Shown here: positions 1-64,000 of the stretch, piece by piece
Layout of the letters: the number at the start of each line of letters is the position of its first letter
Position numbering within the stretch: position 1 is the first letter of the stretch
NCBI GenBank assembly: GCA_030429345.1
Contig: JAUIFJ010000001.1
Coordinates: forward strand, 248,001 to 312,000
Source of the DNA: a bacterium
Lineage (GTDB): Bacteria; CAIWAD01
Reading direction: 5' to 3'
Length of the DNA stretch: 64,000 nt
Made by a program: the position numbers and the translations under genes
The notes under the pieces: model-generated
Told to the model about the DNA's origin: nothing
Databases searched by the model: none
Seen by the model: the letters and a program-made list of their open reading frames with translations, nothing else

Positions 1-2
1 AT

Positions 3-1835
3 CGATCCTTCTTGCGTCTTGCCGTGGACGCAGACGAAACCCTGCATATTGTATACATGAGATACTACCCTGATCCTGGACGAATTCTCTACTGGCGCAT
101 TGCGAACGATTGGACGATCGAGGACTCGCCGGTTGAAATTGCCGATACCTGCAATGTCGTTTCCCATGCGGTCTGTGCTACACCTGATGGCGCATCCGTC
201 GCGGCCCTGTTCATGCAGGATGCGTTGGCGGCGAATCCGGGAGAGCGCGCCGCGCGACAGTGGCATCACGACATTTTCTACTACAGGTCGGACAGCGGGT
301 CGCTGGTGGATTTGATCGAGACGGAAGCCCCTGTCGCAGTCACGCGATACCGTCAGGAGGACAGCACGGCCCCACTCTCCGATGTCCTGTTCGCCTTCAC
401 CGACCTGGACGCCACTTTTTCCTACGGGGAGGGCCCGGATCTGCATATCGCCTGGACCGCACCGATGGTTGTGGCAGATTCCGCCCTTTACCGGATACCA
501 GGATCGCCGGTAGTCCATCTTGCCGGGGGTGGCCTGTTTCCCGTGACACACAAGCGTAGCAGCATCTGGCACTATTGCGACGGGAGCGGACAATTCTCGC
601 ACCTCGCCGGCTGGGCGACGGGGACCGGGGAAGAGGATGCGGCTGCGGATCCGGGCATCTTGCGGACCTCCCATTGCCGCCCCCAGCTGGCGGTGGATCC
701 GCAGAGCGGGTACCTGTACGCGATCTGGAACCAGTTTTCCAGCGATGACACACGCCTGCCCGGAGAAGACGGCCTTCGCATGCCCAACGGCGAGATCTAC
801 GCCGCCTGCTCGGCGGATAGCGGGCTGACCTGGGGTCCCAGGATCAACCTGAGCAACACGCCGACACCCGATTGCGAGGTGGGAGACTGCGCCTCCGAAA
901 TCGAGGTGTCCCTTGCTAAGCGGGTGCATGACGGCGAGCTGGTCATTAGCTATCTGCTGGACCTTCATGCCGGCTGCAGCCTGCGAAGCGACGAGCCGAA
1001 CGACGGATCCGAGGAGACCGTCAACCCGATCCTCGTGATGCGTGTTCCCGTGGGGGACATTCCGCCCCACGACGGGACGCCCTGGGATGCCGCGGGCCAT
1101 GTGGGACTGTCGAGCTACTCCCGCACCTGGAGCTATGTCGATGGCCACCCGGACACGATCCAGACCCTGGACCGGGTGCTGGCGGTCAACGAGAGCGACA
1201 CGCAAATCACCCTCGACCGGGTGGATGTGATCCACCATGTCACGGATGTTCTTGGATCGGAGGAGAGTGCGCTCTACGCCGATATCGAAGTATACGATCG
1301 CGAAGGGCAAAACTACCTGGAAGACATCGCCCTCTGGGACGGCCAGATTCACGCCTGGCGCGCGCAGCTCTTGCGGCTGAGCGTGGGCCACCGCGGCCTT
1401 CCATTCTACGAGCAGGCCTTCCGCCTGGTCTTCAGCAACGGGACGGAAAGGCTCTACCGCTACCTCTACGAAGGCACCGAGGTCCTGCCCCTGGATCACG
1501 CGCAGATCGATTCCTACGAGACGACCGTGCTCTGGGAACGCAGTGTCGGCATGGAAGAACCGCAACGACCGACAGTTTTCCATTTGGAGGCCTGCGCGCC
1601 GAATCCCTTCAATCCATCGACCCGGGTCGCCTTCACCCTGGAAGGGGCAGCCGAAGTGGATCTCTCCGTCTACAACCTGGCGGGACAGCATGTCGCCAGG
1701 CTGGGCAGCGGATCCTATGCCTCAGGCAGGCACCAGGTCGTCTTTGACGGCGAGGGGCTGGCCAGCGGGATCTACTTCGTATCCCTGCAGGTGGGAGGAC
1801 AGCGGGCCGTGCGCAAGGCGCTGCTCAGCAAGTAG
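3..1835 (+). CDS. Secreted Asp-box (BNR)-type protein with C-terminal FlgD-like sorting domain, 5' partial
   Basis: The reading frame is open from the first base, so the N-terminus and any signal peptide lie upstream; a TTG at 12 is only an internal possibility. About 600 residues are visible. The stretch SADSGLTWG fits the Asp-box (S-x-D-x-G-x-T-W) of sialidase-like BNR propellers, and several hydrophobic blade-like segments precede it. The last ~80 residues carry NPFNPST, a central VYNLAGQ and a SGIYFVSL strand, the pattern of FlgD-like/T9SS type A C-terminal domains used for sorting to the cell surface. I infer an exported carbohydrate- or surface-related protein; no catalytic residues are assigned. 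It ends 90 bp before obg on the same strand, but the two probably have separate functions. Confidence 0.75.
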   Translation, partial: RSFLRLAVDADETLHIVYMRYYPDPGRILYWRIANDWTIEDSPVEIADTCNVVSHAVCATPDGASVAALFMQDALAANPGERAARQWHHDIFYYRSDSGSLVDLIETEAPVAVTRYRQEDSTAPLSDVLFAFTDLDATFSYGEGPDLHIAWTAPMVVADSALYRIPGSPVVHLAGGGLFPVTHKRSSIWHYCDGSGQFSHLAGWATGTGEEDAAADPGILRTSHCRPQLAVDPQSGYLYAIWNQFSSDDTRLPGEDGLRMPNGEIYAACSADSGLTWGPRINLSNTPTPDCEVGDCASEIEVSLAKRVHDGELVISYLLDLHAGCSLRSDEPNDGSEETVNPILVMRVPVGDIPPHDGTPWDAAGHVGLSSYSRTWSYVDGHPDTIQTLDRVLAVNESDTQITLDRVDVIHHVTDVLGSEESALYADIEVYDREGQNYLEDIALWDGQIHAWRAQLLRLSVGHRGLPFYEQAFRLVFSNGTERLYRYLYEGTEVLPLDHAQIDSYETTVLWERSVGMEEPQRPTVFHLEACAPNPFNPSTRVAFTLEGAAEVDLSVYNLAGQHVARLGSGSYASGRHQVVFDGEGLASGIYFVSLQVGGQRAVRKALLSK

Positions 1836-1925
1836 CCAGCGCCCCTGCCCGGCATCCCTTCGCGCCTCTTGCCGCAAGGCGGGGATTCCTACCTTCTGGA
1901 CAGTTCCAGTTCAGAAAGCGGTCCC

Positions 1926-2975
1926 ATGTTTATTGATCATGTAGAAATCGAGGTGCGCAGCGGAAAAGGCGGTGACGGCTGCGTCAGCTTCCACCGGGAA
2001 AAGTATGTCCGCAAGGGAGGTCCCGACGGCGGAGACGGCGGACGCGGCGGAGATGTGGTCTTCCTGACCGATGCCGGCCGCGGCAATCTGCTGGACTTCA
2101 AGTGGAGCCGCAGCTTCGAGGCCGAGAACGGCCAGCAGGGCAAGGGCCGCAACATGAAGGGCCGGCGGGGCAAGGACATCGTGATCAAGGTGCCCGTCGG
2201 CACGCAGATCCGCGACGCCGAAAGCGGGGAGCTGCTGCTGGACATGGTCGCGGAGGGGCAGCGCGAAGTGCTCTTCAATGGCGGCCACGGAGGCAAGGGC
2301 AACTACCGCTTCCGCTCGAGCACCAACCAGGCGCCCCGCGAATTCACCGAAGGCGGCCCGGGCCACGAACGGCGGCTGCAGCTGGAGCTGAAGATCCTGG
2401 CGGATGTGGGCCTGGTCGGCTTCCCCAATGCCGGCAAGTCGACGCTGCTCAGCGTGATCAGCGCGGCGCGGCCCAAGGTCGCCGATTATCCTTTCACCAC
2501 GCTGGTGCCCAATGTGGGCATCGTTCCCTACGCCCAGTACAAGTCCTTCGCCATGGCCGATATTCCAGGCCTGATCGAGGGCGCGCATGAAGGCAAGGGC
2601 CTGGGCCACCAGTTCCTGCGCCATGTGGAGCGCACCCGGCTGCTGCTCTACCTGGTGGATGTGAGCTCGGAAGATCCCGCCGAAGAGCTGGAGGTGCTCC
2701 GACGGGAACTGCAGGCCTACGCGCCCGAACTGGCCCGCCGGCCCAGCCTGGTCGTGCTGACCAAGGCCGACATTACGACGCCCAGCCGCCGCAAGCTGAA
2801 AATGGAGTACGATTTCCTGATCAGCAGCGTGGCCAACCGGCGCGTGAAAAGCCTTGTATCACGCATCGGCGAGATGCTCGAGCGGATGCAGCTGGAGGAG
2901 GAGCGCCAGGAACGGGCAGCAAGCGATTACGAGGTGCCGCCGCATCGCCTGGACCTGGGAGACGCCGAGGACTAG
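1926..2975 (+). CDS. obg: GTPase Obg/CgtA
   Basis: A 349-residue GTPase associated with late 50S ribosome assembly and stress control. The start is the ATG that gives MFIDHVEIEV, the conserved Obg N-terminus; the frame extends 57 bp upstream but that part is not Obg-like. Residues 1-158 are the glycine-rich Obg fold (GKGGDGCVSF, PDGGDGGRGG, GGHGGKGN). The G domain follows with GFPNAGKST (G1), DIPG (G3) and TKAD (G4). The protein stops soon after the G domain with an acidic tail, so the C-terminal OCT domain of Bacillus-type Obg is absent, as in Gram-negative CgtA. A GTATCAC motif at 2856 is written with the rare codons GTA TCA. Confidence 0.97.
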   Translation: MFIDHVEIEVRSGKGGDGCVSFHREKYVRKGGPDGGDGGRGGDVVFLTDAGRGNLLDFKWSRSFEAENGQQGKGRNMKGRRGKDIVIKVPVGTQIRDAESGELLLDMVAEGQREVLFNGGHGGKGNYRFRSSTNQAPREFTEGGPGHERRLQLELKILADVGLVGFPNAGKSTLLSVISAARPKVADYPFTTLVPNVGIVPYAQYKSFAMADIPGLIEGAHEGKGLGHQFLRHVERTRLLLYLVDVSSEDPAEELEVLRRELQAYAPELARRPSLVVLTKADITTPSRRKLKMEYDFLISSVANRRVKSLVSRIGEMLERMQLEEERQERAASDYEVPPHRLDLGDAED

Positions 2976-3019
2976 CCGTCTCGACTGCGCTGGAAGCCAC
3001 ACCCCCTTCGGAGGGAACC

Positions 3020-3613
3020 ATGTCCCGCCTGCTGAAGAGCAATCTGTCGCACACGCCCCTGTTCACCGTGCTGGTGGAGGTGTTTTCGATCGTGCTCGGC
3101 GTGCTGCTGGCGCTGGGCGTGGCTGAATGGCGCGAGGAAGCCGCCCTGCGCGAACGCGCGGTTTTCGTCAGGCAATCCCTCGCCGGCGAGATCGATGGCA
3201 ACATCCGGATGCTCGAGGACCGCTTGCCCTACTACGAGCACATCGGGGGCGTGATCGATAGCCTGGCGACAGTGCACGGCGAACAGGCCGATGGCAAGGG
3301 CCTGGAGATTCCCGGTTGGGTCGGTCTGGCGCCGGCTCTGCTGACCGCATCCAGCTGGCAGGCCGCGCTCAACACGCGTGCCATGGAAACCATGGATTTC
3401 GGCCAGGTTGCCGGCCTCTCCGCGCATTACTCCTTCCAGGACCTTTACCGCAGAACCCAGGAGCGCATAGTGGAACACGCGATTACCGGACAGGGGGTGA
3501 CGCTCGGGCAGTTGCGGATGTTCATGCGCGAGTTCCACCAGCTTGGCAGCGAGCTGCTCCGCTCCTGTCGCGAGACTAGAGGGGGGCTCGGAGATTCTCC
3601 TTCTTCTCGCTGA
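3020..3613 (+). CDS. Single-pass membrane protein of unknown function
   Basis: A 197-residue protein preceded by a good ribosome binding site (GGAGGGA, 6 bp upstream). One membrane helix lies at about residues 14-34 (LFTVLVEVFSIVLGVLLALG) and is followed at once by VAEWREEAALRER and a charged, probably helical region. The layout of a short cytoplasmic N-terminus, one helix and then a (N/E)W-x-E box resembles the DUF6090-like group of small inner-membrane proteins, but I would not name a family from this alone. The stop lies 38 bp inside the 3' end of the convergent PHP-glycosyltransferase gene, so the two transcripts overlap tail to tail. No function is known. Confidence 0.7.
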   Translation: MSRLLKSNLSHTPLFTVLVEVFSIVLGVLLALGVAEWREEAALRERAVFVRQSLAGEIDGNIRMLEDRLPYYEHIGGVIDSLATVHGEQADGKGLEIPGWVGLAPALLTASSWQAALNTRAMETMDFGQVAGLSAHYSFQDLYRRTQERIVEHAITGQGVTLGQLRMFMREFHQLGSELLRSCRETRGGLGDSPSSR

Positions 3614-6335
3614 GCCCGGATTCACTGTCCTCCCGTGATACCGAAGATTTGCCGGAAAGCCCCAGCTTCGCCAGCAGATCATCCATCAGCGTTTCGGCGC
3701 GGAACCCTTCGGCCCAGCCGACGGCGTTGCGTTTCATGTCGCCTTGCAGCTCGGCATCCAGCAGGATGTCGACCGCCGCCGCCGCCATTTCCTCCCCGTC
3801 TTCCACCAGGTAGCCCGTTCGGCCGTCCTGCACCAGGTCCCGCGGTCCCATGACCGAGTAGGCTACGACGGGCAGGCCGCAGTGCTGGGCCTCGAGGAGC
3901 GTGCAGCAGAAGGTGTCGAAGCGGCTCGGCAGCAGGCAGAGATCGCAGACATTGTATACCTGGGCCAGCCGTTCCTTGTCCGTCCAGCCGAGGAAGATCG
4001 CGTCGGGACATGCTTCGCGCAGGGCCGACTCCGCGGGGCCCGTGCCGGCGAAGACAAGACGGGCGGCCGGAACCTCTTCCCGTATACGCTTCAGGATTCC
4101 CGGCAGCTCCAGCACTCCCTTCTCCTGGCTCAGCCGTCCCGCGTAGAGCAGCAGTCGATCCTCGGGCGAGGCCTGCGGCAGGACGGCCTCCCGGGGCGTG
4201 CTCTCCGGCATGAAGCCCGGGTCCGCCCAATGGGCCGTGCGATGGATGCGCGAGGCGGGAATCCCCATGTCCGGCGCGCTGAGCATGGTTTCGTGTTCGC
4301 TGTTGAGCACGAAGATCCCGTCGAACTGGTGATACAACCCGCGAAGCAGGCGCCGCAGCTGGTCCAGCCTTTGCGGGCTGAAATCCAGGGCCTTGCGGGC
4401 GAACTCCATCCAGTCCGTGTGCACGAAGAAGAAGGCCGGCACGTGGAAGGCCTGCTTCAGGTAGAGGGCGATCGGCCCCATCAGCAGCTCGGTCGAACAG
4501 ACGATGCGGTCGTAGCCGCCTTCCTTGAAGATCCTGTGGATCTCCATCGGGTCGAAGACGCGCATCGGCTGGTCTGGGTAGACAGAGAAGGTGAACTTCT
4601 CCAGCGGACGGATCACATGCAGGTGCTCCATCGACTGGCGGTCCCCGGAGGCGGCGAGGAAGTCGACCGGCAGGTCACGCCGCTGGGCCTCCTTGAGCTT
4701 CAGCCCCAGGCTTCGTGAGACACCGTTGCGGTCGAAGAGGGTATCCGTGAGCCACAGGGCGCGCTGCGGGTGCCTCAGCGTGTCGAGCCGTCCCGCGAAC
4801 TGGTCCAGCACCGGACGATTGGCGTACATGGCGCGGGCGGCGGAGAACTGGCCGGCACCGATCAAGCCCCCTGCCAGCGCGGGAAAGGGCAGGCCGTCCA
4901 TCAGCCCGCCCAGGCTGGAAATTCCGCCCGGCGCTTCCGTGCCGCGGTCCTCTCCGCCCATCAGGTTGCGCAGGTAGAGCGGGAACTCCATCTGTTTCAG
5001 CACCCTCCAGGCCTCGGGAGACTCCTTTCCGTTGCCCTGTCGCGAGGACAGCGACTCGACCCGGCCGCGCAGTCGTTTCAGCAGCAGCTTGAGCAGGTCC
5101 CGGAAGATCTCAGGAATGCCGTCGATCAGCTCTTTCTCGAAGTCCACCAGGTTGCTGCGACGGGCCGCGGCAATCTTCTCCAGCGTGTGGAGAAGAGGCG
5201 TGTAGTCCTTCTTGGTGGTCAGTTTCGTGATCAGTCCGGGCGAGCGCCCCTGCAGCGCTCCGTGAGCCGCTTCGATGAAACGCGTCGTCACCTTGTGCCG
5301 CCGCAGCTCGAAGATCAGGTTGGCGAAGACCAGGCCCTGGAGCTTCTTGCTCAGCGTGCCTTTGTGCAGGAGCAGGCGGACCAGTCCGGCGTCCTTCAGG
5401 TGCATCTGCGTCTGGCAGTAGTAGTCGAGCAGCGCGCCGGCAATGCGGCCTTCGTCGCTGTAGCGGCCGAAAGGCGCGGTGCGGCCTTTCCAGAGGGCGC
5501 GCCGTGCCATCTCGATGCGCGCGCCGCCGGACAGGTCCTGGTGGCCGGGAACATGCAGGCGCGTGCCGAAGCCGCCGACGAACATCGCCATGTGATCGTC
5601 GGATCCACCGACACGGTCCTTGTCGAAGGGCCTCTCGCAGAAGGATTCCGGTGAGACACCGGTTTCGCGGGAGAGCTGCTCGATGCGTTCGGCGTCCAGG
5701 TGATCCAGCCAGGCGTCCAGCAGCAGGTTCTGCCAGGCGTCACGGTGGCCGTTGATCACCTCGAAGCGCTGGAAGACCAGCGAAAGTTTCTCCCAGAAGA
5801 GCAGGGGCGGAATGCCGTTGTGGCCGTATACATAGAGCGGGTGCGCCCAGGCGGTCGGGATGCCTCGGGCATTCGTATAGTCCAGGAACTCGTAGAGATT
5901 CCGGCGCAGCCGGTTCAGCCGGGGCTCGTCCTCCGGATCGAAGCCCCAGGCCAGCACATGGATCGAGGTGTCGAATTCGGGCACGGTGCAGGTCCACTCC
6001 GCGCCGGGCATCAGTTCGCGACCCTTGTCCAGCTGCTCCCAGCAGGAGCGCGCGTTGTTGTGGTTGGTGATGGTGTATACATCCATCCCCGTGTTGCGCT
6101 GGCACTCCAGGACCTGTTCGCTGCTGACCCAGGTCTCCGAGCTGCGGATCATGCGGCCGACGATCTCGTCGGGCACGTCGCTGTTGTAGTCGTGGCAGTG
6201 CAGGTCCATCCGCAGGCACTCGTCCTGCGGGAAGCGGGCGTCCTCGCGCTGCCGCAATTCGCCGAAGCGTCTGCGCAGCTCGTCGCGAAAGCCCTCGGGG
6301 GAACGGCCGCTGGCCGAATGGGTGTAGGTCGTCAT
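3576..6335 (-). CDS. PHP-domain / glycosyltransferase family 4 fusion protein
   Basis: A 919-residue two-enzyme fusion. Residues ~40-330 form a PHP-type metal-dependent phosphoesterase: RMDLHCHDYNSD places metal ligands at His46 and His48, followed by TNHNN, an Ala-Trp-Ala-His box and GGSDDH. The middle ~150 residues are a helical linker. From ~490 on is a GT-B glycosyltransferase: LLYAGRLSQEKG starts at residue 728, and the E-x7-type region FDTFCCTLLEAQ has Glu815 and ends in GLPVVAYSVMGPRD. Similar PHP-GT4 fusions occur in uncultured and sulfate-reducing bacteria, where the PHP part may process a glycosyl phosphate or the product; that is inference. The divergent neighbour is a beta-helix fragment. 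Confidence 0.9.
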   Translation of the reverse strand: MTTYTHSASGRSPEGFRDELRRRFGELRQREDARFPQDECLRMDLHCHDYNSDVPDEIVGRMIRSSETWVSSEQVLECQRNTGMDVYTITNHNNARSCWEQLDKGRELMPGAEWTCTVPEFDTSIHVLAWGFDPEDEPRLNRLRRNLYEFLDYTNARGIPTAWAHPLYVYGHNGIPPLLFWEKLSLVFQRFEVINGHRDAWQNLLLDAWLDHLDAERIEQLSRETGVSPESFCERPFDKDRVGGSDDHMAMFVGGFGTRLHVPGHQDLSGGARIEMARRALWKGRTAPFGRYSDEGRIAGALLDYYCQTQMHLKDAGLVRLLLHKGTLSKKLQGLVFANLIFELRRHKVTTRFIEAAHGALQGRSPGLITKLTTKKDYTPLLHTLEKIAAARRSNLVDFEKELIDGIPEIFRDLLKLLLKRLRGRVESLSSRQGNGKESPEAWRVLKQMEFPLYLRNLMGGEDRGTEAPGGISSLGGLMDGLPFPALAGGLIGAGQFSAARAMYANRPVLDQFAGRLDTLRHPQRALWLTDTLFDRNGVSRSLGLKLKEAQRRDLPVDFLAASGDRQSMEHLHVIRPLEKFTFSVYPDQPMRVFDPMEIHRIFKEGGYDRIVCSTELLMGPIALYLKQAFHVPAFFFVHTDWMEFARKALDFSPQRLDQLRRLLRGLYHQFDGIFVLNSEHETMLSAPDMGIPASRIHRTAHWADPGFMPESTPREAVLPQASPEDRLLLYAGRLSQEKGVLELPGILKRIREEVPAARLVFAGTGPAESALREACPDAIFLGWTDKERLAQVYNVCDLCLLPSRFDTFCCTLLEAQHCGLPVVAYSVMGPRDLVQDGRTGYLVEDGEEMAAAAVDILLDAELQGDMKRNAVGWAEGFRAETLMDDLLAKLGLSGKSSVSREDSESGLSEKKENLRAPL

Positions 6336-6410
6336 GTACCCAAGGTGTTGTGTCGGTATTGCATGACGGTTAGATTCTTGCTGGCTCAGCGTTATATGTG
6401 AGGGAGTGTC

Positions 6411-6761
6411 GTGCCATCTGACCCCAAAACGGAGCAGGGCGGGCCCCGCCCGGGAGATGGCCTGCAGGTCGATGCCTGCGAGGTGGAGCTGCTCGCCTGC
6501 TCGTTCATCAACAATTTCTGTGAGGGCTACGGCGGAGCGATCCAGGCGACCCAGAGCCGGCTGCGGATCCGGGACACGCGCTTCAGCGGAAACCGTGCCA
6601 GCGGCGGCGGAGGTGACGCCATTGATTCATGGCACAGCCAGCTGCAAATGGATCCGGCCAGCCTGCCGCTTGACCCTGCTGCAGGCGGCGTGATCCAGCT
6701 GGAAGGGGACGGTCTCTTCCGCATTGGAGAAAAGGTGACACAGTTCACCGAACTGGACTGA
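6411..6761 (+). CDS. Short beta-helix (Pmp-like repeat) protein, possibly a fragment
   Basis: A 116-residue frame with a GTG start and an AGGGAG ribosome binding site 4 bp upstream. Residues ~30-65 read FINNFCEGYGGAIQ and FSGNRASGGGG, the F-x-x-N and GGA(I/L) repeats of right-handed parallel beta-helix and chlamydial Pmp-type proteins. There is no signal peptide, and only one or two turns of helix are present, so this may be the tail of a once larger gene or an orphan module. The same repeat style occurs in full-length form at 36384-39204. It ends before a bidirectional terminator shared with ssb. Confidence 0.5.
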   Translation: MPSDPKTEQGGPRPGDGLQVDACEVELLACSFINNFCEGYGGAIQATQSRLRIRDTRFSGNRASGGGGDAIDSWHSQLQMDPASLPLDPAAGGVIQLEGDGLFRIGEKVTQFTELD

Positions 6762-6782
6762 GCGGCGGTACGGTCGGCGGAA

Positions 6783-6825
6783 GAGAGAGAAGCCGCGGCC
6801 TCCATCCGGATACCGCGGCTCTCTT
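6783..6825. terminator. Bidirectional terminator between beta-helix fragment and ssb
   Basis: An inverted repeat, AGCCGCGG (6791-6798) with CCGCGGCT (6813-6820), is extended by an AGAG/CTCT arm with one bulge. It sits in the convergent gap, so it can stop both the plus-strand fragment gene and the minus-strand ssb transcript. Confidence 0.65.
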
Positions 6826-6842
6826 GTGTGTGACAGGTGAAC

Positions 6843-7304
6843 CTAGAAGGGCAGGTCGTCGTCGTCGAAGCCGGTGTTTCCGCCGCTGCCGCTACCGCCG
6901 CCGCTCGAGGCGCCGGAAGAGGCCGGGCTGCCTTCCTGGTTGCGCTGATAGCCGCCGCCGCCACCCCCGCCGCCTTCGCCGCGGGAGGAGAGCATCTGGA
7001 AGTTGTTGACCATGATTTCCGTCGTGTAGACCTTCTGGCCTTCCTTGTTCTCATAGCTGTCGTAATGGATGCGGCCTTCGGCGTAGATGCGCGAGCCCTT
7101 GCGCAGGTAGTCGCGGGCGACTTCCCCCAGGCGCCCCCAGCAGACCAGGCGATGCCATTCGGTGGTTTCCTGCAGCTCTCCATTGGCGTTCTTGCGCTTC
7201 TCGCTGGTGGCCAGCGAGAACTTGGCCATGCTCATGCCGCTCTGTGTCGTCCGGAACTCGGGGTCCTTTCCCAGGTTTCCGATCAGGATGACCTTGTTGA
7301 CCAT
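6843..7304 (-). CDS. ssb: Single-stranded DNA-binding protein SSB
   Basis: A 153-residue protein that coats single-stranded DNA during replication and repair. Residues 1-110 are the OB fold with the family start MVNKVILIGNLGKDPE, followed by WHRLVCWGR and GSRIYAEGRI. A very glycine-rich linker (residues ~112-145) leads to the acidic tip DDDDLPF, which recruits partner proteins such as RecQ, PriA and Exo I. The start has a good GGAG ribosome binding site. It is the last gene of the minus-strand block; 134 bp separate it from the VanZ-like gene, so it probably has its own promoter. Confidence 0.98.
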   Translation of the reverse strand: MVNKVILIGNLGKDPEFRTTQSGMSMAKFSLATSEKRKNANGELQETTEWHRLVCWGRLGEVARDYLRKGSRIYAEGRIHYDSYENKEGQKVYTTEIMVNNFQMLSSRGEGGGGGGGGYQRNQEGSPASSGASSGGGSGSGGNTGFDDDDLPF

Positions 7305-7438
7305 GGGTCTTCTCCTCTGTATACAAATCTGTTGTTCTCTCTTCAGCCATGCCCAAACTAGGGAATCCCGGGGCGTCCGCGGTCCTTTTCGGCAGGGGCG
7401 GGAAAGGAATTCCCCAAATTGCCCAGGGGGCCGGACAC

Positions 7439-7846
7439 TCAGGCCTGGGCGGAGGAGTGTCCAGTCCGGCGTGCATGGCGAAGTAGCAAGGGCCGCAAGG
7501 GAGCACCCAGCGCCAGCAGGATCGCCGTCAGCAGCCCGGCCAGGTCGGCCAGCAGGTCGAGCAGGCTGGCGTCGCGGCCGACGAATGCCTGGTGCGTCTC
7601 GTCGCTGATCGCCCAGCAGAGGCCGATCAGCAGGAGCGCGCCGGCGAAGCTTTTCCAGCCCTTGGCCAGGCGGTGACGCAGGCCCCAGGCCAGGCTCAGG
7701 CCGACCACGGTATACTCGACCAGGTGCAGCACCTTGTCGAACTCGAAGAGCCTGTGATCCGGCATCGACGAGCCGGGCAGGGAGCTGCCGATCCAGACCA
7801 GGAGGTAGACGGCGATCGCCGGGCCCCAGTCGACCAGCACTCTCAC
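7439..7846 (-). CDS. VanZ-like membrane protein
   Basis: A 135-residue membrane protein with four predicted helices and the VanZ-family pattern: a first helix ending SSLPGSS, then DKVLHLVEYTVVGL (conserved D-K-x-x-H), and SDETHQAFVGRDASLLDLLADLAG (conserved D-E-x-H-Q and D-x-x-x-D). VanZ proteins include the teicoplanin-resistance accessory gene, but most homologues, and this one by context, have no known function. Its start overlaps the nnr stop by 4 bp (ATGA), so it is translationally coupled to nnr. Confidence 0.88.
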   Translation of the reverse strand: MRVLVDWGPAIAVYLLVWIGSSLPGSSMPDHRLFEFDKVLHLVEYTVVGLSLAWGLRHRLAKGWKSFAGALLLIGLCWAISDETHQAFVGRDASLLDLLADLAGLLTAILLALGAPLRPLLLRHARRTGHSSAQA

Positions 7847-9387
7847 TCGCCCGTCGCCTTCGCGGCTTCCTGCAGGGCGGCGGGCAGCTCCTCGAGCAGG
7901 TCGCCGGCGATCAGCGAGCGCTCTCCCAGCCGGTCCCGCACGCGATCCGCGGCGCGGCCGTGCAGCCAGCAGCCCAGCCGGGCGGCGTCTTCGGCGGCGA
8001 CGCCCTGCGCGCAGAGACCCGCGATCAGGCCGGCGAGCACGTCCCCGCTGCCCGCCGTCGCCAGGCCCGGGTTGCCGCTGCCGTTGATCGTGACCCCTCC
8101 CGCGTAGCCGATCACGGCGCTCGGAGCGCCTTTCATCAGGATTGTTGTATCACTGGCATCGGCCAGGTCGATGGCCTGCTCGAGGGTCTCCGCGTGATCC
8201 GCCGCTTCCCGGCCGGTCAGGACGGCCAGTTCCCCGGCGTGGGGCGTCAGCACGATCTCGCATTCCAGTTCGGCCAGGTCCTCTGCCATACCGGCGAAGG
8301 CGTGCAGGGCGTCGGCGTCGATGACCAATTTCGTATCACAAGCCGCCGCCAGGGAGCGGCAGAGGGAGAGGCTTTGCTCGTCTCGTCCCAGGCCCGGGCC
8401 CAGCAGGACCGCATCGGCCCACTTCAGCTCCTCGGCCAGCCTTTCGGCATGCTGTGATCCAAGGAATCCCGCGCCCTCGTCGGGCAGGGCCAGGGTCAGC
8501 ACTTCAGGCAGGGCGATCTCGAAGACCGCGTTCAGCGAGGCCGGACAGGCCAGCTTGACCATGCCGCTGCCGCTGCGCAGGGCGGTCTTGCAGGCCAACA
8601 TGGCCGCCCCGGTCATGCCGGTGGAGCCGGCGATCACGAGCACTCGGCCGGCGCGATTCTTGTGGATGCCCGGGTGCCGGGCCGGCAGGGCGACCGCCAG
8701 GTCCTCCAGCGCCGGCAGGGTCCAGTCTTCGGGCTTAGAAAACCACTCCGGGTCGTAGCCGATGGAAACCGCCCGCAGCTCTCCGCAGATCGCCGCCGCC
8801 GGTTGCAGCAGCAGCCCGCGTTTCGGCGCCGCCATCGTCAGGGTCATCTCGGCCTGGGTGAAGCAGCCGGGCAGCCGGCCGCTGTCCCCTTCGGCGCCGG
8901 AGGGAATGTCCACCGCCACCAGGGGCACTCCGCTGTCGCCCGCCAGCTGGATCATGCGCAGGGGCAGCCCGCGGGCAGCCCCCTTCAGGCCGGTGCCGAG
9001 CAGGCAATCGACCAGCAGGTCAAAGGAGCGCAGATCCGGCAGGTCTTCCTCGCCGAGAATTTCGTGGATCGGCAGGCCCAGGTTGGACAGGATCGCCCGG
9101 TTGGCGGCGGCGTCCGGGCTGGCCTTGGCGGCCACCCCGATGGCGAAGACCTGCGGATCGAGCCCCGCCTGGAGCAGGTGCCGTGCAATGACGAAGCCGT
9201 CTCCGCCGTTGTTGCCGCTGCCGCAGAGGATCGCCAGCCGGATTTCGCCGCTGTCCTGCAGCCGCTTCAGCAGCTGCCTGGCGCAGCCGGCTCCGGCGTT
9301 CTCCATCAGGCAAAGCGAAGAGAGGCCCAGGTCGACCGCCAGCCGGTCCATGGCCTGCATCCGCTGGACGCTCAACACGCGCTGCAT
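7843..9387 (-). CDS. nnr: Bifunctional NAD(P)H-hydrate epimerase / ADP-dependent dehydratase
   Basis: A 514-residue metabolite-repair enzyme that restores hydrated NAD(P)H. The N-terminal ~215 residues are the YjeF epimerase with GSGNNGGDGFVIARHL and DCLLGTGLKG. The C-terminal ~280 residues are the dehydratase, with the ribokinase-like nucleotide site: HKNRAGRVLVIAGS, LLGPGLGRD, LTPHAGELAVLTG and GSGDVLAGLIAG, which supplies the catalytic GxGD. The length matches the fused E. coli form. It overlaps the VanZ-like gene by ATGA and follows the AcpS-like gene by 46 bp, an arrangement (acpS next to nnr) common in bacteria. Confidence 0.97.
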   Translation of the reverse strand: MQRVLSVQRMQAMDRLAVDLGLSSLCLMENAGAGCARQLLKRLQDSGEIRLAILCGSGNNGGDGFVIARHLLQAGLDPQVFAIGVAAKASPDAAANRAILSNLGLPIHEILGEEDLPDLRSFDLLVDCLLGTGLKGAARGLPLRMIQLAGDSGVPLVAVDIPSGAEGDSGRLPGCFTQAEMTLTMAAPKRGLLLQPAAAICGELRAVSIGYDPEWFSKPEDWTLPALEDLAVALPARHPGIHKNRAGRVLVIAGSTGMTGAAMLACKTALRSGSGMVKLACPASLNAVFEIALPEVLTLALPDEGAGFLGSQHAERLAEELKWADAVLLGPGLGRDEQSLSLCRSLAAACDTKLVIDADALHAFAGMAEDLAELECEIVLTPHAGELAVLTGREAADHAETLEQAIDLADASDTTILMKGAPSAVIGYAGGVTINGSGNPGLATAGSGDVLAGLIAGLCAQGVAAEDAARLGCWLHGRAADRVRDRLGERSLIAGDLLEELPAALQEAAKATGE

Positions 9388-9433
9388 GAGAGTCTCCCCA
9401 TTGATCGAAGGCCGCGCGGCCTTCAGGAAGCGG

Positions 9434-9802
9434 TCAAGGTAGCAAGGAGGGGCGCGCCTCGCTCAGTCGGCAGGGCGCGGGGGCGCTTTCGATCCACAGC
9501 AGGCAGGCCACCCGGGAGTTGCTGTGACTCAGGCTCAAGGAGACGCACACGCCCAGGCGCTCAGGCAGGTGGACTCGGGGCGGCTCGTCGCCGCCGAGGA
9601 TCGCGATCTCGCGGGCATCACAGGATTCGCCCCGCTCTTCCAGCCAGCCCAGAATCGCCCGCTTGGCCAGCCAGCGCGCTCCCAGGGAGCCTTCGCTGCG
9701 TCGGCGCCGGGAAAGGGCTTCCTGCTCGAGCGGATGCAGCCAGGAAGAGCGGATCTCGTCCAGCGGACACTCCGCCAGCGGGCACTGCAGGCGCAGGTTC
9801 AT
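9434..9802 (-). CDS. AcpS-like 4'-phosphopantetheinyl transferase, divergent
   Basis: A 122-residue protein that I assign to the AcpS/phosphopantetheinyl transferase superfamily by size, by the WLAKRAIL helix (residues 44-51), by the VSLSLSHSNSRVACLLW strand pair near the C-terminus, and by its place next to nnr, where acpS usually sits. Its role would be to attach 4'-phosphopantetheine to acyl carrier protein. It is unusual: in active enzymes the helix reads AxKEA, the Glu binding Mg2+, and here it is AKRA (Arg48). The N-terminal Asp-bearing strand is reduced to PLDEIR (Asp15). It may be inactive or use other ligands. It overlaps the HAD gene by ATGA. Confidence 0.65.
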   Translation of the reverse strand: MNLRLQCPLAECPLDEIRSSWLHPLEQEALSRRRRSEGSLGARWLAKRAILGWLEERGESCDAREIAILGGDEPPRVHLPERLGVCVSLSLSHSNSRVACLLWIESAPAPCRLSEARPSLLP

Positions 9803-10509
9803 TCCGCTGCCGAGGACGCCGGATGCAGGCCCTCGTTCAGGGTTTCCAGGATCTCGAGCAGGCTGCGCAGGTCGGGCAGTTCGTGATCCGCGCGGTGATT
9901 GGCGGTGTCCATCGTCGAGCCGTAGGCCGCCAGCGCCGTGTGCAGGCCCAGCTTGCGCGCGCCCTCGATGTCCCGCTCGGGCCAGTCGCCGACCATCATC
10001 ACCTCCTCGGCCGAAAGGCCCAGCTCCTGGAGCATGCGCTGAAAGGGCGCCGAATGTGGTTTGTGATACCCCGTATCGTCATGGGTGATCACCGGATCGA
10101 AGTAGTGCTGCAGGTTCAGGTTGGCCAGGCGGATCCAGGCCTTGAGCCGCGGTGCGTCGGTGAGGATCGCCAGGCGGTAGCCCTTGCGGATCAGCGTCAT
10201 CAGCGTGTGCTTCACATGCGGATAGAGCACGAGGTTCGCCGTGCGCGCGCGGCGGTACTCGACAATGCCGCAAGCCAGGATCCTGGGATCGATGTTGCCC
10301 TCGACGGCATTCAGGAAGGAGTCGAAAACGCCCTTGTACTCCATGCCCTCGGCATCATAGATGTCGTACAGGCCCTGGATGATCGATTCCGGGTCCCGGT
10401 CGAGGCCGGCATCGATCATGCCGCGGGCGGCGGCGGAGATCGACTCGTACTTCAGCCGCATGAAGTCGACAAGAGTATTGTCCAGGTCGAAGATGATGGC
10501 CCGGATCAT
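9799..10509 (-). CDS. HAD-family hydrolase (phosphoglycolate phosphatase-like)
   Basis: A 236-residue HAD-IA phosphatase. The start is the ATG giving MIRAIIFDLDNTLVDF, which overlaps the EIIB stop as ATGA; an upstream in-frame start would add 17 unconserved residues. Motif I is DLDNT (nucleophile Asp and acid Asp), motif II is LTDAP, the motif III Lys is in TGYHKPHSAPF, and motif IV is MVGDWPERDIEGA. An alpha-helical cap lies at residues ~15-95. The substrate is unknown. It is translationally coupled between the PTS EIIB gene and the AcpS-like gene. Confidence 0.93.
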   Translation of the reverse strand: MIRAIIFDLDNTLVDFMRLKYESISAAARGMIDAGLDRDPESIIQGLYDIYDAEGMEYKGVFDSFLNAVEGNIDPRILACGIVEYRRARTANLVLYPHVKHTLMTLIRKGYRLAILTDAPRLKAWIRLANLNLQHYFDPVITHDDTGYHKPHSAPFQRMLQELGLSAEEVMMVGDWPERDIEGARKLGLHTALAAYGSTMDTANHRADHELPDLRSLLEILETLNEGLHPASSAAE

Positions 10510-10982
10510 GGCAGCAGGCTGTCCAGTTCGACGGGATCGACCGTCGGCAGGCTGCGGCAAGTCAGGTGGACGCCGCGGCTCTTCAGTTCGCGCAGGGCCT
10601 CCTCGTCGGCGGCATCCAGGTAGACATAGTCCAGCAGGCGCCGCGCCCCGCTCTTGTCGTGCATGCCGCCGATCGTGATCTCCCCGGGCACCAGGCCCGC
10701 GTCACACAGGCGGCGCGCCTGGCCGGGATCGGGCATCACGACGATGGTCTTCCTTTCGGGATCGCCGCTCAGCTCCCGGGCGCAGGAATCGGCGTCGAGG
10801 AAGGACAGCTCCTGGCCCTCCTCGGGGCAGCAGGCGTAGAGCTGCTGTTCGAATTCGCTGGTGGCGACCTCGTCGTCACACAGGATCAGCCGCTGGATCT
10901 GCAGCGGCTTGCACCAGCCGATCACGACCTGGCCGTGGATCAGCCGGTCATCAATGCGGAATAGGCAGTTCTTGTGGGTCAT
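10506..10982 (-). CDS. PTS mannose/sorbose-type EIIB component
   Basis: A 158-residue PTS IIB protein of the mannose-fructose-sorbose class. The phosphorylated histidine is His16 in RIDDRLIHGQVVIGW, the family signature, and IGGMHDKSGAR and DYVYL follow as usual. In a transporter this protein passes phosphate from EIIA to sugar bound by EIIC/EIID. No EIIC or EIID gene is present in this block, so here the phosphorelay may be regulatory. It starts 1 bp after EIIA and its stop overlaps the HAD start. Confidence 0.95.
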   Translation of the reverse strand: MTHKNCLFRIDDRLIHGQVVIGWCKPLQIQRLILCDDEVATSEFEQQLYACCPEEGQELSFLDADSCARELSGDPERKTIVVMPDPGQARRLCDAGLVPGEITIGGMHDKSGARRLLDYVYLDAADEEALRELKSRGVHLTCRSLPTVDPVELDSLLP

Positions 10983-10983
10983 C

Positions 10984-11376
10984 TCAGGTTCCTCGCGGAC
11001 GTCCGCACTGCATGGCGCGGTGTCCGTCGCGTATCAGCGTGTCGGCAATCTCCCCGGCATCGATCGTTGAGCGCTTGCCCAGGAAAGAGAGCAGCATGCC
11101 GAGGTTCACTCCGGTCACGATCGTTGCCGGCAGCCCGGTGGCGCGGGTGGCGAGCATGGCGGCGCGAAAGCAGCTGCTGCCGGGAAAATCCACCAGGATC
11201 ACCGTCGGTCCCTGCTGGGCGCGCAGCCAATGCCCGACCTGTTCCGTCAGCCCATCAAGGGACAGGCCCTCGTTGCTCTGGGCCTCCAGCGCCTCCTGCC
11301 GGCCCATGATCCTCGAGACCGCGTCGATGAAGCCCTCGGCCAGGGAGCCGTGACACACCAGCAGGACGGGGATCAT
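10984..11376 (-). CDS. PTS mannose-type EIIA component
   Basis: A 130-residue EIIA of the mannose class. His9 in LLVCHGSLAEGF is the phosphorylation site. The core VILVDFPGSSCFRAA (usually D-L-x-G-G-T/S-P) and ATIVTGVNLGMLL matches the dimer fold. It overlaps the hprK stop by ATGA and is followed within 1 bp by EIIB, forming a compact hprK-EIIA-EIIB cassette of the kind found in bacteria with an incomplete, regulatory PTS. Confidence 0.95.
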   Translation of the reverse strand: MIPVLLVCHGSLAEGFIDAVSRIMGRQEALEAQSNEGLSLDGLTEQVGHWLRAQQGPTVILVDFPGSSCFRAAMLATRATGLPATIVTGVNLGMLLSFLGKRSTIDAGEIADTLIRDGHRAMQCGRPRGT

Positions 11377-12341
11377 TCGTTGTCCCTTCGCAGGTAGCTG
11401 CGCAGGCGCTGCTTGTCCTGCATGTTCTGCAGCAGGCGGCGGTTGAATTCCTCCGCGGCGTCGTAGCCGTATACCTGCAGATGCAGGTTGAGCGCCAGGG
11501 TCTCGCAGATCACGGTGATGTTCTTGCCCGGGAAAATCGGCAGCTGGACATGTGGCACATCAATGCCGAGGATGTCCTTGGTCTCCTTTTCCAGACCGGT
11601 GCGCTCGAAGTTGTCGCGATCCTTCCAGAGGCGCAGCTCGACGACCATCTCGATGCGCTTCTGCATGCGGATCGAGTGCACCCCGAAGATCTCCTTGACG
11701 TCGATGATGCCCAGGCCGCGGATCTCCATCAGGTGCAGGAGGGTCTTGTTGCCGCGCCCGATGAGCACGTTGTCGGCCTTGCGTGTCACAGTGACCACAT
11801 CGTCGGCGACCAGGCGGTGCCCGCGTTCGACCAGGTCCAGCGCCACCTCGCTCTTGCCGATGCCGCTCTTGCCGGTCAGCAGCAGGCCGGTGCCGTATAC
11901 ATCGACCAGCGTGCCGTGCATCTGGCTGGTCGGGGCGAAGAACTCGTCCAGGAAATCGCTCAGCAGGTGCGTGAATTCGGTGGTGCCCAGGCTGCTGGAG
12001 AGGACGGCGATGTCCTTTTCTTTCGCCAGCTCGAGCAGGGGGTCCGGCACGGGATTGGAATTGGTGACGACGAAACAGGGAATATCGTAGGACAGCATGG
12101 CCTCCAGGGAGGCGCGCGTCTTCTTGTCGCCGATGGATTCCAGGAAGCTGATTTCCGTATTGCCCAGGATCTGCACGCGGTCGTAGGTGAAGAGGTCCAG
12201 GTAGCCGGCCAGCGCCAGGCCGGGGCGATGCAGATTCTTCTGGCGGATCTCGCGCCCATAGCCCGCCTCGCCCGTCAAGGAACGCAGCTGCAGCTCGTTG
12301 GCTTCCTGTTCGACGAATTCCCCGATGTGAAGGGATTCCAT
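11373..12341 (-). CDS. hprK: HPr kinase/phosphorylase
   Basis: A 322-residue bifunctional enzyme that adds phosphate to, or removes it from, the regulatory Ser46 of HPr (or Crh/NPr-type partners). The N-terminal ~130 residues are the MurF-like domain. The kinase domain has the P-loop GKSGIGKSE at residues 157-165, ERGHRLVADDVV with the catalytic Asp pair, and the signature MEIRGLGIIDVKEIFG. The start has a ribosome binding site (AAGGAT). It heads the five-gene coupled string down to the AcpS-like gene. hpf lies upstream on the same strand, as in many rpoN-hpf-hprK loci, but a 1-kb gene-less insert separates them here. Confidence 0.97.
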   Translation of the reverse strand: MESLHIGEFVEQEANELQLRSLTGEAGYGREIRQKNLHRPGLALAGYLDLFTYDRVQILGNTEISFLESIGDKKTRASLEAMLSYDIPCFVVTNSNPVPDPLLELAKEKDIAVLSSSLGTTEFTHLLSDFLDEFFAPTSQMHGTLVDVYGTGLLLTGKSGIGKSEVALDLVERGHRLVADDVVTVTRKADNVLIGRGNKTLLHLMEIRGLGIIDVKEIFGVHSIRMQKRIEMVVELRLWKDRDNFERTGLEKETKDILGIDVPHVQLPIFPGKNITVICETLALNLHLQVYGYDAAEEFNRRLLQNMQDKQRLRSYLRRDNE

Positions 12342-13095
12342 GGACCATCCTTCCCTGGACTAGCCGGGTCGCCCCGGACGAGGAAACTTACCCAATTCAG
12401 GGCCAAAGGCAAGGTGGGCAAAGGGGGTGCGGGGAAATGGGTCGCGGAGTGTCCGGGGGGGAGGACGATTGGATTGTTTTGCGGTTTGAGCGGGTCATCC
12501 GGTCCCGTTCGCTGACCGATGCCACCCAGGCAACTCATTTCCCTCCTGTCTTCGATGCAGCAATCTCGCCTCCCTCCGCGGCTTCGCCGCTGCCGGCCCC
12601 TCTCCTTTCGGCGCTTCGCGGCGAAAGGGGGGCAATTGGTTGGGGATCCCTTGACCGTATTTTTCACATGCGGCTACGATTCATCGGCCGCTTCGCGGCC
12701 GGTTGTGGTTTTTGGGCCGGCGCTCTCGTGCAGGCAGGGCTGTGCTGGTGGATCTGCGGGTGTGTCTGGTGGGGTGGACGGATTTGTGGATGGGGGTGTG
12801 GATGGGGGTGGATTGTGATTTGGTCTTACACGCTCCTACTCACAGTGCACGGCTTTATTGCCACAAAAATCAGTCCCGATAAATGGACGCGCCCTTGGAC
12901 ACTCTGCCACTGAGGAGCGGGATCCAGGACCGAGACACGGCGTTAGTCCCACAAAAGTCAGACCCCCGATCTGGACAAACCATCGCCTGCCATGTTGCCC
13001 TCAACAGGCTCCCCGCCAGTGCCAGATCATGGTTTGCAAAAGACTTCTCATGCCCACCGCCATCTACTACCTGCCGGCAGTTCTTCTAATAAAAC

Positions 13096-13140
13096 GGCCG
13101 TGCAACGGCCGACCAATAACAGACGCATGTGAAACATGCG
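13096..13140 (+). repeat. Bipartite hairpin repeat, family 1, copy 1
   Basis: Arm B is the inverted repeat GGCCGTGCAACGGCC (13096-13110). Arm A is CGCATGTGAAACATGCG (13124-13140). Arm A has the same GT-GAA-AC apex as the other copies, but its outer stem differs by paired changes (GCAT/ATGC instead of GCAG/CTGC), so base pairing is kept. Confidence 0.7.
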
Positions 13141-13216
13141 GAAACCATCGCGTCCATTCGCCCACCATTGCCATTCCCGGAATGTGTAGGCCCTCCTGTC
13201 TTCGACGCGGAACAGG

Positions 13217-13239
13217 ATCCCGCGGTCAAGCCGCGGGAT
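13217..13239. repeat. REP-like hairpin
   Basis: ATCCCGCGG (13217-13225) and CCGCGGGAT (13231-13239) form a perfect 9-bp stem with a TCAAG loop. This is the common form of intergenic REP-type palindromes. Seen once in this window. Confidence 0.6.
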
Positions 13240-13330
13240 GACAGCGTTGGGGACCATCTATTCGGATCTCCGTGCCCTCCATCCACCTCCGTGCCCTCCG
13301 TGCGAGCTCTTTCTTCCAGCCAGTTTCCCG

Positions 13331-13362
13331 AAAAAGAGAAGCCCCCCGCCGAAGCAGGGGGC
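13331..13362 (-). terminator. Terminator of hpf
   Basis: Read on the minus strand, GCCCCC-TG-CTTC-GGC-GGGGGC is a GC-rich stem with a stable tetraloop, followed by TTCTCTTTTT. It begins 24 bp after the hpf stop. Confidence 0.8.
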
Positions 13363-13386
13363 TGTAGTAGTTCCATGGGAAGGAGC

Positions 13387-13680
13387 CTAGTGCTTGACCT
13401 GTTGGCGGTCCTTCAGCTTCAGGCTTTGCTTCTTCAGCTTTTCCGTTGCCTTGTCCACGCTCTTGTAGAAGTTGTCGCTGGTGTCGCTGGCGACCAGGGT
13501 ATCGCCCTTGACATGGAGGCTGATCTCGACCGTCTTGTTCTGTCTCACATCGTAGGACAGCACGATGTCGCAGTCGAGAATATGATCGACGAAGCGGCTC
13601 AGGCCGTTGACTTCGTTGGCGGCGTAGGTTTTCAGCTTCTCGGAAGCCTTGAAGTGTCTCGAGGTGACGGAAGTGTTCAT
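13387..13680 (-). CDS. hpf: Ribosome hibernation promoting factor, short form (HPF/RaiA family)
   Basis: A 97-residue protein that binds the 30S decoding region and promotes ribosome dimerisation or inactivation in stationary phase. It shows the family start MNTSVTSRHFKASEKLKTYA and the central VEISLHVKGDTLVASDTSDNFYKSVDKATEKL. It is the short form, without the C-terminal dimerisation domain of long HPF. A perfect AAGGAGG ribosome binding site lies 5 bp before the ATG. It sits 55 bp downstream of the xer gene and has its own strong terminator. Confidence 0.96.
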   Translation of the reverse strand: MNTSVTSRHFKASEKLKTYAANEVNGLSRFVDHILDCDIVLSYDVRQNKTVEISLHVKGDTLVASDTSDNFYKSVDKATEKLKKQSLKLKDRQQVKH

Positions 13681-13735
13681 GCAAACCTCCTTGGTCTGGA
13701 TAAGTCCGGCCGGGTTTCCGGCCCGTATACAATCC

Positions 13736-14632
13736 CTAGGCCCGGGGATGGGCCTGTTGGTGAATCTCTTTCAGCCGGTCCGCCGCCAGGTGCGTGTAGA
13801 TCTGTGTCGTCGACAGCGAAGCGTGTCCCAGCAGTTCCTGCACCGTCCGCAGGTCCGCGCCGCGGTCCAGCAGGTGCGTGGCGAAGGAGTGGCGGATCAC
13901 ATGCGGCGAGAGCTTGCGCTGCTGCGAGACCTGGCGCAGCCGCCGGTTCACAATATCCTGGACTCCGCGGCGGCCGAGCCGGTTCCCGCGGTTGTTGAGC
14001 AGGAGGGCGTTTTCTGTTTCGTCGGGGCGCTTCTCTTCCAGCTGTGTCTCACGAAAGGGCCGCCAGGCTTCCAGCAGCTCCAGGGCCGGCTTGCCCAGCG
14101 GCACGATCCGCGTCTTGCGGCCCTTGCCGACGACCTTCAGCGAATCGTGGCGGATGCTGCCCAGATCCAGCGAGACCAGTTCCGCCAGACGAATGCCGCT
14201 GCTGTAGAGCAGCTCGAGGATCAGCCGGTCGCGGCAATCGTAGAAATTGTCGCGGCCGATGATCTCGATGGCCTGTGCCAGCTCTTCCACGCCGAGGCAG
14301 GACGGCAGGGTCCGTTCGTGGCGAATGACGGGCATGGCCTTCAGGGGGTTGTGATCCAGCTGCTCGCGCTCCATCAGGAAGCGGAACCAGGCGCGCAGGG
14401 CGGCGCTCTGGCGGGCAATGCTGCGCCGGCCGATGCCGCGCCGCTGGCGATCCGCCAGGAAGCGCCTCAGGGCCTGGCGGTCGAAGGGGTCGCCTCCGTC
14501 CAGGAAGTCCAGGTATTGCTGACAATCGCGTCGGTAGGCAGACAAGGTATGTTCGGAACAGTCGCGCTCGACCTGCAGGTAGCGCAGGAAGTCGGCCAGA
14601 AGGTGTGCGGCGGCAGCGGGGTCAGTCTTCAA
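13736..14632 (-). CDS. Tyrosine recombinase XerC/XerD
   Basis: A 298-residue recombinase of the size and form of chromosome-dimer-resolving Xer enzymes. The N-terminal SAM-like DNA-binding domain (1-100) has the family pattern FLRYLQVERDCSEHTLSAYRRDC. Catalytic residues are Arg148 (YSSGIRLAELVSL), Lys170 or Lys172, the H-x-x-R box at His244/Arg247 (SPHVIRHSFATHLL), His270 (ELLGHAS) and nucleophile Tyr279 (IYTH). The start appears to be TTG with a GAGG ribosome binding site. Whether it is XerC or XerD cannot be told from this alone. Its place between topA and hpf fits a housekeeping role rather than a phage integrase. Confidence 0.93.
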   Translation of the reverse strand: MKTDPAAAAHLLADFLRYLQVERDCSEHTLSAYRRDCQQYLDFLDGGDPFDRQALRRFLADRQRRGIGRRSIARQSAALRAWFRFLMEREQLDHNPLKAMPVIRHERTLPSCLGVEELAQAIEIIGRDNFYDCRDRLILELLYSSGIRLAELVSLDLGSIRHDSLKVVGKGRKTRIVPLGKPALELLEAWRPFRETQLEEKRPDETENALLLNNRGNRLGRRGVQDIVNRRLRQVSQQRKLSPHVIRHSFATHLLDRGADLRTVQELLGHASLSTTQIYTHLAADRLKEIHQQAHPRA

Positions 14633-14848
14633 TCAGGCCTCATGGGGTGGAAACCGGAAGGGATTGGCTCCTTCCTTCCCGCGCGGCGGCAAGCGCCGGG
14701 CCGGTACACCCCCTATCGGTCAGCGGGATGGGTGGATCCAGCCTTGCAGGTACCCGAAGTATAGCGTCTCGCGGAGGCCCGCAAAAGGAAAACCGGCGAC
14801 GGCACAAATGGCGTGAAAGCGGGACAGGGACAGGACTCGGCAGGGCGG

Positions 14849-17131
14849 CTAGTCCTTGTCCTCGCTGGCCTCCAGCTGGAACTCGCTCTTGCAGATGGGG
14901 CAGCGCAGGAAGTCGCCCTTGGATTCGGTGCGCTTTTCCACCAGGTAGTTGTTGTTGCAGTGCGAACAGGCCTTGGCCACCGGCTTGTCCCAGCTGGCGA
15001 AATCGCAGTTGGGATACTTGGTGCAGCCGTAGAAGACCCGGCCGCGGCGGGTGCGGCGCTCGCTGATTTCCCCGTCGCAGTCCGGCTTGGGGCAGCGCAC
15101 GCCGGTAGTCATGGCCTTGGTGTTGCGGCAGTCGGGATAGCCTGAGCAGCCGAGGAACTTGCCGTAGCGCGATGTCTTGATCTGCATCGGCTTGCCGCAG
15201 AGTTCGCAGGTGACATCGATCTCGGGCAGGTTCTCGTCTTCCAGGTTGCGCGTGTACTTGCAGGTCGGGAAGCTGGTGCAGGCGATGAAGCGGCCGTGGC
15301 GGCCCCATTTGTAGATCAGCTCCTCGCCGCACTCGGGGCATTTCTCGCCCGCTTTTTCCGTGATCGATTCCTTGATCTTGCCGCGGTTCTCTTCGGCGAT
15401 CTTCAGGGCGTCCTGGAAGGGGTCATAGAATTCCTGCAGCACATGGGTCCAGTTGCGGCCTTGCTCGACGTTGTCCAGGTCCGTCTCCATGCGCGCGGTG
15501 AAGTCCACGTTGAAGATGCCGGCGAAATTGTCCACGAGGATCCGTGTCACGGTCTTGCCCAGGTCCGTCGGGTAGAAGCGCTTCTCCTTGATCTCCACGT
15601 AGTTGCGGGAAAGGATCATGTCGACGATCGAGGCGTAGGTGCTCGGCCGCCCGATGCCCAGCTCCTCCAGCATGCGGATCAGGCTTTCCTGCGTATACCG
15701 GGCCGGCGGCTTGGTGAAGTGCTGTTTCGGATCCAGCTTCTTCAGGTGGGCCTCTTCGCCCTCCTGGATCCTGGTCGGAATGAAGCGACCGCCGCTTTCC
15801 CATTCGTTCCCTGTATCACCGGTCGTTGTCTTCGCCTTGGGGTCGGCGTATACCTTCAGGAAGCCCTCGTGCACCAGAACGCGGCCGGAAGTGCGGAAGA
15901 CGAAGCGTCCCGCCGCCGTGTCGATGGTGCGCTGGCGGTACATGGCCGGCACGACCTGGCTGGCCAGCGCCCGCCGCCAGATCAGCTCGTAGAGCCGCTT
16001 CTGGTCCTTCGTGAGCCAGGCATTCAGGCGCTCCGGCTCGAGCTCGAAGCTCGTGGGGCGAATCGCCTCGTGCGCGTCCTGCGCGCTCTTGCGGCCCTTG
16101 TACTGCACGGGGTTCTTCGGCAGGAAGTCCTCGCCCAGCTTCTTCGTGATCCAGTCGCGGCACTCGTCGAGCGCCGTCTGGCTCAGGCGAGTCGAGTCCG
16201 TTCGCATGTAGGTGATCAGGCCCGTGTTCTCGCCCTTCTCGAGCTCGACGCCCTCGTAGAGCTGCTGGGCCAGCATCATCGTCTTCTTGGGACTGAAACC
16301 CAGGCGGCGCGCGGCGTCCTGCTGCAGTGTGCTGGTGATGAAGGGCGCGGAGGGCTTGCGCTGCACATCCTTCTCGCCGATGGAGCGCACACGGTACTGC
16401 TCGGCCAGGGCGACCATCTCGGCCTTCAGCGTGTTGGCCGCCTCCGTGCTCTCGACCTTGGGTTTCTTGCCGTCAATGTGATGCAGCTGCGCCTCGAAGG
16501 TCTCGTCGGCGTGGGAGCGGAAGGTGCCGGTGAAGGACCAGTACTCCTGCGGCACGAAGGCGGCGATCTCCTCCTCGCGCTCGCAGACGAGTCTCACGGC
16601 GACGCTCTGCACTCGGCCGGCGGACAGGCCGCGGCTGATGGTCTTCCACAGGAGCGGGCTGACCTTGTAGCCCACCAGGCGATCCATGATGCGCCGCGCC
16701 TGCTGGGCGTCGACAAGGTTCTGGTTGATCGAGTCCGGGTGGGAGAAGGCCTCGATGATCGCGTCCTTCGTGATCTCGTTGAAGCGCACACGCTGGACGG
16801 TGACCTGCTTCCTGGCCGCCTCGCTCAGCAGGTTGGCCAGGTGCCAGGCAATGGCCTCGCCTTCGCGGTCCTGGTCCGTCGCCAGCAGGATCGTGTCCGC
16901 CTGGCGCGCCAGCTTCTTCAGTTCGCTGATGACCTTGCCCTTGCGCGGAGCGGGCACATAGGTCGGCTGGAAGTCGTGATCCACGTCGACGCCCAGCTCC
17001 TTCTCGGGCAGGTCGATGACGTGTCCAACGCTGCTCGCCACCTTGAAGGTCTTGGGGCGCCAGCTTTCGAGATACTTCCCGATTGTGACACTCTTCTTGG
17101 GCGACTCGACAATGACCAGGGACTTGGACAT
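14849..17131 (-). CDS. topA: DNA topoisomerase I
   Basis: A 760-residue type IA topoisomerase that relaxes negative supercoils. The TOPRIM domain is at the N-terminus (LVIVESPKK and ATDQDREGEAIAWHL). The catalytic tyrosine is Tyr308 in ITYMRTDSTRLS. The central toroid follows (GIGRPSTYASIV). The C-terminus carries four cysteine zinc ribbons (CPECG...CTSFPTC, CELCG...CSGYPDC, CPKPDC...CTKYPNC, CSHC...CPIC), one more than the three of E. coli. The start has AGGAGG. smg lies directly upstream, with a terminator between. Confidence 0.98.
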   Translation of the reverse strand: MSKSLVIVESPKKSVTIGKYLESWRPKTFKVASSVGHVIDLPEKELGVDVDHDFQPTYVPAPRKGKVISELKKLARQADTILLATDQDREGEAIAWHLANLLSEAARKQVTVQRVRFNEITKDAIIEAFSHPDSINQNLVDAQQARRIMDRLVGYKVSPLLWKTISRGLSAGRVQSVAVRLVCEREEEIAAFVPQEYWSFTGTFRSHADETFEAQLHHIDGKKPKVESTEAANTLKAEMVALAEQYRVRSIGEKDVQRKPSAPFITSTLQQDAARRLGFSPKKTMMLAQQLYEGVELEKGENTGLITYMRTDSTRLSQTALDECRDWITKKLGEDFLPKNPVQYKGRKSAQDAHEAIRPTSFELEPERLNAWLTKDQKRLYELIWRRALASQVVPAMYRQRTIDTAAGRFVFRTSGRVLVHEGFLKVYADPKAKTTTGDTGNEWESGGRFIPTRIQEGEEAHLKKLDPKQHFTKPPARYTQESLIRMLEELGIGRPSTYASIVDMILSRNYVEIKEKRFYPTDLGKTVTRILVDNFAGIFNVDFTARMETDLDNVEQGRNWTHVLQEFYDPFQDALKIAEENRGKIKESITEKAGEKCPECGEELIYKWGRHGRFIACTSFPTCKYTRNLEDENLPEIDVTCELCGKPMQIKTSRYGKFLGCSGYPDCRNTKAMTTGVRCPKPDCDGEISERRTRRGRVFYGCTKYPNCDFASWDKPVAKACSHCNNNYLVEKRTESKGDFLRCPICKSEFQLEASEDKD

Positions 17132-17150
17132 CCCGCGGGCCTCCTAAACG

Positions 17151-17178
17151 AAAAAGACCGGTGAGTATGTCACCGGTC
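17151..17178 (-). terminator. Terminator of smg
   Basis: A perfect 9-bp stem (GACCGGTGA with TCACCGGTC, 5-nt loop) is followed on the minus strand by TTTTTC. It lies between smg and topA, so topA should also have its own promoter. Confidence 0.85.
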
Positions 17179-17205
17179 CACGAACTGTTGCCGAAATCCC
17201 GGGGA

Positions 17206-17676
17206 TCAATGGCTTGATCCGGTGCCGGGCGTCATCACGAACCGGTGCTGCTGCGGCGCTTCCAGGCGATCGCGGCCCAGCAGCGTGTGATTGACGAAAT
17301 CCTGCAGCTCCTCCAGCGAACGGTCCTGCCAGCTGATCACCAGCGCCCGGTCGATGAGGGACTCCAACTCCATGGAATTCAACACATGACGCTGCTTCAG
17401 CTCCAGCAGGAAGCGGAAGAGTTCCAGCCGAATGCCGTTGGATTCCATGTTGTGCAGCACCCGGCTGCTTTCCCGATGCACGGGCTGATCCGTATAGACC
17501 AGGTTGGCCGTGCTCAGGCGTTCCTGCACCCACCCCAGCACCATCTGGATGTCGTTCTGGTCGAAGCCGCTCTGCAGCAGATCCTCCACCATGGCCTGGA
17601 TATCCGCCTGGTCCTGCTGGCCGTCGCCGATCCACTGCAGTACTTGCACGAGGAGGTCGACAATCTTTCGGTTCAC
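17206..17676 (-). CDS. smg: Smg/DUF494 family protein
   Basis: A 156-residue protein matching the Smg (DUF494) family: MNRKIVDLLVQVLQWI at the start, a helical region with DLLQSGFDQNDIQMVLGWV, and a C-terminal LEELQDFVNHTLLG-type segment. The molecular role is unknown. Genomes commonly place smg between dprA and topA; here it precedes topA on the same strand, which supports the call, while dprA is absent. The start is GTG with AAAGGAC upstream. Confidence 0.85.
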   Translation of the reverse strand: MNRKIVDLLVQVLQWIGDGQQDQADIQAMVEDLLQSGFDQNDIQMVLGWVQERLSTANLVYTDQPVHRESSRVLHNMESNGIRLELFRFLLELKQRHVLNSMELESLIDRALVISWQDRSLEELQDFVNHTLLGRDRLEAPQQHRFVMTPGTGSSH

Positions 17677-17837
17677 GCGGGTATGTCCTTTCGCCCGGCG
17701 AAGGGCAGTGACAGGGAGTGGTCCGGGTACATGCCGCCGAAGATAGCAAAAGGCTTCTCCCTGTCAAGCTGGACGAGCCGGCGGACCGCGTGACCCCCGA
17801 AACGGCTGCGGCAGACGGCGCGGGCTGCATCACAAAG

Positions 17838-17880
17838 CTGTCCGTGTGACAGACCCTGCCTCGTGGTGCCACACGGACAG
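17838..17880 (-). terminator. Hairpin terminator after the lipoprotein gene
   Basis: A perfect 11-bp inverted repeat, CTGTCCGTGTG (17838-17848) with CACACGGACAG (17870-17880), begins 3 bp after the lipoprotein stop. The T-run (CTTTG) is weak. Confidence 0.6.
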
Positions 17881-17882
17881 AG

Positions 17883-18680
17883 TCAGTCGTCGTGATCCGC
17901 TTCCCGGATCGTGGTCCGGCTGTGTGCGCCGCCGGCGCTCAGGTCCAGCACCAGCCGGAAGCTGCCGATCTTCGCCGAGATGGCCAGGGCCCGCTGGTCG
18001 TGGCGATCCACATGGGCGCTGAAGGACATGCGGCCCTTCTTTCCCTCCGTGCCCTCCAGGCGGTAGCGAAAGACCTGTCGCCGGGCTCCGGGCATGTCCG
18101 AGCTGCGGAAATAGTTGCTGCGTCCGAAGCAGGCATGGATGTCCGCGTTGTCCAGGATGCTGAATCCGGCCAACGAATCGGCCGGGACTTCGCAGCGAAT
18201 GACGCGCTCGCCCAGGTCCAGGTCGGTGATCCGGCTGGTGAAGGAGCGCAGCAGCATCTCGATGCGTTCGTCCCCCAGGACCTCTGAAAAGCGCCGGTCA
18301 AGACTCAGGCTGGAGAGCCTCTCGTCGCGGAAGCGCAGTTCCAGGGAAACCGGATGTTCCAGGAAGGACGGTTGCCGCTGCCATCGATAGATCCAGCGCT
18401 GTTCCATGCCTACGCTGTCCAGCACGCTGGGCGCCCGGCCATTGGCAATGGTCTCGATGTCCTCCAGGGTCAACAGGGGATCCAGGAATTCCAGCACCGG
18501 GCCACGCTCTTCCGTGGCCGGGTGGAACTGGAAGTGCTTGTCGAACTTCAGAAAGTGCCCCCGCGACTGAAGCAGGCGAAAGGCCGTACCGATCATGCAG
18601 CCGCTGAGCAGAAGCAGCAGCAGCAGGCTCAGCGGAGTGGGCAGCGGCCAGGCCGGAAAGGGGCGTCGGTTGCTTTTCAT
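17883..18680 (-). CDS. Putative lipoprotein of unknown function
   Basis: A 265-residue protein with a lipoprotein signal: a positively charged start (MKSNRR), a leucine-rich core and the lipobox LSGC, giving an expected lipid-modified Cys28. The mature part has alternating beta-type segments and no motif I recognise. It is a single-gene unit with its own terminator, divergent from the helicase-associated gene at 18979. Likely periplasmic, membrane-anchored. Function unknown. Confidence 0.7.
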   Translation of the reverse strand: MKSNRRPFPAWPLPTPLSLLLLLLLSGCMIGTAFRLLQSRGHFLKFDKHFQFHPATEERGPVLEFLDPLLTLEDIETIANGRAPSVLDSVGMEQRWIYRWQRQPSFLEHPVSLELRFRDERLSSLSLDRRFSEVLGDERIEMLLRSFTSRITDLDLGERVIRCEVPADSLAGFSILDNADIHACFGRSNYFRSSDMPGARRQVFRYRLEGTEGKKGRMSFSAHVDRHDQRALAISAKIGSFRLVLDLSAGGAHSRTTIREADHDD

Positions 18681-18978
18681 TGGGCGAATCGGTACTCTGA
18701 TCGGCCCCGTAACGGATCCATACCATACAAATGGTCAGGGACGGATGATCGGGGCCATTGTTCCTTTATAGGCAGGATTTTCGTGCATCGCTCCCGTTTC
18801 TTGTGTTCCCCGGGCGGCCTATCGGCCGGTGCAGACACTCTGCGGATTCCACGGGAAGAGCGGCCAATGTACAGCAATCCCGTCGCCGACCCACTCCCCT
18901 CCCACACTCCCTTGCCGTCACCCGCGGAACCCCTGCACGCGTTTTCCGCGAAGCGGCCCACTAGCGAGATGCGCGCCC

Positions 18979-21168
18979 ATGTCCACTGAGTCCCTTTCGC
19001 CCCGCATGACCCGATCCCTGAAACATCTGGCCAGCTTCATGGAAAGCTCCGTCGAGCACGTGGAAGTGTTGTACTTCCTGAGTGCCGAAGGGGGGGAAGT
19101 GCCCCGGGCGGAAGTGCTGGAAGAACTGGAGAAGATCGGCCTGCAGAACGGCGAGGAGATCCTGGAGAGCCTGCGCGGCGCGGGGCTCGTGCGCAATCGC
19201 CGCTGCCCCAACGGGGACTCGGTCGTGCCCATTCTTGCCCTGGCGCCGGACCTGGAGCAGCTGCTGCGCCTGCCGGCCTTCTATCGCAGCCGCCTGCGCT
19301 ATCATCTGCAGGACCACCGCGAAGAGCACCTGGCTCAAATGGCGGACAACTTCTACGCGGCCTCCACCCCCTTTTCCGACGCGGACCGGCCGGTGCTGCA
19401 GCTGGCGCGCTTCAAGCACCTGCTCAAGGACTCGGAGCTTTTCCGCGCCGCCGTCGAAGAGCACTTCGACATGCCGCAGCGCGTGCTGCTCAAGGTGCTG
19501 GCCATGAACTCCAAGGGACTGACTCTGAAGGAGCTTCGCCGCCACCTGGGCTTTTTCGGTCATGGCATGGGCTATGACGACCTGAAGGCCAACCTGGCCC
19601 ACATCTACCGAAGCAGCGGCCTCGTCTTCTCGACGGGGGGCGAGAACCTGACGCAGCGCGACCAGTATTACGCCATCGATTCGCGGGTCCGCCTGGTGCA
19701 GGACGCGCACGAGATGTTGCGCACCAATTTCGGCCTTACCGCGCCGCCCCGGCAGATCTACCCCGAATTCAGCGGCGAGCTGAACCCGGAAAGCTGGAAA
19801 GTGGTCCACGACCCGCTGATGCTGTTCCACAACGTGCAGGCGCTGCTTGTATACGTGATCAGCCACCGTGTGACACGCATCCAGAAGGGCGGCATCCACA
19901 AGGGCGAGGCGCGCCGCATCAACGCCCGGCTGCTGCCGCCGCAGGAGGACAGCACCCTGCTCAACGTGCTCGTCGACTTCCTGCAGGATGCCGGCGTGCT
20001 CAAGCTCAACAACCGTGTCTGGGCCGTGGATGTCAGCAAGGCGGCGGCGCTCTTCCGCGACGCGGGCGACACGATCTGCCGTTTCTTCCTCTTCTACTTC
20101 GACGCCGATCCCCTCCAGCCGGCCACGTGGATCACGCGTTTCCGCGCCTCCGAATCCGGCCGGACCCTGGACGCCGTGCGCGCTCTCTGGGTGATGAACC
20201 ACCTGAGCGCGCGGGCCTGGATCACGACGGAGGATGTGGCCTGGCTCTACATCCAGTCCGAGGGCGGAGGAGGCGAGGCCCGCCTGGCGACGGTGGAGGG
20301 CTTCATCCGGCAGCTGGTCACGCACCCGCTGCACTGGCTGGGCCTGGTCGATGTATCACGGCTTCCCGAGGACGGCGGCATCATGTTCCGGCTCAGCGAT
20401 CGCGGCCGGGCCCTGCTGCTGGAGGGCAAGCTGCCGCAGGACCTGGACACCGTCTTCCGGGTGGAGGAGAAGCTGATCGTCCAGTCCAACCTGGAGGTCT
20501 TCACCCCCGTGAACTATCCTCCGGAGGGCGTGATGTTCCTGGCCCGCTTCGCCGATTTCGAGAAGGGCCGCTTCCGCATCAGCAACCAGTCGCTCTCCCG
20601 CGGCTTCGACAGCGGATTGAACATGGAGCAGATCGTCGGCTTCCTCGAGAAGGCCTCCAGCAGCGAGATCCCGCAGAACGTGCGCTACATGCTCGCCGAC
20701 GCCTCCGCGCGTCACGGCCACATCCTGGTCGATCCCCAGCTGCGCGCGGTCAAGTGCGAGGATCACATCCTGCAGAAGGAGCTGAGCCTGGTTCCGGCGC
20801 TGAAGAAGTTCTGGCTGGCCGGATTCCGTGATACAATCCTGCTGATGGCCGCCGGCGTCAATTCGGAGCGCGTGGTCGAGGAGCTGCGGAGGCTGGGCTA
20901 CATGCCGCGCATCCGCTGGGAAAGCGTGATCACCCGCGACGACAGCCGCATCGACCTGAGCGAACAGGAGCTGAAGGGCCTGCTGGCCCTGATCCGCGCC
21001 TTCGAGCTCTCCGACCGTGTCGACGACCGGCTGAGCGCCTTTCTGCTGGATGTAGACGGAGACCTGAGCCCGGAGCGCCGGGAACTGAAGGACGCGATTC
21101 CCCAGCGCGAGCTGGAGAAGAGCTACGAGGAACTGGAAGACCTGAACCGAAGCCTGCAGCATTTCTAG
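18979..21168 (+). CDS. XPB/Ssl2-type helicase-associated domain protein without a helicase core
   Basis: A 729-residue protein starting at MSTESLSPRM; an upstream in-frame start would add 50 low-complexity residues. The N-terminal two-thirds look like arrays of winged-helix-type segments. Residues ~490-620 match the Helicase_C_3 (XPB/Ssl2 N-terminal-like) domain: IVQSNLEVFTP, then FADFEKGRFRISNQSLSRGF, EIPQNVRYMLADASARHGHI and a CEDHILQKEL segment. In actinobacteria and others such proteins stand beside an XPB helicase. Here there are no helicase motifs and no XPB gene nearby. A DNA-repair or transcription-coupled role is inference only. It ends 30 bp before add. Confidence 0.75.
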   Translation: MSTESLSPRMTRSLKHLASFMESSVEHVEVLYFLSAEGGEVPRAEVLEELEKIGLQNGEEILESLRGAGLVRNRRCPNGDSVVPILALAPDLEQLLRLPAFYRSRLRYHLQDHREEHLAQMADNFYAASTPFSDADRPVLQLARFKHLLKDSELFRAAVEEHFDMPQRVLLKVLAMNSKGLTLKELRRHLGFFGHGMGYDDLKANLAHIYRSSGLVFSTGGENLTQRDQYYAIDSRVRLVQDAHEMLRTNFGLTAPPRQIYPEFSGELNPESWKVVHDPLMLFHNVQALLVYVISHRVTRIQKGGIHKGEARRINARLLPPQEDSTLLNVLVDFLQDAGVLKLNNRVWAVDVSKAAALFRDAGDTICRFFLFYFDADPLQPATWITRFRASESGRTLDAVRALWVMNHLSARAWITTEDVAWLYIQSEGGGGEARLATVEGFIRQLVTHPLHWLGLVDVSRLPEDGGIMFRLSDRGRALLLEGKLPQDLDTVFRVEEKLIVQSNLEVFTPVNYPPEGVMFLARFADFEKGRFRISNQSLSRGFDSGLNMEQIVGFLEKASSSEIPQNVRYMLADASARHGHILVDPQLRAVKCEDHILQKELSLVPALKKFWLAGFRDTILLMAAGVNSERVVEELRRLGYMPRIRWESVITRDDSRIDLSEQELKGLLALIRAFELSDRVDDRLSAFLLDVDGDLSPERRELKDAIPQRELEKSYEELEDLNRSLQHF

Positions 21169-21198
21169 ATGGCAGGACACGAAGAAAGCGGGGGAACA

Positions 21199-22245
21199 AT
21201 GATTCCGACCCGGGACGAGATCCTGGCCTTTCCGAAAACCGACCTGCATGTGCACCTGGACGGTTCGATCCGCCTGGCGACCATGATCGACCTGGCGCGC
21301 GAGCGTTCCGTCGAGCTGCCGTCCATGGACGAGGAGGAGCTCTTCGCCAAGCTGAGGCTCGGGGCGAACTTCGAGAACCTCGTCGACTACCTGAGCGTGT
21401 TCCAGCACACTCTCAGCGTGATGCAGGACGAGGAGGCCCTGGAGCGCACGGCCTACGAGCTGGCGGAGGACAATGCCCGCGAGAACGTGCGCTGGCTGGA
21501 GGTGCGCTACAGTCCGGTGCTGCATACGGAGCAGGGCCTGGCCCTGCCCCAGGTCATGGACGCCGTGCTACGCGGCCTGCGTCGCGCCGAGCGGGATTTC
21601 GCGATCCGTTGCGGCGTGATCGTCTGCGGCATCCGCAACATCAATCCCGAAACCAGCCTGCGGCTGGCGGAAACGGCGGTGGCCTACAAGAACCAGGGCG
21701 TTGTCGGATTCGACCTGGCGGGCGCGGAGGACAACTTCCCGGCCAAGGACCACCGCGAAGCCTTCTACCTGATCCGCAACAACAACATCAACTGCACCGT
21801 ACACGCCGGCGAGGCGCATGGGCCGGAAAGCATCCACCAGGCCCTGCACTACCTGAGCGCCTATCGCATTGGACACGCCACGCGCCTGAAGGAGGACGGC
21901 GACCTGCTGAACTTCATGAACGATCGCCGCATTCCCATCGAGGCTTGTCCTACAAGCAATGTCCAGACACGCGTCTGCTCGTCGCTGCGCGGCCATCCGG
22001 TCAAGTTCTATCTGGACATGGGCCTGCGTGTGACCATCAATACCGACAACCGCCTGATCAGTCACACGACGGTTACCGACGAGCTCTACCAGGTGGCGAA
22101 GACCTTCGGGCTCAACCGGGAAGAAGTGCTCAAACTGGTGACGAACGGCTTCAAGAGCGCCTTCCTGCCTTTCCGCGAGAAACGCGCCCTGATTAACCAG
22201 GTTCTGACCGAAGTTGGTTATGGTGGCACCCTGATCGGCTACTAG
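21199..22245 (+). CDS. add: Adenosine deaminase
   Basis: A 348-residue zinc enzyme that turns adenosine or deoxyadenosine into inosine. Zinc ligands are in TDLHVHLDGS (His17, His19 from this start), HAGEAHGPES supplies the catalytic Glu, and GHATRL and INTDNRLIS follow. NTDNRLxS rather than NTDDP is the variant seen in actinobacterial-type ADA. I chose the ATG with a GGGGGA ribosome binding site; an ATG 30 bp upstream, directly abutting the previous stop, is also possible. It is probably co-transcribed with the helicase-associated gene. Confidence 0.93.
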   Translation: MIPTRDEILAFPKTDLHVHLDGSIRLATMIDLARERSVELPSMDEEELFAKLRLGANFENLVDYLSVFQHTLSVMQDEEALERTAYELAEDNARENVRWLEVRYSPVLHTEQGLALPQVMDAVLRGLRRAERDFAIRCGVIVCGIRNINPETSLRLAETAVAYKNQGVVGFDLAGAEDNFPAKDHREAFYLIRNNNINCTVHAGEAHGPESIHQALHYLSAYRIGHATRLKEDGDLLNFMNDRRIPIEACPTSNVQTRVCSSLRGHPVKFYLDMGLRVTINTDNRLISHTTVTDELYQVAKTFGLNREEVLKLVTNGFKSAFLPFREKRALINQVLTEVGYGGTLIGY

Positions 22246-22320
22246 GGCCGGTCTCCGAACAGGATTCAAACAGCAGAACGGCGACGGCGGCCTGCCGCGC
22301 CCAGATATCGAGGAAGTTGC

Positions 22321-25300
22321 ATGAAGAGCCTTGTCCTGCTGCTTGCGCTGATCAGCGCCGGCAGCGCCTTCGCCCAGCAGGCGGAGCACCTTGTGATCAG
22401 CGAGGTGCGCTACTACGAGACCTCCGGCGTCAACGAGGAGTTCGTCGAGATCTACAACCCGGCCAATTTCCCGGTCGAACTCAACGGCTACCGCATCCAG
22501 TACAAGTCCTCCGGGGGCGTCAACTGGTCGGACAAGGCCAGTTTCACGGCCAACCATGTGATCCAGGGAAAGGGCTTCATGCTCTTCGGCGGATCGGCGA
22601 CCAGTGTGACACCGGACATTTCGAGCGCCGTCTCGGTCGGACTGGGCAACAGCGGCGGTCATGTGCGCCTCCTGGACGCGGGCGACGAGGAGATCGACCG
22701 CGTGGGCTGGGGAGCGGCGGACAGCCCGGAGGGCACGGCCCTGGGCAGCCATCCCCGCGGCGGCAGCTTCGAGCGCAAGGCCTTCGAGAACAGCACCGCT
22801 GCCAGCATGGAAAGCGGTGGGGCGGACGAGCTGGAAGGCAACAGCTGGGACTCGGACGACAACAGCAGCGATTTTGTCGCACATGACGGCCTGTCGACGG
22901 CCAATCCGCAGAACAGCAGCAGCCCCATCGAGCCGGATGTGCCCCTGGTGGACGGCAGCGGCACGGTGACCGTCGACCCGACGACGATCATGGCCCCCGG
23001 GCCGGAGGAGCTCGAGTTCACTTTCGAGGCGGGTGATACACTGCTGACCCGCGTGCAGATCGAACTGCCCGAGGGGTGGACCTACACCGGCTACGACCAT
23101 GGCGACGGGGCCTTCGACGAAGTGGTCGTCGACGCCGACGGTTCGCTGATCACGATTACGGAAGCGTCCCTCGAAGGGGCCGTGACGGGGACCTTCACCC
23201 TGGAGGGCCTGATGGTGCCCACGGCCAGCGGCATCTTCCAGATCACGGTGCGCACGGCGACGGAGGACGGCACGCTGGCCATCATCCAGGGTCCGCCGAC
23301 CGTGCAGGTCATCGGCGATCCCATGCCGATGAGCGCCCTGCACGAGAACGACAACGACGGCATTCCCGACCTGCTGGGCAACATTGTTGTCGTACGCGGC
23401 GTGGTCACTCTGGCCGACGAGCTGGGCATTGCCGCCTACCTGCAGGACGAGACCGGCGGCATCGTGGCCTATGACGCGGCCTTTGCAGAGAGCGTAGACA
23501 TCGGCGACGATGTGACGGTGGTCGGCACCCTCGTGCATTTCAACGGCCTGGCCGAGCTGACTCCGGCGACCATCGTCGAGACGCACGCGACGGGCGTGGA
23601 GGTCGATCCCGAGGTGGTGACCTGCTCCGACATCGCCGACCAGGGCGCTGGTGGAGAGCCCTGGGAGGGGATGCTTGTGCGCCTGAACGGAATCACCGTG
23701 GAGGGCGCCGGCGTCTGGGCGGGGAACACGAACTACACGATCGCCGACGGCACCGGCAGCACGACCCTGCGCGTCGACTCCGACTGCGACCTGGTCGGCC
23801 TGCCGATTCCGGGCGACGCCTTCGACGTGATCGTCAATGTGGCCCAGTACGACTTCAGCGCTCCGCACACCAGCGGCTACCAGGTCCTGCCGCGTTTCGC
23901 TTCGGATGTGATCCAGTCCGGCGGTCCGACCATCACCGGCGGCCCCTGGGAATCCGAACGCACCCGGACCAGTCTGCGCCTGAGCTGGACCACCAGCACG
24001 GCGAGCAACACGATCGTCACCTGGGGCGCGACCGATGCCCACGAGATCGACAGTGTCGCAGTCTTCGAATCGGTGACGGATCACGGCTATGTGATTGACG
24101 GCCTTGAGCCGGGCAGCATCTACCACGTGCGCTGCGGCAGCGAGGATGCCAACGGCGCCAGCTTCACCAGCGACTTCCTGGTGGCGACCGTTTCGCCTGC
24201 CACCAGTCCCGGCACCATCGAGGTCTTCTTCACGCAGGGCGTGGAGACCGACCTGGCCACCGAGGGCAACGAGGCCAACGGCGATCACGATGTGGTACAG
24301 GAAGTGCTCGACCTGATCGACGGCGCCGAAAGCAGCCTGGATTGCGCCATCTATTCGCTGAACATCTTCGATATTGCCGACGCGATCATCGATGCCCACG
24401 ACCGCGGCGTGGCCGTGCGCTTCATCTATGACGCGGATCACGACCAGGGCGAGGTGGCACAGATCGCCAATGCCGGCATCACGGTCATTGACAACAGCTT
24501 CGGCTCGAACGGCCTGCAGGGCATTCAGCACAACAAGTTCTTCATTGTCGACGCCGCCGACGCGGACCCCTCCAACGACAAGGTCTGGACCGGCAGTCTC
24601 AACCTGCTCGACGCCCCGGGCAGCGTCGGCATTCACGCCAAGCAGAACAGCATCCTGATCGCCGACCAGGCCCTGGCGCGGGCGTATACGCTCGAATTCA
24701 ACGAGATGTGGGGTTCTGACGGCATGAACCCCAGCGCTCCCAACTCGCGCTTCGGCGAGTTCAAGACCGACAACACGCCGCATCATTTCATCGTCGGCGG
24801 CCGCCCTGTGGATCTGTGGTTCAGCAAGGGCGACTTCGTCAGCCAGCAGATGCGCAACCTGATCGACACCGCCGACGAGAGCGTCTACTTCGGCATCCTG
24901 GCCTTCACCCTGAACGATGTCAACTACAGCATGCGCGACCGCTTCGAGGACGACGATGTCGCCGTGCGCGGCGTCTTCGACGACGAGGGCGACCAGTTCA
25001 GCGAGTTCAGCGACATGCAGGGCTGGGGCGCGGACATCCACACGGATGCCGGCTCGGGCATCCTGCATCACAAGTACCTGCTGGTGGACGCCGACTATCC
25101 CGAGTACGGACCGGCCGTCTGGACGGGCTCCTTCAATTTCAGCAGCAGCGCCAACGAGCGCAACGACGAGAACGTCGTCGTGATCCACGACGCCGCCATT
25201 GCCAACCAGTACCTGCAGGAGTTCGCCGAGATCTATCACAATGCCGGCGGCACGCACCAGTTCATGGTCAGCGACGTGGACGAGAACACGGCCACGCCGG

Positions 25301-25566
25301 AAAGCTTCCGCATTACGGGCAACTGGCCCAATCCCTTCAATCCCGCGACGACCCTGGCCTTCGAGCTGCCGGTCGAGCAGGCCCTGGAGCTGAGCGTCTA
25401 CAACCTGCAGGGCCGCCGCGTGATGCAGCAGTCCCTGGGGCAGCTGGCCGCGGGGCAGCATCAGCTGGCGCTGGACCTGTCGGCCCAGGCCAGCGGAGTC
25501 TACTTCGTCCGCCTCGCCGGCGAACAGCTCGGCACCGCCAGCCGCAAGGTGCTGCTGGTCAAGTAG
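22321..25566 (+). CDS. Secreted phospholipase D-like nuclease with lamin-tail, OB-fold and FnIII domains
   Basis: A 1081-residue secreted protein. A signal peptide (residues 1-19, cut near AFA-QQ) is followed by a lamin-tail domain (20-170: LVISEVRYYETSG, EFVEIYNPANFPVEL), a cohesin-like beta domain, an OB-fold segment of the kind found in extracellular nucleases (~330-520), a fibronectin type III domain (~540-620), and two PLD domains. The HKD motifs are IQHNKFFIVD (His737) and LHHKYLLVD (His916), both followed by WTGSLN or WTGSFN. The FlgD-like C-terminal sorting domain (NPFNPATTLAF) ends the protein. It probably hydrolyses phosphodiester bonds of extracellular DNA or lipid. A strong terminator follows. 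Confidence 0.9.
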   Translation: MKSLVLLLALISAGSAFAQQAEHLVISEVRYYETSGVNEEFVEIYNPANFPVELNGYRIQYKSSGGVNWSDKASFTANHVIQGKGFMLFGGSATSVTPDISSAVSVGLGNSGGHVRLLDAGDEEIDRVGWGAADSPEGTALGSHPRGGSFERKAFENSTAASMESGGADELEGNSWDSDDNSSDFVAHDGLSTANPQNSSSPIEPDVPLVDGSGTVTVDPTTIMAPGPEELEFTFEAGDTLLTRVQIELPEGWTYTGYDHGDGAFDEVVVDADGSLITITEASLEGAVTGTFTLEGLMVPTASGIFQITVRTATEDGTLAIIQGPPTVQVIGDPMPMSALHENDNDGIPDLLGNIVVVRGVVTLADELGIAAYLQDETGGIVAYDAAFAESVDIGDDVTVVGTLVHFNGLAELTPATIVETHATGVEVDPEVVTCSDIADQGAGGEPWEGMLVRLNGITVEGAGVWAGNTNYTIADGTGSTTLRVDSDCDLVGLPIPGDAFDVIVNVAQYDFSAPHTSGYQVLPRFASDVIQSGGPTITGGPWESERTRTSLRLSWTTSTASNTIVTWGATDAHEIDSVAVFESVTDHGYVIDGLEPGSIYHVRCGSEDANGASFTSDFLVATVSPATSPGTIEVFFTQGVETDLATEGNEANGDHDVVQEVLDLIDGAESSLDCAIYSLNIFDIADAIIDAHDRGVAVRFIYDADHDQGEVAQIANAGITVIDNSFGSNGLQGIQHNKFFIVDAADADPSNDKVWTGSLNLLDAPGSVGIHAKQNSILIADQALARAYTLEFNEMWGSDGMNPSAPNSRFGEFKTDNTPHHFIVGGRPVDLWFSKGDFVSQQMRNLIDTADESVYFGILAFTLNDVNYSMRDRFEDDDVAVRGVFDDEGDQFSEFSDMQGWGADIHTDAGSGILHHKYLLVDADYPEYGPAVWTGSFNFSSSANERNDENVVVIHDAAIANQYLQEFAEIYHNAGGTHQFMVSDVDENTATPESFRITGNWPNPFNPATTLAFELPVEQALELSVYNLQGRRVMQQSLGQLAAGQHQLALDLSAQASGVYFVRLAGEQLGTASRKVLLVK

Positions 25567-25590
25567 ACCCTGACCGACGATTCACGAAAA

Positions 25591-25625
25591 CGGCCGCGAA
25601 GCGATGTCTTCGCGGCCGTTCTCTC
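25591..25625 (+). terminator. Terminator of the PLD-like nuclease gene
   Basis: A perfect 12-bp stem, ACGGCCGCGAAG (25591-25602) with CTTCGCGGCCGT (25609-25620), has a 6-nt loop and is followed by TCTCTCT. Confidence 0.85.
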
Positions 25626-25693
25626 TCGTGTTGTATTCGGATCGGACTCCTTGTCGAAGAGTGGGATCTGATCGCAGTGGTGGGTGTCAGTGT

Positions 25694-25740
25694 CTGCAGG
25701 TGAAACCTGCAGGTAACTTTGGTCGGCCGTTGCACGGCCG
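25694..25740 (-). repeat. Bipartite hairpin repeat, family 1, copy 2
   Basis: Arm A CTGCAGGTGAAACCTGCAG (25694-25712) and arm B GGCCGTTGCACGGCC (25725-25739). The arm order is reversed relative to copies 4 and 5, so the whole unit is inverted. Confidence 0.75.
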
Positions 25741-25888
25741 GTTGATTTGCGGCTCGATTGTTTCATCGAAGACCAGGCACGGCCTCCTGCCCGATACTTT
25801 GCGGTGATCGCTGTACCTGGTTTGTACTCCAAATAGCGGCAGGGCCCCTGCAGCCGGGCAAGCGCCGAGGAATCCTGCTGCTATCATT

Positions 25889-25908
25889 GGTCGGCCGTTG
25901 CACGGCCA
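25889..25908 (-). repeat. Bipartite hairpin repeat, family 1, copy 3 (arm B only)
   Basis: Arm B GGCCGTTGCACGGCC (25893-25907), preceded by TTGGTC as in copy 2. Arm A is missing or degenerate. Confidence 0.65.
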
Positions 25909-25950
25909 TGGATGGACGTACCACAGGACGGGGTTCTCATCCCATAAACC

Positions 25951-25996
25951 GGCCGTGCAACGGCCGACCAACCCCAGCTGCAGGTTTCACCTGCAG
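25951..25996 (+). repeat. Bipartite hairpin repeat, family 1, copy 4
   Basis: Arm B GGCCGTGCAACGGCC (25951-25965) followed by arm A CTGCAGGTTTCACCTGCAG (25978-25996). It is the mirror of copy 2. Confidence 0.75.
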
Positions 25997-26019
25997 CCCC
26001 CACGACCACCGCAACCTTT

Positions 26020-27558
26020 CTACCCTCGTTTTCTCTTGCGCCACCACAGGACCAGCCCGGTGACACTGATCCAGAAGAACAGCAGGGAGCCTGCCGGGGG
26101 AGCCAGTTTATACCAATTGCCGATCCAGTCCCGGAAGATGCGGCAGTTGTGGACTTCGAAGGCCCAGTCCCAGAGCGGCATGCGCCATTGGTCCTTGAAC
26201 TCCGGCGGCATTCGTTCCAGGGCCGGGGGCAGTTCGCCCGTGATGGGCAACAGGCCCTTGTGCCACCCGGCAACGATCTCCTGCTCCTGCAGCTGGAAGT
26301 AGCCGCTGACCTGGACCGGGGCCAGGCGGAAGCGAGAAATCTCGTCTACAGGCCGCTCATCCAGCAGGTTCAGCAGTTGCCCCTCTGCATCACGTGAGAA
26401 GCCTCCGGAGAAGGAACCGACAAAGGGTGTTCCATCCGGACGAAGTCCGACGGCTGTTGCGCCCATTACATGTGTCGGCAGCTCGAGTGTGGCCTGTCTG
26501 AACAGTCCCTTGCCTTTTTGCGGTCCAGCAAACAATCCCTGGTCCGTGAAGAGGAGCAGGCTGTCGCCGGGCAGGGGCGCTGCCTTGTGAATCGGTGGCG
26601 GGAAGGGGCGTTCCTCTTGAGGCGCAGCCGAGTCTCCCAGGGCCAGCAGGATCAGCGTCGGGGGACGCAGGAAAAAGGCGGTCCCCGCGGAAAGCAGCAG
26701 CAGGGGCAGGGCGTAGAGTCCCAGCAGTGTGTGCCAACGGTCCAGGGGACGGATCCAGCCGGGAAGCGCCATTCCGGCCCGCTTCCGCTTTCGCCGTCGA
26801 TGGAGGCGGATCGCACACCAGGTCGATACGGCCCCAAGGGCCAGGAATACGATCAGCAGGCCGAGCCCGTCCATCAGCAGGCGTCCGGGCAGGCCGAGCA
26901 GGCCGCCCGAATGCAGGTCGAAGAACAGTTCGACGCGGCTGTGCGACAGATGATGGACGGTTTTTTCAGAGCGCAGTTCGATGTGCTTCCAGAAAGGCGA
27001 TCCTGCGGCGAGTGCGTCATTGGCGCAGCTCCAGACCCCGGCCTCTGTGATGAGCGCGGATTCCGTTTCCCCGGGCAGGAATGCGACAGGAGCTGGCTCC
27101 GGCGTTTCCAGAGGGTGCCAGGTCGAGTCGCTCCAGGCCTTCGTATACAGTTCGCGGCCGCTGATCGCGATGCAGGTTTCGCTTCGCTCCTCCCCGGATG
27201 GTGGAAGCAGGGCCAGCTGGCGGACGGCCCTCGCGGCACCACTCTGCCCAAGACCGGATTGGACTTCGCGCAGCGAGTTCCCTGCCGGGCCCTGCCAGCA
27301 ACCGAACGAGCCGGCGAGCAGGATCTCGCCCGGAAACAGGCGGGATGCTACCAGCGTCGTCGCGGTGCCCTGGTTCCAGCCCTGGGGCCGATAGGAGGGC
27401 GGTGTCAGCCAGAGAGGCGCTTCCAGATCGCGGATCCAGTCCGGATGATTGACCAGCACGCCGCTGGCGCCCATCAGGGCCAGCCAGAATGCGATGGACA
27501 GCCCAAGGGTACGGTGAAACCAACGATTGAAGCCCTTGCGGCGTGTAGGGGTAGACAT
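26020..27558 (-). CDS. PepSY-associated transmembrane protein
   Basis: A 512-residue inner-membrane protein. The start is the ATG giving MSTPTRRKGFNRWFHRTLGL; a longer frame exists but lacks family character. Four membrane helices: residues ~15-38 (IAFWLALMGASGVLV), ~220-250 after ELFFDLHSGGLLG, ~275-300 after RWHTLLGLYALPLLLLSAGT, and a last one (LLFFWISVTGLVLWWRKRKRG). The DLHSG, WHTLLG and EVHN boxes with conserved His are the pattern of PepSY-associated TM proteins, a group tied to ferric-siderophore reduction or iron uptake. No iron genes are adjacent, so the substrate is open. Confidence 0.82.
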   Translation of the reverse strand: MSTPTRRKGFNRWFHRTLGLSIAFWLALMGASGVLVNHPDWIRDLEAPLWLTPPSYRPQGWNQGTATTLVASRLFPGEILLAGSFGCWQGPAGNSLREVQSGLGQSGAARAVRQLALLPPSGEERSETCIAISGRELYTKAWSDSTWHPLETPEPAPVAFLPGETESALITEAGVWSCANDALAAGSPFWKHIELRSEKTVHHLSHSRVELFFDLHSGGLLGLPGRLLMDGLGLLIVFLALGAVSTWCAIRLHRRRKRKRAGMALPGWIRPLDRWHTLLGLYALPLLLLSAGTAFFLRPPTLILLALGDSAAPQEERPFPPPIHKAAPLPGDSLLLFTDQGLFAGPQKGKGLFRQATLELPTHVMGATAVGLRPDGTPFVGSFSGGFSRDAEGQLLNLLDERPVDEISRFRLAPVQVSGYFQLQEQEIVAGWHKGLLPITGELPPALERMPPEFKDQWRMPLWDWAFEVHNCRIFRDWIGNWYKLAPPAGSLLFFWISVTGLVLWWRKRKRG

Positions 27559-27915
27559 GGACGCTCTTCTTTGGATGTGGAAGAAATCCACAAAATGGCT
27601 GTTCGCCATTGTCACGAGAACTTCGAGGTTCCGCCGTGTTTGGAGAATTCACTTGCAGGGCATTTCCCGGCCGTTCGCGACCGGGGCGGGTTTCGAGACG
27701 TATCACGGTTGGGGGATACCCGGGTATTCATCCCCCGATCGAGCACTCTGGGGTCCGAGAACCGGTTTCAGCGTGTGCGCTGATTTCCCGTCGGTACACG
27801 TCGGGAGTCCCGGCGGCAGGCCCCCTGCGGCCGTGCAACGGCAGAGGTATCCTGCTGCAGGTTTCACCTGCAGACAAGATTCACGCCCCGTATCACCCAT
27901 ATTGTATCACGAAGT
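27559..27915. other. Intergenic region upstream of the PepSY-type gene
   Basis: No gene is seen. It contains a family-1 hairpin repeat (27829-27873) and three GTATCAC motifs (27700, 27890, 27904), the last two only 14 bp apart. It must also contain the promoter of the PepSY-type gene, but I could not pick out a clear -35/-10. Confidence 0.6.
27829..27873 (+). repeat. Bipartite hairpin repeat, family 1, copy 5
   Basis: Arm B GGCCGTGCAACGGC (27829-27842, outer pair lost) and arm A CTGCAGGTTTCACCTGCAG (27855-27873). Same orientation as copy 4. Confidence 0.7.
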
Positions 27916-28536
27916 TCAGAAGAGCGCCAGTTTCAGCGCCAGTCCCAGGAAGAGCAGGCCGGTCAAGCGGTTGAGCAGGATCTGCACGCGGGAAGATCGA
28001 CCCAGCCAGCCCCGCAGGCCGCCTCCGGCCCAGGCCATGCCGCCGAAGACCAGGATCACCGTCAGGATGAAGAGCGCCCCGAGGAGCAGGATCTGCAGCC
28101 AGGGCGCACCGCGAGACGGATCGACGAACTGGGGCAGGAAGGCCAGGAAGAAGAGCGAGACCTTGGGATTGGTGATGTTCATCAGGATGCCCTGCGTAAA
28201 CAGGCGAATCCGGGAGGGGCGATCGGCGGAATCCGACCGGAGTTCCAGCGCTCCCGCCCGGAAGGCGCCCAGGGCGAGCCAGGCCAGGTAGGCCGCCCCG
28301 ATGCCCTTCAGCACCAGGAAAGCGGTCGGGGAGGCCTGCAACAGGGCGGCCACCCCCAGGGCCACTGCGCCTGTGTGGACAAGCAGTCCCGTGCAGAGCC
28401 CCGCGGTCACGCTGAAGCCTGCCCGGCGTCCATAAAGGGCCGACTGGCTGAGCACGAAGAGGTTGTCCGGCCCCGGCGCCAGGTCGAGCAGGATCGCGGC
28501 CCCGACAAAGGGCAGAACGGTGTCCAGCGGCATCAT
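27916..28536 (-). CDS. LysE/RhtB family amino-acid exporter
   Basis: A 206-residue inner-membrane exporter. The start is the ATG giving MMPLDTVLPFVGAA, 22 bp after the GNAT stop. It has the family signature LDLAPGPDNLFVLSQSALYGRRAGF in the first loop, then GIGAAYLAWLALGAFRAG and LMNITNPKVSLFFLAFLPQF. About six helices are predicted, the usual size. Substrates of the family are small amino acids such as lysine, homoserine and threonine; the one here is unknown. Likely co-transcribed with the upstream acetyltransferase. Confidence 0.93.
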   Translation of the reverse strand: MMPLDTVLPFVGAAILLDLAPGPDNLFVLSQSALYGRRAGFSVTAGLCTGLLVHTGAVALGVAALLQASPTAFLVLKGIGAAYLAWLALGAFRAGALELRSDSADRPSRIRLFTQGILMNITNPKVSLFFLAFLPQFVDPSRGAPWLQILLLGALFILTVILVFGGMAWAGGGLRGWLGRSSRVQILLNRLTGLLFLGLALKLALF

Positions 28537-28558
28537 GGTCAGTACAGTTCCGTATACA

Positions 28559-29086
28559 CTAGTTGTCCCTTGTATCACCGGGATGCAGTGCGAGAGACAT
28601 GAGGGTGATCCTGTGTCCGCTTCCTGGCGGTTGCTGTTCTGCGTTTCCGGCGCTTCGGAAGCCGCAGCGCTCATAAAGTCGACGGGCTTCCGGTTGTGTC
28701 TCGCTGACGCCCAGGCTGAGCGAGAGCAGGCCCAGGCTCCGGGCCCAGTCCACGACGCGCCGGACAAGCCCTGCGCCGATGCCCCGGCCCCTGAAGCGCG
28801 GGTCGACCCACATCTGCAGCAGCTGGCCCTCGCCTTTCCTGTCTCGTGTCACATAGCCCCAGGCCATTCCGGCAGGGATCTCGCCGACCCAGGCGATCAG
28901 CGGCAGGTCCCACTTCGGATCCAGGCTGGTCAACCGTTCCCGCCATTCGCGCTCCGGTCGGTTCTGCGCCTCGGTCAAGGTCGTCAGGAAGGCTTCGGGC
29001 GACTCCTCCAGGGCCTTCAGGCGCAGGGCACGGTACATGTTCCAGTCATCCTGCGAGAGGCTGCGGATGGTGCAGATCGAATCCAT
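28559..29086 (-). CDS. GNAT family N-acetyltransferase
   Basis: A 175-residue acetyltransferase starting at MDSICTIRSLSQDDW; the frame extends 40 residues upstream without conservation. Motif A, the acetyl-CoA loop, is LQMWVDPRFRGRGIGAGLVRRV (R-x-x-G-x-G/A). Motif B is LSLSLGVSETQPEARRLYERCGF. It fits the subgroup with F-L-T-T near the N-terminus (AFLTTLTEA). The substrate is unknown. It is the first gene of a two-gene unit with the LysE-type exporter. Confidence 0.92.
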   Translation of the reverse strand: MDSICTIRSLSQDDWNMYRALRLKALEESPEAFLTTLTEAQNRPEREWRERLTSLDPKWDLPLIAWVGEIPAGMAWGYVTRDRKGEGQLLQMWVDPRFRGRGIGAGLVRRVVDWARSLGLLSLSLGVSETQPEARRLYERCGFRSAGNAEQQPPGSGHRITLMSLALHPGDTRDN

Positions 29087-29452
29087 GTCTTTCCGGTGTC
29101 TTTCCTGTCCGTGACTGCTGCCAGATGCTCCCCAATGTTGCTCTTGCCTGCCAATGGTGCGAGGCAGGCAGCTCTTGAATGATTGTGCTGTGAGACTCCG
29201 ACGCATACAAAACAGCGTACCGCTTTGAGCAAAGCGGATTTCCGGGGGATCGTTTTTCCTTTGCTCAGACTTCCCCCTTTCACCATTCTATGACGTCAGT
29301 CCAACCCGACCCACTCCAACAAACAGAGAAACGGAAACGGAAGCCGCCCGCCAGTCATGGCGGAGGGAGAGTCGGGTTGAGCTCCTCCTGGAATCGAATG
29401 GCCCGGACAGGGCCGCAGCACACATAGCAAGAACCCATGGGAAGGATGTGCA

Positions 29453-32400
29453 ATGAGACCTCTCCTGAACTCTGTTGCCGGCCTGCTGGCCCTGGGTGCC
29501 CTGCAGGGCGCCTGGGCGGGCAAGATCGCGGATGACCTGGAGGACCAGTTCACCCGCGTTGCCGCCGATGAATCAGTCAGCGCCCTCGTCTGCATGGCGG
29601 ACCAGTTCCCCGTCACCGAACTGGACTGGGACCTGCATCGCCGGCAGGTTTCCCGCGCCGAGCGCCATTTCGAGGTCGTGACCAGCCTGCAGGACTTCGC
29701 CCAGTCCAGCCAGGAAGACCTGGTCGACTGGCTCCAGAAGACGGATCGCCCGGGCCTGAAGGACTACCGCCCCTACTGGCTGACCAATGTGATCCGCGTG
29801 GACGCCGACGAGGCCACACTGCGCGAGATCGCCGCCCGCGCCGACGTGGGCGACGTGTACTACAACCACAAGGTGGAGAACGACCGCCCGATCATCACGC
29901 CGGTCAAGCCCGGGGAGGACGCCTCCCGCTTCATGGCCGACGGCCTGGCCGCCATCGGCGCTCCGGAAGTCTGGGCCATGGGCTACACGGGCCAGGGGAC
30001 GCTGGTGTGCAACATCGACACCGGCGTCGACGGTTCCCACAGCGCGCTGAGCTCCCGTTGGCGCGGCAACAGCCACCCGGCTTCCGAGTGCTTCCACGAC
30101 CCCGTCCAGAACGAAACCTTCCCCTACGACTCCGGCAGTCATGGCACCCATACCATGGGCACGATCACCGGCATGTCGACAACCACGGGGGATACAACCG
30201 GCGTCGCCTTCGGGGCCGAGTGGATCGCCTCCGCGACCATCGACCACCCGGGCGGCGGCGGCATCGAAGGCACCATCGCTCTGGCCCTGGAGGCCTTCGA
30301 ATGGGCGGTCGACCCCGACGAGAACCCGGGCACCATCGACGACGTGCCCGACGTGATCAGCAATTCCTGGGGCATACCCCAGGGCACCCGCGACCAGTGT
30401 GACGCGACCTACTATGCGGCCATCGACGCCTGCGAGGCCGCCGGCGCCGCGGTGGTCTTCGCCGCTGGCAACGAGGGAAGCTCCGGTCTGCGTTCGCCCT
30501 CCGCGCGCGCGGCCAGCATCTATTCCACCTTCGCTGTCGGCGCGCTGGACATCAGCGACCCGCAGAACCCCTTCGTGGCCAGCTTCTCCAGCCGCGGCCC
30601 CAGCACCTGCTCGGCGGATCCCATTCTGCAGATCAAGCCCGAGATCAGCGCCCCCGGCGTCAACACCTATTCGACGATTCCCGGCGGAGGCTACAGCAGC
30701 TCCTTCAGCGGCACTTCCATGGCCACGCCCCACGTGGCCGGCGTGATCGCTCTCATGCGCAATGCGAATCCCAACCTGGACGTGATCACGATCAAGCAGA
30801 TCATCATGGATACGGCCACGGACATCGACGCGCCGGGTGACGACAACAACACCGGCAACGGCATGATCAACGCCCACCTCTGCGTGCTGGCGGCGATCAA
30901 CGGCTACGGCAGCATCTACGGAACGGTGACCGGCGACGGTTCGCCGATTCCCGCCACGGTCTCCATCGTAGGCGGCACACAGAGCGTGCAGTGCGACGCC
31001 AACGGCGACTACAGCCTGGCCATGCCCGGCGACTCCATGTATACGCTGGAATTCAGCTACTTCGGCTACACGACGCAGACGGCCATGGTCAGCATTGTCG
31101 GCGACGCCGACGTGCAGCAGGACGCCAACCTGGCCAGCGCTCCCACGGGCACGCTGAGCGGCATTGTCTACGGACCGGACGCCATGCCGGTCCCCGGCGC
31201 CACGCTGACCGTGCTCGGCACGCCGCTGGCCCCGGTCAACAGCGACGGCTCCGGCTTCTACACCATTGACATGCCGACGGGCGCTTCGTATGACATCCAC
31301 GCCACGGCGGGCGGCCTGGGCGAGCAGACGCAGAACCTGTTCTTCGGCGGCTCGACCACGCTGGACTTCAACCTGCCCAGCGACCCGCGTTTCTCGCCCA
31401 GCGATCCCGACGCCTACGGCTATGTGATCTACGACAGCAACGACGGCGCCGGCGCTCCGCTTCATGTCTGGAACAGCATTTCCGGAACGGGCACGGCGGT
31501 CAGCCTTGGCGATGATGCCTTCAGCGCGGTGGCGGCGCCCTTCGCCTTCAACTTCTACGGGGCTGCGTTCACGGACCTCAGCATCTGCTCCAACGGCTAC
31601 GTGGTGCCCGGACCTTCCGGCTTCACCACCTACAGCAACACGGGCATTCCCGGCACCGGCACTCCCAACGGGGCGATCTACGGATTGTGGGACGACCTCA
31701 ATCCCTCCGCCGGCGGAACCGTGTATTACGAGCACCGCGCGGGCAGCGGCGAGTTCGTCGTCGAGTTCAGCCAGGTGCCCTTCTACGGCACAAGCGACCC
31801 GGTGGATTTCCAGATCATCCTGATGGACCCGGCCATGCATCCCACGGACACGGGCGACGCGCAGTGGCTGATCCACTACAACAGCGATCACCGCTCGAGC
31901 AACACGACGGGCATCGAGAATGCCGCCGGCGACGACGGCATCCAGTATGTCTACGACGGGGCCTACGATGTCCACTCCAGCGAGATCGTTCCCGGCCTGT
32001 CCCTGCTGATAACCACCTCCGTCGGTCCCTCCGGCACCCTGGAAGGCACCGTCACCGAAGCCGGCAGCGGCGATCCGATTCCCGGCGCCACGGTCAGCGT
32101 CAACGGCGCCGACCTGACGACCAACGCCCTGGGCTTCTACTCGACCGGTCTTCCGGTGGGCAACTACATGGTCGACGCGAGCGCCTTCGGCTATGATCCG
32201 GCATCCGACAATGCCAGCATCAGCGACGGTGTGACAACGACGCTGGACTTCCAGCTGAACGCGCAAGGCACGGCGACGCTTTCCGGCGTTGTTGTAGACA
32301 GCGATTCCAATCCGGTGAGCGGAGCCCTTGTGGAAGTACTGGACAGTCCATATGCGCCAGTAAACACGAACGCCAGCGGCCAGTACGCGATCGAGGTATT

Positions 32401-34780
32401 GACGGGCATCGAGTGGACCGTGCGCGCAAGCCTTGATTTCTTTGAGCAGAGCCAGAGTGTCACACTGGCAGGGCCTACGTCTCTGGATTTTGTGCTTCCC
32501 CGTGCAACTCTTTCCGGCGTCGTGAGCAACAGCTTCCTGGCGGTCCTGCCTGGAGCGACTGTCGAAGTGCTGGGTAGCCCCTATGCGCCGGTAACCACAA
32601 ACGGCCTGGGAGAGTATTCGATCGAGGTGGAAACCGGTATCAATTGGACCGTCCATGCGAGCTTCGAGGGGTTGTTCCTGAGCCAGAACATCACCCTGAA
32701 CGCCTCCGGCACTCTGGACTTCGTTCTACCCGCGGCCATCCTGAGTGGCGTGGTTACAAGCAGCTCCTCGATTCCCCTTGAAGGCGCGACGATAGAGGTC
32801 CTCAACAGCGAAATTCCTCCCGCCTCCACCAATGCGGCCGGGGAGTACAGCATGACAGTCCAGGATGGCTTTACTCTGGATGTTCACGCCAGCGCCCCCG
32901 GAGAAGGAAGTTTGACTCAGAACGTCACGATCAACGGTCCGACGACCCTTGATTTCATGCTTCCCACCGACCCAGCCTTCTCGCCCTCTCCGCCCGATGC
33001 CTACGGCTATCGCATCTTCGATTCGAACGACGGCCCGGGAGCTCCCGTATACGTGTGGGACAGCATTTCCGGAACGGGTACCGAGGTGATCCTGTCGGAC
33101 GACAGCTTCAGCGAGCAGGCCACGCCCTTCTCCTTCGATTTCTACGGCCAGACCTTCAACAGCCTGTCCGTGGGCAGCAACGGCTTCGTCGTTCCCGGCC
33201 CCAATGGCGGCACGGACTTCTCCAACGATCCCATTCCCACCGGTGTGGCACGCGGACGCGTGGCCTGCATCTGGGATGACCTGAACCCCTCCGCGGGCGG
33301 AAACATCTACGTGCAGGACAGCCCGGCGCACGGCGGCTTCGTGGTCGAGTACAACAACGTGTCCTACTATGGCGGCGGCGGCGCGGTGACATTCCAGGTC
33401 ATCCTGCTGGACCCCTCGAGCTATCCCACGCCGACCGGCGACGCGCCCTTCCTGGTGCATTACAATACCGAGGATCGCCTCAGCTCGACGATCGGCATCG
33501 AGGACCCGGCCGGCGCAGTCGGCGTGCAGTATGTCTTCGATGGCGTCTACGACGAAACCTCCAGCCCGATCGCCGGCGGCTCCATCAGCCTGCTGATGAC
33601 GACCAATCCCAACGGCATCGAGCAGGGCGAGGACACCTTCCCGCCGAGCATCGTGCACGACAACCTGCCGGATTCCGCGAATCCCGCGGGCCCCTGGCCG
33701 GTGTCGGCGACGATCACCGACTTCAGCGGCGTGGCCGGCGCGACTCTCGAGTGGCGCGTCAACGGCGGCGCCTGGGACATGGTCGTGATGATTCCCGCCG
33801 GTGACGTCTACACGGCGAACATTCCCGGCCCGCTGGTCTTCGGGGACACGGTCGAATACCGTATCACGGCCACCGACGCCAGCGAGAACAACAACGAGGG
33901 CACTTCCCCGATCTATTCCTTCATGGTGGTGGATTACGCGCAGGTATACTGCCAGCACTTCGACGACGGAACGCTGGGCGATTTCACGGTCGAGACCTAC
34001 GATCCCCTGGGCAACACCTGGACCACGGCCGACTTCGGCGGCGACCAGGGTTTCACGGCCTACATCTCCTACAGCGCCAGCGGCCAGGTGGATCACGCGG
34101 CGCTGATCTCGCCCGTCATCGACTGCAGCAACCTGGAAACCGTCGACCTGAGCTTCTGGCATTCCCTGCGCATGGGCTACACCGGCGCGGTGACCGACGC
34201 CTGGGTCCGCGGCAGCACCAACGGTGTCGACTTCGACCAGCTGATGGCCGAGTGGCACGCCGACAACGAGCCCGAGGAGATCAACATCGAGGGCATCGAG
34301 ACCTTCGACATCAGCTCCTGGGCCGCCGGTGAATCGACGGTGCAGATCATGTTCGAGTTCTATGACATCTATGACTGGTGGTGGTATGTGGACGATGTCT
34401 GCGTCTCCGGTTCCCAGGGCCAGGAACTGGTTCCGCCGGTGGTCAGCATCTCCTACAACCCGGGCGGCAACCAGGCGACCCTCAGCTGGAATCCGGTTCC
34501 GGGAGCCAATTCCTACGACGTCCTGCAGTCCACGGACGCCTACGGCGGATTTGCGCTGATCGGCAGCACCGACCAGACGACCTTCAGCCTGCCCGTCGTC
34601 GGCGAGGGTTTCCTCGTCGTTTCGTCGAGCGAGAACCTGATTACCGGCACGAGCAGCTTTGACCCCTGGCGCAACCGCGTCAAGCGGGTTGGCCAGAGCA
34701 AGGAAGATCTCTTCCTGAGCCAGCAGCCGCCGCGCCGGGAAGTGGTGGATGGAGTGGTCATCGACCACTACGTCAAGTAG
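29453..34780 (+). CDS. Large secreted subtilisin-like (S8) protease with repeated carboxypeptidase-regulatory-like domains
   Basis: A 1775-residue secreted protease; ribosome binding site GGAAGGATG just upstream. Signal peptide at 1-22 (cut near AWA-GK), inhibitor-like prodomain to ~165, then the S8 domain with Asp189 (CNIDTGVDGSH), His230 (GSHGTHTMG), the oxyanion Asn in AAGNEGSSG, and Ser422 (GTSMATPHVAGVIA). Residues ~490-1160 hold at least six carboxypeptidase-regulatory-like beta domains (GTLSGIVYGPDAMPVPGA type). A ~150-residue module starting DAYGY is present twice (~650 and ~1185). A jelly-roll domain and FnIII-like end follow. Unlike the other secreted proteins here, it lacks the NPFNP sorting domain. 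The adjacent 710- and 1027-residue antisense frames are shadows. Confidence 0.94.
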   Translation: MRPLLNSVAGLLALGALQGAWAGKIADDLEDQFTRVAADESVSALVCMADQFPVTELDWDLHRRQVSRAERHFEVVTSLQDFAQSSQEDLVDWLQKTDRPGLKDYRPYWLTNVIRVDADEATLREIAARADVGDVYYNHKVENDRPIITPVKPGEDASRFMADGLAAIGAPEVWAMGYTGQGTLVCNIDTGVDGSHSALSSRWRGNSHPASECFHDPVQNETFPYDSGSHGTHTMGTITGMSTTTGDTTGVAFGAEWIASATIDHPGGGGIEGTIALALEAFEWAVDPDENPGTIDDVPDVISNSWGIPQGTRDQCDATYYAAIDACEAAGAAVVFAAGNEGSSGLRSPSARAASIYSTFAVGALDISDPQNPFVASFSSRGPSTCSADPILQIKPEISAPGVNTYSTIPGGGYSSSFSGTSMATPHVAGVIALMRNANPNLDVITIKQIIMDTATDIDAPGDDNNTGNGMINAHLCVLAAINGYGSIYGTVTGDGSPIPATVSIVGGTQSVQCDANGDYSLAMPGDSMYTLEFSYFGYTTQTAMVSIVGDADVQQDANLASAPTGTLSGIVYGPDAMPVPGATLTVLGTPLAPVNSDGSGFYTIDMPTGASYDIHATAGGLGEQTQNLFFGGSTTLDFNLPSDPRFSPSDPDAYGYVIYDSNDGAGAPLHVWNSISGTGTAVSLGDDAFSAVAAPFAFNFYGAAFTDLSICSNGYVVPGPSGFTTYSNTGIPGTGTPNGAIYGLWDDLNPSAGGTVYYEHRAGSGEFVVEFSQVPFYGTSDPVDFQIILMDPAMHPTDTGDAQWLIHYNSDHRSSNTTGIENAAGDDGIQYVYDGAYDVHSSEIVPGLSLLITTSVGPSGTLEGTVTEAGSGDPIPGATVSVNGADLTTNALGFYSTGLPVGNYMVDASAFGYDPASDNASISDGVTTTLDFQLNAQGTATLSGVVVDSDSNPVSGALVEVLDSPYAPVNTNASGQYAIEVLTGIEWTVRASLDFFEQSQSVTLAGPTSLDFVLPRATLSGVVSNSFLAVLPGATVEVLGSPYAPVTTNGLGEYSIEVETGINWTVHASFEGLFLSQNITLNASGTLDFVLPAAILSGVVTSSSSIPLEGATIEVLNSEIPPASTNAAGEYSMTVQDGFTLDVHASAPGEGSLTQNVTINGPTTLDFMLPTDPAFSPSPPDAYGYRIFDSNDGPGAPVYVWDSISGTGTEVILSDDSFSEQATPFSFDFYGQTFNSLSVGSNGFVVPGPNGGTDFSNDPIPTGVARGRVACIWDDLNPSAGGNIYVQDSPAHGGFVVEYNNVSYYGGGGAVTFQVILLDPSSYPTPTGDAPFLVHYNTEDRLSSTIGIEDPAGAVGVQYVFDGVYDETSSPIAGGSISLLMTTNPNGIEQGEDTFPPSIVHDNLPDSANPAGPWPVSATITDFSGVAGATLEWRVNGGAWDMVVMIPAGDVYTANIPGPLVFGDTVEYRITATDASENNNEGTSPIYSFMVVDYAQVYCQHFDDGTLGDFTVETYDPLGNTWTTADFGGDQGFTAYISYSASGQVDHAALISPVIDCSNLETVDLSFWHSLRMGYTGAVTDAWVRGSTNGVDFDQLMAEWHADNEPEEINIEGIETFDISSWAAGESTVQIMFEFYDIYDWWWYVDDVCVSGSQGQELVPPVVSISYNPGGNQATLSWNPVPGANSYDVLQSTDAYGGFALIGSTDQTTFSLPVVGEGFLVVSSSENLITGTSSFDPWRNRVKRVGQSKEDLFLSQQPPRREVVDGVVIDHYVK

Positions 34781-34801
34781 TCCACGAACGAAAGTCCCGA
34801 G

Positions 34802-34836
34802 ACCCCCGGTCGCTTCGGCGGCCGGGGGTTTTTCTT
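34802..34836 (+). terminator. Terminator of the subtilisin gene
   Basis: ACCCCCGG (34802-34809) pairs with CCGGGGGT (34822-34829), with an inner stem closed by a TTCG tetraloop, followed by TTTTTCTTT. Confidence 0.9.
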
Positions 34837-35020
34837 TGTCCGGCAAATGGGCACCCATGGGAGTACAGATTTTTTAATAGGTTCGACGAGTCGACCGGAA
34901 GCGGCCGCAACACACAGCACACAGCCAACTCCCCCGCTTCGGTCACGATATCGATCCAGCTTCGACATCCCTGTCGGAAGACCTTGTTCTTCCCTCAACC
35001 CGGATCCACCGGAGTCCCCT

Positions 35021-35581
35021 ATGGCCATTGACTGGAACGACCTGATTCGCCGCCTGCGCGCCTACCTGATGAAGCACGCCTGGTCCCTGCGCGCCGATCT
35101 CGATGACCTGGAAGGCGACATTCTCGCCGAACTGGCGCAGAAGGTCGAGGAAGGCGAGGTCGAGGACCCGGCCCGCATGCTCTACAGCATCGCCCGCTTT
35201 CGTATCACGGACCGCTTGCGCAGGCGCCAGAAACGCGCCGAGCGAGAACACGATCCGGGCAGCGAGGGTTTTGATCCCGCCGGTCCGGAGGGCGAGCCCG
35301 GCGAACTGCTCTACAGCGAGAGCGAGCGATCCAGCCTGCTGGCCTTTCACATTCGGGAGTTCTTTCTGCATCGCCTCAAACAGGAGGAGTGCGCCCGCCT
35401 GGCGGAGCGCGTGCTCGAGCGCTATGACTGGCAGAGCATTGCCGACGAATCGGCCAGCGAAGGGGCGAGCGCGCAGACCTTGAAGAAGCGCTGGTCCCGC
35501 TGCCTGAACCGGCTGAAGGAAGCCTTCAGCGGAGACCTGGACGACCTGCTGTTCGGCGCCTTCGCCAGGGGGTCCGCATGA
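35021..35581 (+). CDS. Sigma-70-like (ECF-type) RNA polymerase sigma factor
   Basis: A 186-residue protein; the start is MAIDWNDLIRRL with GGAG 7 bp upstream. Residues ~25-70 resemble sigma region 2 (DLDDLEGDILAELAQKV, then ARMLYSIARFRITDRLRRRQ). Residues ~125-165 resemble the region 4 helix-turn-helix (ERYDWQSIADESA, then TLKKRWSRCLNRLKEAF). The link region is acidic. It is divergent from classic ECF factors, so the call rests on layout plus context: the next gene overlaps by ATGA and has the form of a membrane anti-sigma factor. It opens the five-gene unit that ends with the CHAT protease. Confidence 0.75.
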   Translation: MAIDWNDLIRRLRAYLMKHAWSLRADLDDLEGDILAELAQKVEEGEVEDPARMLYSIARFRITDRLRRRQKRAEREHDPGSEGFDPAGPEGEPGELLYSESERSSLLAFHIREFFLHRLKQEECARLAERVLERYDWQSIADESASEGASAQTLKKRWSRCLNRLKEAFSGDLDDLLFGAFARGSA

Positions 35582-36387
35582 ATGCCCAGGACCTGAAATG
35601 GTTCCGCTCCCGCATGGTCGCCGCACGCTGGGGTCTGCTACAGGAGGGGGACCAGGAACGATTCGACGCCCTGCTGGAGCACGCCCCCTGTCGCGCGCTC
35701 TGGGAAGTCTTCCTGGAAGAGGATGCCGACCCTGCGCAGGGCGAAGACCGCCTTCCGGATGCGCTGCTCGAGAACTGGCCCCGGCGCAGCGCGGCGTTGA
35801 AGGGCATGGCGCGCGCTCTTGTACGACAACACCTGGAGCGCAGCGAGGCCTCGCGCCGCGAGCTGGAGGCCCGGGGCTGGGAAGCAAGGCTGTATACGGC
35901 GGAAGACCTGTCCGGGCCTGCAGAGCGGGCGGCGGCGAGAACGGTCCGTCCGCGACCGCGGTGGTGGCTGGGCGGATGGGCCGGGCTGGCCACGGCGGCG
36001 GCTCTCATGCTGGCCCTGCTGAGGGTGCCCGGCGAGCTTCCGCAGCCCGGCCTTCAAAGCGAGCGGTTGCTGTTGCCGGTTCCTGTCACACGCGGCGACG
36101 ATCGCGTGGAGAGCATCCGGCTGCAGGAGGAAGGCCGCCGACTGGAGCTTCTGTTGGCGCTGCAGTGGCGGGACATGGACCGGGCACGCATCCGGCTGCT
36201 GGACGCCGGCGGAGCCCAGCTGGCCGAGCAGAACCTGGATCGCCCGGAGGACGGCGGCGTGGAGTACAGAAGAATTGCATACCGCAGCGAAACGGTGCTG
36301 CAGCCCGGACGGTATACGCTGCAGATCGTGACCAGCGGCGAGTCCGGATCGGAAAGCGAGAATCGACCTTTTGAGGTGCTGCCATGA
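35578..36387 (+). CDS. Putative membrane-bound anti-sigma-like regulator
   Basis: A 269-residue protein overlapping the sigma-like gene by ATGA. The first ~115 residues are charged and helical, without the Cys/His zinc site of zf-HC2 anti-sigma factors. One membrane helix lies at ~122-142 (WWLGGWAGLATAAALMLALL). The remaining ~125 residues are predicted beta-rich and extracytoplasmic (RIRLLDAGGAQLAEQNL, LQPGRYTLQIVTSG, FEVLP), like a small sensor or carbohydrate-binding fold. A cytoplasmic domain, one helix and an outer domain directly after a sigma gene is the layout of an anti-sigma factor; binding is inference. Its stop overlaps the next gene by ATGA. Confidence 0.6.
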   Translation: MNAQDLKWFRSRMVAARWGLLQEGDQERFDALLEHAPCRALWEVFLEEDADPAQGEDRLPDALLENWPRRSAALKGMARALVRQHLERSEASRRELEARGWEARLYTAEDLSGPAERAAARTVRPRPRWWLGGWAGLATAAALMLALLRVPGELPQPGLQSERLLLPVPVTRGDDRVESIRLQEEGRRLELLLALQWRDMDRARIRLLDAGGAQLAEQNLDRPEDGGVEYRRIAYRSETVLQPGRYTLQIVTSGESGSESENRPFEVLP

Positions 36388-37769
36388 TCTCTCTCGGCAA
36401 GCTCTTCCTGCCCTTGTTCCTCGCCCTGGCCTTGATCGTCGGCTATCTGGCCTTCGTCGATCTTCCGGCAGTGGAAATGACCGTGACCCTGCAGAACGGA
36501 AGCGAGGGCAAGCCCGAGAAGCACGCTACGATCCGGTCCGCGCTGGACGAGGCGCAGAAGGCCAAGATGGAGCATCCGCGGATCACCTTGACCGAAGCGC
36601 GCATTGCCTATGCGGAGCATGTGGTGATCTCGCCCTGGGAAAGCCTGGATTCACTCTGGCTGGGCAGCCGCTTCGAGGACGAGGAGGACCTGCCGCGGAT
36701 CACGGGAACGGTCGATTCGCTCAGCGCGGTCAACATCGACTCGGACTGGGAGGAGCCGATCCGCGTGACCCTGGAGAACCTGCTGATCACGAAGGGCAAT
36801 GCCCTGCACTCGGTCTATGTCTACGAGGCCGACCTGCAGAACCAGCAGCCCAGCGAGGTCATGGACCAGCTGCGCCGCGGGTTGAGCGTTCCCCTGGAGG
36901 ACTACACCAAGGTCTACGGGGAAGAGGGCGACCCCAAGAAGCGCCGCGAGGGTTCCGGCCTGCGCATCAGCAACGGCAAGGTCCTGCTGGATCACGTGGT
37001 CATCGAGGACAACAACGGCCATGCCGGCAAGGGCAGCGAAGACGACGAGGAGATGTACTACGGCGGCGGCATCTTCATCCAGAAGAGCGAGGTCAGCAGC
37101 GACCGGCTGAGCCTGCGCGGCAACCGCGCCAACATGGGCGGGGCCTTCTACATGGAAAGCTCGGCCTGCACCTTCGGCCTGCGCTGGGTGGAGAACAACG
37201 GGGTGCTGGATCACAGCGAGTCCGGGAAGAGGGACCAGTACGGCGCGATCGCGCTGCTGGACATGGAATCGAGGCTCACCCTTCAGCAGGGAGCCCTGTG
37301 GGACAACGGCCGTTTCCGCGAGGGTCGCTTCGAGAGCGAAGACGCCGAAGGTCTTGCGCGCATGCTGATCCTGAATCACGACGGCCTGTTCCACGTGCTC
37401 GACTCGGAGCTCGCGATCGAGCAGTGCAGCATTGGAACGGAACTGGAAAGCGACGCGGCGGACACGGATCTGGATCCGATGGGCTATCACATGTACATGG
37501 ACGCAACGAGCACGGTCCAGCTGGAGAAAAGCCTGCTGGCGGATCCGGATGGACCCTTTCTCTGCAAGCCCCAGGCGGGCGGCGAACTGTTCCGTTCGCA
37601 GTCCACCCTGAGCAACGACAAGAGCGGCTTCGAAAGCGGCCACGAGCCGACCGTCTACAGCAGCGTCAAGCTGAACGAGAACAAGTCCGCCGACTCCTGG
37701 ACCTCGGACGACGGCAGCACAGTGGCCGGCGAGGGCGAGGGAGCCTCTTTCGTGGAGGAGACTCCTTGA
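36384..37769 (+). CDS. Exported parallel beta-helix protein, paralogue 1
   Basis: A 461-residue protein with an N-terminal membrane or signal segment (LFLPLFLALALIVGYLAF), coupled by ATGA to the anti-sigma-like gene. An N-terminal DUF-like beta region has LDSLWLGSRFED. The centre is a right-handed beta-helix with GSGLRISNGKVLLDHVVIE, an acidic GSEDDEEMYYGGG loop, GNRANMGGAFYMESS and GALWDNGRF. The C-terminus is loosely repetitive. It shares long runs of identity with the next gene. GGA(F) and N-x-A repeats recall Pmp-type outer-membrane proteins and pectate-lyase-like folds, but no catalytic residues are seen. Role unknown; likely surface or periplasmic. Confidence 0.75.
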   Translation: MISLGKLFLPLFLALALIVGYLAFVDLPAVEMTVTLQNGSEGKPEKHATIRSALDEAQKAKMEHPRITLTEARIAYAEHVVISPWESLDSLWLGSRFEDEEDLPRITGTVDSLSAVNIDSDWEEPIRVTLENLLITKGNALHSVYVYEADLQNQQPSEVMDQLRRGLSVPLEDYTKVYGEEGDPKKRREGSGLRISNGKVLLDHVVIEDNNGHAGKGSEDDEEMYYGGGIFIQKSEVSSDRLSLRGNRANMGGAFYMESSACTFGLRWVENNGVLDHSESGKRDQYGAIALLDMESRLTLQQGALWDNGRFREGRFESEDAEGLARMLILNHDGLFHVLDSELAIEQCSIGTELESDAADTDLDPMGYHMYMDATSTVQLEKSLLADPDGPFLCKPQAGGELFRSQSTLSNDKSGFESGHEPTVYSSVKLNENKSADSWTSDDGSTVAGEGEGASFVEETP

Positions 37770-37821
37770 GGATCTCGCCGCTTTCAATGGCAAACACGAT
37801 CACACAACCCTGCGAGGATAG

Positions 37822-39204
37822 ATGATTCGCTTCTACAGCCTGTTGGCGCTCATCCTGGTCTTCTCGTATACAGAGCTTCACAGCCAGGACTCCGGGTGCA
37901 AGGAAGCCAAAGCGCATGCTGTGACCTTGCAGAATGGCCTGGGTGGCGAGTGCACGCCCTTTCCGGACATCGGCAGCGCTCTCAAGGCCGCAGGGAAACA
38001 GGGACTGGCTCATCCCCGGATCATCCTCAACAGGAAGGGCCACTTCTACAAGGCGCGAGTTCGTGTAGTCCCCTATCCACAGCTGGATTCGCTGTGGCTG
38101 GGAAGCGAGTACTCCGTGTATACTGACCGACCCGTCATTACGGGGGATGGCGACAGCAGTGCAGTCAACCTCTTTTCGGAGACAAGCGAAAAAGTGCGCG
38201 TAACCCTGAAGAACCTTCGGATTCAAAAGGGAAATGCCGCCACGCCCTTGTACGTCGTGCAGGCGGATCTTGAGGGCCTGGTGAAAACCCCCGTTTCGGC
38301 CATGCTGGATCGTGGCCTGAGTGTTTCATTGGATCATTTCATTCAGCGCTACGACAGCTCGACAATTCGTGGCACACTTCGTCGGGAGGGATCCGGGCTG
38401 CGCATCAGCAACGCCATCGTCTTCCTGGATTCCGTCGCACTCGAGGACAACAACGGTCATGCAGGAAAAGGCAGCGAGGATGACGAGGAGATGTACTACG
38501 GCGGCGGCATGTTCATCGAGAACAGCATCGTAGAAAGCAGGGCCCTGAGGTTGAAAGGGAACCGGGCCAACCAGGGAGGAGCCTTCTGCATCGAGAACTC
38601 GACGGTCGACCTGGACCTGACATGGGTGTGCGGCAACGGCATTCTGGATCACAGCGGCAACGGCAAAAGGGATCAATACGGTTCCATCGGCCTGCTGACG
38701 AATGGCTCCACAGTCACCCTGCGGGGAGGCGCTTTGTGGAACAATGGCCGCTTTCCTGAGCACGAAAGCGTGCAGGCGAAGGAAGACTCGTGTGCCTCCA
38801 GTCATATCCAAAACTATGACGGCTACTTCGAGGTCCGGAACTCGGATCTGACTCTCATCCAATGCAGCATCGGCACGGAGAACCCGCTTGGCGTTCCTGC
38901 AGGGGATCCCTTGCCCTACAAGATGAACAGGAACGGGACAGGCATGGTTCAGCTTGAACGCTGCCTGCTCTGGAGCCCGGACGAGATCTTCGTCTGCAAG
39001 AGCGACCAGGAGAAGTCCGGCTATGCGGCCACGGAATCCGTCGGCAACGCGGATGGCGGGTTCCAGCAGCAAAGTGAACCCTTAGCCATTGTTTCCGTCA
39101 AATTGGCGAAGAACAAGGGAGTTGTTTCCTACACCCCGCCTTCCGGTTCGCCGATCAAACCCGCGAAGCCGATCGGCGCCACCTTCAAGATCTCTGCGAA
39201 CTAG
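37822..39204 (+). CDS. Exported parallel beta-helix protein, paralogue 2
   Basis: A 460-residue tandem paralogue of the preceding gene, 52 bp downstream. It has a better signal peptide (MIRFYSLLALILVFSYTELHS-Q). The shared core is nearly unchanged: REGSGLRISNAIVFLDS, EDNNGHAGKGSEDDEEMYY, GNRANQGGAFCIENS, LDHSGNGKRDQYG and GALWNNGRF. Flanks have diverged, it contains extra Cys residues, and its base composition looks less GC-rich than paralogue 1, so the duplication is old or one copy was acquired. The acidic GSEDDEEMYYGGG loop is the best conserved feature of the pair. Function unknown. Confidence 0.75.
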   Translation: MIRFYSLLALILVFSYTELHSQDSGCKEAKAHAVTLQNGLGGECTPFPDIGSALKAAGKQGLAHPRIILNRKGHFYKARVRVVPYPQLDSLWLGSEYSVYTDRPVITGDGDSSAVNLFSETSEKVRVTLKNLRIQKGNAATPLYVVQADLEGLVKTPVSAMLDRGLSVSLDHFIQRYDSSTIRGTLRREGSGLRISNAIVFLDSVALEDNNGHAGKGSEDDEEMYYGGGMFIENSIVESRALRLKGNRANQGGAFCIENSTVDLDLTWVCGNGILDHSGNGKRDQYGSIGLLTNGSTVTLRGGALWNNGRFPEHESVQAKEDSCASSHIQNYDGYFEVRNSDLTLIQCSIGTENPLGVPAGDPLPYKMNRNGTGMVQLERCLLWSPDEIFVCKSDQEKSGYAATESVGNADGGFQQQSEPLAIVSVKLAKNKGVVSYTPPSGSPIKPAKPIGATFKISAN

Positions 39205-39213
39205 TCCAGAACC

Positions 39214-41868
39214 TTGCAAGCGCGTATACGACATCTGGTTGGAACCGGTAGCTGCCTGTGGTCCCTCCGACTCTTCCAGTGGCTTGTGCTGTGCGCGTGT
39301 TGCGGCTCGTCCGCCTTCGCAGAGCCCCTTCCGCCGGACAGCCTTTTCGTGCGCGGAACGGCCTGGCAGCGGCAGGGAGTGGGCGATTCGGCCGCCGTGT
39401 ATTACGAAGCCTTCCTGCATGCGACACGCGACTCCGTGCCGACCCTTCGCCGAGGACGCGCTCTCGCCAATCTTGGTCTTCTAGACCGCCGTGCGGGACG
39501 GACGGAGTCCGCCATGCGCCACTTCGGCTCGGCGAAGGAGATCTTTGTGTCCACATCGCCGGAACGGGTACCCCGGCTGCTGCTGGACATGGCCCGCCTG
39601 GAAGAGCGCCGCCTGAACCCCTGGGCCGCCGACAGCCTGCTTCTGCTGGCCGACTCCCTGGCCGTACTCCACGACCCGCCCCGCCGAGTGCCGATCCGGC
39701 TCGAAGCGGTCGAGTTGGCGATCTCGATGGGCCATGCGGGGCGGGCCGAGCGCCTGCTCCATCCCCTGCTGAACAGGGAAACGGCTTCCGCGGATGCCGC
39801 CCGCATATACATCGCGCAGGGAAACCTGCACAAGCTGAAGCGGGATTTCGAAGGCGTGCGCGAATCCTGCCGCCGGGCACTGTCGCACGCCGACGCCAGC
39901 GGGAGCAGTCGGCTGGTGGCCCTGTGCTACAACAATCTCGGGACCCTGGAGATGGCCGTCGGCAGCCCCTTCGAGCGGCAGTTGGCCTTCTTCGACAGCA
40001 GCCTGGCGGTCATCCGGCTCGACGAGGCGCCGAATACCTGGCTGCTCTCGCAGCAGAACCGCGGCATCGTGCTCGACAACATGGGCCGCCACGAGGAGGC
40101 GGCGCGGGTATTCAGCGAGGTGCTCGAAGAGTCGATCCGCCTGGGGCGGGAAGACTTCCGCATTGCCTGCCTGAAGGATCACGGCGATCTCCATGCACAC
40201 CAGGGCAAATACGAGCTGGCCATCTCGACCTACCGGGAGGCGGCCTCGAGGGCAGACAGCATCGGGAACTGGGACCTGCTCGAGCGCGCGCTGGAGGCGA
40301 TGGGCGACAGCCGCTTCGCACAGGGACGGATCGAGGAGGCGCGTGATACCTGGGCGCTGGCCCAGGAGGTGATCGAGAACGTGAGACGGGACATCCAGCT
40401 GGATCACAGCCGTCGCGTGTTTCTCGAGTCCCGTCGCAGCATCGCGGAGAAACGCATCCGGGCCCAGCTTTCCCTGCAGGAAGAGGGACAGGCCCTGGAG
40501 ACCCTGGACGGCATGAAGGCCCGCACCTTGCTGGACCAGATGGAAGGGGCCTGGCTCTTGCTGGAGCAGGAGCTTCCCCCGCAGGATGCCGCCGAGCGGC
40601 AGGCGCTGGAGCGCGCACTGGGCCACCGGCATCGAGAGCTTCTTCGTGCCGAGGTGCAGGGGGAAACAGCTGCCGAAGAGCGGCGACTCTTCCGGGAGCG
40701 ATTCGAGCGCGCCCGGCGCGATCTGCAGGCCTTTGACCTGGAGCTCTTCGAGAGGCAGCCGGGGCTCGGCCGCCGCGCCGGCGCTTTTCCCGGACAGAGT
40801 CTGCGCGAAATGGCCCGTCTGCTGCAGGAAAACCAGCTCGCCGTGAGCTGGCTGGTGGAGGAGGAGCGGATCACGGCCTTCTGCCTGCGATCCAGGGGGC
40901 GGTCCACACCGGAGCTGCGGGTTGTCGAGATCGGCATCTCGCGGGAGGAACTGCGTTCGCAGATGCAGGAAATGCGGCAGGACTGGATCGACCAGTCCAC
41001 GCTGCCCGCCGTCCTGCGCTCCCCTCCCGCGCCGGGTTCCGCGGAAGCCCGCCTCTTCGATCGACTACTCCTGCCCGTCCTGGAACAGGCGGAGGGCGTG
41101 GATCACCTGCTGATGATCCCCGACCGCGAACTGCACGACATGCCTTTCCACGCCCTCTATGACTGTACGACAGATAGTCGTGTAGCACAGAATCTGCAGT
41201 TGTCGACGGCCCCGGGCTTCCGTGCTCTCGCCGAGTTGCGATTGACCGGAACCCGCGGGCGCGAGGACCTGCTCGTGCTGGGGGCCGGCGCCGGAGCACA
41301 GACACGGGAGATGGGTCTTCTTCCGGGAGTGGGCAGGGAGCTGGAGGCGATCCGCCAAGCCTACGGTCGTCGCGCCCGTTTCCTGCGGGACAGCCTGGCC
41401 ACCGAAACGGCGCTGCGACGGCAGGCGGACGAGTATGGCGTCCTGCACTTCGCCGCCCACTGCCGCATCGATCCCGAGCGCCCCGCCCATTCTGCGATCC
41501 TGCTGCAGGCCGACAGCGAGCACGACGGCCTGCTGGAGGCCCGCGAGATCGCGCGCTTCGAGCTCGACGCCGACCTGGCGGTGCTCAGCGCCTGCAACAC
41601 GCACTCCGGCCCACTTGCGGGAGCGGAGGGCGTGCTGGGCCTGAGCCGCGCCTTCTTCAGCGCGCGCGTACCGACGGTGGTTGCATCACGCTGGCCCGTC
41701 GACGACCGGATCACGGCGCGCTTCATGGAATCGTTCTACACCCGCCTGGCGGCCGGACACCGTCCGCTCGCCGCCCTGCACCTGGCCCAGCGGGAGATGC
41801 TGGGTCGTGATCCATTGCAAAGCCCCCTGGAGTGGGGCGGCTTCGTGATCCTCGGGGACTGCGACTAG
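39214..41868 (+). CDS. Exported TPR-CHAT (caspase-like) protease
   Basis: An 884-residue protein that starts at a TTG 9 bp after the beta-helix gene; an ATG start is not available near the signal peptide. A hydrophobic segment ending SSAFA suggests export. Residues ~60-400 are tetratricopeptide repeats (ALANLGLLDRRAGRTESAM, LCYNNLGTLEMAVG, NRGIVLDNMGRHEEAARVF). A coiled region leads to the C-terminal CHAT domain, a caspase-like peptidase: His749 in LHFAAHCRI and Cys794 in LSACNTHSG form the dyad, followed by GAEGVLGLSRAFF and WPVDDR. TPR-CHAT is also found in CRISPR-linked Craspase, but that protein is cytosolic and there is no CRISPR here. It ends the sigma/anti-sigma/beta-helix unit. Confidence 0.92.
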   Translation: MQARIRHLVGTGSCLWSLRLFQWLVLCACCGSSAFAEPLPPDSLFVRGTAWQRQGVGDSAAVYYEAFLHATRDSVPTLRRGRALANLGLLDRRAGRTESAMRHFGSAKEIFVSTSPERVPRLLLDMARLEERRLNPWAADSLLLLADSLAVLHDPPRRVPIRLEAVELAISMGHAGRAERLLHPLLNRETASADAARIYIAQGNLHKLKRDFEGVRESCRRALSHADASGSSRLVALCYNNLGTLEMAVGSPFERQLAFFDSSLAVIRLDEAPNTWLLSQQNRGIVLDNMGRHEEAARVFSEVLEESIRLGREDFRIACLKDHGDLHAHQGKYELAISTYREAASRADSIGNWDLLERALEAMGDSRFAQGRIEEARDTWALAQEVIENVRRDIQLDHSRRVFLESRRSIAEKRIRAQLSLQEEGQALETLDGMKARTLLDQMEGAWLLLEQELPPQDAAERQALERALGHRHRELLRAEVQGETAAEERRLFRERFERARRDLQAFDLELFERQPGLGRRAGAFPGQSLREMARLLQENQLAVSWLVEEERITAFCLRSRGRSTPELRVVEIGISREELRSQMQEMRQDWIDQSTLPAVLRSPPAPGSAEARLFDRLLLPVLEQAEGVDHLLMIPDRELHDMPFHALYDCTTDSRVAQNLQLSTAPGFRALAELRLTGTRGREDLLVLGAGAGAQTREMGLLPGVGRELEAIRQAYGRRARFLRDSLATETALRRQADEYGVLHFAAHCRIDPERPAHSAILLQADSEHDGLLEAREIARFELDADLAVLSACNTHSGPLAGAEGVLGLSRAFFSARVPTVVASRWPVDDRITARFMESFYTRLAAGHRPLAALHLAQREMLGRDPLQSPLEWGGFVILGDCD

Positions 41869-41891
41869 CGTCCGCAGACACGGAAGAGAGA

Positions 41892-41916
41892 GCGCCCGCC
41901 GAAACGGGCGCCCTTT
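41892..41916. terminator. Terminator after the CHAT gene
   Basis: GCGCCCG (41892-41898) pairs with CGGGCGC (41905-41911), 6-nt loop, then CCTTTT. It lies between two convergent genes and closes the CHAT unit. Confidence 0.85.
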
Positions 41917-41922
41917 TCGTGG

Positions 41923-42210
41923 CTAGAAGCCCCCGCCGCCGAAGACCACCGCCTTCATGATCGTCAGCTCGTAGGGAACCGTGATCGGAACCGGCTTCTC
42001 CTTGGGCTTCAGATCCTCCGGGGCAATGTTGCTGTAGTCGAAGGGAACTCCGTCCCCGCGCAGGCTGGAGGTGTCGATGGCCTCTCCGTGAAGCGCTTCC
42101 CAGGCTTCCTGGTCCAGGTGCTGCACGCTGCCGGCCGAAACGGCCACCGGCACGAAGACGAAGAGCAGCGTCAGCAGGCCGGCAAGGTGGATGGTGTTGG
42201 ATTTCTTCAT
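41923..42210 (-). CDS. Small secreted protein with glycine-rich C-terminus
   Basis: A 95-residue protein with a clear signal peptide (MKKSNTIHLAGLLTLLFVFVPVAVSA-GS), giving a mature chain of about 69 residues. The mature part is acidic at first (HLDQEAWEALHGEAIDTSSLRGDG), proline-rich in the middle (PKEKPVPITVPYEL), and ends VVFGGGGF. I know no family for it. A good ribosome binding site (GGAGGACATC) precedes the ATG. It is convergent with the CHAT protease gene and might be a substrate or partner, but only position suggests this. Confidence 0.65.
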   Translation of the reverse strand: MKKSNTIHLAGLLTLLFVFVPVAVSAGSVQHLDQEAWEALHGEAIDTSSLRGDGVPFDYSNIAPEDLKPKEKPVPITVPYELTIMKAVVFGGGGF

Positions 42211-42485
42211 GATGTCCTCCGTTGAATAGTGGTTTCACCCACCATGTCGGAGGAATGGCCGCAGCGTGACCGTACTCCCGCGCTCCGCACGATTTTGCAC
42301 AGCTTGAACAGACGGCCTGCAGTTATGCTTCTGCCAAGATCATGCAAAACAGATGTTTGCACTTTCTGTCGCCTCTGGCATCATGCTTGCTCTACCATAA
42401 GAAGCAAACGGTGAAATCCAACCAGAACAGCTTTGTCAGGCCGGGAGAGTTCTCTTCCGTCCGCGCTGTTTTTCAGGGGGAATCC

Positions 42486-44072
42486 ATGAAGAAACTGATG
42501 AGCTTTGTCGCCCTTGGCGGCCTGCTGCTCGGATCGCTGGCGATGACGGCCCAGGCCGTTCCCAGCTACACGGTCAGCAACGGCACGGATGTGATCAATG
42601 TCCATGTCGATCCCTACTTCCTCGATCCCGGGGACGATGTAGTCGATTTCTACAGCTACGGCAATCCTGTCGGCAGTTCGGCCAACACGGGATTCGAGCA
42701 GTTCGATACGGCCCTGATCTACCTGACCCTGGATGACCAGGGCAACTACGGCCTGGTCACGGTCTTCGATCGACCCGGCGGTGGCGGCGGCAACGTGAGC
42801 CTGACGTATACGGGCCTGCCGATCGGTTCCAGTCTCGCCGTCAACGACGATCCCGGGGACCCCCACAACTTCAATCCGGCCACCGGTGCGGGGAACGCGT
42901 CCTACAACTGGGTCAGCTGCTGCACCGACGGATCGGCCTGGCAGCTGCCCGATTCGAGCAACTTCGAGATCACGTTGAACTACACCTTCAACGCCGGTCT
43001 GGACACCCTGCGCTTCATCACCTTCGACCCCTGCAACCAGGACGAGCTGCTCTTCTTCGACCTGGATGTGACACAGCCTGTGATCCTGCGCGCCCAGGAC
43101 GGCGGCCAGGAGCTGCCGGACTGCAACAACAACGGCGCGGCCGACTTCTGCGACATCTCGTCGGGCGTCAGCCAGGACTGCAACGGCAACGGCATTCCCG
43201 ACGAATGCGAGAACGACTGCAACGGCAACGGCCTGGACGACCAGTGCGACATCGACACGGGCTTCAGCATGGACTGCAACGGCAACGGCATTCCCGACGA
43301 GTGTGAGACGGATTGCAACGGCAACGGCGTGCCAGACGACTGCGACATTGCCGGAGGCGCCAGCGCCGACTGCAACGGCAACGGCATTCCGGACGAGTGC
43401 GAGGCCGATTGCAACAACAACGGCGTGGCCGACGACTGCGACATCGACACCGGTTTCAGCCAGGACTGCAACGGCAATGGCATTCCGGACGAGTGCGAGG
43501 CCGACTGCGACAACGACGGCATCCCCGACGACTGCGAAGCCGACTGCGACGGCAACGGCACACCCGACGACTGTGAGTTCGAGGACTGCAACCAGAACGG
43601 CACGCACGACATGTGCGACATCCTGGACGACACGAGCCTTGACTGCGACGCCAACGGCCTCATCGACAGCTGCGAGGACGGCTACGTCGACTGCAACGGC
43701 AACGGCACCTGGGACATGTGCGACATCGCCTCCGGCAGCAGCTTGGATGACAACGGCAACGGCATTCCGGACGAGTGCGAAGGAACGACCGACACGGAAG
43801 ACCAGCCGCGCGAGTTCGGCCTGAAGGGCAACTTCCCGAACCCCTTCAATCCGACTACGCTGATCGAGTTCAGCCTGGCCGAGACGGCCCCGGCCCGCCT
43901 GGCGGTATACTCCGTCGACGGCGCCCTGGTGCGCACCTTGGTCGATGGCCTGACTCCCGCCGGCCTGCATCGCATCAGCTTCGATGCCGGCGAACTGGCC
44001 AGCGGTGTCTACATCTACCGCCTGCAGAGCGAAGGCCGCGTAGCCAGCGGCAAGATGCTCCTGGTCCGCTAG
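42486..44072 (+). CDS. Secreted protein with DCNGNGIPDEC calcium-type repeats and FlgD-like sorting domain
   Basis: A 528-residue secreted protein starting at MKKLMSFVALGG (ribosome binding site GGGGGAATCC); signal peptide to about residue 24 (MTAQA-VP). Residues ~25-205 are a beta domain. Residues ~214-433 are a ladder of about 16 units (DNA 43126-43785) of the form DCNGNGIPDEC or DCNNNGVADDC, each with two Cys and D-x-N-x-D/N oxygen ligands, like thrombospondin type 3/dockerin-type calcium repeats. The C-terminus has NPFNPTTLIEFSL and SGVYIYRL (sorting domain). Likely a surface-exposed calcium-stiffened stalk. A 17-bp perfect terminator follows. Confidence 0.88.
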   Translation: MKKLMSFVALGGLLLGSLAMTAQAVPSYTVSNGTDVINVHVDPYFLDPGDDVVDFYSYGNPVGSSANTGFEQFDTALIYLTLDDQGNYGLVTVFDRPGGGGGNVSLTYTGLPIGSSLAVNDDPGDPHNFNPATGAGNASYNWVSCCTDGSAWQLPDSSNFEITLNYTFNAGLDTLRFITFDPCNQDELLFFDLDVTQPVILRAQDGGQELPDCNNNGAADFCDISSGVSQDCNGNGIPDECENDCNGNGLDDQCDIDTGFSMDCNGNGIPDECETDCNGNGVPDDCDIAGGASADCNGNGIPDECEADCNNNGVADDCDIDTGFSQDCNGNGIPDECEADCDNDGIPDDCEADCDGNGTPDDCEFEDCNQNGTHDMCDILDDTSLDCDANGLIDSCEDGYVDCNGNGTWDMCDIASGSSLDDNGNGIPDECEGTTDTEDQPREFGLKGNFPNPFNPTTLIEFSLAETAPARLAVYSVDGALVRTLVDGLTPAGLHRISFDAGELASGVYIYRLQSEGRVASGKMLLVR

Positions 44073-44095
44073 GCGCTGAACCCTTGTTCGAAACG

Positions 44096-44137
44096 AAAGA
44101 AAGCCCCCGGCGGATGATCGCCGGGGGCTTTCTTTTT
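44096..44137 (+). terminator. Strong terminator of the cysteine-ladder gene
   Basis: A perfect 17-bp stem, AAAGAAAGCCCCCGGCG (44096-44112) with CGCCGGGGGCTTTCTTT (44119-44135), with a GATGAT loop and a T-run. Probably active in both directions. Confidence 0.9.
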
Positions 44138-44139
44138 GT

Positions 44140-44185
44140 CCGCAGCATTCTGCTGCGGCTTTCTGCAGGCACCGCTACGCGGTGC
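44140..44185 (+). repeat. Bipartite hairpin repeat, family 2, copy 1
   Basis: CCGCAGCATTCTGCTGCGG (44140-44158; 8-bp stem, TTC loop) and GCACCGCTACGCGGTGC (44169-44185; 7-bp stem, TAC loop), 10 bp apart. Confidence 0.75.
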
Positions 44186-44239
44186 ATAGGTACGTCAATC
44201 CCGCGCAGGCGGGAATCCTGATCCGCCCACCATTCAGTC

Positions 44240-44260
44240 GCCCCCGCGAAGGCGGGGGCC
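44240..44260 (+). repeat. REP-like hairpin, family 3, copy 1
   Basis: GCCCCCGCGAAGGCGGGGGC preceded by ATTCAGTC. It forms an 8-bp GC stem with a GAAG apex. Confidence 0.7.
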
Positions 44261-44348
44261 TATGTATGCAAGAAGAGAGTCGCAACATGACAGTTGATGC
44301 GCGATAATGCGCACAAGTGACACCTACCCAGGTACTCGATCACAATGG

Positions 44349-44368
44349 GCCCCCGCCTTCGCGGGGGC
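44349..44368 (-). repeat. REP-like hairpin, family 3, copy 2
   Basis: The reverse complement of copy 1, followed by GACTGA, so the two form a head-to-head pair about 90 bp apart. Confidence 0.7.
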
Positions 44369-44445
44369 GACTGAAGGAGGGAAGCTGCGGTTCCAGGTTC
44401 TGGGTCTCTGTGTTCGGCTCATTCACATGCAGCAAAACGACACCC

Positions 44446-44490
44446 GCACCGCTACGCGGTGCTTGCCTCTAGCCTCGCAGAATGCTGCGG
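44446..44490 (-). repeat. Bipartite hairpin repeat, family 2, copy 2
   Basis: GCACCGCTACGCGGTGC (44446-44462) followed by CGCAGAATGCTGCGG (44476-44490). Reverse orientation to copy 1 and slightly decayed in the second arm. Confidence 0.7.
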
Positions 44491-44531
44491 ACTCGGGCAA
44501 GAACCAATACCCTGCCGCCATCTCGCCAGAA

Positions 44532-46007
44532 TCATGACATGCACGTATCACAGTTCCCGCAGGGAGGGTCCTCGAAGCCGAAGTAGGCGTGCAGGAAGCT
44601 GCGGCGGCACTCTTCCTGCTTGATGTATTGCACCAGCTGGTAGAGGCGCTGCTGGTCGTGGGTCTTCTTCTGCTTGCGCAGGGAATCGTCGAAGAGGGCG
44701 TCGGCGTCTTTTCCGCCCAGGTTCTTTGTCGTACGCAGGTCGCGGCGCGCCAGCTCTCCCTGTGTGACGCCATAGCGATCCAGCAGGTTCAGGGCCGTTT
44801 CCAGGCGGAAATCCGTGTTGCTTTTCCAGGTCATCTGGGCGCGCAGCCAATCGAGGCCCTGGCTGTTGAGCTCCTCCGGCTTCTCGTCGATCACTTCCAC
44901 GAGCCGGCCCAGGTAGTCCGCCCCGGGATTGGCCCAGTCGAGGAACTCCATCTGGATCAACAGGTCCTGTTCGTCGTACAGCAGTTCACAGCGGGCCGGC
45001 AGCCCATCGCGTCCGGCGCGGCCCGTCTCCTGGGCATAGGCCTCCATCGAGCCCGGCAGCTCGGCATGGAGGATGGTGCCGATGTCCTCCTTGTCCACGC
45101 CCATGCCGAAGGCGTTCGTCGCCAGCACCAGCGGGCACTCGCCCTTCATGAAGGCGTCCTGCAGGCCGCGCCTTGCGGAGGCGGACAGGCGGCCATGGTA
45201 GCGCAGGTGTTCGACGCCGGCTTTTTCCAGCAGGCCGGAGAACCGTTCCAGGGTCTTCACCAGGGCGAAGTAGACAATCGCGGAGCCGCGGCCCGCCTCG
45301 AGAAGCTCCTGGATTGCCGCGAGCTTCTCCGAGTCGCCGTGGACCTGTCTCACGCCGAGGAACAGGTTCGGCCGCTCCACGCCTTCGTGGAAGACCTTGA
45401 CCTGTGCAGGATCCAGCCGGCTGTGATGCAGAATGTCCTCCTGCACGCGCGGCGTCGCCGTGGCGGTCAGGGCAAGGGTCGGCGGATTGCCCAGCAGTTC
45501 GCGGAATTTCCCGATGCGGCTGTAGTCGGGGCGGAAGTCGTGGCCCCATTCACTCAGGCAGTGGGCCTCATCGATGGCCAGCAGCATCGGTTCCGCCCGA
45601 CGGATGCCGGCAATGAACTCCGGCTTGCGGAAGCGCTCCGGTGTCACATACAGCAACCGGATCCTGCCTTCCAGCACGGCCTTCAAGCGGGCTTCGCGTT
45701 CCCGGGCCCGGATCGAACTGTTGATGAATGTCGCCGCCACGCCCTTTGCCTGCAGGCCGTCGACCTGGTCCTTCATCAGCGCGATCAGGGGGGAAACGAC
45801 CAGGCACAGCCCCTGGCAGACAAGGGGAGGAATCTGGTAGCACAGACTCTTGCCCATGCCGGTGGGCATCAGCACCAGGCTGTGCTCGCCCTGCAGGGCC
45901 CGCTCGATGATCTCGCGCTGCGGGCCGCGGAACTCCGAGTGGCCGAAGGTCTCACGCAGGATCCGCTCCGGCTCGTCGGCGGGGTCCCGCTCCGGCTGAG
46001 GGCTCAT
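44532..46007 (-). CDS. recQ: ATP-dependent DNA helicase RecQ family
   Basis: A 491-residue 3'-5' DNA helicase. Walker A is MPTGMGKS (47-54), DEAH is in AIDEAHCLSEWGHDFRPDY, TATATPRV is motif III, and QETGRAGRDG is motif VI. The zinc-binding Cys set is at the C-terminal end (CRRSFLHAYF, then CGNCDTC). It stops there, so the winged-helix RQC and HRDC domains of E. coli RecQ are missing; such short RecQs occur in many bacteria. It starts inside the slyX stop (ATGA) as the last gene of a four-gene overlapping operon. Confidence 0.95.
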   Translation of the reverse strand: MSPQPERDPADEPERILRETFGHSEFRGPQREIIERALQGEHSLVLMPTGMGKSLCYQIPPLVCQGLCLVVSPLIALMKDQVDGLQAKGVAATFINSSIRAREREARLKAVLEGRIRLLYVTPERFRKPEFIAGIRRAEPMLLAIDEAHCLSEWGHDFRPDYSRIGKFRELLGNPPTLALTATATPRVQEDILHHSRLDPAQVKVFHEGVERPNLFLGVRQVHGDSEKLAAIQELLEAGRGSAIVYFALVKTLERFSGLLEKAGVEHLRYHGRLSASARRGLQDAFMKGECPLVLATNAFGMGVDKEDIGTILHAELPGSMEAYAQETGRAGRDGLPARCELLYDEQDLLIQMEFLDWANPGADYLGRLVEVIDEKPEELNSQGLDWLRAQMTWKSNTDFRLETALNLLDRYGVTQGELARRDLRTTKNLGGKDADALFDDSLRKQKKTHDQQRLYQLVQYIKQEECRRSFLHAYFGFEDPPCGNCDTCMS

Positions 46008-46165
46008 TCGCCGCCCAGGCCGTTCTCCAGCTTCTGCAGCCGGACCTCCATCGCTTCCAGGCGCTTTTCCTGGTCGATGACGACCTCGTTGAGCTGGTGG
46101 GTGAAGCGCTCCAGCCAGGCCAGCTTCGTCTCGAGCTCGGTCTGCTTCTGGGTCTTGTCACTCAT
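46004..46165 (-). CDS. slyX: SlyX family coiled-coil protein
   Basis: A 53-residue protein. It reads MSDKTQKQTELETKLAWL and then a heptad-patterned segment to ...LENGLGGE, the size and pattern of SlyX (short parallel coiled coil with L-E-x-K-L-A-W/F). The role of SlyX is unknown. Its ATG lies 8 bp inside the end of the patatin gene and its TGA overlaps the recQ ATG, so it is clearly translated as part of the operon. Confidence 0.85.
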   Translation of the reverse strand: MSDKTQKQTELETKLAWLERFTHQLNEVVIDQEKRLEAMEVRLQKLENGLGGE

Positions 46166-47024
46166 GGTGCCTCCCGGTTTCAGAAGGGGTTGTCCTCGTC
46201 TTGTCCTTCAGGGCCGCCCGAATGGCGGGCAGGGCGGCGCGGGTGGCGGCGCGACCGGCGGCAATGGCCTCCTCGACCTTGGAGAAGTGGTGATACTCCA
46301 TGTCGTCCAGGTCGGGGCGGATGACCACATCGGCCAACTCGCGCCGGTGGTTCACATTGTGGTGCTGGATGATGAAGAAGGCCTGCCGCATCACGTCGAA
46401 GGGTGTGCGGATATCCTCGGAGATCAGGGGGTGTGATACGTCAACGGCGATCACGACTTCCGCTCCGGCGTCAATGGCGCTGAGCACCGGAACATCGTCG
46501 ACCATGCCGCCGTCGACCAGGGTGCGTCCCTGGACCTCCAGCGGCTGGTAGAGCCCGGGAATGGTCGCGCTGGCCAGCATGGCCGGGATCAGCTCGCCGT
46601 CGCGCAGCATCACGCGTTCTCCCGAATACAAGTCCGTCGCCACGGCGACGTACTCCATCGGCAGCCCTTCGATGCGAAGGCCGTCCAGGCGTTTCTCGAG
46701 CCGCTTGCGCACTTTCTTCCATTCGAAGAAGCCCTTGCTGCCGATCTTCCAGTCGATCATGCGGAAGATGTTCAGCCGGTCCGCCTCCAGCCGGATGGAA
46801 TCCAGCGGCATGCCGGCGCTGTAGTACCCGCCGACGATGCTGCCCATGGAGGTGCCGACCACCAGGTCCGGCTTCAGGCCTTCCTCCTCCAGTACCTGCA
46901 GCACGCCGATGTGCGAGAAGCCCAGCGCGGCTCCACCTCCCAGGGCCAGGGCCACCTTCGGCCCGACATCGGCCAGGGCGCAACTGTTCCAGAGCAGCAG
47001 CAGGGCTGACAGGAAACGGATCAC
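46158..47024 (-). CDS. Patatin-like phospholipase (RssA-type)
   Basis: A 288-residue serine acyl hydrolase. It starts at a GTG that overlaps the DUF2797 stop (GTGA), giving a hydrophobic N-terminus (VIRFLSALLLLWNSCALA) that may be a signal peptide. The oxyanion loop is GGGAALGFSH, the nucleophile box is GTSMGS (G-x-S-x-G), and the dyad Asp is in LVDGGMVDDVP. It may cleave membrane lipids, and the possible export would place it in the periplasm. Part of the DUF2797-patatin-slyX-recQ operon. Confidence 0.93.
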   Translation of the reverse strand: MIRFLSALLLLWNSCALADVGPKVALALGGGAALGFSHIGVLQVLEEEGLKPDLVVGTSMGSIVGGYYSAGMPLDSIRLEADRLNIFRMIDWKIGSKGFFEWKKVRKRLEKRLDGLRIEGLPMEYVAVATDLYSGERVMLRDGELIPAMLASATIPGLYQPLEVQGRTLVDGGMVDDVPVLSAIDAGAEVVIAVDVSHPLISEDIRTPFDVMRQAFFIIQHHNVNHRRELADVVIRPDLDDMEYHHFSKVEEAIAAGRAATRAALPAIRAALKDKTRTTPSETGRHHE

Positions 47025-47836
47025 AGAACCTCCAGCGCGGCCTGAAAGCCGCTGTGTTTGCGAATGTTGACCACGCCCGAATCCAGGAGCAGATACTGTC
47101 CCTTGAGGGCGATCAGTTCCCCTTCCGCCACGGAGACCTTCTCGAGATTGATCGATTTGACCTTCTCCGGCCAGCGCAGGCTCGGGTAGTCGAAAGTGTA
47201 CAGGGGTCGTTCGTCCAGAATGGCCTCCCGGTACTCCTCCGGAAAATCGGCGATCACCGTTTCCACCTGGGCCTCCAGGTCGATTTCCGGGCGCAGGTTC
47301 TTCAGCATGCGCTGCCATTGGGTGCGATCGCTGAAGGACTGCGCCAGGTGATGCTCCAGCTTGCCCACCGTGAAGCGGTCGGCGACCCGGGCCACGGGAA
47401 TCGCCGCGTGAGCGCCCTGGTCCATCCAGCGCGTCGGAATATTGACCTGGCGGGTGATGCCGACCTTCGCACCGCTGCTCAGCGCCACATAGAGGAAATG
47501 CGGCTGGAAGCAGTGGTTGCGTCCCCACTCCGGATCCCGACAAGGGTCGTCTTCCTTGTGGAAATGGCAGAGTTCCGGCTTGAGGATGCAGATGTCGTTT
47601 TGCGGCAGGCGACGAAAGCAGTCGTAGCAGCTTCCCTCGCCGAAGCTTTTGCGGGTGGGCTGGCCGCAATGGATGCAGCGGATGGAGCCGCTGGCCTTCA
47701 GACGAATCCGCTTGCCGAGCAGGTCGTTGAGGGCGAGCGGATGCCGTTCCTTGTCGAAGGCGTCCACCAGTTCGTAGGCGACCGGCGTTTCGTGCCGGAC
47801 GCGCATCTTCTTCAGGGTTCCTTCCCAGAGTGCCAT
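47021..47836 (-). CDS. DUF2797 family protein
   Basis: A 271-residue protein starting at MALWEGTLKKM with GAGG upstream. It has a zinc-ribbon type pair, CIHCGQPTRKSFGEGSCYDCF, then CHFHKEDDPCRDPEWG, and the family box YVALSSGAKVGITRQ followed by RWMDQGAHAAIPVA, which is GIY-YIG-like in spacing. DUF2797 proteins are uncharacterised; a nuclease or nucleic-acid role has been suggested by the fold only. First gene of the overlapping operon that ends with recQ. Confidence 0.85.
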   Translation of the reverse strand: MALWEGTLKKMRVRHETPVAYELVDAFDKERHPLALNDLLGKRIRLKASGSIRCIHCGQPTRKSFGEGSCYDCFRRLPQNDICILKPELCHFHKEDDPCRDPEWGRNHCFQPHFLYVALSSGAKVGITRQVNIPTRWMDQGAHAAIPVARVADRFTVGKLEHHLAQSFSDRTQWQRMLKNLRPEIDLEAQVETVIADFPEEYREAILDERPLYTFDYPSLRWPEKVKSINLEKVSVAEGELIALKGQYLLLDSGVVNIRKHSGFQAALEVL

Positions 47837-48007
47837 GAGATCCTCGCTGCTGGCTGCTTTGCGGGCAATATACACAGCCTGCGGACCCGGAATGAGTGCT
47901 GCGGATGCGAGCCGGAGTTGCCACAGGTCAAGGAATTGCCAATTCTTTCCCGCTACACTAGCTTCCGCCCTGAAGCACGAGCTTCGACGCCGCGTTGCGG
48001 CGAACCG
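47837..48007. other. Divergent promoter region between DUF2797 and the rib operon
   Basis: 171 bp without a gene. It should hold the promoters for the minus-strand operon and for the riboswitch-led riboflavin operon. A TTGCCA...ATTCTTT stretch at ~47935 is less GC-rich, but I cannot assign a box. Confidence 0.4.
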
Positions 48008-48147
48008 GTTCTCGGGGTGGGTGAAATTCCCAATCGGCGGTGAAAGCCCGCGACTCCCGGACAGCTCTAGCGGCAAGCCGCTTGGCCGTCTGGGACTGAT
48101 CCTGTGAAACTCAGGGGCCGACGGTGACAGTCCGGATGGTAGAGAAC
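48008..48147 (+). promoter_or_regulatory. FMN riboswitch (RFN element)
   Basis: P1 is GTTCTC (48008-48013) with GAGAAC (48142-48147). Conserved RFN blocks are in order: GGGTGAAATTCCC, GGCGGTGAAAGCCCGCGAC, CTGTGAAACTCAGG, GGCCGACGGTGACAGTCCGG and ATGGTAGAGAACGG. It senses FMN and lies 138 bp before ribD, so riboflavin genes should be shut off when FMN is plentiful. Confidence 0.97.
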
Positions 48148-48175
48148 GGGTAGAACATGGATTCTGATTGAAAGA

Positions 48176-48230
48176 CCGGGCCGGCGTTTCACGTCGGGAG
48201 CCCGGACTTTCCTCGTTGCGTTTTCGCGCG
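48176..48230 (+). promoter_or_regulatory. Candidate expression platform (terminator-like hairpin) of the FMN riboswitch
   Basis: CCGGGC (48176-48181) with GCCCGG (48200-48205), plus an inner GGCG/CGTC stem with a small bulge, followed by ACTTT and, a little later, GTTTTC. Placed 28 bp after the RFN element, it could be the transcription-stop arm, but the T-run is weak and translational control is possible. Confidence 0.45.
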
Positions 48231-48285
48231 ACGGCCTCCTCTCTGCCTTCCTCTACGGATTCCGCCCCCTCATCTGGAGTGCTCC

Positions 48286-49416
48286 ATGCCGTGTGACACG
48301 GACCTGATGCAGCGCTGTCTCGACCTGGCCAGCCAGGGTCGCGGCGCCGTGCATCCCAATCCCATGGTCGGCGCCGTGCTTTCGCGGAAGGGCGAGATCC
48401 TGGCCGAAGGCTGGCATCGCGGCCCTGGAAAGGCGCACGCGGAAGCGGACTGTCTGCGTGAGACTCCGGACGGCGGCGCGCGCGGCCTGACGCTGCACGT
48501 GAACCTGGAGCCCTGCTCGCATCACGGACGCACGCCGCCCTGCTGCGAGCTGCTCGTGCGCAAGGGTGTCTCACGGGTTGTCTGCGGCATGGTGGATCCC
48601 AATCCGCGGGTCGCGGGGAGCGGCATCTGCCATTTGCGAGAGCACGGGATCGAGGTCGAAGTCGGCGTGCTCGAGGCCGAATGCCGCGAGCTGAACCGCA
48701 CCTTCGTCACACGGCAGCTGCAGGGGCGACCGCGTGTCGAGTTGAAATGGGCCCAGAGCCTGGACGGCATGCTGACGGACGCTCCGGGTCGTCCGCTGGC
48801 CCTGACGGGCAAGGCTTCCCGGCGCTTCGTGCACGGTCTGCGCGCGCAACTGCCGGCGATCCTGGCGGGAAGCGGCACAGCGCTGGCCGATGACCCGCTG
48901 CTGACGGTGCGTGATGCGGATGGCACTCAGCCCCTGCGGATTGTCCTGGACGGCGGCGCGCGCCTGGCGCCGGACAGCCGCCTGGCGCGGAGCTGTGATA
49001 CGGCGCCGCTCTGGATCGCCGTTGCCGAGAATGCGGAACCGGCGCGCTGCCGGGCGCTGGAGGCGGCCGGCGCGCGAGTGCTTCGCCTGCCGCAAGGGAG
49101 CGGGGGCCTGTCCCTCGAGGCGCTCCTGGTCGAAGTGGACCGCGCAGGCCTGGACGGCCTGCTGGTCGAAGGAGGCGCGCAGGTCTTGCGCTCCTTCCTG
49201 GAGGCCGGCCTGGCGGATCGCCTGCATGTGGGCATCGCGCCGCTCTGGCTCGGGAAAGGGCTGCCGGCCCTGGAGCGCCGGGAACTGCACAAGGACTTTG
49301 GCGTGCTGCGCCAGGAACAGATCGAGAACGACCAGTGGATCACGCTGGAATCGCGGGCCTCGCGGGAGGCGCTGCGGGCTCGGGGAGAAGAGGACGATGT
49401 TCACGGGAATCGTTGA
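48286..49416 (+). CDS. ribD: Bifunctional riboflavin biosynthesis protein RibD
   Basis: A 376-residue enzyme that deaminates and then reduces the pyrimidine produced by GTP cyclohydrolase II. The deaminase zinc site is His51 and Glu53 in HAEAD, and Cys77 and Cys86 in PCSHHGRTPPC. The reductase domain starts at ~150 (RPRVELKWAQSLDGML) and contains GLLVEGGAQVLRSF. It is the first gene of the riboswitch-controlled ribD-ribE-ribBA-ribH operon and overlaps ribE by 20 bp. Confidence 0.97.
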   Translation: MPCDTDLMQRCLDLASQGRGAVHPNPMVGAVLSRKGEILAEGWHRGPGKAHAEADCLRETPDGGARGLTLHVNLEPCSHHGRTPPCCELLVRKGVSRVVCGMVDPNPRVAGSGICHLREHGIEVEVGVLEAECRELNRTFVTRQLQGRPRVELKWAQSLDGMLTDAPGRPLALTGKASRRFVHGLRAQLPAILAGSGTALADDPLLTVRDADGTQPLRIVLDGGARLAPDSRLARSCDTAPLWIAVAENAEPARCRALEAAGARVLRLPQGSGGLSLEALLVEVDRAGLDGLLVEGGAQVLRSFLEAGLADRLHVGIAPLWLGKGLPALERRELHKDFGVLRQEQIENDQWITLESRASREALRARGEEDDVHGNR

Positions 49417-50047
49417 AGAGACCGGCCGCCTGGAGCGCGTCGAGCCCCTGGCCGACGGACGGCAGCTGCGCATCGGGGCGGCGCGCGTGCTCGAGGACCT
49501 GAAGATCGAGGACAGCATTGCCGTCAACGGCGTCTGCCTGACGGTTGTCGCGCGGGACGCCGCCGGCTTCTCGGTGCAGGCCGTGCGTGAGACCTTGTCC
49601 AAGACGACGATCGGTTCGCTGTCCGCCGGCGCGGCCCTCAACCTGGAGCGCGCACTGACGCCGTCCACGCGCATGGGCGGGCATTTCGTCCAGGGGCACG
49701 TGGACTGCGTGGGCCGCGTGCGCTCGCTGACTCCGGCGGATCCGGGCCGCGAGGTCTGGATCACCTTTCCGCGGGAGTTCGCGCGTTATGTCGTACGCAC
49801 GGGCAGCGTCGCCATCGAAGGCGTCAGCCTGACCGTGGCCGCCGTCGAGGGCGACGCCCTGAAGATCGCGCTGATCCCGCATACGCTGGACCAGACGACC
49901 CTGCAGGGGCTGGCGGCCGGAAGCGCGCTCAACCTGGAATTCGATTGCCTGGCCAAGTACGTGGAAGGCGTGCTGGCCCACGGCAGGCCTTCCGGCGGCC
50001 TGGACGAGGCAGCCTTGCGCCGGATGGGCTACGGCGGGGATTTGTAA
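49397..50047 (+). CDS. ribE: Riboflavin synthase alpha subunit RibE
   Basis: A 216-residue enzyme that dismutates two 6,7-dimethyl-8-ribityllumazine molecules to riboflavin. The start MFTGIVEETG is the family hallmark. Two lumazine-binding barrels are visible, each with a S/G-x-A-V/I-x-G-V-S/C-L-T-V box: DSIAVNGVCLTVV and GSVAIEGVSLTVA; HFVQGHVDCVG closes the first. Its start is inside the end of ribD (20-bp overlap), so translation is coupled. Confidence 0.97.
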   Translation: MFTGIVEETGRLERVEPLADGRQLRIGAARVLEDLKIEDSIAVNGVCLTVVARDAAGFSVQAVRETLSKTTIGSLSAGAALNLERALTPSTRMGGHFVQGHVDCVGRVRSLTPADPGREVWITFPREFARYVVRTGSVAIEGVSLTVAAVEGDALKIALIPHTLDQTTLQGLAAGSALNLEFDCLAKYVEGVLAHGRPSGGLDEAALRRMGYGGDL

Positions 50048-50065
50048 TACAGAAAGGATGTCGTC

Positions 50066-51277
<1,212 letters not shown>

Positions 51278-51316
51278 TCGCAGTGTGTTGACTCACCGAT
51301 CCACAAGGAGATTGCC

Positions 51317-51778
51317 ATGAAGACCCTGGAAGGGCAGCTGAATGCCAAGGGACGCCGCTTTGCCATCGTGCTGGCCCGCTTCAACGACATGATCGGCTCC
51401 CAGCTGCTGGGGGGAGCGATGGATTGCATCACGCGTCACGGAGGACTGGAGAAGGACGTGCAGCTGCTGCGCGTGCCCGGAGCCTTCGAGATTCCGCTGG
51501 CCGTGCGCAAGCTGGCCGACCAGGCCAAGGTCGATGCCATCATCTGCCTGGGTGCGGTGATTCGCGGCTCGACGCCCCACTTCGACTACGTGGCCGGCGA
51601 GGCGACCAAGGGCATCGCCCAGGTCATGCTCGACAGCCGCATGCCGATCTCCTTCGGCATCCTGACCACCGACACCATCGAGCAGGCCGTGGAACGCGCG
51701 GGCACCAAGGCCGGTAACAAGGGCTGGGACGCGGCGCTGTCGGCGATCGAGATGGCGGATCTCTGCGCCCGGATCTAG
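51317..51778 (+). CDS. ribH: 6,7-dimethyl-8-ribityllumazine synthase RibH
   Basis: A 153-residue enzyme that joins the ribityl-pyrimidine and the four-carbon unit. Conserved features: [12 protein letters not shown] at the start, [42 protein letters not shown] with the catalytic His, and [15 protein letters not shown]. Length is typical. A good AAGGAG site precedes it. Last enzyme gene of the operon; the propeller gene starts 34 bp later and may be read from the same transcript. Confidence 0.98.
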
Positions 51779-51812
51779 CAACATTCCCGATCGAAGCCTG
51801 TACGGAATCCGC

Positions 51813-54203
51813 ATGATTTCTCGACTCTTTCGTCGTTCCTTCGCCGCCGCTCTGCTTTGTCTGTCTGCTCCACTGGCCTTGCAGGCCCAGCCCGCCGTCT
51901 GGGAGCATACGGCCGATTTCACGCAGACGCGGGCGATGGTCTTCCAGGACGGATTGCTCTGGGGCGCCTCCAGCCGCGGCGGCTGGTCCTTCGACCCGCA
52001 GCAGGAGACCTGGGAGCACTACTCGATCACCGGGGACATGGTCAGCCTCGACCAGGCCTGTGTCACGGGAGACGGCGAAGGCTGGATCTTCTGGGCCGGC
52101 GCGGATGCCTCCCTCTCGGGCCGTTCGAGCCTGGACGAGAGCTGGAGCCGCGGCTTTCTCGAGTTCCGCGAGCATCCGCAGATCGTCTCGATCAACCACC
52201 TGCAGGGCGGTGACGGGCGCGTGATCGTATCACACGACCAGGGCCTCAGCGTCTTCCGCCTGTTGGCGGACCGGGACGAATATCTGGTCGAAGGCAACCA
52301 CCGCCAGTTCGGCACGCTGCCGGCGGGGGTTTCGGCCCTGGCCAGCGAGATCGTCGGCAATCGGCTCTACGTGCTGACCAGCGCCGGGCTGGCGGTCGCT
52401 TCCGATTGGCCCGAACTGAGCGGACTCTTCGATGTGATACCCCTGCAGGGGCTCCCGGGGCAGGTCGAGAGCGGCTTCCTGGCAGCGCGCCCGGATGGCG
52501 TGATCCAGCTCCTGCTGAACGACGGACAGGGCAACGGCTACCACGCCCTGGGGCAGGTGGACGGATCCTGGAATGCCCTGGAACAGCAGGCCGGTGTCAT
52601 GTATACGGCGCTGGCCGCCGGCGAGGACGACTTCGCCATCGCCCGCAGCAACCGGATCATCACCCTGGCGCAGATCGACACGGTGCGATTCGACGGCAGT
52701 ACCTGCGCAGCCCTTCACTATAGCGAAGGCGTACTTTGGGCTGCTCTCGGACCCGAGACGGCAGACGGCGGTTTGCTGCGCGCGGATCGGAACGCCGGTA
52801 CGCTCGATCTCTTTCGCCCCGATGTGCCGGGAGCGGAGAGCTTCGTCGATCTGGACCTGGCGCCGGACGGCAGCCTCTGGCTGGCCGGCGTTGCCGAGCA
52901 GACCCAGCGCAACGGCCTCTACCAGTTGCGCGACGGGGAGTGGAAGAGCCATCGCTTCGCCTTCGACCGGATCGGCAACTACCCGACGAGCGTGCTCTGT
53001 GACAGCGAGGGAGGAGTCTGGGCCGGCACCTGGGGCCGCGGACTGTTGTATTACGATGTCGCCGCGGACACCTCCTGGAACTACCGCAACTCCAGCGAGC
53101 CCGGACAGCGCGTCTACGGCTTCAATCCCGGCGGCAACGACGAGAACTTCGAGCTGGTCAGCGACGTGGACGAGGACGAGCGCGGCAACATCTGGTTCGT
53201 CAACCACCGCAGCTACGTGGATTCCTTCCTGGTGGCGATTCCTTCCACCTGGCAGATGGATCACGCCACGCCCTTCCACCGCGCGCACTACAGCCGCCAC
53301 GTGGCGGGCGACCGCGACAGTTACCCCTATTTCATTGAAAGCGTGAGCCGCAACGAGGTCTGGATGGGCGTCGGCGGCAAGGAGACCGGCGACACGGACA
53401 AGGCCGTGGTGCAGTACCGGCCGACGGGCTCCAACAGCAGCCTGGAGCTGTTGCGTGAGTGGAACGAGGCCATCGTGACCCTCAGCGATCCGATCTACAA
53501 CTTCGGCAGCACGGAGCAGGACGCCGCCGGCCTGGTTACCGGCCTGGCCGTCGACCCGGAGGGCGCGGTCTGGGTCTCGACGGAGAACGGCATCTACTAC
53601 AGCAGCCTGTTCTCGAGCAGCCCGGAAAGCTTCTTCCGCATCCAGTTCGTGCCCGGCCTGATCAGCGAGAACGCCAGCACCCTGACCAGCGACAGCCGCG
53701 GCCGGGTCTGGATCGCAAGCGAACGCGGGATCAATGTCTACAATCCGGTGGTCATCGCCTTCGAGGAGCCGGGCTATGTGCAGGACTTCAACCGCATGTT
53801 CGCGGCCCAGGACAACATTTCCATCAACCGCATGCGCTTCGACGAGCAGAGCGGCATGCTCTACCTGGCCACCAGCGCCGGGCTCTTCAGCGTGCAGACG
53901 CCGCTGCAGAACCACGGCAGCTCGCCGGCCGGTGACACGGCACTGTATCCCAACCCCTTCCGGCCCGAGACGCATGAGCGCGTCTACATCGAATCCAGCA
54001 GCCTGGCCAACAGTTCGGAGACGGAAGTCAGTGTCTACAATCTGGAAGGCATCCTGCTGCGCCGGCTGAGCCTCAGCGAAGCCGAGGACGGATGGGACGG
54101 CCGCGACGACTCCGGCGACCTGGTGCCGACGGGCGTGTATCTCATCCTTGTCAGCAGCGACAACGGCAGCGGCAGCGGGAAGCTGGCGGTGATACGGGAA
54201 TAA
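51813..54203 (+). CDS. Secreted two-component-regulator-type propeller protein with FlgD-like C-terminal domain
   Basis: A 796-residue secreted protein. The signal peptide is residues 1-25 (LALQAQ). Many short beta-propeller repeats of the Reg_prop type follow, such as DLAPDGSLWLAG, CDSEGGVWAGTWGRGLLYY, DEDERGNIWFVN, DPEGAVWVSTENGIYYS and DSRGRVWIASERGINVYNP. The end is a FlgD-like sorting domain (YPNPFRPETHERVYIE, then GWDGRDDSGDLVPTGVYLI). Unlike true hybrid regulators it has no kinase part, so it is more likely a surface propeller. It directly follows ribH, which looks fortuitous. Confidence 0.85.
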   Translation: MISRLFRRSFAAALLCLSAPLALQAQPAVWEHTADFTQTRAMVFQDGLLWGASSRGGWSFDPQQETWEHYSITGDMVSLDQACVTGDGEGWIFWAGADASLSGRSSLDESWSRGFLEFREHPQIVSINHLQGGDGRVIVSHDQGLSVFRLLADRDEYLVEGNHRQFGTLPAGVSALASEIVGNRLYVLTSAGLAVASDWPELSGLFDVIPLQGLPGQVESGFLAARPDGVIQLLLNDGQGNGYHALGQVDGSWNALEQQAGVMYTALAAGEDDFAIARSNRIITLAQIDTVRFDGSTCAALHYSEGVLWAALGPETADGGLLRADRNAGTLDLFRPDVPGAESFVDLDLAPDGSLWLAGVAEQTQRNGLYQLRDGEWKSHRFAFDRIGNYPTSVLCDSEGGVWAGTWGRGLLYYDVAADTSWNYRNSSEPGQRVYGFNPGGNDENFELVSDVDEDERGNIWFVNHRSYVDSFLVAIPSTWQMDHATPFHRAHYSRHVAGDRDSYPYFIESVSRNEVWMGVGGKETGDTDKAVVQYRPTGSNSSLELLREWNEAIVTLSDPIYNFGSTEQDAAGLVTGLAVDPEGAVWVSTENGIYYSSLFSSSPESFFRIQFVPGLISENASTLTSDSRGRVWIASERGINVYNPVVIAFEEPGYVQDFNRMFAAQDNISINRMRFDEQSGMLYLATSAGLFSVQTPLQNHGSSPAGDTALYPNPFRPETHERVYIESSSLANSSETEVSVYNLEGILLRRLSLSEAEDGWDGRDDSGDLVPTGVYLILVSSDNGSGSGKLAVIRE

Positions 54204-54236
54204 GCGTTTCCGAACTGCATCGCAACTCCTCTTCCG

Positions 54237-54256
54237 TCACCCCCGCGCAGCCGGGG
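54237..54256 (+). repeat. REP-like hairpin, family 3, copy 3
   Basis: A CCCCCGCG-CAG-CCGGGGG type hairpin followed by CCCAT, slightly degenerate relative to the consensus. Confidence 0.6.
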
Positions 54257-54344
54257 GCCCATCTTCCCTGGAGCACGAAGGGAAACGATCGAATAGCCTC
54301 GCTCCCTCGCGTTGGCTCGAGGGTGCTGGTTGTGTTGCATGTGT

Positions 54345-54390
54345 CCGCAGCATTCTGCTGCGGCTATATGCAAGCACCGCTACGCGGTGC
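54345..54390 (+). repeat. Bipartite hairpin repeat, family 2, copy 3
   Basis: CCGCAGCATTCTGCTGCGG (54345-54363) and GCACCGCTACGCGGTGC (54374-54390). Both arms are identical to copy 1; only the 10-bp spacer differs. Confidence 0.75.
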
Positions 54391-54433
54391 GGGAATTGGC
54401 CACACCTCCATTCTCGTCCCCCAACAATGTCAT

Positions 54434-54452
54434 CCCCCCGCCTTCGCGGGGG
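54434..54452 (-). repeat. REP-like hairpin, family 3, copy 4
   Basis: CCCCCGCCTTCGCGGGGGC, in the reverse orientation like copy 2. Confidence 0.65.
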
Positions 54453-54530
54453 CAGGCCTTTGGCTTGACCGCGAGACCCCGAGCGCACACCGAAGGGCTC
54501 GCGGATGCATAGAAGCTGCGGGCCAAATCC

Positions 54531-54558
54531 ATAGCCGCGGGCTTACGACCGCGGCTAT
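54531..54558. repeat. Isolated 10-bp hairpin
   Basis: ATAGCCGCGG (54531-54540) pairs with CCGCGGCTAT (54549-54558), 8-nt loop. Another intergenic palindrome of REP type; single copy here. Confidence 0.6.
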
Positions 54559-54617
54559 TCGCTTGATACGCCTGCGAGTAGCGCAAGTGGGTAGACGCCC
54601 AGCCCCTCCATTCAGTC

Positions 54618-54637
54618 GCCCCCGCGAAGGCGGGGGC
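54618..54637 (+). repeat. REP-like hairpin, family 3, copy 5
   Basis: GCCCCCGCGAAGGCGGGGGC, preceded by ATTCAGTC exactly as in copy 1. Confidence 0.7.
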
Positions 54638-54886
54638 CCATCATGTGTGGAGGACAGGTGGAAGCGCTTCGTGCAATCCACCACTTCGCCTTGGCTCGAT
54701 GGTGCCGACGCAAGGCAACCGCACGGAATAGGTGTGGACATGCCGAGCATGTTGGCGCATTGCTTTTCACGCGCCGGTCGAAGAACCTCGCGGTTCCCAT
54801 GCGTCGGATAGGTGCGCGTCGGACCGATGGGTGATGGCTTCGGGCCCGCGCCCTCGCCATCATCTTCCAAATGGACATATAGATTA

Positions 54887-55006
54887 AGATTCGCCTCATA
54901 TGCTCACTAGCGAATATATGTGTCCAGAATCCCTGCCATATGTCCATGACTGATCCTATGGGCGCCGAATCGCTTCCATATGTTCACTGGCGATTGCTAT
55001 AAACAG
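54887..55006 (+). repeat. Three 40-bp imperfect direct repeats upstream of recN
   Basis: CATATG occurs at 54897, 54937 and 54977, exactly 40 bp apart. Each is set in a similar frame, (G)ATTCGCCT or GAATCGCTTC then CATATG and TTCACTGGCGA or its variants. Repeats 1 and 3 agree best over ~27 bp; repeat 2 agrees mainly in GAATC and CATATGTCC. A fourth, very degenerate unit may precede. The array ends 2 bp before the recN ATG, so it may be an operator or attachment region. Confidence 0.55.
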
Positions 55007-55008
55007 CC

Positions 55009-56643
55009 ATGCTGACCCGCATCCACATCCGCCACTATGCTTTGATCGAGCTGCTGGACCTGCAGCTTCCCGGGGGCTTCGTCTCGATCACCGGGGAGAC
55101 GGGGGCGGGGAAGAGCATGCTGCTCTCGGCGATCGCCGCCTGCCTGGGCGGGAAGGTGCCGAAGGAGCACCTGCGCGGGCAGGGCGAGACGGTGCTCTGC
55201 TGCACCTTCCGCGGCCCGGGGGGCAACGGGAAAGCGCCGGAGACGGTCTGCGAGCGCGTGATCCGCGCCGATGGCCGCAGCCGCTATCGGCTGAACGGGG
55301 AGGCCGCCACCCAGAAGGAGATCAAGGCCCTCGCCGGCGGGCTGCTGCGCCTGCACGGCCAGCGCGACCAGCTGCGCCTGCTGCAGCCGGAGATGCACCC
55401 CGCCCTGCTGGACCAGCTCCCCGCCCTGGCGCCGAAGCGCGAGGCGCATCGCCTGGCTCACAGCGCCTGGCAGGCCGCGGTCAAAGAGGCCGCCGAGCTT
55501 GCCCGCAAGCTGGAACGCAGCCGCGAACAGCGTGAGCTCTGGAGCTACCAGCTCCGCGAGCTGGAGGAGCTGAACATGCGCCCCGGCGAGGACGAGGAGC
55601 TGAGCGAACGCCAGAGTGTTCTGTCACACACCGCCGAGATCAAGGCCGGTTGCTACACGGCGGCCCAGGAGCTGGAGGAGGGCGAAGAAGCCCTGGGGGA
55701 TCGCCTGGCTGCCCGCCTGCGCGAGCTGGAGAAGCTGGCTGCCTGGGACCGTGAGCTCGCCGAACCGCTGGAGCGCCTGCGCGAGGCCCAGCTGCAGATC
55801 CAGGAGGCCGCCCGTGCCCTCTCCGCCCATTCCGACCGCGTCGAGGACGACCCCGCCGAGCTGGCCAAGGTCGAGGAGCGCCTGGGCGAGCTGGACGCAA
55901 TGATCCGCAAGTATGGCGGCACCCTGGACAACCTGCTTCGCGAACAGGCCAGCCTGGCCGAGCGCCTGGCCGGCCAGGACGACCTGGCCGAGCGCCTGCA
56001 GGCCGCCCGCCGCGAAGAGGAGCGTAGTCACACAGATCTGCTGAAGAAAGCCAAGGCGCTGGCCAAGGCCCGCCGCGCAGAGGCCCCGGAGCTCTGCCGG
56101 CGGATCAACGCCCTGCTGGCCGAACTGGGCATCACCGGGGAAGGCCTCTCCATCGCCTTCGAACCCCAGGAGCCGGAAGCCGAGGAAGGCCCCGAGCGCC
56201 CCAGGTTCCTCGTCGCCACCAACCCGGACACAGCGCCGGCCCCGCTGGAGGAGATCGCCAGCGGCGGGGAGCTTTCGCGCATCATGCTGGCCTTCCAGAG
56301 CGTGCTGGGGGAGGAAAGCCCCGGCGGCTGCCAGGTCTTTGACGAGATCGACACCGGCCTGTCCGGCCGCGCCGCCCGCGCCGTCGCCAGCCAGCTGGCC
56401 CGCCTGGCGGAGCGCCAGCAGGTGCTTTGCATCACCCACCTGCCCCAGATCGCCGCCGCCGCCGCGGAGCAGCTGGGCGTCGACAAGGACTTCGACGGGA
56501 AGCGCACCCGGATCACCATCCGCCGCCTGGACGAGCAGGAGCGCCTGCGCCACATCGCCCGCCTGCAGGCGGGAAAGGATGGCCCGGAGGAGCTCGCCGC
56601 GGCCAGGAGGCTGCTGGAAGGGAATCACCAGGCGGCAGAATAG
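55009..56643 (+). CDS. recN: DNA repair protein RecN
   Basis: A 544-residue SMC-like ATPase for double-strand-break repair, near the 553 of E. coli. Walker A is GETGAGKS (29-36). A long coiled-coil region (~165-370) contains many L-E-x-x-x-R/E heptads. The C-terminal half has the signature EIASGGELSRIMLAF, Walker B QVFDEIDTGLSG, and CITHLPQIAAAA. No clear ribosome binding site precedes the ATG; the 40-bp repeats occupy that position. Confidence 0.96.
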   Translation: MLTRIHIRHYALIELLDLQLPGGFVSITGETGAGKSMLLSAIAACLGGKVPKEHLRGQGETVLCCTFRGPGGNGKAPETVCERVIRADGRSRYRLNGEAATQKEIKALAGGLLRLHGQRDQLRLLQPEMHPALLDQLPALAPKREAHRLAHSAWQAAVKEAAELARKLERSREQRELWSYQLRELEELNMRPGEDEELSERQSVLSHTAEIKAGCYTAAQELEEGEEALGDRLAARLRELEKLAAWDRELAEPLERLREAQLQIQEAARALSAHSDRVEDDPAELAKVEERLGELDAMIRKYGGTLDNLLREQASLAERLAGQDDLAERLQAARREEERSHTDLLKKAKALAKARRAEAPELCRRINALLAELGITGEGLSIAFEPQEPEAEEGPERPRFLVATNPDTAPAPLEEIASGGELSRIMLAFQSVLGEESPGGCQVFDEIDTGLSGRAARAVASQLARLAERQQVLCITHLPQIAAAAAEQLGVDKDFDGKRTRITIRRLDEQERLRHIARLQAGKDGPEELAAARRLLEGNHQAAE

Positions 56644-56790
56644 GCGTAGCCAACCCGTGGGCAGCCCCAACTATCGGTGTCATGTCAAGCGCTACGATTC
56701 AGCCAAGCCGTCAGCACAGGCTCCAGCGCTTGCCTTGACGCCGCCCCATGGGGTGTACCACATTTTCTACCTATCCCGGAGATCTCATCC

Positions 56791-57087
56791 ATGCCCGACT
56801 GGCTCTATCGCATCCAACCCGTCCGCGACGACATGCTCTCTGCCGGCCCGACCGAAGAGGAACAGGCCCTGGTGGCGGAGCACTTCGAGTACTTGAAGGC
56901 CCTGCACGAGAAGGGTGTGGTGCAGCTGGCGGGACGGACATTGACAGAGGATTCGGCTTCCTTCGGGATTGTGCTGTTCAAGGCGGAATCGAAGGAAGAG
57001 GCGCTGCGGTTGATGCGGGAGGATCCGGCGGTGAAGGGGAGGGTGTTTCGGGGAGAGGTGTTTGAGTTTGGGGTGGCGATTTCCTGA
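56791..57087 (+). CDS. YciI-like protein, copy 1
   Basis: A 98-residue protein of the YciI/DGPF dimeric alpha-beta barrel type (MPDWLYRIQPVRDDML, HFEYLKALHEKGVVQLAGRT, SFGIVLFKAESKEEALRLM, EDPAVKGRVFRGEVFEF). Function of the family is mostly unknown; some members are small hydrolases or dehalogenase-like. A second copy with 87 of 98 residues identical lies at 58406, and a short relic of the same 3' end is at 62237. The copies have no shared flanks, so the repeat is limited to the coding part. Here it precedes the Fic gene by 116 bp. Confidence 0.85.
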   Translation: MPDWLYRIQPVRDDMLSAGPTEEEQALVAEHFEYLKALHEKGVVQLAGRTLTEDSASFGIVLFKAESKEEALRLMREDPAVKGRVFRGEVFEFGVAIS

Positions 57088-57146
57088 GAAGCCACAGTTC
57101 TAACAAACTGTAGAAAACGGGAAACCCTATGCATTTTCCTCGCGAT

Positions 57147-57176
57147 ATGTATAGAGAATTGTGATTATCTATACAT
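57147..57176. promoter_or_regulatory. Perfect inverted-repeat operator upstream of fic
   Basis: ATGTATAGA (57147-57155) and TCTATACAT (57168-57176) are a perfect 9-bp inverted repeat with a 12-bp spacer. It lies in an AT-rich stretch 27 bp before the fic start and likely overlaps the promoter. Because the Fic protein ends in a winged-helix domain, self-repression is a natural guess. Confidence 0.6.
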
Positions 57177-57203
57177 GATTGAACTCGAACAACGGAATAT
57201 CGA

Positions 57204-58271
57204 ATGGATCAATCGCTAAAATCTCTTGCAGATCTGAATCCAGGTCGATTCAAGCAACCAGAACTGATGCTTGCCTTGAACGCCGCCAGCCGTCAACTCG
57301 CCGAGTTGAAGGGGGTGGTGGCGACCATGCCGAATCAACGCATTCTGATCAGTACTCTCGGTCTTCAGGAAGCCAAGGACAGCTCGGAAATCGAGAACAT
57401 CGTTACAACCCACGATGAGCTCTATCGGAATGCGGCGTTTCCTGAACGCGCCACAAGCCCGGAAGCGAAGGAAGTCGCTCGCTATCGCCAGGCGCTTCAG
57501 ATCGGCTACGATGCGGTACAGAAAACCGGCATCCTGAGCAATCAACACATTCTGAGCATCCAGGCCGTACTAGAAGAGAATGACGCGGGATTCCGGAAAC
57601 TGCCCGGAACGAAACTGCTGACACCGACAGGTCGTGTAGTGTACACACCTCCGCAAGAGCCGGCTGTGATCCTGGCTTTGATGGATGATCTGGAGCAGTT
57701 CATTCATCGGCCCGAGCTCTTCGATGCAGATCCCTTGATCAAGATGGCCCTGATGCATCACCAGTTCGAGAGCATCCATCCCTTCTATGATGGCAATGGC
57801 CGCACAGGGAGAATCCTGAATGTGCTCTACCTGGTCAAGGAGGGCCTGCTGGATTTCCCCGTGCTCTACCTCAGCCGGTACATCGTCGAACACAAGGCGG
57901 AGTATTACAGACTTCTGCAGGCTGTCCGCGAAGCGGATGCATGGGAGGAATGGGTGGTATACATGTTGCTGGCTGTCCAGGCCACCGCCCGGCAAAGTGT
58001 CCTGACGGTCAAGGCCATTCGTGAGCTGCTGCTGGGAGCCAAACACCGCATCCGCGAGCGCTTTCGCTTCTACAGCCAGGACCTGATCAACAACCTGTTC
58101 TCCTATCCCTACACGCGGATCGAGTACCTGCAGCAGGACTTGCGCGTATCCCGGCTGACGGCGGCCTCCTATCTGAACCAGCTGACGGAGGCGGGGTTCC
58201 TGCGGAAGGAAAAGGTGGGGCGGTCCAACTACTACATCAATGAACCGCTGCTGCGCATACTGGTAGGGTAA
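57204..58271 (+). CDS. Fic family protein with N-terminal inhibitory motif and C-terminal winged helix
   Basis: A 355-residue AMP-transferase-type protein. The Fic core motif is HPFYDGNGRTGR with catalytic His192. The N-terminal autoinhibitory helix has SSEIEN (S60-x3-E64-N65), a class II Fic arrangement in which Glu blocks ATP. The last ~70 residues form a winged helix (TRIEYLQQDLRVSRLTAASYLNQLTEAGFL), typical of the large DUF4172/Fic group. It would transfer AMP, or another nucleotide, to a target protein; self-regulation through DNA is inferred. Lower GC than the neighbours and flanked by YciI copies, so it is probably acquired. Confidence 0.93.
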   Translation: MDQSLKSLADLNPGRFKQPELMLALNAASRQLAELKGVVATMPNQRILISTLGLQEAKDSSEIENIVTTHDELYRNAAFPERATSPEAKEVARYRQALQIGYDAVQKTGILSNQHILSIQAVLEENDAGFRKLPGTKLLTPTGRVVYTPPQEPAVILALMDDLEQFIHRPELFDADPLIKMALMHHQFESIHPFYDGNGRTGRILNVLYLVKEGLLDFPVLYLSRYIVEHKAEYYRLLQAVREADAWEEWVVYMLLAVQATARQSVLTVKAIRELLLGAKHRIRERFRFYSQDLINNLFSYPYTRIEYLQQDLRVSRLTAASYLNQLTEAGFLRKEKVGRSNYYINEPLLRILVG

Positions 58272-58354
58272 GGACCGGGGACGGCAGAAGGTGTACCTCC
58301 CGGATCTAGCCGGGCCGGAATGAGACTGATATGAACTGCGGGTTAGCAAGTCCT

Positions 58355-58387
58355 ATTACGCATGTTGCGTTACGCAAAGGGCGTAAT
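58355..58387. promoter_or_regulatory. Nested inverted repeats upstream of the second YciI gene
   Basis: The inner repeat is TTGCGT-T-ACGCAA (58365-58377). The outer repeat is ATTACGC (58355-58361) with GCGTAAT (58381-58387). Two stacked palindromes 19 bp before the start of YciI copy 2 look like operator sites for a dimeric regulator controlling YciI, SNF2 and SWIM genes. Confidence 0.5.
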
Positions 58388-58405
58388 TCTGCGGGAGACT
58401 GAACC

Positions 58406-58702
58406 ATGCCCAACTGGCTTTATCGCGTCCAACCCCTCCGCGACGACATGCTCTCCGCCGGCCCGACCGAAGAAGAACAGGCGCTGGTGGCGGAGCATTT
58501 CGAGTACTTGAAGACCCTGCATAAACAGGGCGTGGTGCAGCTGGCGGGACGGACACAGACGGAGGATTCGGCCTCCTTCGGGATCGTGCTGTTCCGGGCG
58601 GAATCGAAGGAAGAGGCGCTGAGGGTTATGCGGGAGGATCCGGCGGTGAAGGGGCGCGTGTCTCGGGGGGAGGTGTTTGAGTTTGGGATGGCGATTTCCT
58701 AA
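58406..58702 (+). CDS. YciI-like protein, copy 2
   Basis: A 98-residue protein differing from copy 1 at 11 positions (for example Asp3Asn, Glu40Lys, Leu51Gln, Phe86Ser). Conserved runs include DDMLSAGPTEEEQALVAEHF and ESKEEAL. It starts 19 bp after nested palindromes and ends 33 bp before the SNF2 gene, so it is probably transcribed with it. The stop is TAA rather than TGA. Confidence 0.85.
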   Translation: MPNWLYRVQPLRDDMLSAGPTEEEQALVAEHFEYLKTLHKQGVVQLAGRTQTEDSASFGIVLFRAESKEEALRVMREDPAVKGRVSRGEVFEFGMAIS

Positions 58703-58735
58703 TGGTATTAGGGAATAATTATCAGGATCGCTGGA

Positions 58736-61402
58736 ATGGATAACTTGCGGCTGACTCCCTCAGGCAGACTGGAGTTGACGGGTTCGTCGACGATGACCGA
58801 CAGGATCTCCCGCCGACGTGCTCGGGCCTTTGAACGGGGGAACGGTCACGGAATCCTGCATCTGGTGCTGCATGAAGCTGAATCGCCGTTGAGTGCCCAA
58901 CTCGCCTATTGGAGAGGGTTGGGCAAGCAGCTCCTTGGCGAAGCCTGTCAACACAGCGACCCACTGGCGCTGACCGAATTGCGTATCCCCGCAGCGGACG
59001 GCGCCTGGTGTGCGACATTCGCCGCGGGCGTTCCTCCGATGATCGGTGCGGAATTGATGTCGGCTGCGCGAATCGAAGAGCTGTGGAAGGACACGGGGGA
59101 TGCCCTGCGGGCGGCAATCGGCAATCGGGATCTGGCGTCCCTGCTGTCGAAGACGAAAAGCCAATGGCACACCGTCGGCCGTGTCTGCCTGCATTTGGCT
59201 GAGCACAAGACGGATGCCAGGCGACCCTTTGCCTTTCTCGCGACCTACATCAGCGGCCTGACGAATGACGGTACGCCGCGGCATATCCCGCTGAAGAACG
59301 TCATGTTGGAGTTTCGCGGAAAGGGAGCTAGAGGGAAGTTGCTGGCGCTGCTGGCTCCCTTGTCCAGGGCCGCAGAGCAAAGCGCCTTTCTTCGCCACCA
59401 GCTCGAATCGGGCCACATTCATCAACCTCAGGCCTGGACATCCAGCAAAGCGCACGACTTTCTGCGTGATACGTCTGCATATGAACAAGCCGGTCTGTTG
59501 GTTCGCGCGCCGGACTGGTGGACGACCCGGAAGGTGCATCCAGCCGTTCGCGTATCCCTTGGTGAGAAGAAACCAGCCACCCTCGGTCTTTCCTCCTTGC
59601 TGGATTTCGATGTGCGCGTCTGCCTGGATGGGCAGCCTCTGCGCGATGCCGAACTGCGTCAGCTGCTTACAGCGGGAAAAGGACTTGTGCACCTTCGCGG
59701 CCGCTGGGTAGAGGTGGATGCAGATCGTCTTGCGGCCGTACTGAATCACTGGCGCGAGATCGATTGCCTTGCCCGCTCCGAAGGGATCCCTTTCTCGCAA
59801 GCCATGCGATTGTTGGCGCGTGCGGGGCTGGAGGAGCATTCCACACATTCGGAAGAAGACACAAAGAGCTGGGCCGAGTTCGTCGCCGGCAAGTGGCTGC
59901 GGAAACGCCTGCAGGCTCTGCGTGATCCGGCCGGCGAAAAAGCATACTCTGGCAATGCGGGGCTGCGCACGACATTGCGCCCCTATCAGAAGTCGGGTTG
60001 GCGATGGCTGGAGTCATTGCGCCAGCTGAGACTGGGCGGCTGTCTGGCCGACGACATGGGCCTTGGAAAGACGATTCAAGTGCTGGCTCTCTTGTCCCAT
60101 TGCCGGAAACGGAAGCTGCCGGGAACGGATTTGCTGGTGCTGCCTGCCTCACTGATCGAGAATTGGCGGATCGAGATCGAACGCTTTGCGCCGGGCTTGA
60201 AGGCGCTGATCGCTCATCCCTCACACTGTCCCTCGAGGGAGCTGGAGAAGCTGAAACACAAAACGGTTCTGTCTCACGATCTTGTGCTGACCAGCTACGC
60301 CACCGTCAAGAGATTGCCCTGGATGCATGACATCCCATGGCGCCACCTCATCCTGGATGAAGCCCAGGCGATCAAGAATCCGGGTTCCGCGCAGACGAGG
60401 CAGGTCAAGGCCCTGCAGGCCGAATGGCGCCTTGCCTTGAGCGGCACGCCGATCGAGAATCGCATGGGGGATCTGTGGTCAATCTTCGATTTTCTGAACC
60501 CCGGTTTGCTGGGTTCAGCGGCGGCCTTCAAGCGGTTCAGCAAAGGGCTCGAGAGCGGCGATCAGGGCTATGCCCCTCTGCGTCGCCTGGTTCAGCCCTA
60601 CATCCTGCGTCGACTGAAGACGGACAAGTCCGTGATCCAGGATTTGCCGGACAAGACGGAAGTTCGCGCCAGCTGCTTGCTCAGTCGACGCCAGGCGGCA
60701 CTGTATGAGCAGAGCGTGCGCGAGCTGGAAAAGGAGTTGTCGAAGGTTGCCGGCATCAAGCGCAGAGGACTGGTGCTGTCCTACCTGATGCGCTTCAAAC
60801 AGATCTGCAACCATCCTTCCCAATGGCTGGGCGATGGTGAATTCGAGGCAAAGGACAGCGGCAAGTTCGGCCGTCTGCGGGAGATCTGTGAGACAATCGC
60901 TATGCGGCAGGAGAAGGTGCTGGTCTTCACGCAGTTCAAGCAGATCACGAATGCCCTTTCATGCCAACTGGCGGAGACTTTCGGACACGAAGGATTCGTG
61001 TTGCACGGGGGTACTTCAGTGCGCAAGCGGCAGCAGTTGGTGCAGGCCTTCCAGGAGGACGAGCACAGGCCGTACATGGTGCTGTCGCTGAAAGCGGGCG
61101 GAAGCGGATTGAACCTGACGGCGGCGTCTCACGTCGTCCATTTCGATCGATGGTGGAATCCCGCCGTCGAAGACCAGGCCACCGACCGCGCCTTCCGTAT
61201 CGGCCAGAAGCGAAACGTCCTGGTGCACAAGTTCGTTTGCCAGGGGACGGTCGAGGACCGGATCGACGAGATGCTGACCAGCAAACGTTCCCTCTCCGAC
61301 GCGATCCTGAAGAAAGGCGCCGAGAAGGCGTTGAGTGAAATGGGGGACGATGAGTTGCTCGATTTCGTAGCCCTGGATGTTGGACGCATTTTCCAGCGAT
61401 GA
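58736..61402 (+). CDS. SNF2-family helicase/translocase
   Basis: An 888-residue Swi2/Snf2-type ATPase. The first ~430 residues are a bacterial-type N-terminal region that precedes the ATPase in this family. The ATPase has Walker A DDMGLGKT (439-446), DEAQ (541-544, in LILDEAQAIKNPGSA), SGTPIENR (motif III), QICNHPSQWL, VLVFTQFKQ and SLKAGGSGLNLTAASHVV, and the C-terminal ATDRAFRIGQ (motif VI). Such proteins move on DNA rather than unwinding it. Partner genes: YciI upstream and the SWIM protein 30 bp downstream, a pairing seen in Bacillus (ywqA-ywqB) and many others. Confidence 0.94.
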   Translation: MDNLRLTPSGRLELTGSSTMTDRISRRRARAFERGNGHGILHLVLHEAESPLSAQLAYWRGLGKQLLGEACQHSDPLALTELRIPAADGAWCATFAAGVPPMIGAELMSAARIEELWKDTGDALRAAIGNRDLASLLSKTKSQWHTVGRVCLHLAEHKTDARRPFAFLATYISGLTNDGTPRHIPLKNVMLEFRGKGARGKLLALLAPLSRAAEQSAFLRHQLESGHIHQPQAWTSSKAHDFLRDTSAYEQAGLLVRAPDWWTTRKVHPAVRVSLGEKKPATLGLSSLLDFDVRVCLDGQPLRDAELRQLLTAGKGLVHLRGRWVEVDADRLAAVLNHWREIDCLARSEGIPFSQAMRLLARAGLEEHSTHSEEDTKSWAEFVAGKWLRKRLQALRDPAGEKAYSGNAGLRTTLRPYQKSGWRWLESLRQLRLGGCLADDMGLGKTIQVLALLSHCRKRKLPGTDLLVLPASLIENWRIEIERFAPGLKALIAHPSHCPSRELEKLKHKTVLSHDLVLTSYATVKRLPWMHDIPWRHLILDEAQAIKNPGSAQTRQVKALQAEWRLALSGTPIENRMGDLWSIFDFLNPGLLGSAAAFKRFSKGLESGDQGYAPLRRLVQPYILRRLKTDKSVIQDLPDKTEVRASCLLSRRQAALYEQSVRELEKELSKVAGIKRRGLVLSYLMRFKQICNHPSQWLGDGEFEAKDSGKFGRLREICETIAMRQEKVLVFTQFKQITNALSCQLAETFGHEGFVLHGGTSVRKRQQLVQAFQEDEHRPYMVLSLKAGGSGLNLTAASHVVHFDRWWNPAVEDQATDRAFRIGQKRNVLVHKFVCQGTVEDRIDEMLTSKRSLSDAILKKGAEKALSEMGDDELLDFVALDVGRIFQR

Positions 61403-61432
61403 TGTGCGCGGATCTATCATGTAAGAGGCCGT

Positions 61433-62239
61433 ATGGGCTGGTATGACTACGGGCCGCGGCGCGATGCCGTGACCGTTGCGGAGCTGCGCGCCAAGGCAGA
61501 GCGCAAGATCAAGCGCTTGCAGGAGAAGGGGCAGCAACTGCAACCGGTTCGGATTGAAGGGAGGACGATCTCTCGCAGTTTCTGGGGCAAGGCATGGTGC
61601 ACGAACCTGGAACGCTACAGCGACTTTTCGAACCGCCTTCCCCGCGGACGGCGCTATGTCGTACACGGGACTGTGATCGATCTCCGCATCGAAACCGGAC
61701 GTGTGCAGGGTCTGGTTGTGGGAAGCAGCCTCTATGAAGTCGATATCCGGATTGCTCCCTTGAACGCGGACCAGTGGACAGGGATCCTCGAGCAATGCCG
61801 GGGCAGCATTCAAACCCTGGTCGAGCTCTTGAGGGGCGAGATCAGCGCTGCCGTGATGCAGATCGTAACACGTGAAGGATCAGGACTGTTTCCGTCGCCC
61901 TCGGAAATCCAGTTGGAGTGCACTTGTCCGGACTGGGCAGACATGTGCAAGCATGTAGCCGCCGTTCTCTACGGAGTCGGCGCTCGGCTGGACGAGAATC
62001 CCGCACTGCTGTTCACGCTGCGCGACGTGGATCCTGCCGAGCTGGTGGATCGCGCCGCGGACAGCGCGCTTGTATACGGCGAGTTGAAGGTTGAGAGCCG
62101 CTTGAAGACGAATGACCTTTCAGCGGTTTTCGGCATTCACATCGAGGAAATCGAGGGGGACCCCCCTGCGCTTTCTCCTTCGCTGTTCAAGCGGCCGCCA
62201 AGGACTGCAGGTCGAAGGAAAACGCGGTCCGGCACCTGA
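61433..62239 (+). CDS. SWIM zinc-finger protein
   Basis: A 268-residue protein with a SWIM motif CTCPDWADMCKH (Cys163, Cys165, Cys172, His174; C-x-C-x-n-C-x-H). The start MGWYDYGPRRDAV and the FWGKAWCTNLERYSDFSNRLPRGRRYV segment are the pattern of SWIM proteins paired with SNF2 helicases. SWIM domains bind DNA or proteins. The stop codon TGA is at once the first base triplet of a YciI 3'-end relic, so the 3' end of this gene was probably reached by recombination and the C-terminus may be truncated or altered. Confidence 0.9.
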   Translation: MGWYDYGPRRDAVTVAELRAKAERKIKRLQEKGQQLQPVRIEGRTISRSFWGKAWCTNLERYSDFSNRLPRGRRYVVHGTVIDLRIETGRVQGLVVGSSLYEVDIRIAPLNADQWTGILEQCRGSIQTLVELLRGEISAAVMQIVTREGSGLFPSPSEIQLECTCPDWADMCKHVAAVLYGVGARLDENPALLFTLRDVDPAELVDRAADSALVYGELKVESRLKTNDLSAVFGIHIEEIEGDPPALSPSLFKRPPRTAGRRKTRSGT

Positions 62240-62268
62240 TGCAGGATCATCCGGTGGCGATTTCCTGA
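62237..62268 (+). pseudogene. Relic of a third YciI 3' end
   Basis: GGTGGCGATTTCCTGA (62253-62268) is identical over 16 bp to the end of YciI copy 1 (57072-57087), including the stop. Just before it, TGATGCAGGATCATCCGG resembles the TGATGCGGGAGGATCCGG of the YciI body with four differences, so about 40 bp between the two blocks are deleted. It begins exactly at the SWIM stop codon. Confidence 0.6.
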
Positions 62269-62456
62269 AATCAACGCCGGCGTTCCAAAGCGAACGCAGA
62301 CTTGCTATTTTTGTCCTCGTTGATCCAAGCCCCAAGGCCAGAGGACAAGATGTTGCCGGCATCATCGACTGATCTTCTTCTTTTCTCCAAACGATGGTTT
62401 CTCCCCGTAGTCCTTTGGGAACTCCTGGAAACAATCTCCATCGTCCGGTCGCGCGG
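62269..62456. other. Short intergenic region before the exonuclease-like gene
   Basis: 188 bp without a supported gene. The next gene's frame is open from 62373 onward, so its true start may lie in this stretch (an in-frame ATG is at 62394). No terminator or obvious promoter was seen. Confidence 0.45.
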
Positions 62457-64000
62457 ATGAGCATAGCCGTCAACCGCGTGCTGGCTGGGTTGCCGCTGCT
62501 GGCCCTCGACATCGAGAGCGACGGCAAGGTGATCCACGAAGCCGGCTGGGCGACGGCCAGCGAACACGGCCACCTGGCCGGCGAAGGGCGTATACGCGAC
62601 TTCCTTGGAAGGCTTGATGAGCCGGAAAACCGGCAGACCATTCTGGTGGGGCACAACCTCCGTGCCTGGGATCTCCCGATCCTGCAAAAGCGCTTCCCCG
62701 AACTTGCCCTTGCGGATCACGAACTGATCGATACCTTGGAACTCCAGGCTGGACTGACTCCCATTCGGCAGAACCTGAAGCTGTCGTCGTCCCACTCTCC
62801 GGACAAGGATGCCCGGGACGCACTGGAGTTGTTTGTCAGCCAGTTGGCGCTGGGGGCTCTTGCCGCTGATGCGCGCTTTGATCGTGTACGACAGGAGCTA
62901 TCACAGCTCCCGCTCACGGAATGGCGGCGCCGGAACCAGCAGCTCTTGAGACCGGAGAGGATTCACCCACTGACGGAAGAGGTTGTGAGCGCCTACCGGA
63001 CTAGCCCCCCGGAAGATCGCCCGGGTCTGCTTCTGTGTCCGGATCACCTTCTACAGGATTTGGCCTCCCTCCTGCCGGCCGCGGTGCTCGCAGAAGGATC
63101 GAGCCTTTGCATCCACCCGGAGGCATCTCACGCCGATCAGCCCTGGATACGAGATGTTTCGGAATCCGGCCGATCCAACCATCCGCGTGCACTCAATCCC
63201 TGGTTGGTTCACAATCTTCATACGATGGGAGCCGTAGATACCCGCGAGTGCACAGATTGCCCGATCACTTCGTGCGCCCGCCATCCGCAAGGCGCCCCCC
63301 TGCAACTGGCCAGCTGGAAGAAGCTGTTGCATCCTGCCGTGCGGAAGGCCCGCAGGGATGTGGATTCCGCAAGAACCTGGCTATTGGCGGACTATCCAAT
63401 GTCCTATCTCGGGGTCCATGAGGTCAAACGGCTGGGATCGCCGCTGGATGTGTTACAGCGATTACCCCACGGCTGGTTGATGGGACTGCGTCCGGGGCAT
63501 CGGCTGGTGGGGTTGCGGGAAGCTGATCTGGGCAGCTTGGGGATCGACGAGCACCCTCCGGATGCTGTGCATTGGTTGGAACGGCGACTGGATGGAGTCA
63601 CTTCTATCTTCGCCGCTCCTGGAAAGGATGCTCTTCCCGCCGGTGAACCAGAGAGATTCTTCTTCACCTTCCAGAATGTAGCCAGGCATGTAATCCATTC
63701 TATTTCGGAGTTCGTGCCGACGGATTTGCAACCGAAGGCGAATCCTCTCGGGACGCTGAATCCTGCAGCACCGGCACGGGCCCTGTATTGGGAACAGTTT
63801 CTGCTGCGCCTTCTGGTTGTGATCCAGAAGCCATCCCGCACGCTGCTCCTGCTGCAGTCTGCGGGTGAACGGAGTGCATTGGGCGCGTGCCTGCAGCAGC
63901 TGCTTCCGCCCGATGTGTCCGTGGTTTGGGACAAAAGTTTGTCGGCCAGCCTAAGGGTGCTTGCGCAGGCGAATCACAGCATTGCGCTTGTTTCCGCCGC
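62457..64000 (+). CDS. Large protein with N-terminal DEDD-exonuclease-like domain, 3' partial
   Basis: An open frame runs from 62373 to the end of the window; I take the ATG at 62457 (an in-frame ATG at 62394 is possible), giving at least 514 residues. The first ~130 residues look like a DEDD 3'-5' exonuclease: LLALDIESDG (Asp18, Glu20), ILVGHNLRAWDLPIL (Asn67, Asp72), and KDARDALELF with Asp121; the last His of DEDDh is not obvious. Further on is a four-cysteine cluster ECTDCPITSC. The rest is unassigned and the C-terminus is outside. Exonuclease domains at the front of large RecQ-like helicases are known, and the same might apply here. It follows the SNF2-SWIM pair. Confidence 0.6.
   Translation, partial: MSIAVNRVLAGLPLLALDIESDGKVIHEAGWATASEHGHLAGEGRIRDFLGRLDEPENRQTILVGHNLRAWDLPILQKRFPELALADHELIDTLELQAGLTPIRQNLKLSSSHSPDKDARDALELFVSQLALGALAADARFDRVRQELSQLPLTEWRRRNQQLLRPERIHPLTEEVVSAYRTSPPEDRPGLLLCPDHLLQDLASLLPAAVLAEGSSLCIHPEASHADQPWIRDVSESGRSNHPRALNPWLVHNLHTMGAVDTRECTDCPITSCARHPQGAPLQLASWKKLLHPAVRKARRDVDSARTWLLADYPMSYLGVHEVKRLGSPLDVLQRLPHGWLMGLRPGHRLVGLREADLGSLGIDEHPPDAVHWLERRLDGVTSIFAAPGKDALPAGEPERFFFTFQNVARHVIHSISEFVPTDLQPKANPLGTLNPAAPARALYWEQFLLRLLVVIQKPSRTLLLLQSAGERSALGACLQQLLPPDVSVVWDKSLSASLRVLAQANHSIALVSA

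Follow-up and report, generated by a model that had tools for sequence, protein, structure and literature searches.

Genes and features at the locus

The window analysed here is a 64,000-nucleotide stretch of bacterial DNA (lineage CAIWAD01; assembly GCA_030429345.1, contig JAUIFJ010000001.1, positions 248,001 to 312,000), and positions below are those of the window unless a contig or locus is named. On its + strand, the frame between 18979 and 21168 is open throughout and encodes a protein of 729 aa, called P0001 hereafter. An alternative in-frame GTG start at 18829 would lengthen it, but the alignment of its relatives begins near Met1/Met10. The features of P0001 and of its two closest neighbours are as follows (NTD, N-terminal domain; VIA and Foldseek are structure comparisons).

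17883..18680, − strand: divergent orphan gene upstream of P0001, with homologues beside P0001 relatives
18979..21168 (stop included), + strand: P0001, helicase-less protein with an XPB-NTD/p52-clutch domain (translation, Pfam)
19399..20103, + strand: aa 141-375, predicted winged-helix region aligning with the N-terminal half of p52 (low-confidence model)
20170..20442, + strand: aa 398-488, predicted winged helix immediately N-terminal to the clutch (aa 385-656 model)
20461..20718, + strand: aa 495-580, XPB-NTD/p52-clutch fold, core of Helicase_C_3 (Pfam, VIA, Foldseek)
20473-20811, + strand: aa 499-611, full span of the Pfam Helicase_C_3 match
20719..20916, + strand: aa 581-646, homologue of the XPB stretch next to the NTD, where the DRD-like domain starts (VIA, profile-profile)
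20956..21165, + strand: aa 660-729, helical tail at the C-terminus (whole-length model, helix pLDDT 77-84)
21199..22245, + strand: adenosine-deaminase-family gene, 30 bases downstream of P0001 (Pfam A_deaminase, 7.3e-98)

A preliminary description of this DNA, made from its letters only, had reported a 729-residue protein with a C-terminal Helicase_C_3-like region, and helicase motifs neither in the protein nor in a neighbour. The domain is indeed there: Helicase_C_3 (PF13625), the sole Pfam family above its cut-off in P0001, matches with an E-value of 1.6e-17 and 64.2 bits for a cut-off of 34.2, which is far beyond chance. "C-terminal" is accurate in that the match lies in the C-terminal third of the protein, and inexact in that about 118 residues follow it; the tail (aa 660-729) gave no Pfam match. 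Despite its name, PF13625 corresponds to the N-terminal domain of XPB, and all 21 bacterial XPBs scanned carry it. Pfam found no helicase domain of the RecA motor type in P0001, and no nuclease family either. With the NCBIfam XPB model, P0001 scored 19.9 bits, for a cut-off of 610, through the N-terminal part of the model only. Nor did Pfam find a helicase domain in any of five neighbouring gene products (those scanned were topoisomerase I, DUF494, the orphan, the adenosine deaminase and a secreted PLD/lamin-tail protein).

The two genes flanking P0001 are conserved beside it. Of the 4 other genomes of the phylum, 3 (G004, G003 and G001) have the adenosine-deaminase gene next to their P0001 relative; in the fourth, G002, the contig stops less than 1 kb past the relative. 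The orphan, for which Pfam yielded no match, has a homologue adjoining the P0001 relative in 3 of the 4 as well (G003, G002 and G004). We consider both as conserved neighbours, and neither as a proven member of a P0001 system. Sequence conservation differs between the genes, at 72-77% identity for the deaminase and 32-46% for P0001 (relatives in loci L085, L086 and L087). Further downstream, 22321-25566 (+ strand) encodes the 1081-aa secreted protein, in which two PLD-like phosphodiesterase stretches are combined with a lamin-tail domain and a Por secretion tail; it may be a nuclease or lipase that the cell exports. The window also contains 4 copies, for 0.02 expected, of a palindromic intergenic repeat with the core CCGTGCAACGGCCGACC, at 25694-25996 and 13098-13114; three of them are clustered at 25721-25969, in both orientations. 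A reading of P0001 as part of a defence system was dropped, because neither a PADLOC match nor a phage relative was found.

XPB in the source genome and across bacteria

The preliminary description had presented P0001 as a protein "without XPB", and had proposed looking for an XPB gene in the genome. This label was wrong. Searching the source genome with PF13625 yielded P0001 and one stronger match, which is a complete XPB of 556 aa (C75:186863-188500, + strand; 868.1 bits with the curated NCBIfam XPB model), where PF13625 covers residues 8-135, beside the helicase domains. P0001, at C75:266979, lies on the same contig and strand, ~78 kb downstream of XPB. Near this XPB locus, downstream of a large secreted protein gene, we also observed three tandem-like copies of a 268-base unit (L004 16429-17195), 84-89% identical and with a spacing of 249-250. 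All 5 genomes of the phylum that were examined, source included, encode both an XPB and a P0001 homologue, located on different contigs in the other 4. The frame of P0001 is intact in the five genomes, with 46% identity and about 150 invariant columns. Among these relatives are an uncultured La Plata bin, a MAG labelled Acetofilamentum and a Candidatus Delongbacteria MAG. The scan of the contig collection reached phylum members only (3 loci), and distant relatives came from whole-genome searches.

Co-occurrence was measured in the 386 bacterial genomes of our relatives sampling. XPB is present in 48 of them, 47 with a score above the curated cut-off, and one (G038) with a gene split over two contigs, the larger piece being just under the cut-off. 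A first count, based on PF13625, gave a motor-less carrier of the domain, called partner hereafter, in 48 genomes, with 42 genomes having both, 6 XPB only and 6 the partner only. A sensitive profile restricted to the clutch (A8) shifted four of the six XPB-only genomes to the first class. So that the correction should not be one-sided, it was then applied to the whole set of 386 genomes, and detected a clutch-type domain in the same 54 genomes, 52 of which have a motor-less carrier. The final distribution is 46 genomes with both, 2 with XPB only, 6 with the partner only and 332 with neither (Fisher p 2e-50). Counted by families, it becomes 28, 2, 5 and 225 (p 3e-30), the total of 260 families being the highest family code seen.

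The two genes are also recurrently adjacent. In 22 of the co-occurring genomes, belonging to 15 families, XPB and the partner are at most 2 kb apart and on the same strand (pairs taken from the PF13625-based count), while a crude estimate of the chance expectation for such pairs is roughly 0.02. The partner is upstream of XPB in 5 pairs and downstream in 17. In Tsukamurella, a "DNA repair helicase XPB" is found 3.5 kb downstream of the "helicase-associated domain-containing protein" WP_068740900.1. Within the neighbourhoods fetched around XPB and partner genes, no third gene was common to more than three families; the clusters that did reach three families comprised the two genes themselves (partner and XPB), antisense shadow frames, and a single FtsW-like cluster, present in three families, whose label comes from the reading of one sequence. 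A Bax1-type nuclease was looked for as a third conserved neighbour, and was not found in these neighbourhoods. Bax1 is the non-helicase partner of archaeal XPB (PMC13024598, PMC7672443), and is a nuclease that binds XPB by its thumb and second motor domain, whereas no nuclease family was found in P0001 by Pfam.

None of the six partner-only genomes has an XPB with the N-terminal domain above the NCBIfam cut-off. In three of them (G101, G334 and G367), the only XPB-like helicase is a shorter one, of 455-511 aa, devoid of this domain, a type that is also present in many genomes without the partner. G239 is a similar case, with a p52-like protein and no XPB bearing the N-terminal domain. These six genomes are what one would expect if P0001 were a stand-alone regulator, binding DNA or RNA polymerase and reusing the XPB-NTD fold without any contact with XPB. 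Two further observations go in the same direction, the resemblance of its winged helices to MarR/BlaI-type repressors, and the fact that in this phylum the gene adjoins the adenosine deaminase rather than XPB. Yet the presence of the partner in 46 of the 48 XPB genomes, together with 22 same-strand pairs in both gene orders, is hard to explain without a functional link, and makes such a regulator unlikely. The preliminary description had left two options, a protein acting by itself or together with an XPB located elsewhere. The XPB of the source genome, the co-occurrence and the close pairs strongly favour the latter over the former.

To describe the partner family, 40 of at least 48 loci were aligned (alignment A3): the source, four phylum members and 35 others matching the first profile. 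Left out were G201 (incomplete frame), G101 (294-aa frame), and G329, G069, G340, G307, G143, G310 and G290 (no match, fragments, or region not fetched). All 40 proteins carry PF13625. A Pfam WYL domain, the sensor domain type of bacterial DNA-damage regulators, is found in 7 of the 40 (L081, L082, L051 and L069 among them), at the C-terminus in the four inspected. Two proteins (L077 3302-5416 and L078 3755-5929, from G267 and G131) have an apparent second clutch-type domain in tandem, with a second A8 match at model positions 39-149, so that a single chain might form a pseudo-dimer alone. Databases annotate the family as "helicase-associated domain-containing protein", with no function. The actinobacterial member cited above, WP_068740900.1, carries PF13625 and was reached through the profile of the relatives. 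Actinobacterial relatives are larger than P0001 (frames of 825-919 aa, for the three found by PF13625), and 2 of the 3 have a C-terminal WYL domain, which is absent in P0001. Rv0862c of M. tuberculosis is a putative member of this actinobacterial group. Rv0862c is listed among growth-attenuating genes as "function unknown" in PMC3656116.

Likeness to p52 and XPB in sequence, fold and descent

In human TFIIH, XPB is recruited via p52, whose clutch (residues 306-399) shares the fold of the XPB N-terminal domain and forms with it a pseudo-symmetric dimer, as reported in PMC6422496. A link to p52, or Tfb2, was absent from the preliminary description. It appeared in searches of 177,635 PDB sequences: the profile of the 40 motor-less proteins of A3 matched Chaetomium p52/Tfb2 (3.7e-8) nearly as well as XPB (2.7e-8), and with the clutch-only profile A8, XPB came up at 1.7e-12 and p52/Tfb2 as six distinct sequences between 1.3e-6 and 2.4e-6, the next match being at 0.34. 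The control was a profile of 21 bacterial XPB N-termini (A7), narrower than A8 and therefore less sensitive: it recovered XPB at 1.2e-20, and p52 was absent from its matches up to E 10. P0001 used as a single sequence gave chance matches only in the PDB. The Pfam Tfb2 model (PF03849), searched at E up to 1, matched 12 of the 40 relatives weakly (best 2.1e-4) and none of the 21 bacterial XPBs (p 0.005). Those of the matches that were displayed involve the clutch end of the model and are all below its 34.5-bit cut-off; P0001 itself gave no Tfb2 match.

Diagnostic residues were then compared. At the position of Tfb2 R380, 27 of the 40 partners have Arg/Lys as in p52, while 20 of the 21 XPBs have Pro; at R385, Arg/Lys is found in 26 of the 40, again as in p52, and Asn in 21 of the 21 XPBs; at Y399, 33 of the 40 have an aromatic residue, Phe or Trp. 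The interface itself is different. Tfb2 E342 (human E310) is essential for the p52-XPB contact in yeast and fly according to PMC9557730, and its position is occupied by Gln502 in P0001, and by Gln in 33 of the 40 relatives. The K346/R314 position is Glu506 in P0001, and Glu in 29 of the 40. The position of Tfb2 Tyr350 is Pro510. Outside the clutch, the profile of the N-terminal part of the 40 relatives found a BlaI-like chain at 9.1e-5, that is a generic winged helix, and did not find p52. On the other side, profile-profile comparison showed that the homology of the family to bacterial XPB continues past the clutch (151 columns, probability 99.7), up to the "LRRLGYMP"/"LIKIGFPV" motif.

The fold of P0001 was predicted with AlphaFold2. 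The whole-length model, built on four sequences, is of low confidence (pLDDT 56.4, pTM 0.32). Compared by Foldseek to 350,542 chains, its ranks 1 to 5 were TFIIH p52/Tfb2 chains (E 2.8e-3 to 1.5e-2), followed by XPB chains; these five rows cover 533-589 columns, none reaches 0.001, and their TM-scores are 0.10-0.12. One of them, 7o4i_2, bears the name TFB2 in a listing that also includes 7zs9, and 6nmi_D, 7egc_4 and 7lbm_Z were taken as p52 by chain and length. With VIA, p52-type chains were collinear with the whole model from aa 141 to 581, with an rmsd of 14-19 Å, which means that the domains match and their arrangement does not, the whole model not predicting domain arrangement. Within this region, aa 141-375 aligned with the N-terminal half of p52 (6tru_B) over 162 residues, at Z 7.1 and 17.0 Å, in this same model of pLDDT 56.4; single helix-turn-helix stretches also matched MarR-type repressors at Z 6.3-7.5.

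A second model, of aa 385-656, remains of low confidence as well (pLDDT 67.1, 70-86 in the clutch region). In VIA, its rows 1 to 22 are TFIIH XPB or p52 without exception, at Z 11.2-14.3, the first unrelated row being at 9.5. The XPB chain 7egb_6 aligned over 148 residues at 4.2 Å (Z 14.3), and the p52-numbered chains at Z 11.2-13.2, with 7nvv_2 as the best (85 residues, 1.7 Å, Z 13.2) and 6trs_A, a p52, at 88 residues, 2.6 Å and Z 11.5. Foldseek gave XPB at 3.0e-6 and chain 8ebu_D at 6.1e-5. Thus the XPB-like domain is present in the predicted fold, where its absence would have contradicted the preliminary description. Model residues ~14-104 resemble MarR-type and cohesin-kleisin winged helices (VIA, Z 8.2-9.5). 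The p52 rows stop at the clutch, whereas the VIA alignment to XPB extends to model residue 263, i.e. aa 647; by both VIA and profile-profile comparison, the stretch beyond the clutch, where p52 has its C-terminal p8/Tfb5-binding module, aligns with XPB.

Compared with eukaryotic p52 (Tfb2, GTF2H4), P0001 shares the clutch (HubA) domain in both fold and sequence, and may have its winged helices in the same order before the clutch, as far as a low-confidence model can tell, their sequence likeness being only generic. Both are tied to XPB, genomically in the case of the P0001 family. Unlike p52, P0001 is bacterial, is longer at both ends, was seen in no TFIIH context, has Gln and Glu at the E310/E342 and R314/K346 interface positions, and escapes the Pfam Tfb2 model. 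Where p52 has its p8-binding module, P0001 runs into an XPB-like next domain, which sets the partner family apart from p52. With XPB (ERCC3, Rad25), P0001 shares the N-terminal domain; it differs from it by its lack of RecA motor domains, by its other diagnostic residues, and by its separate place in the trees.

A tree was built from 65 domains, and one of its branches (support 100/98) united all 22 N-termini of XPB, 21 bacterial and one human. A second tree, from which four long-branch rows (G210, G268, G334 and G280 L067) were left out, gave 100/99 for this branch, apart from all partner domains. The motor-less proteins are therefore not recent copies of XPB. This bears on the idea that P0001 could be a decayed XPB, which would have lost its motor domains and have no present function. 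P0001 does share only the N-terminal part of XPB, but its frame is intact in five genomes, with 46% identity between the proteins, a deep separation divides the partner family from XPB, and winged helices are no part of XPB: decay is already contradicted, and we give it hardly any credit. As to p52, it was placed among the bacterial partners in the first tree, the clade of P0001 being on the same side of the deepest split as XPB, nearer to XPB than p52 is. The AU test rejected neither a group of XPB and p52 (p 0.43) nor a single group of all partners (p 0.45), and for this reason we claim no common descent of p52 and the partner family to the exclusion of XPB. We conclude in favour of likeness to p52, rather than orthology with it, and of a deep separation from XPB.

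Another explanation keeps P0001 in the XPB pathway, without a p52-like clamp: it could be a loader for a substrate or a lesion, or a decoy for the ligand of the XPB NTD, its p52-like domain order being then due to convergence, with winged helices fused to a copied XPB-NTD. It would account for a homology that passes the clutch into the next domain of XPB, which p52 lacks in the alignments seen, and for interface charges that differ from those of p52, and the trees leave unsettled a shared origin of p52 and the partner family apart from XPB. Against it, the XPB N-termini stand apart (100/99) from all 36 or 40 partner domains, which excludes recent copies, and similarity to p52 in sequence is found in the partner family and not in XPB, including at R380 (27/40) and Y399 (33/40). 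We hold this explanation to be improbable.

P0001 as a candidate adapter of bacterial XPB

P0001 is most likely an adapter, or activator, of XPB. We estimate at roughly 70% the probability that it is a dedicated partner of bacterial XPB, built like p52/Tfb2, with winged helices followed by a clutch of the XPB-NTD fold. Four observations lead to this reading: P0001 has the domain, with the corresponding fold; its genome encodes XPB; the two families co-occur, with recurrent adjacency; and the clutch is homologous in sequence to XPB as well as to p52. It has to accommodate two facts, that the XPB and P0001 genes are non-adjacent in this lineage, and that the key interface glutamate of p52 is a Gln; moreover, outside the clutch, the likeness to p52 comes from the predicted fold only.

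The mode of action proposed here is modelled on p52, which anchors XPB and raises its ATPase activity, as presented in PMC5980561. P0001 would bind XPB physically, its clutch-type domain pairing with the N-terminal domain of XPB as that of p52 does. For XPB, this pairing would mean a tether, a restraint on the second motor domain and a more active ATPase. The winged helices, for their part, may place the P0001-XPB pair on DNA, or on another partner. The setting would most likely be DNA repair or stalled or initiating transcription. In those 7 of the 40 relatives that have a WYL domain, this domain could sense a ligand or single-stranded DNA, two kinds of signal associated with the WYL domains of PafBC.

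More tentatively, and at somewhat less than even odds in our opinion, bacteria may hold a two-subunit ancestor or relative of the motor module of TFIIH, made of XPB and a p52-type adapter with a pseudo-symmetric clutch. According to a 2012 paper, no bacterial homologue of p52 had been found, and a 2026 review calls the function of XPB in archaea and bacteria "more elusive" (PMC13024598). In the open PMC literature, which is what our search covered, we found no description of a bacterial p52; one may be in print elsewhere, in a preprint or a subscription paper. If such a module exists, the XPB-p52 partnership would be older than eukaryotic TFIIH, or wider than it, and an XPB-p52 machine would be open to study in a simple bacterium. 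A p52-like identity would also rename a widespread uncharacterised family. Since the partner travels with XPB in at least 28 bacterial families, it is a candidate regulator for bacterial XPB, whose role becomes testable by pull-down and ATPase assays, with a bearing on the origin of TFIIH.

Follow-up and report, generated by a model that had tools for sequence, protein, structure and literature searches.

Why should a caspase-like protease with a signal-like N-terminus be encoded in an operon that opens with a sigma factor? Bacteria commonly encode CHAT proteases, most of which still lack an explanation. The window analysed here (the whole stretch of 64,000 nucleotides) contains five consecutive genes on the plus strand, spanning positions 35021-41868, which encode a sigma factor, an anti-sigma factor, two beta-helix-like proteins and a TPR-CHAT protease. 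With a probability of about one half, we consider that this operon is a signalling module, working without CRISPR, in which the CHAT protein would act on the anti-sigma factor, presumably by proteolysis.

The operon and its products

All five genes were found at the positions, and with the overlaps, given by the first-pass annotation. The first of them (35021..35581, plus strand; Shine-Dalgarno-like GGAG upstream of its ATG) encodes a 186-aa protein which had been described as sigma-70-like, and which proved to be a real, if divergent, ECF-type sigma factor: TIGR02937 was matched over the whole length (residues 9-168, E=1.6e-6, 28 bits, below the curated cut-off) and PF04542 at E=0.002. The protein aligns with the 54 other CHAT-linked sigma factors described below, TIGR02937 being matched in all 55, and its relatives score higher than it does.

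The anti-sigma gene (35578..36387, plus strand) lies directly 3' of the sigma gene and shares a 4-nt ATGA overlap with it. The Pfam search with its product (P0002) gave no match, and the N-terminal HxxxCxxC zinc motif is absent, its ligands having been lost. A profile built from P0002 and its own-genome paralogue detected homologues in three other genomes, and two relatives (loci L026 and L027) match zf-HC2 (PF13490, E=4.8e-12 and 1.9e-7) and keep both zf-HC2 motifs in tandem. Judged by its sequence, P0002 is a degenerate homologue of the zf-HC2 (ZAS) anti-sigma factors, in which the fold has been kept and the zinc ligands lost. Hydropathy places one transmembrane (TM) helix at about residues 130-150; the AF2 model (mean pLDDT 62) comprises a helical N-domain, the TM helix and a 7-strand C-terminal domain, a beta-sandwich whose Foldseek matches are generic beta-sandwich domains. 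The position 3' of the sigma gene and the predicted cytoplasmic N-domain followed by a TM helix are those of membrane-type ZAS anti-sigma factors, so that P0002, as modelled, has the anatomy of a membrane anti-sigma factor and is the predicted inhibitor of its sigma. The one-helix, anti-sigma-like regulator proposed by the annotation is borne out by this single TM helix and by the zf-HC2-bearing relatives.

The last gene (39214..41868, plus strand) starts 9 bp after the stop codon of the second beta-helix gene and encodes TPRs together with a domain that is beyond doubt a CHAT protease (PF12770, E=1.1e-58); the best PDB matches of the CHAT profile are the CHAT chains of Craspase Csx29 (E=1.6e-14). 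The annotated dyad falls exactly on H749 and C794 and is intact, and the His and Cys are invariant across 18 aligned CHATs. Possible starts are limited to the TTG at 39214, which is without a good Shine-Dalgarno sequence, and a GTG 24 codons on. The export call depends on the TTG start: read from there, the N-terminus has an n-region, an h-region and an AFA|EP site, and the protein looks exported, as the annotation had claimed.

Terminator-like hairpins are present on either side of the operon. A GC-rich stem of 15 pairs with a T tail (34799..34832, plus strand) separates it from an upstream subtilase gene, and a second hairpin (41892..41911, plus strand) stands 3' of the operon, where a terminator had been claimed. 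The scan as a whole showed no excess of hairpins (4, compared with 4.1 in shuffled sequences), but the first of the two is the long GC-rich stem.

Sigma and anti-sigma genes beside CHAT genes

The genome encodes four CHATs and contains a second example of the trio. The operon sigma and anti-sigma have exactly one close own-genome relative each, and these two are paired on contig C50 (locus L008) beside a second TPR-CHAT, with which the pair is convergent. This CHAT is cytosolic, without a signal, and the anti-sigma is without a TM helix, indicating that the topology was switched in both partners. All three outside genomes reached by the anti-sigma profile (G275, G340 and G102) carry CHATs: in G275 and G340 the homologous pair adjoins secreted TPR-CHATs; in G102 a CHAT followed by a sigma gene stands at one contig end and the anti-sigma starts another contig, and these contig ends suggest the same sigma/anti-sigma/CHAT arrangement. 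A scan of genome contigs with the anti-sigma alignment returned one record, a Ca. Eisenbacteria genome (G275), and searching the small phyla to which G275 and G340 belong gave two weak matches and nothing more. The two remaining CHATs of the own genome have no sigma gene nearby: an exported 2613-aa protein (L007:2201-10042, contig C47) with a TolB-type beta-propeller-like N-terminus and long TPR arrays, and a cytosolic protein (L009:3918-9314, contig C25) encoded directly 3' of a 921-aa secreted Ig-like-repeat protein.

The survey was anchored on CHAT. Of 386 genomes searched for PF12770, 111 were positive; 120 CHAT neighbourhoods were taken, chosen by position only, and sigma factors were detected with an ECF profile built for this analysis. 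An ECF sigma gene lies within 1.5 kb in 41 of the 119 loci for which CHAT was the sole criterion of choice; at a distance of up to 4.5 kb the count is 58 of 130, in a set that includes loci found via the sigma/anti-sigma pair. The density of sigma genes was 0.124-0.132 per kb at less than 1.5 kb from CHAT, 0.004 at 4-5.5 kb and 0 at 5.5-7 kb, compared with a genome background of 0.007 per kb (397 in 58 Mb, 15 such genomes). About two thirds of the CHAT loci are without a nearby sigma. The sigma-linked loci fall into 28 families, and the gene after the sigma, in most cases one for an anti-sigma, encodes zf-HC2 in 23 of 44 cases and a Ser/Thr kinase instead in two. At L091 and L141 (both G176), an apparent Ser/Thr kinase with a TM helix follows the CHAT-linked sigma, replacing the zf-HC2 anti-sigma.

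The unit claimed by the first-pass annotation survives this search for conserved order in part: the sigma/anti-sigma/CHAT core recurs in the 28 families, and the five-gene set is not conserved. Recurrence of the trio by about a third of the sampled bacterial CHAT genes suggests a widespread CRISPR-free relative of the Craspase switch. In one locus (L108:5408-9007, genome G138) a natural fusion unites a pair of zf-HC2 motifs with a TM helix, TPRs and CHAT in a single chain, encoded directly after an ECF sigma gene. A mirror-tree test of the sigma and CHAT trees showed no significant congruence (Mantel r=0.16), indicating either that the trios were reassorted or that the trees are saturated. A CHAT-linked ORF on the minus strand of another locus (L166:6590-9826) has a nucleotidyl cyclase-like N-terminus (VTILFTDIKGST) and adjoins a sigma and a soluble anti-sigma.

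CHATs with signal peptides go with TM anti-sigma factors, and cytosolic CHATs with soluble ones. Topology was called by simple rules, an automatic signal-peptide rule (4 false positives among 376 internal blocks) and a hydropathy rule for TM helices. The combinations of CHAT and anti-sigma were secreted with TM in 21 loci, secreted with soluble in 3, cytosolic with TM in 4 and cytosolic with soluble in 13 (p=5.6e-5; median p=0.0024 with one locus per family), p-values that are somewhat optimistic because the signal rule was revised once an initial outcome was in view. The several discordant calls, most of them borderline by eye, were kept as called. Three families (f1, f67 and f175) include both of the concordant topology types.

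Proposed circuit and alternatives

Three known systems have a comparable logic. In Craspase, the CHAT protease Csx29 cleaves Csx30, which binds and inhibits the ECF sigma factor CASP-sigma (PMC10028731); like the operon, this set consists of a TPR-CHAT protease, a sigma inhibitor and an ECF sigma. The operon differs in having no Cas7-11 (gRAMP) gene among its flanking genes, a CHAT that appears exported, an anti-sigma that descends from the zf-HC2 type and has a single TM helix and a beta-sandwich, and a sigma that fails the type III-E CASP-sigma model (NF041236, E=0.06, 13.3 bits against a cut-off of 100). CalpL/CalpT/CalpS, from type III CRISPR, has the logic of a protease, an anti-sigma and an ECF sigma (PMC11417357), which the operon would share if its CHAT cleaves the anti-sigma; there, however, the protease is a cytoplasmic one of the Lon type, which bears a SAVED domain and is switched on by cA4. 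RseA/DegS/RpoE and RsiW/SigW, in which membrane anti-sigma factors undergo regulated proteolysis, likewise combine an ECF sigma, a one-TM anti-sigma and a protease on the outer side, the last of these presumed for the operon, whose protease would be a TPR caspase-like CHAT (clan CD) encoded in the operon itself, and not a PDZ serine protease. A sigma/anti-sigma/CHAT module outside CRISPR was described in no paper that we found in the open-access literature.

An action of the CHAT on the anti-sigma is consistent with the recurrent trio, with the agreement in topology, with the fusion at L108 and with retention of the dyad by 52 of the 55 sigma-linked CHATs (alignment count), and the Craspase sigma inhibitor, being itself the CHAT substrate, points to a signalling circuit. 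In such a circuit the ECF sigma would be held by the membrane anti-sigma, with the helical N-domain in the cytoplasm and the beta-sandwich outside. The exported TPR-CHAT, which we assume to be activated when its TPRs bind a ligand or partner, would then act on the anti-sigma domain outside the cytoplasm, probably through cleavage of the site-1 type, and the released sigma may transcribe its own operon and a regulon including the two envelope beta-helix proteins. Signalling would thus run from CHAT through the anti-sigma to the sigma.

The main alternative, possible if rather doubtful, is that the CHAT and the beta-helix proteins are regulon outputs only, the anti-sigma ectodomain sensing an envelope signal and the CHAT hitting other envelope targets. 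A single operon with the sigma gene first is the common layout of autoregulated ECF operons, some modules are flanked by beta-helix or other secreted proteins, and matching compartments are also consistent with outputs of this kind; but the L108 fusion joins CHAT to the anti-sigma itself, co-transcription is not constant (the CHAT is convergent or divergent to the sigma/anti-sigma pair in L008, L026 and L028), and the Craspase precedent favours a CHAT that acts on the sigma inhibitor. It is improbable that the TPR-CHAT serves as a non-proteolytic, ligand-binding partner of the anti-sigma ectodomain, an RseB-like sensor: TPRs are protein-binding modules and three linked CHATs do depart from the dyad (His to Tyr in two, L078 and L095), but all the others retain it. 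Very improbable is the idea, put forward in the first-pass annotation, of an exported effector that serves in death, defence or a self/non-self system, since, although Craspase and the gasdermin-linked systems do contain CHAT domains, PADLOC gave no match that was accepted (best 13 bits), the neighbours scanned include no gasdermin or Cas gene, and the linkage found, in 28 families, is to an ECF sigma and its anti-sigma.

A wider reading can be put forward tentatively: sigma/anti-sigma/TPR-CHAT may be an ancient and widespread CRISPR-free module, mostly transmembrane, from which type III-E captured Csx29-Csx30-CASP-sigma. Anti-sigma proteases, and not death effectors, would then make up a large part of the TPR-CHATs that are uncharacterised in bacteria. 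Control of sigma factors by about a third of CHATs would give these a direct, testable function and account for the sigma factor and inhibitor of Craspase, and a caspase-like protease would join the short list of signalling systems that target anti-sigma factors.

Beta-helix proteins and neighbouring genes

The genes between the anti-sigma and the CHAT encode beta-helix-like proteins A (P0003, 36384..37769, plus strand), with an N-terminal membrane anchor or uncleaved signal, and B (P0004, 37822..39204, plus strand), with a signal peptide. The gene of A overlaps the anti-sigma gene by another 4-nt ATGA, and that of B has a Shine-Dalgarno-like GAGGAT upstream. They had been annotated as beta-helix paralogues; the paralogy is clear (47% identity), and the right-handed beta-helix fold is probable, not proven. 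A profile of the two sequences matches proteins of two other genomes whose beta-helix is evident from their sequence (E=4e-5 and 8e-5), Pfam gave no match for A or B, and the AF2 model of a beta-helix-like protein is of low confidence (pLDDT 43); among its top Foldseek matches, pectin methylesterases and pectate lyases, which are parallel beta-helices, predominate, with E-values of at least 0.02 throughout.

Beta-helix neighbours were found in only three of the linked loci (the window, L028 and L050), and those of L028 and L050 belong to other families, with no significant match to A or B in hhalign. At L028 (genome G340) a secreted PF13229 beta-helix gene shares one base with the start of the CHAT gene and adjoins a divergent sigma/anti-sigma pair, so that the gene classes are those of the operon and the beta-helix sequence is unrelated. 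Relatives of A and B were limited to the two weak profile matches in the 385 other genomes, and a sequence search of 60 relatives returned the own genome alone. The beta-helix proteins were rejected as part of the core module, A and B being confined to this genome within the set searched; we treat their genes as lineage-specific additions, either cargo or regulon members.

The operon is flanked by the subtilase gene and by the gene of a Ca-repeat/FlgD_ig protein. The former (29453-34780, plus strand), just upstream, encodes a secreted protein of 1775 aa with several carboxypeptidase-regulatory-like repeats; the latter (42342-44072, plus strand), downstream, has an exported product that contains DCNGNGIPDEC-type repeats and, at its C-terminus, a weak Por/FlgD-like domain. 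Further along the window, an FMN riboswitch (RF00050, 93.8 bits) is located at 48004-48151 on the plus strand.
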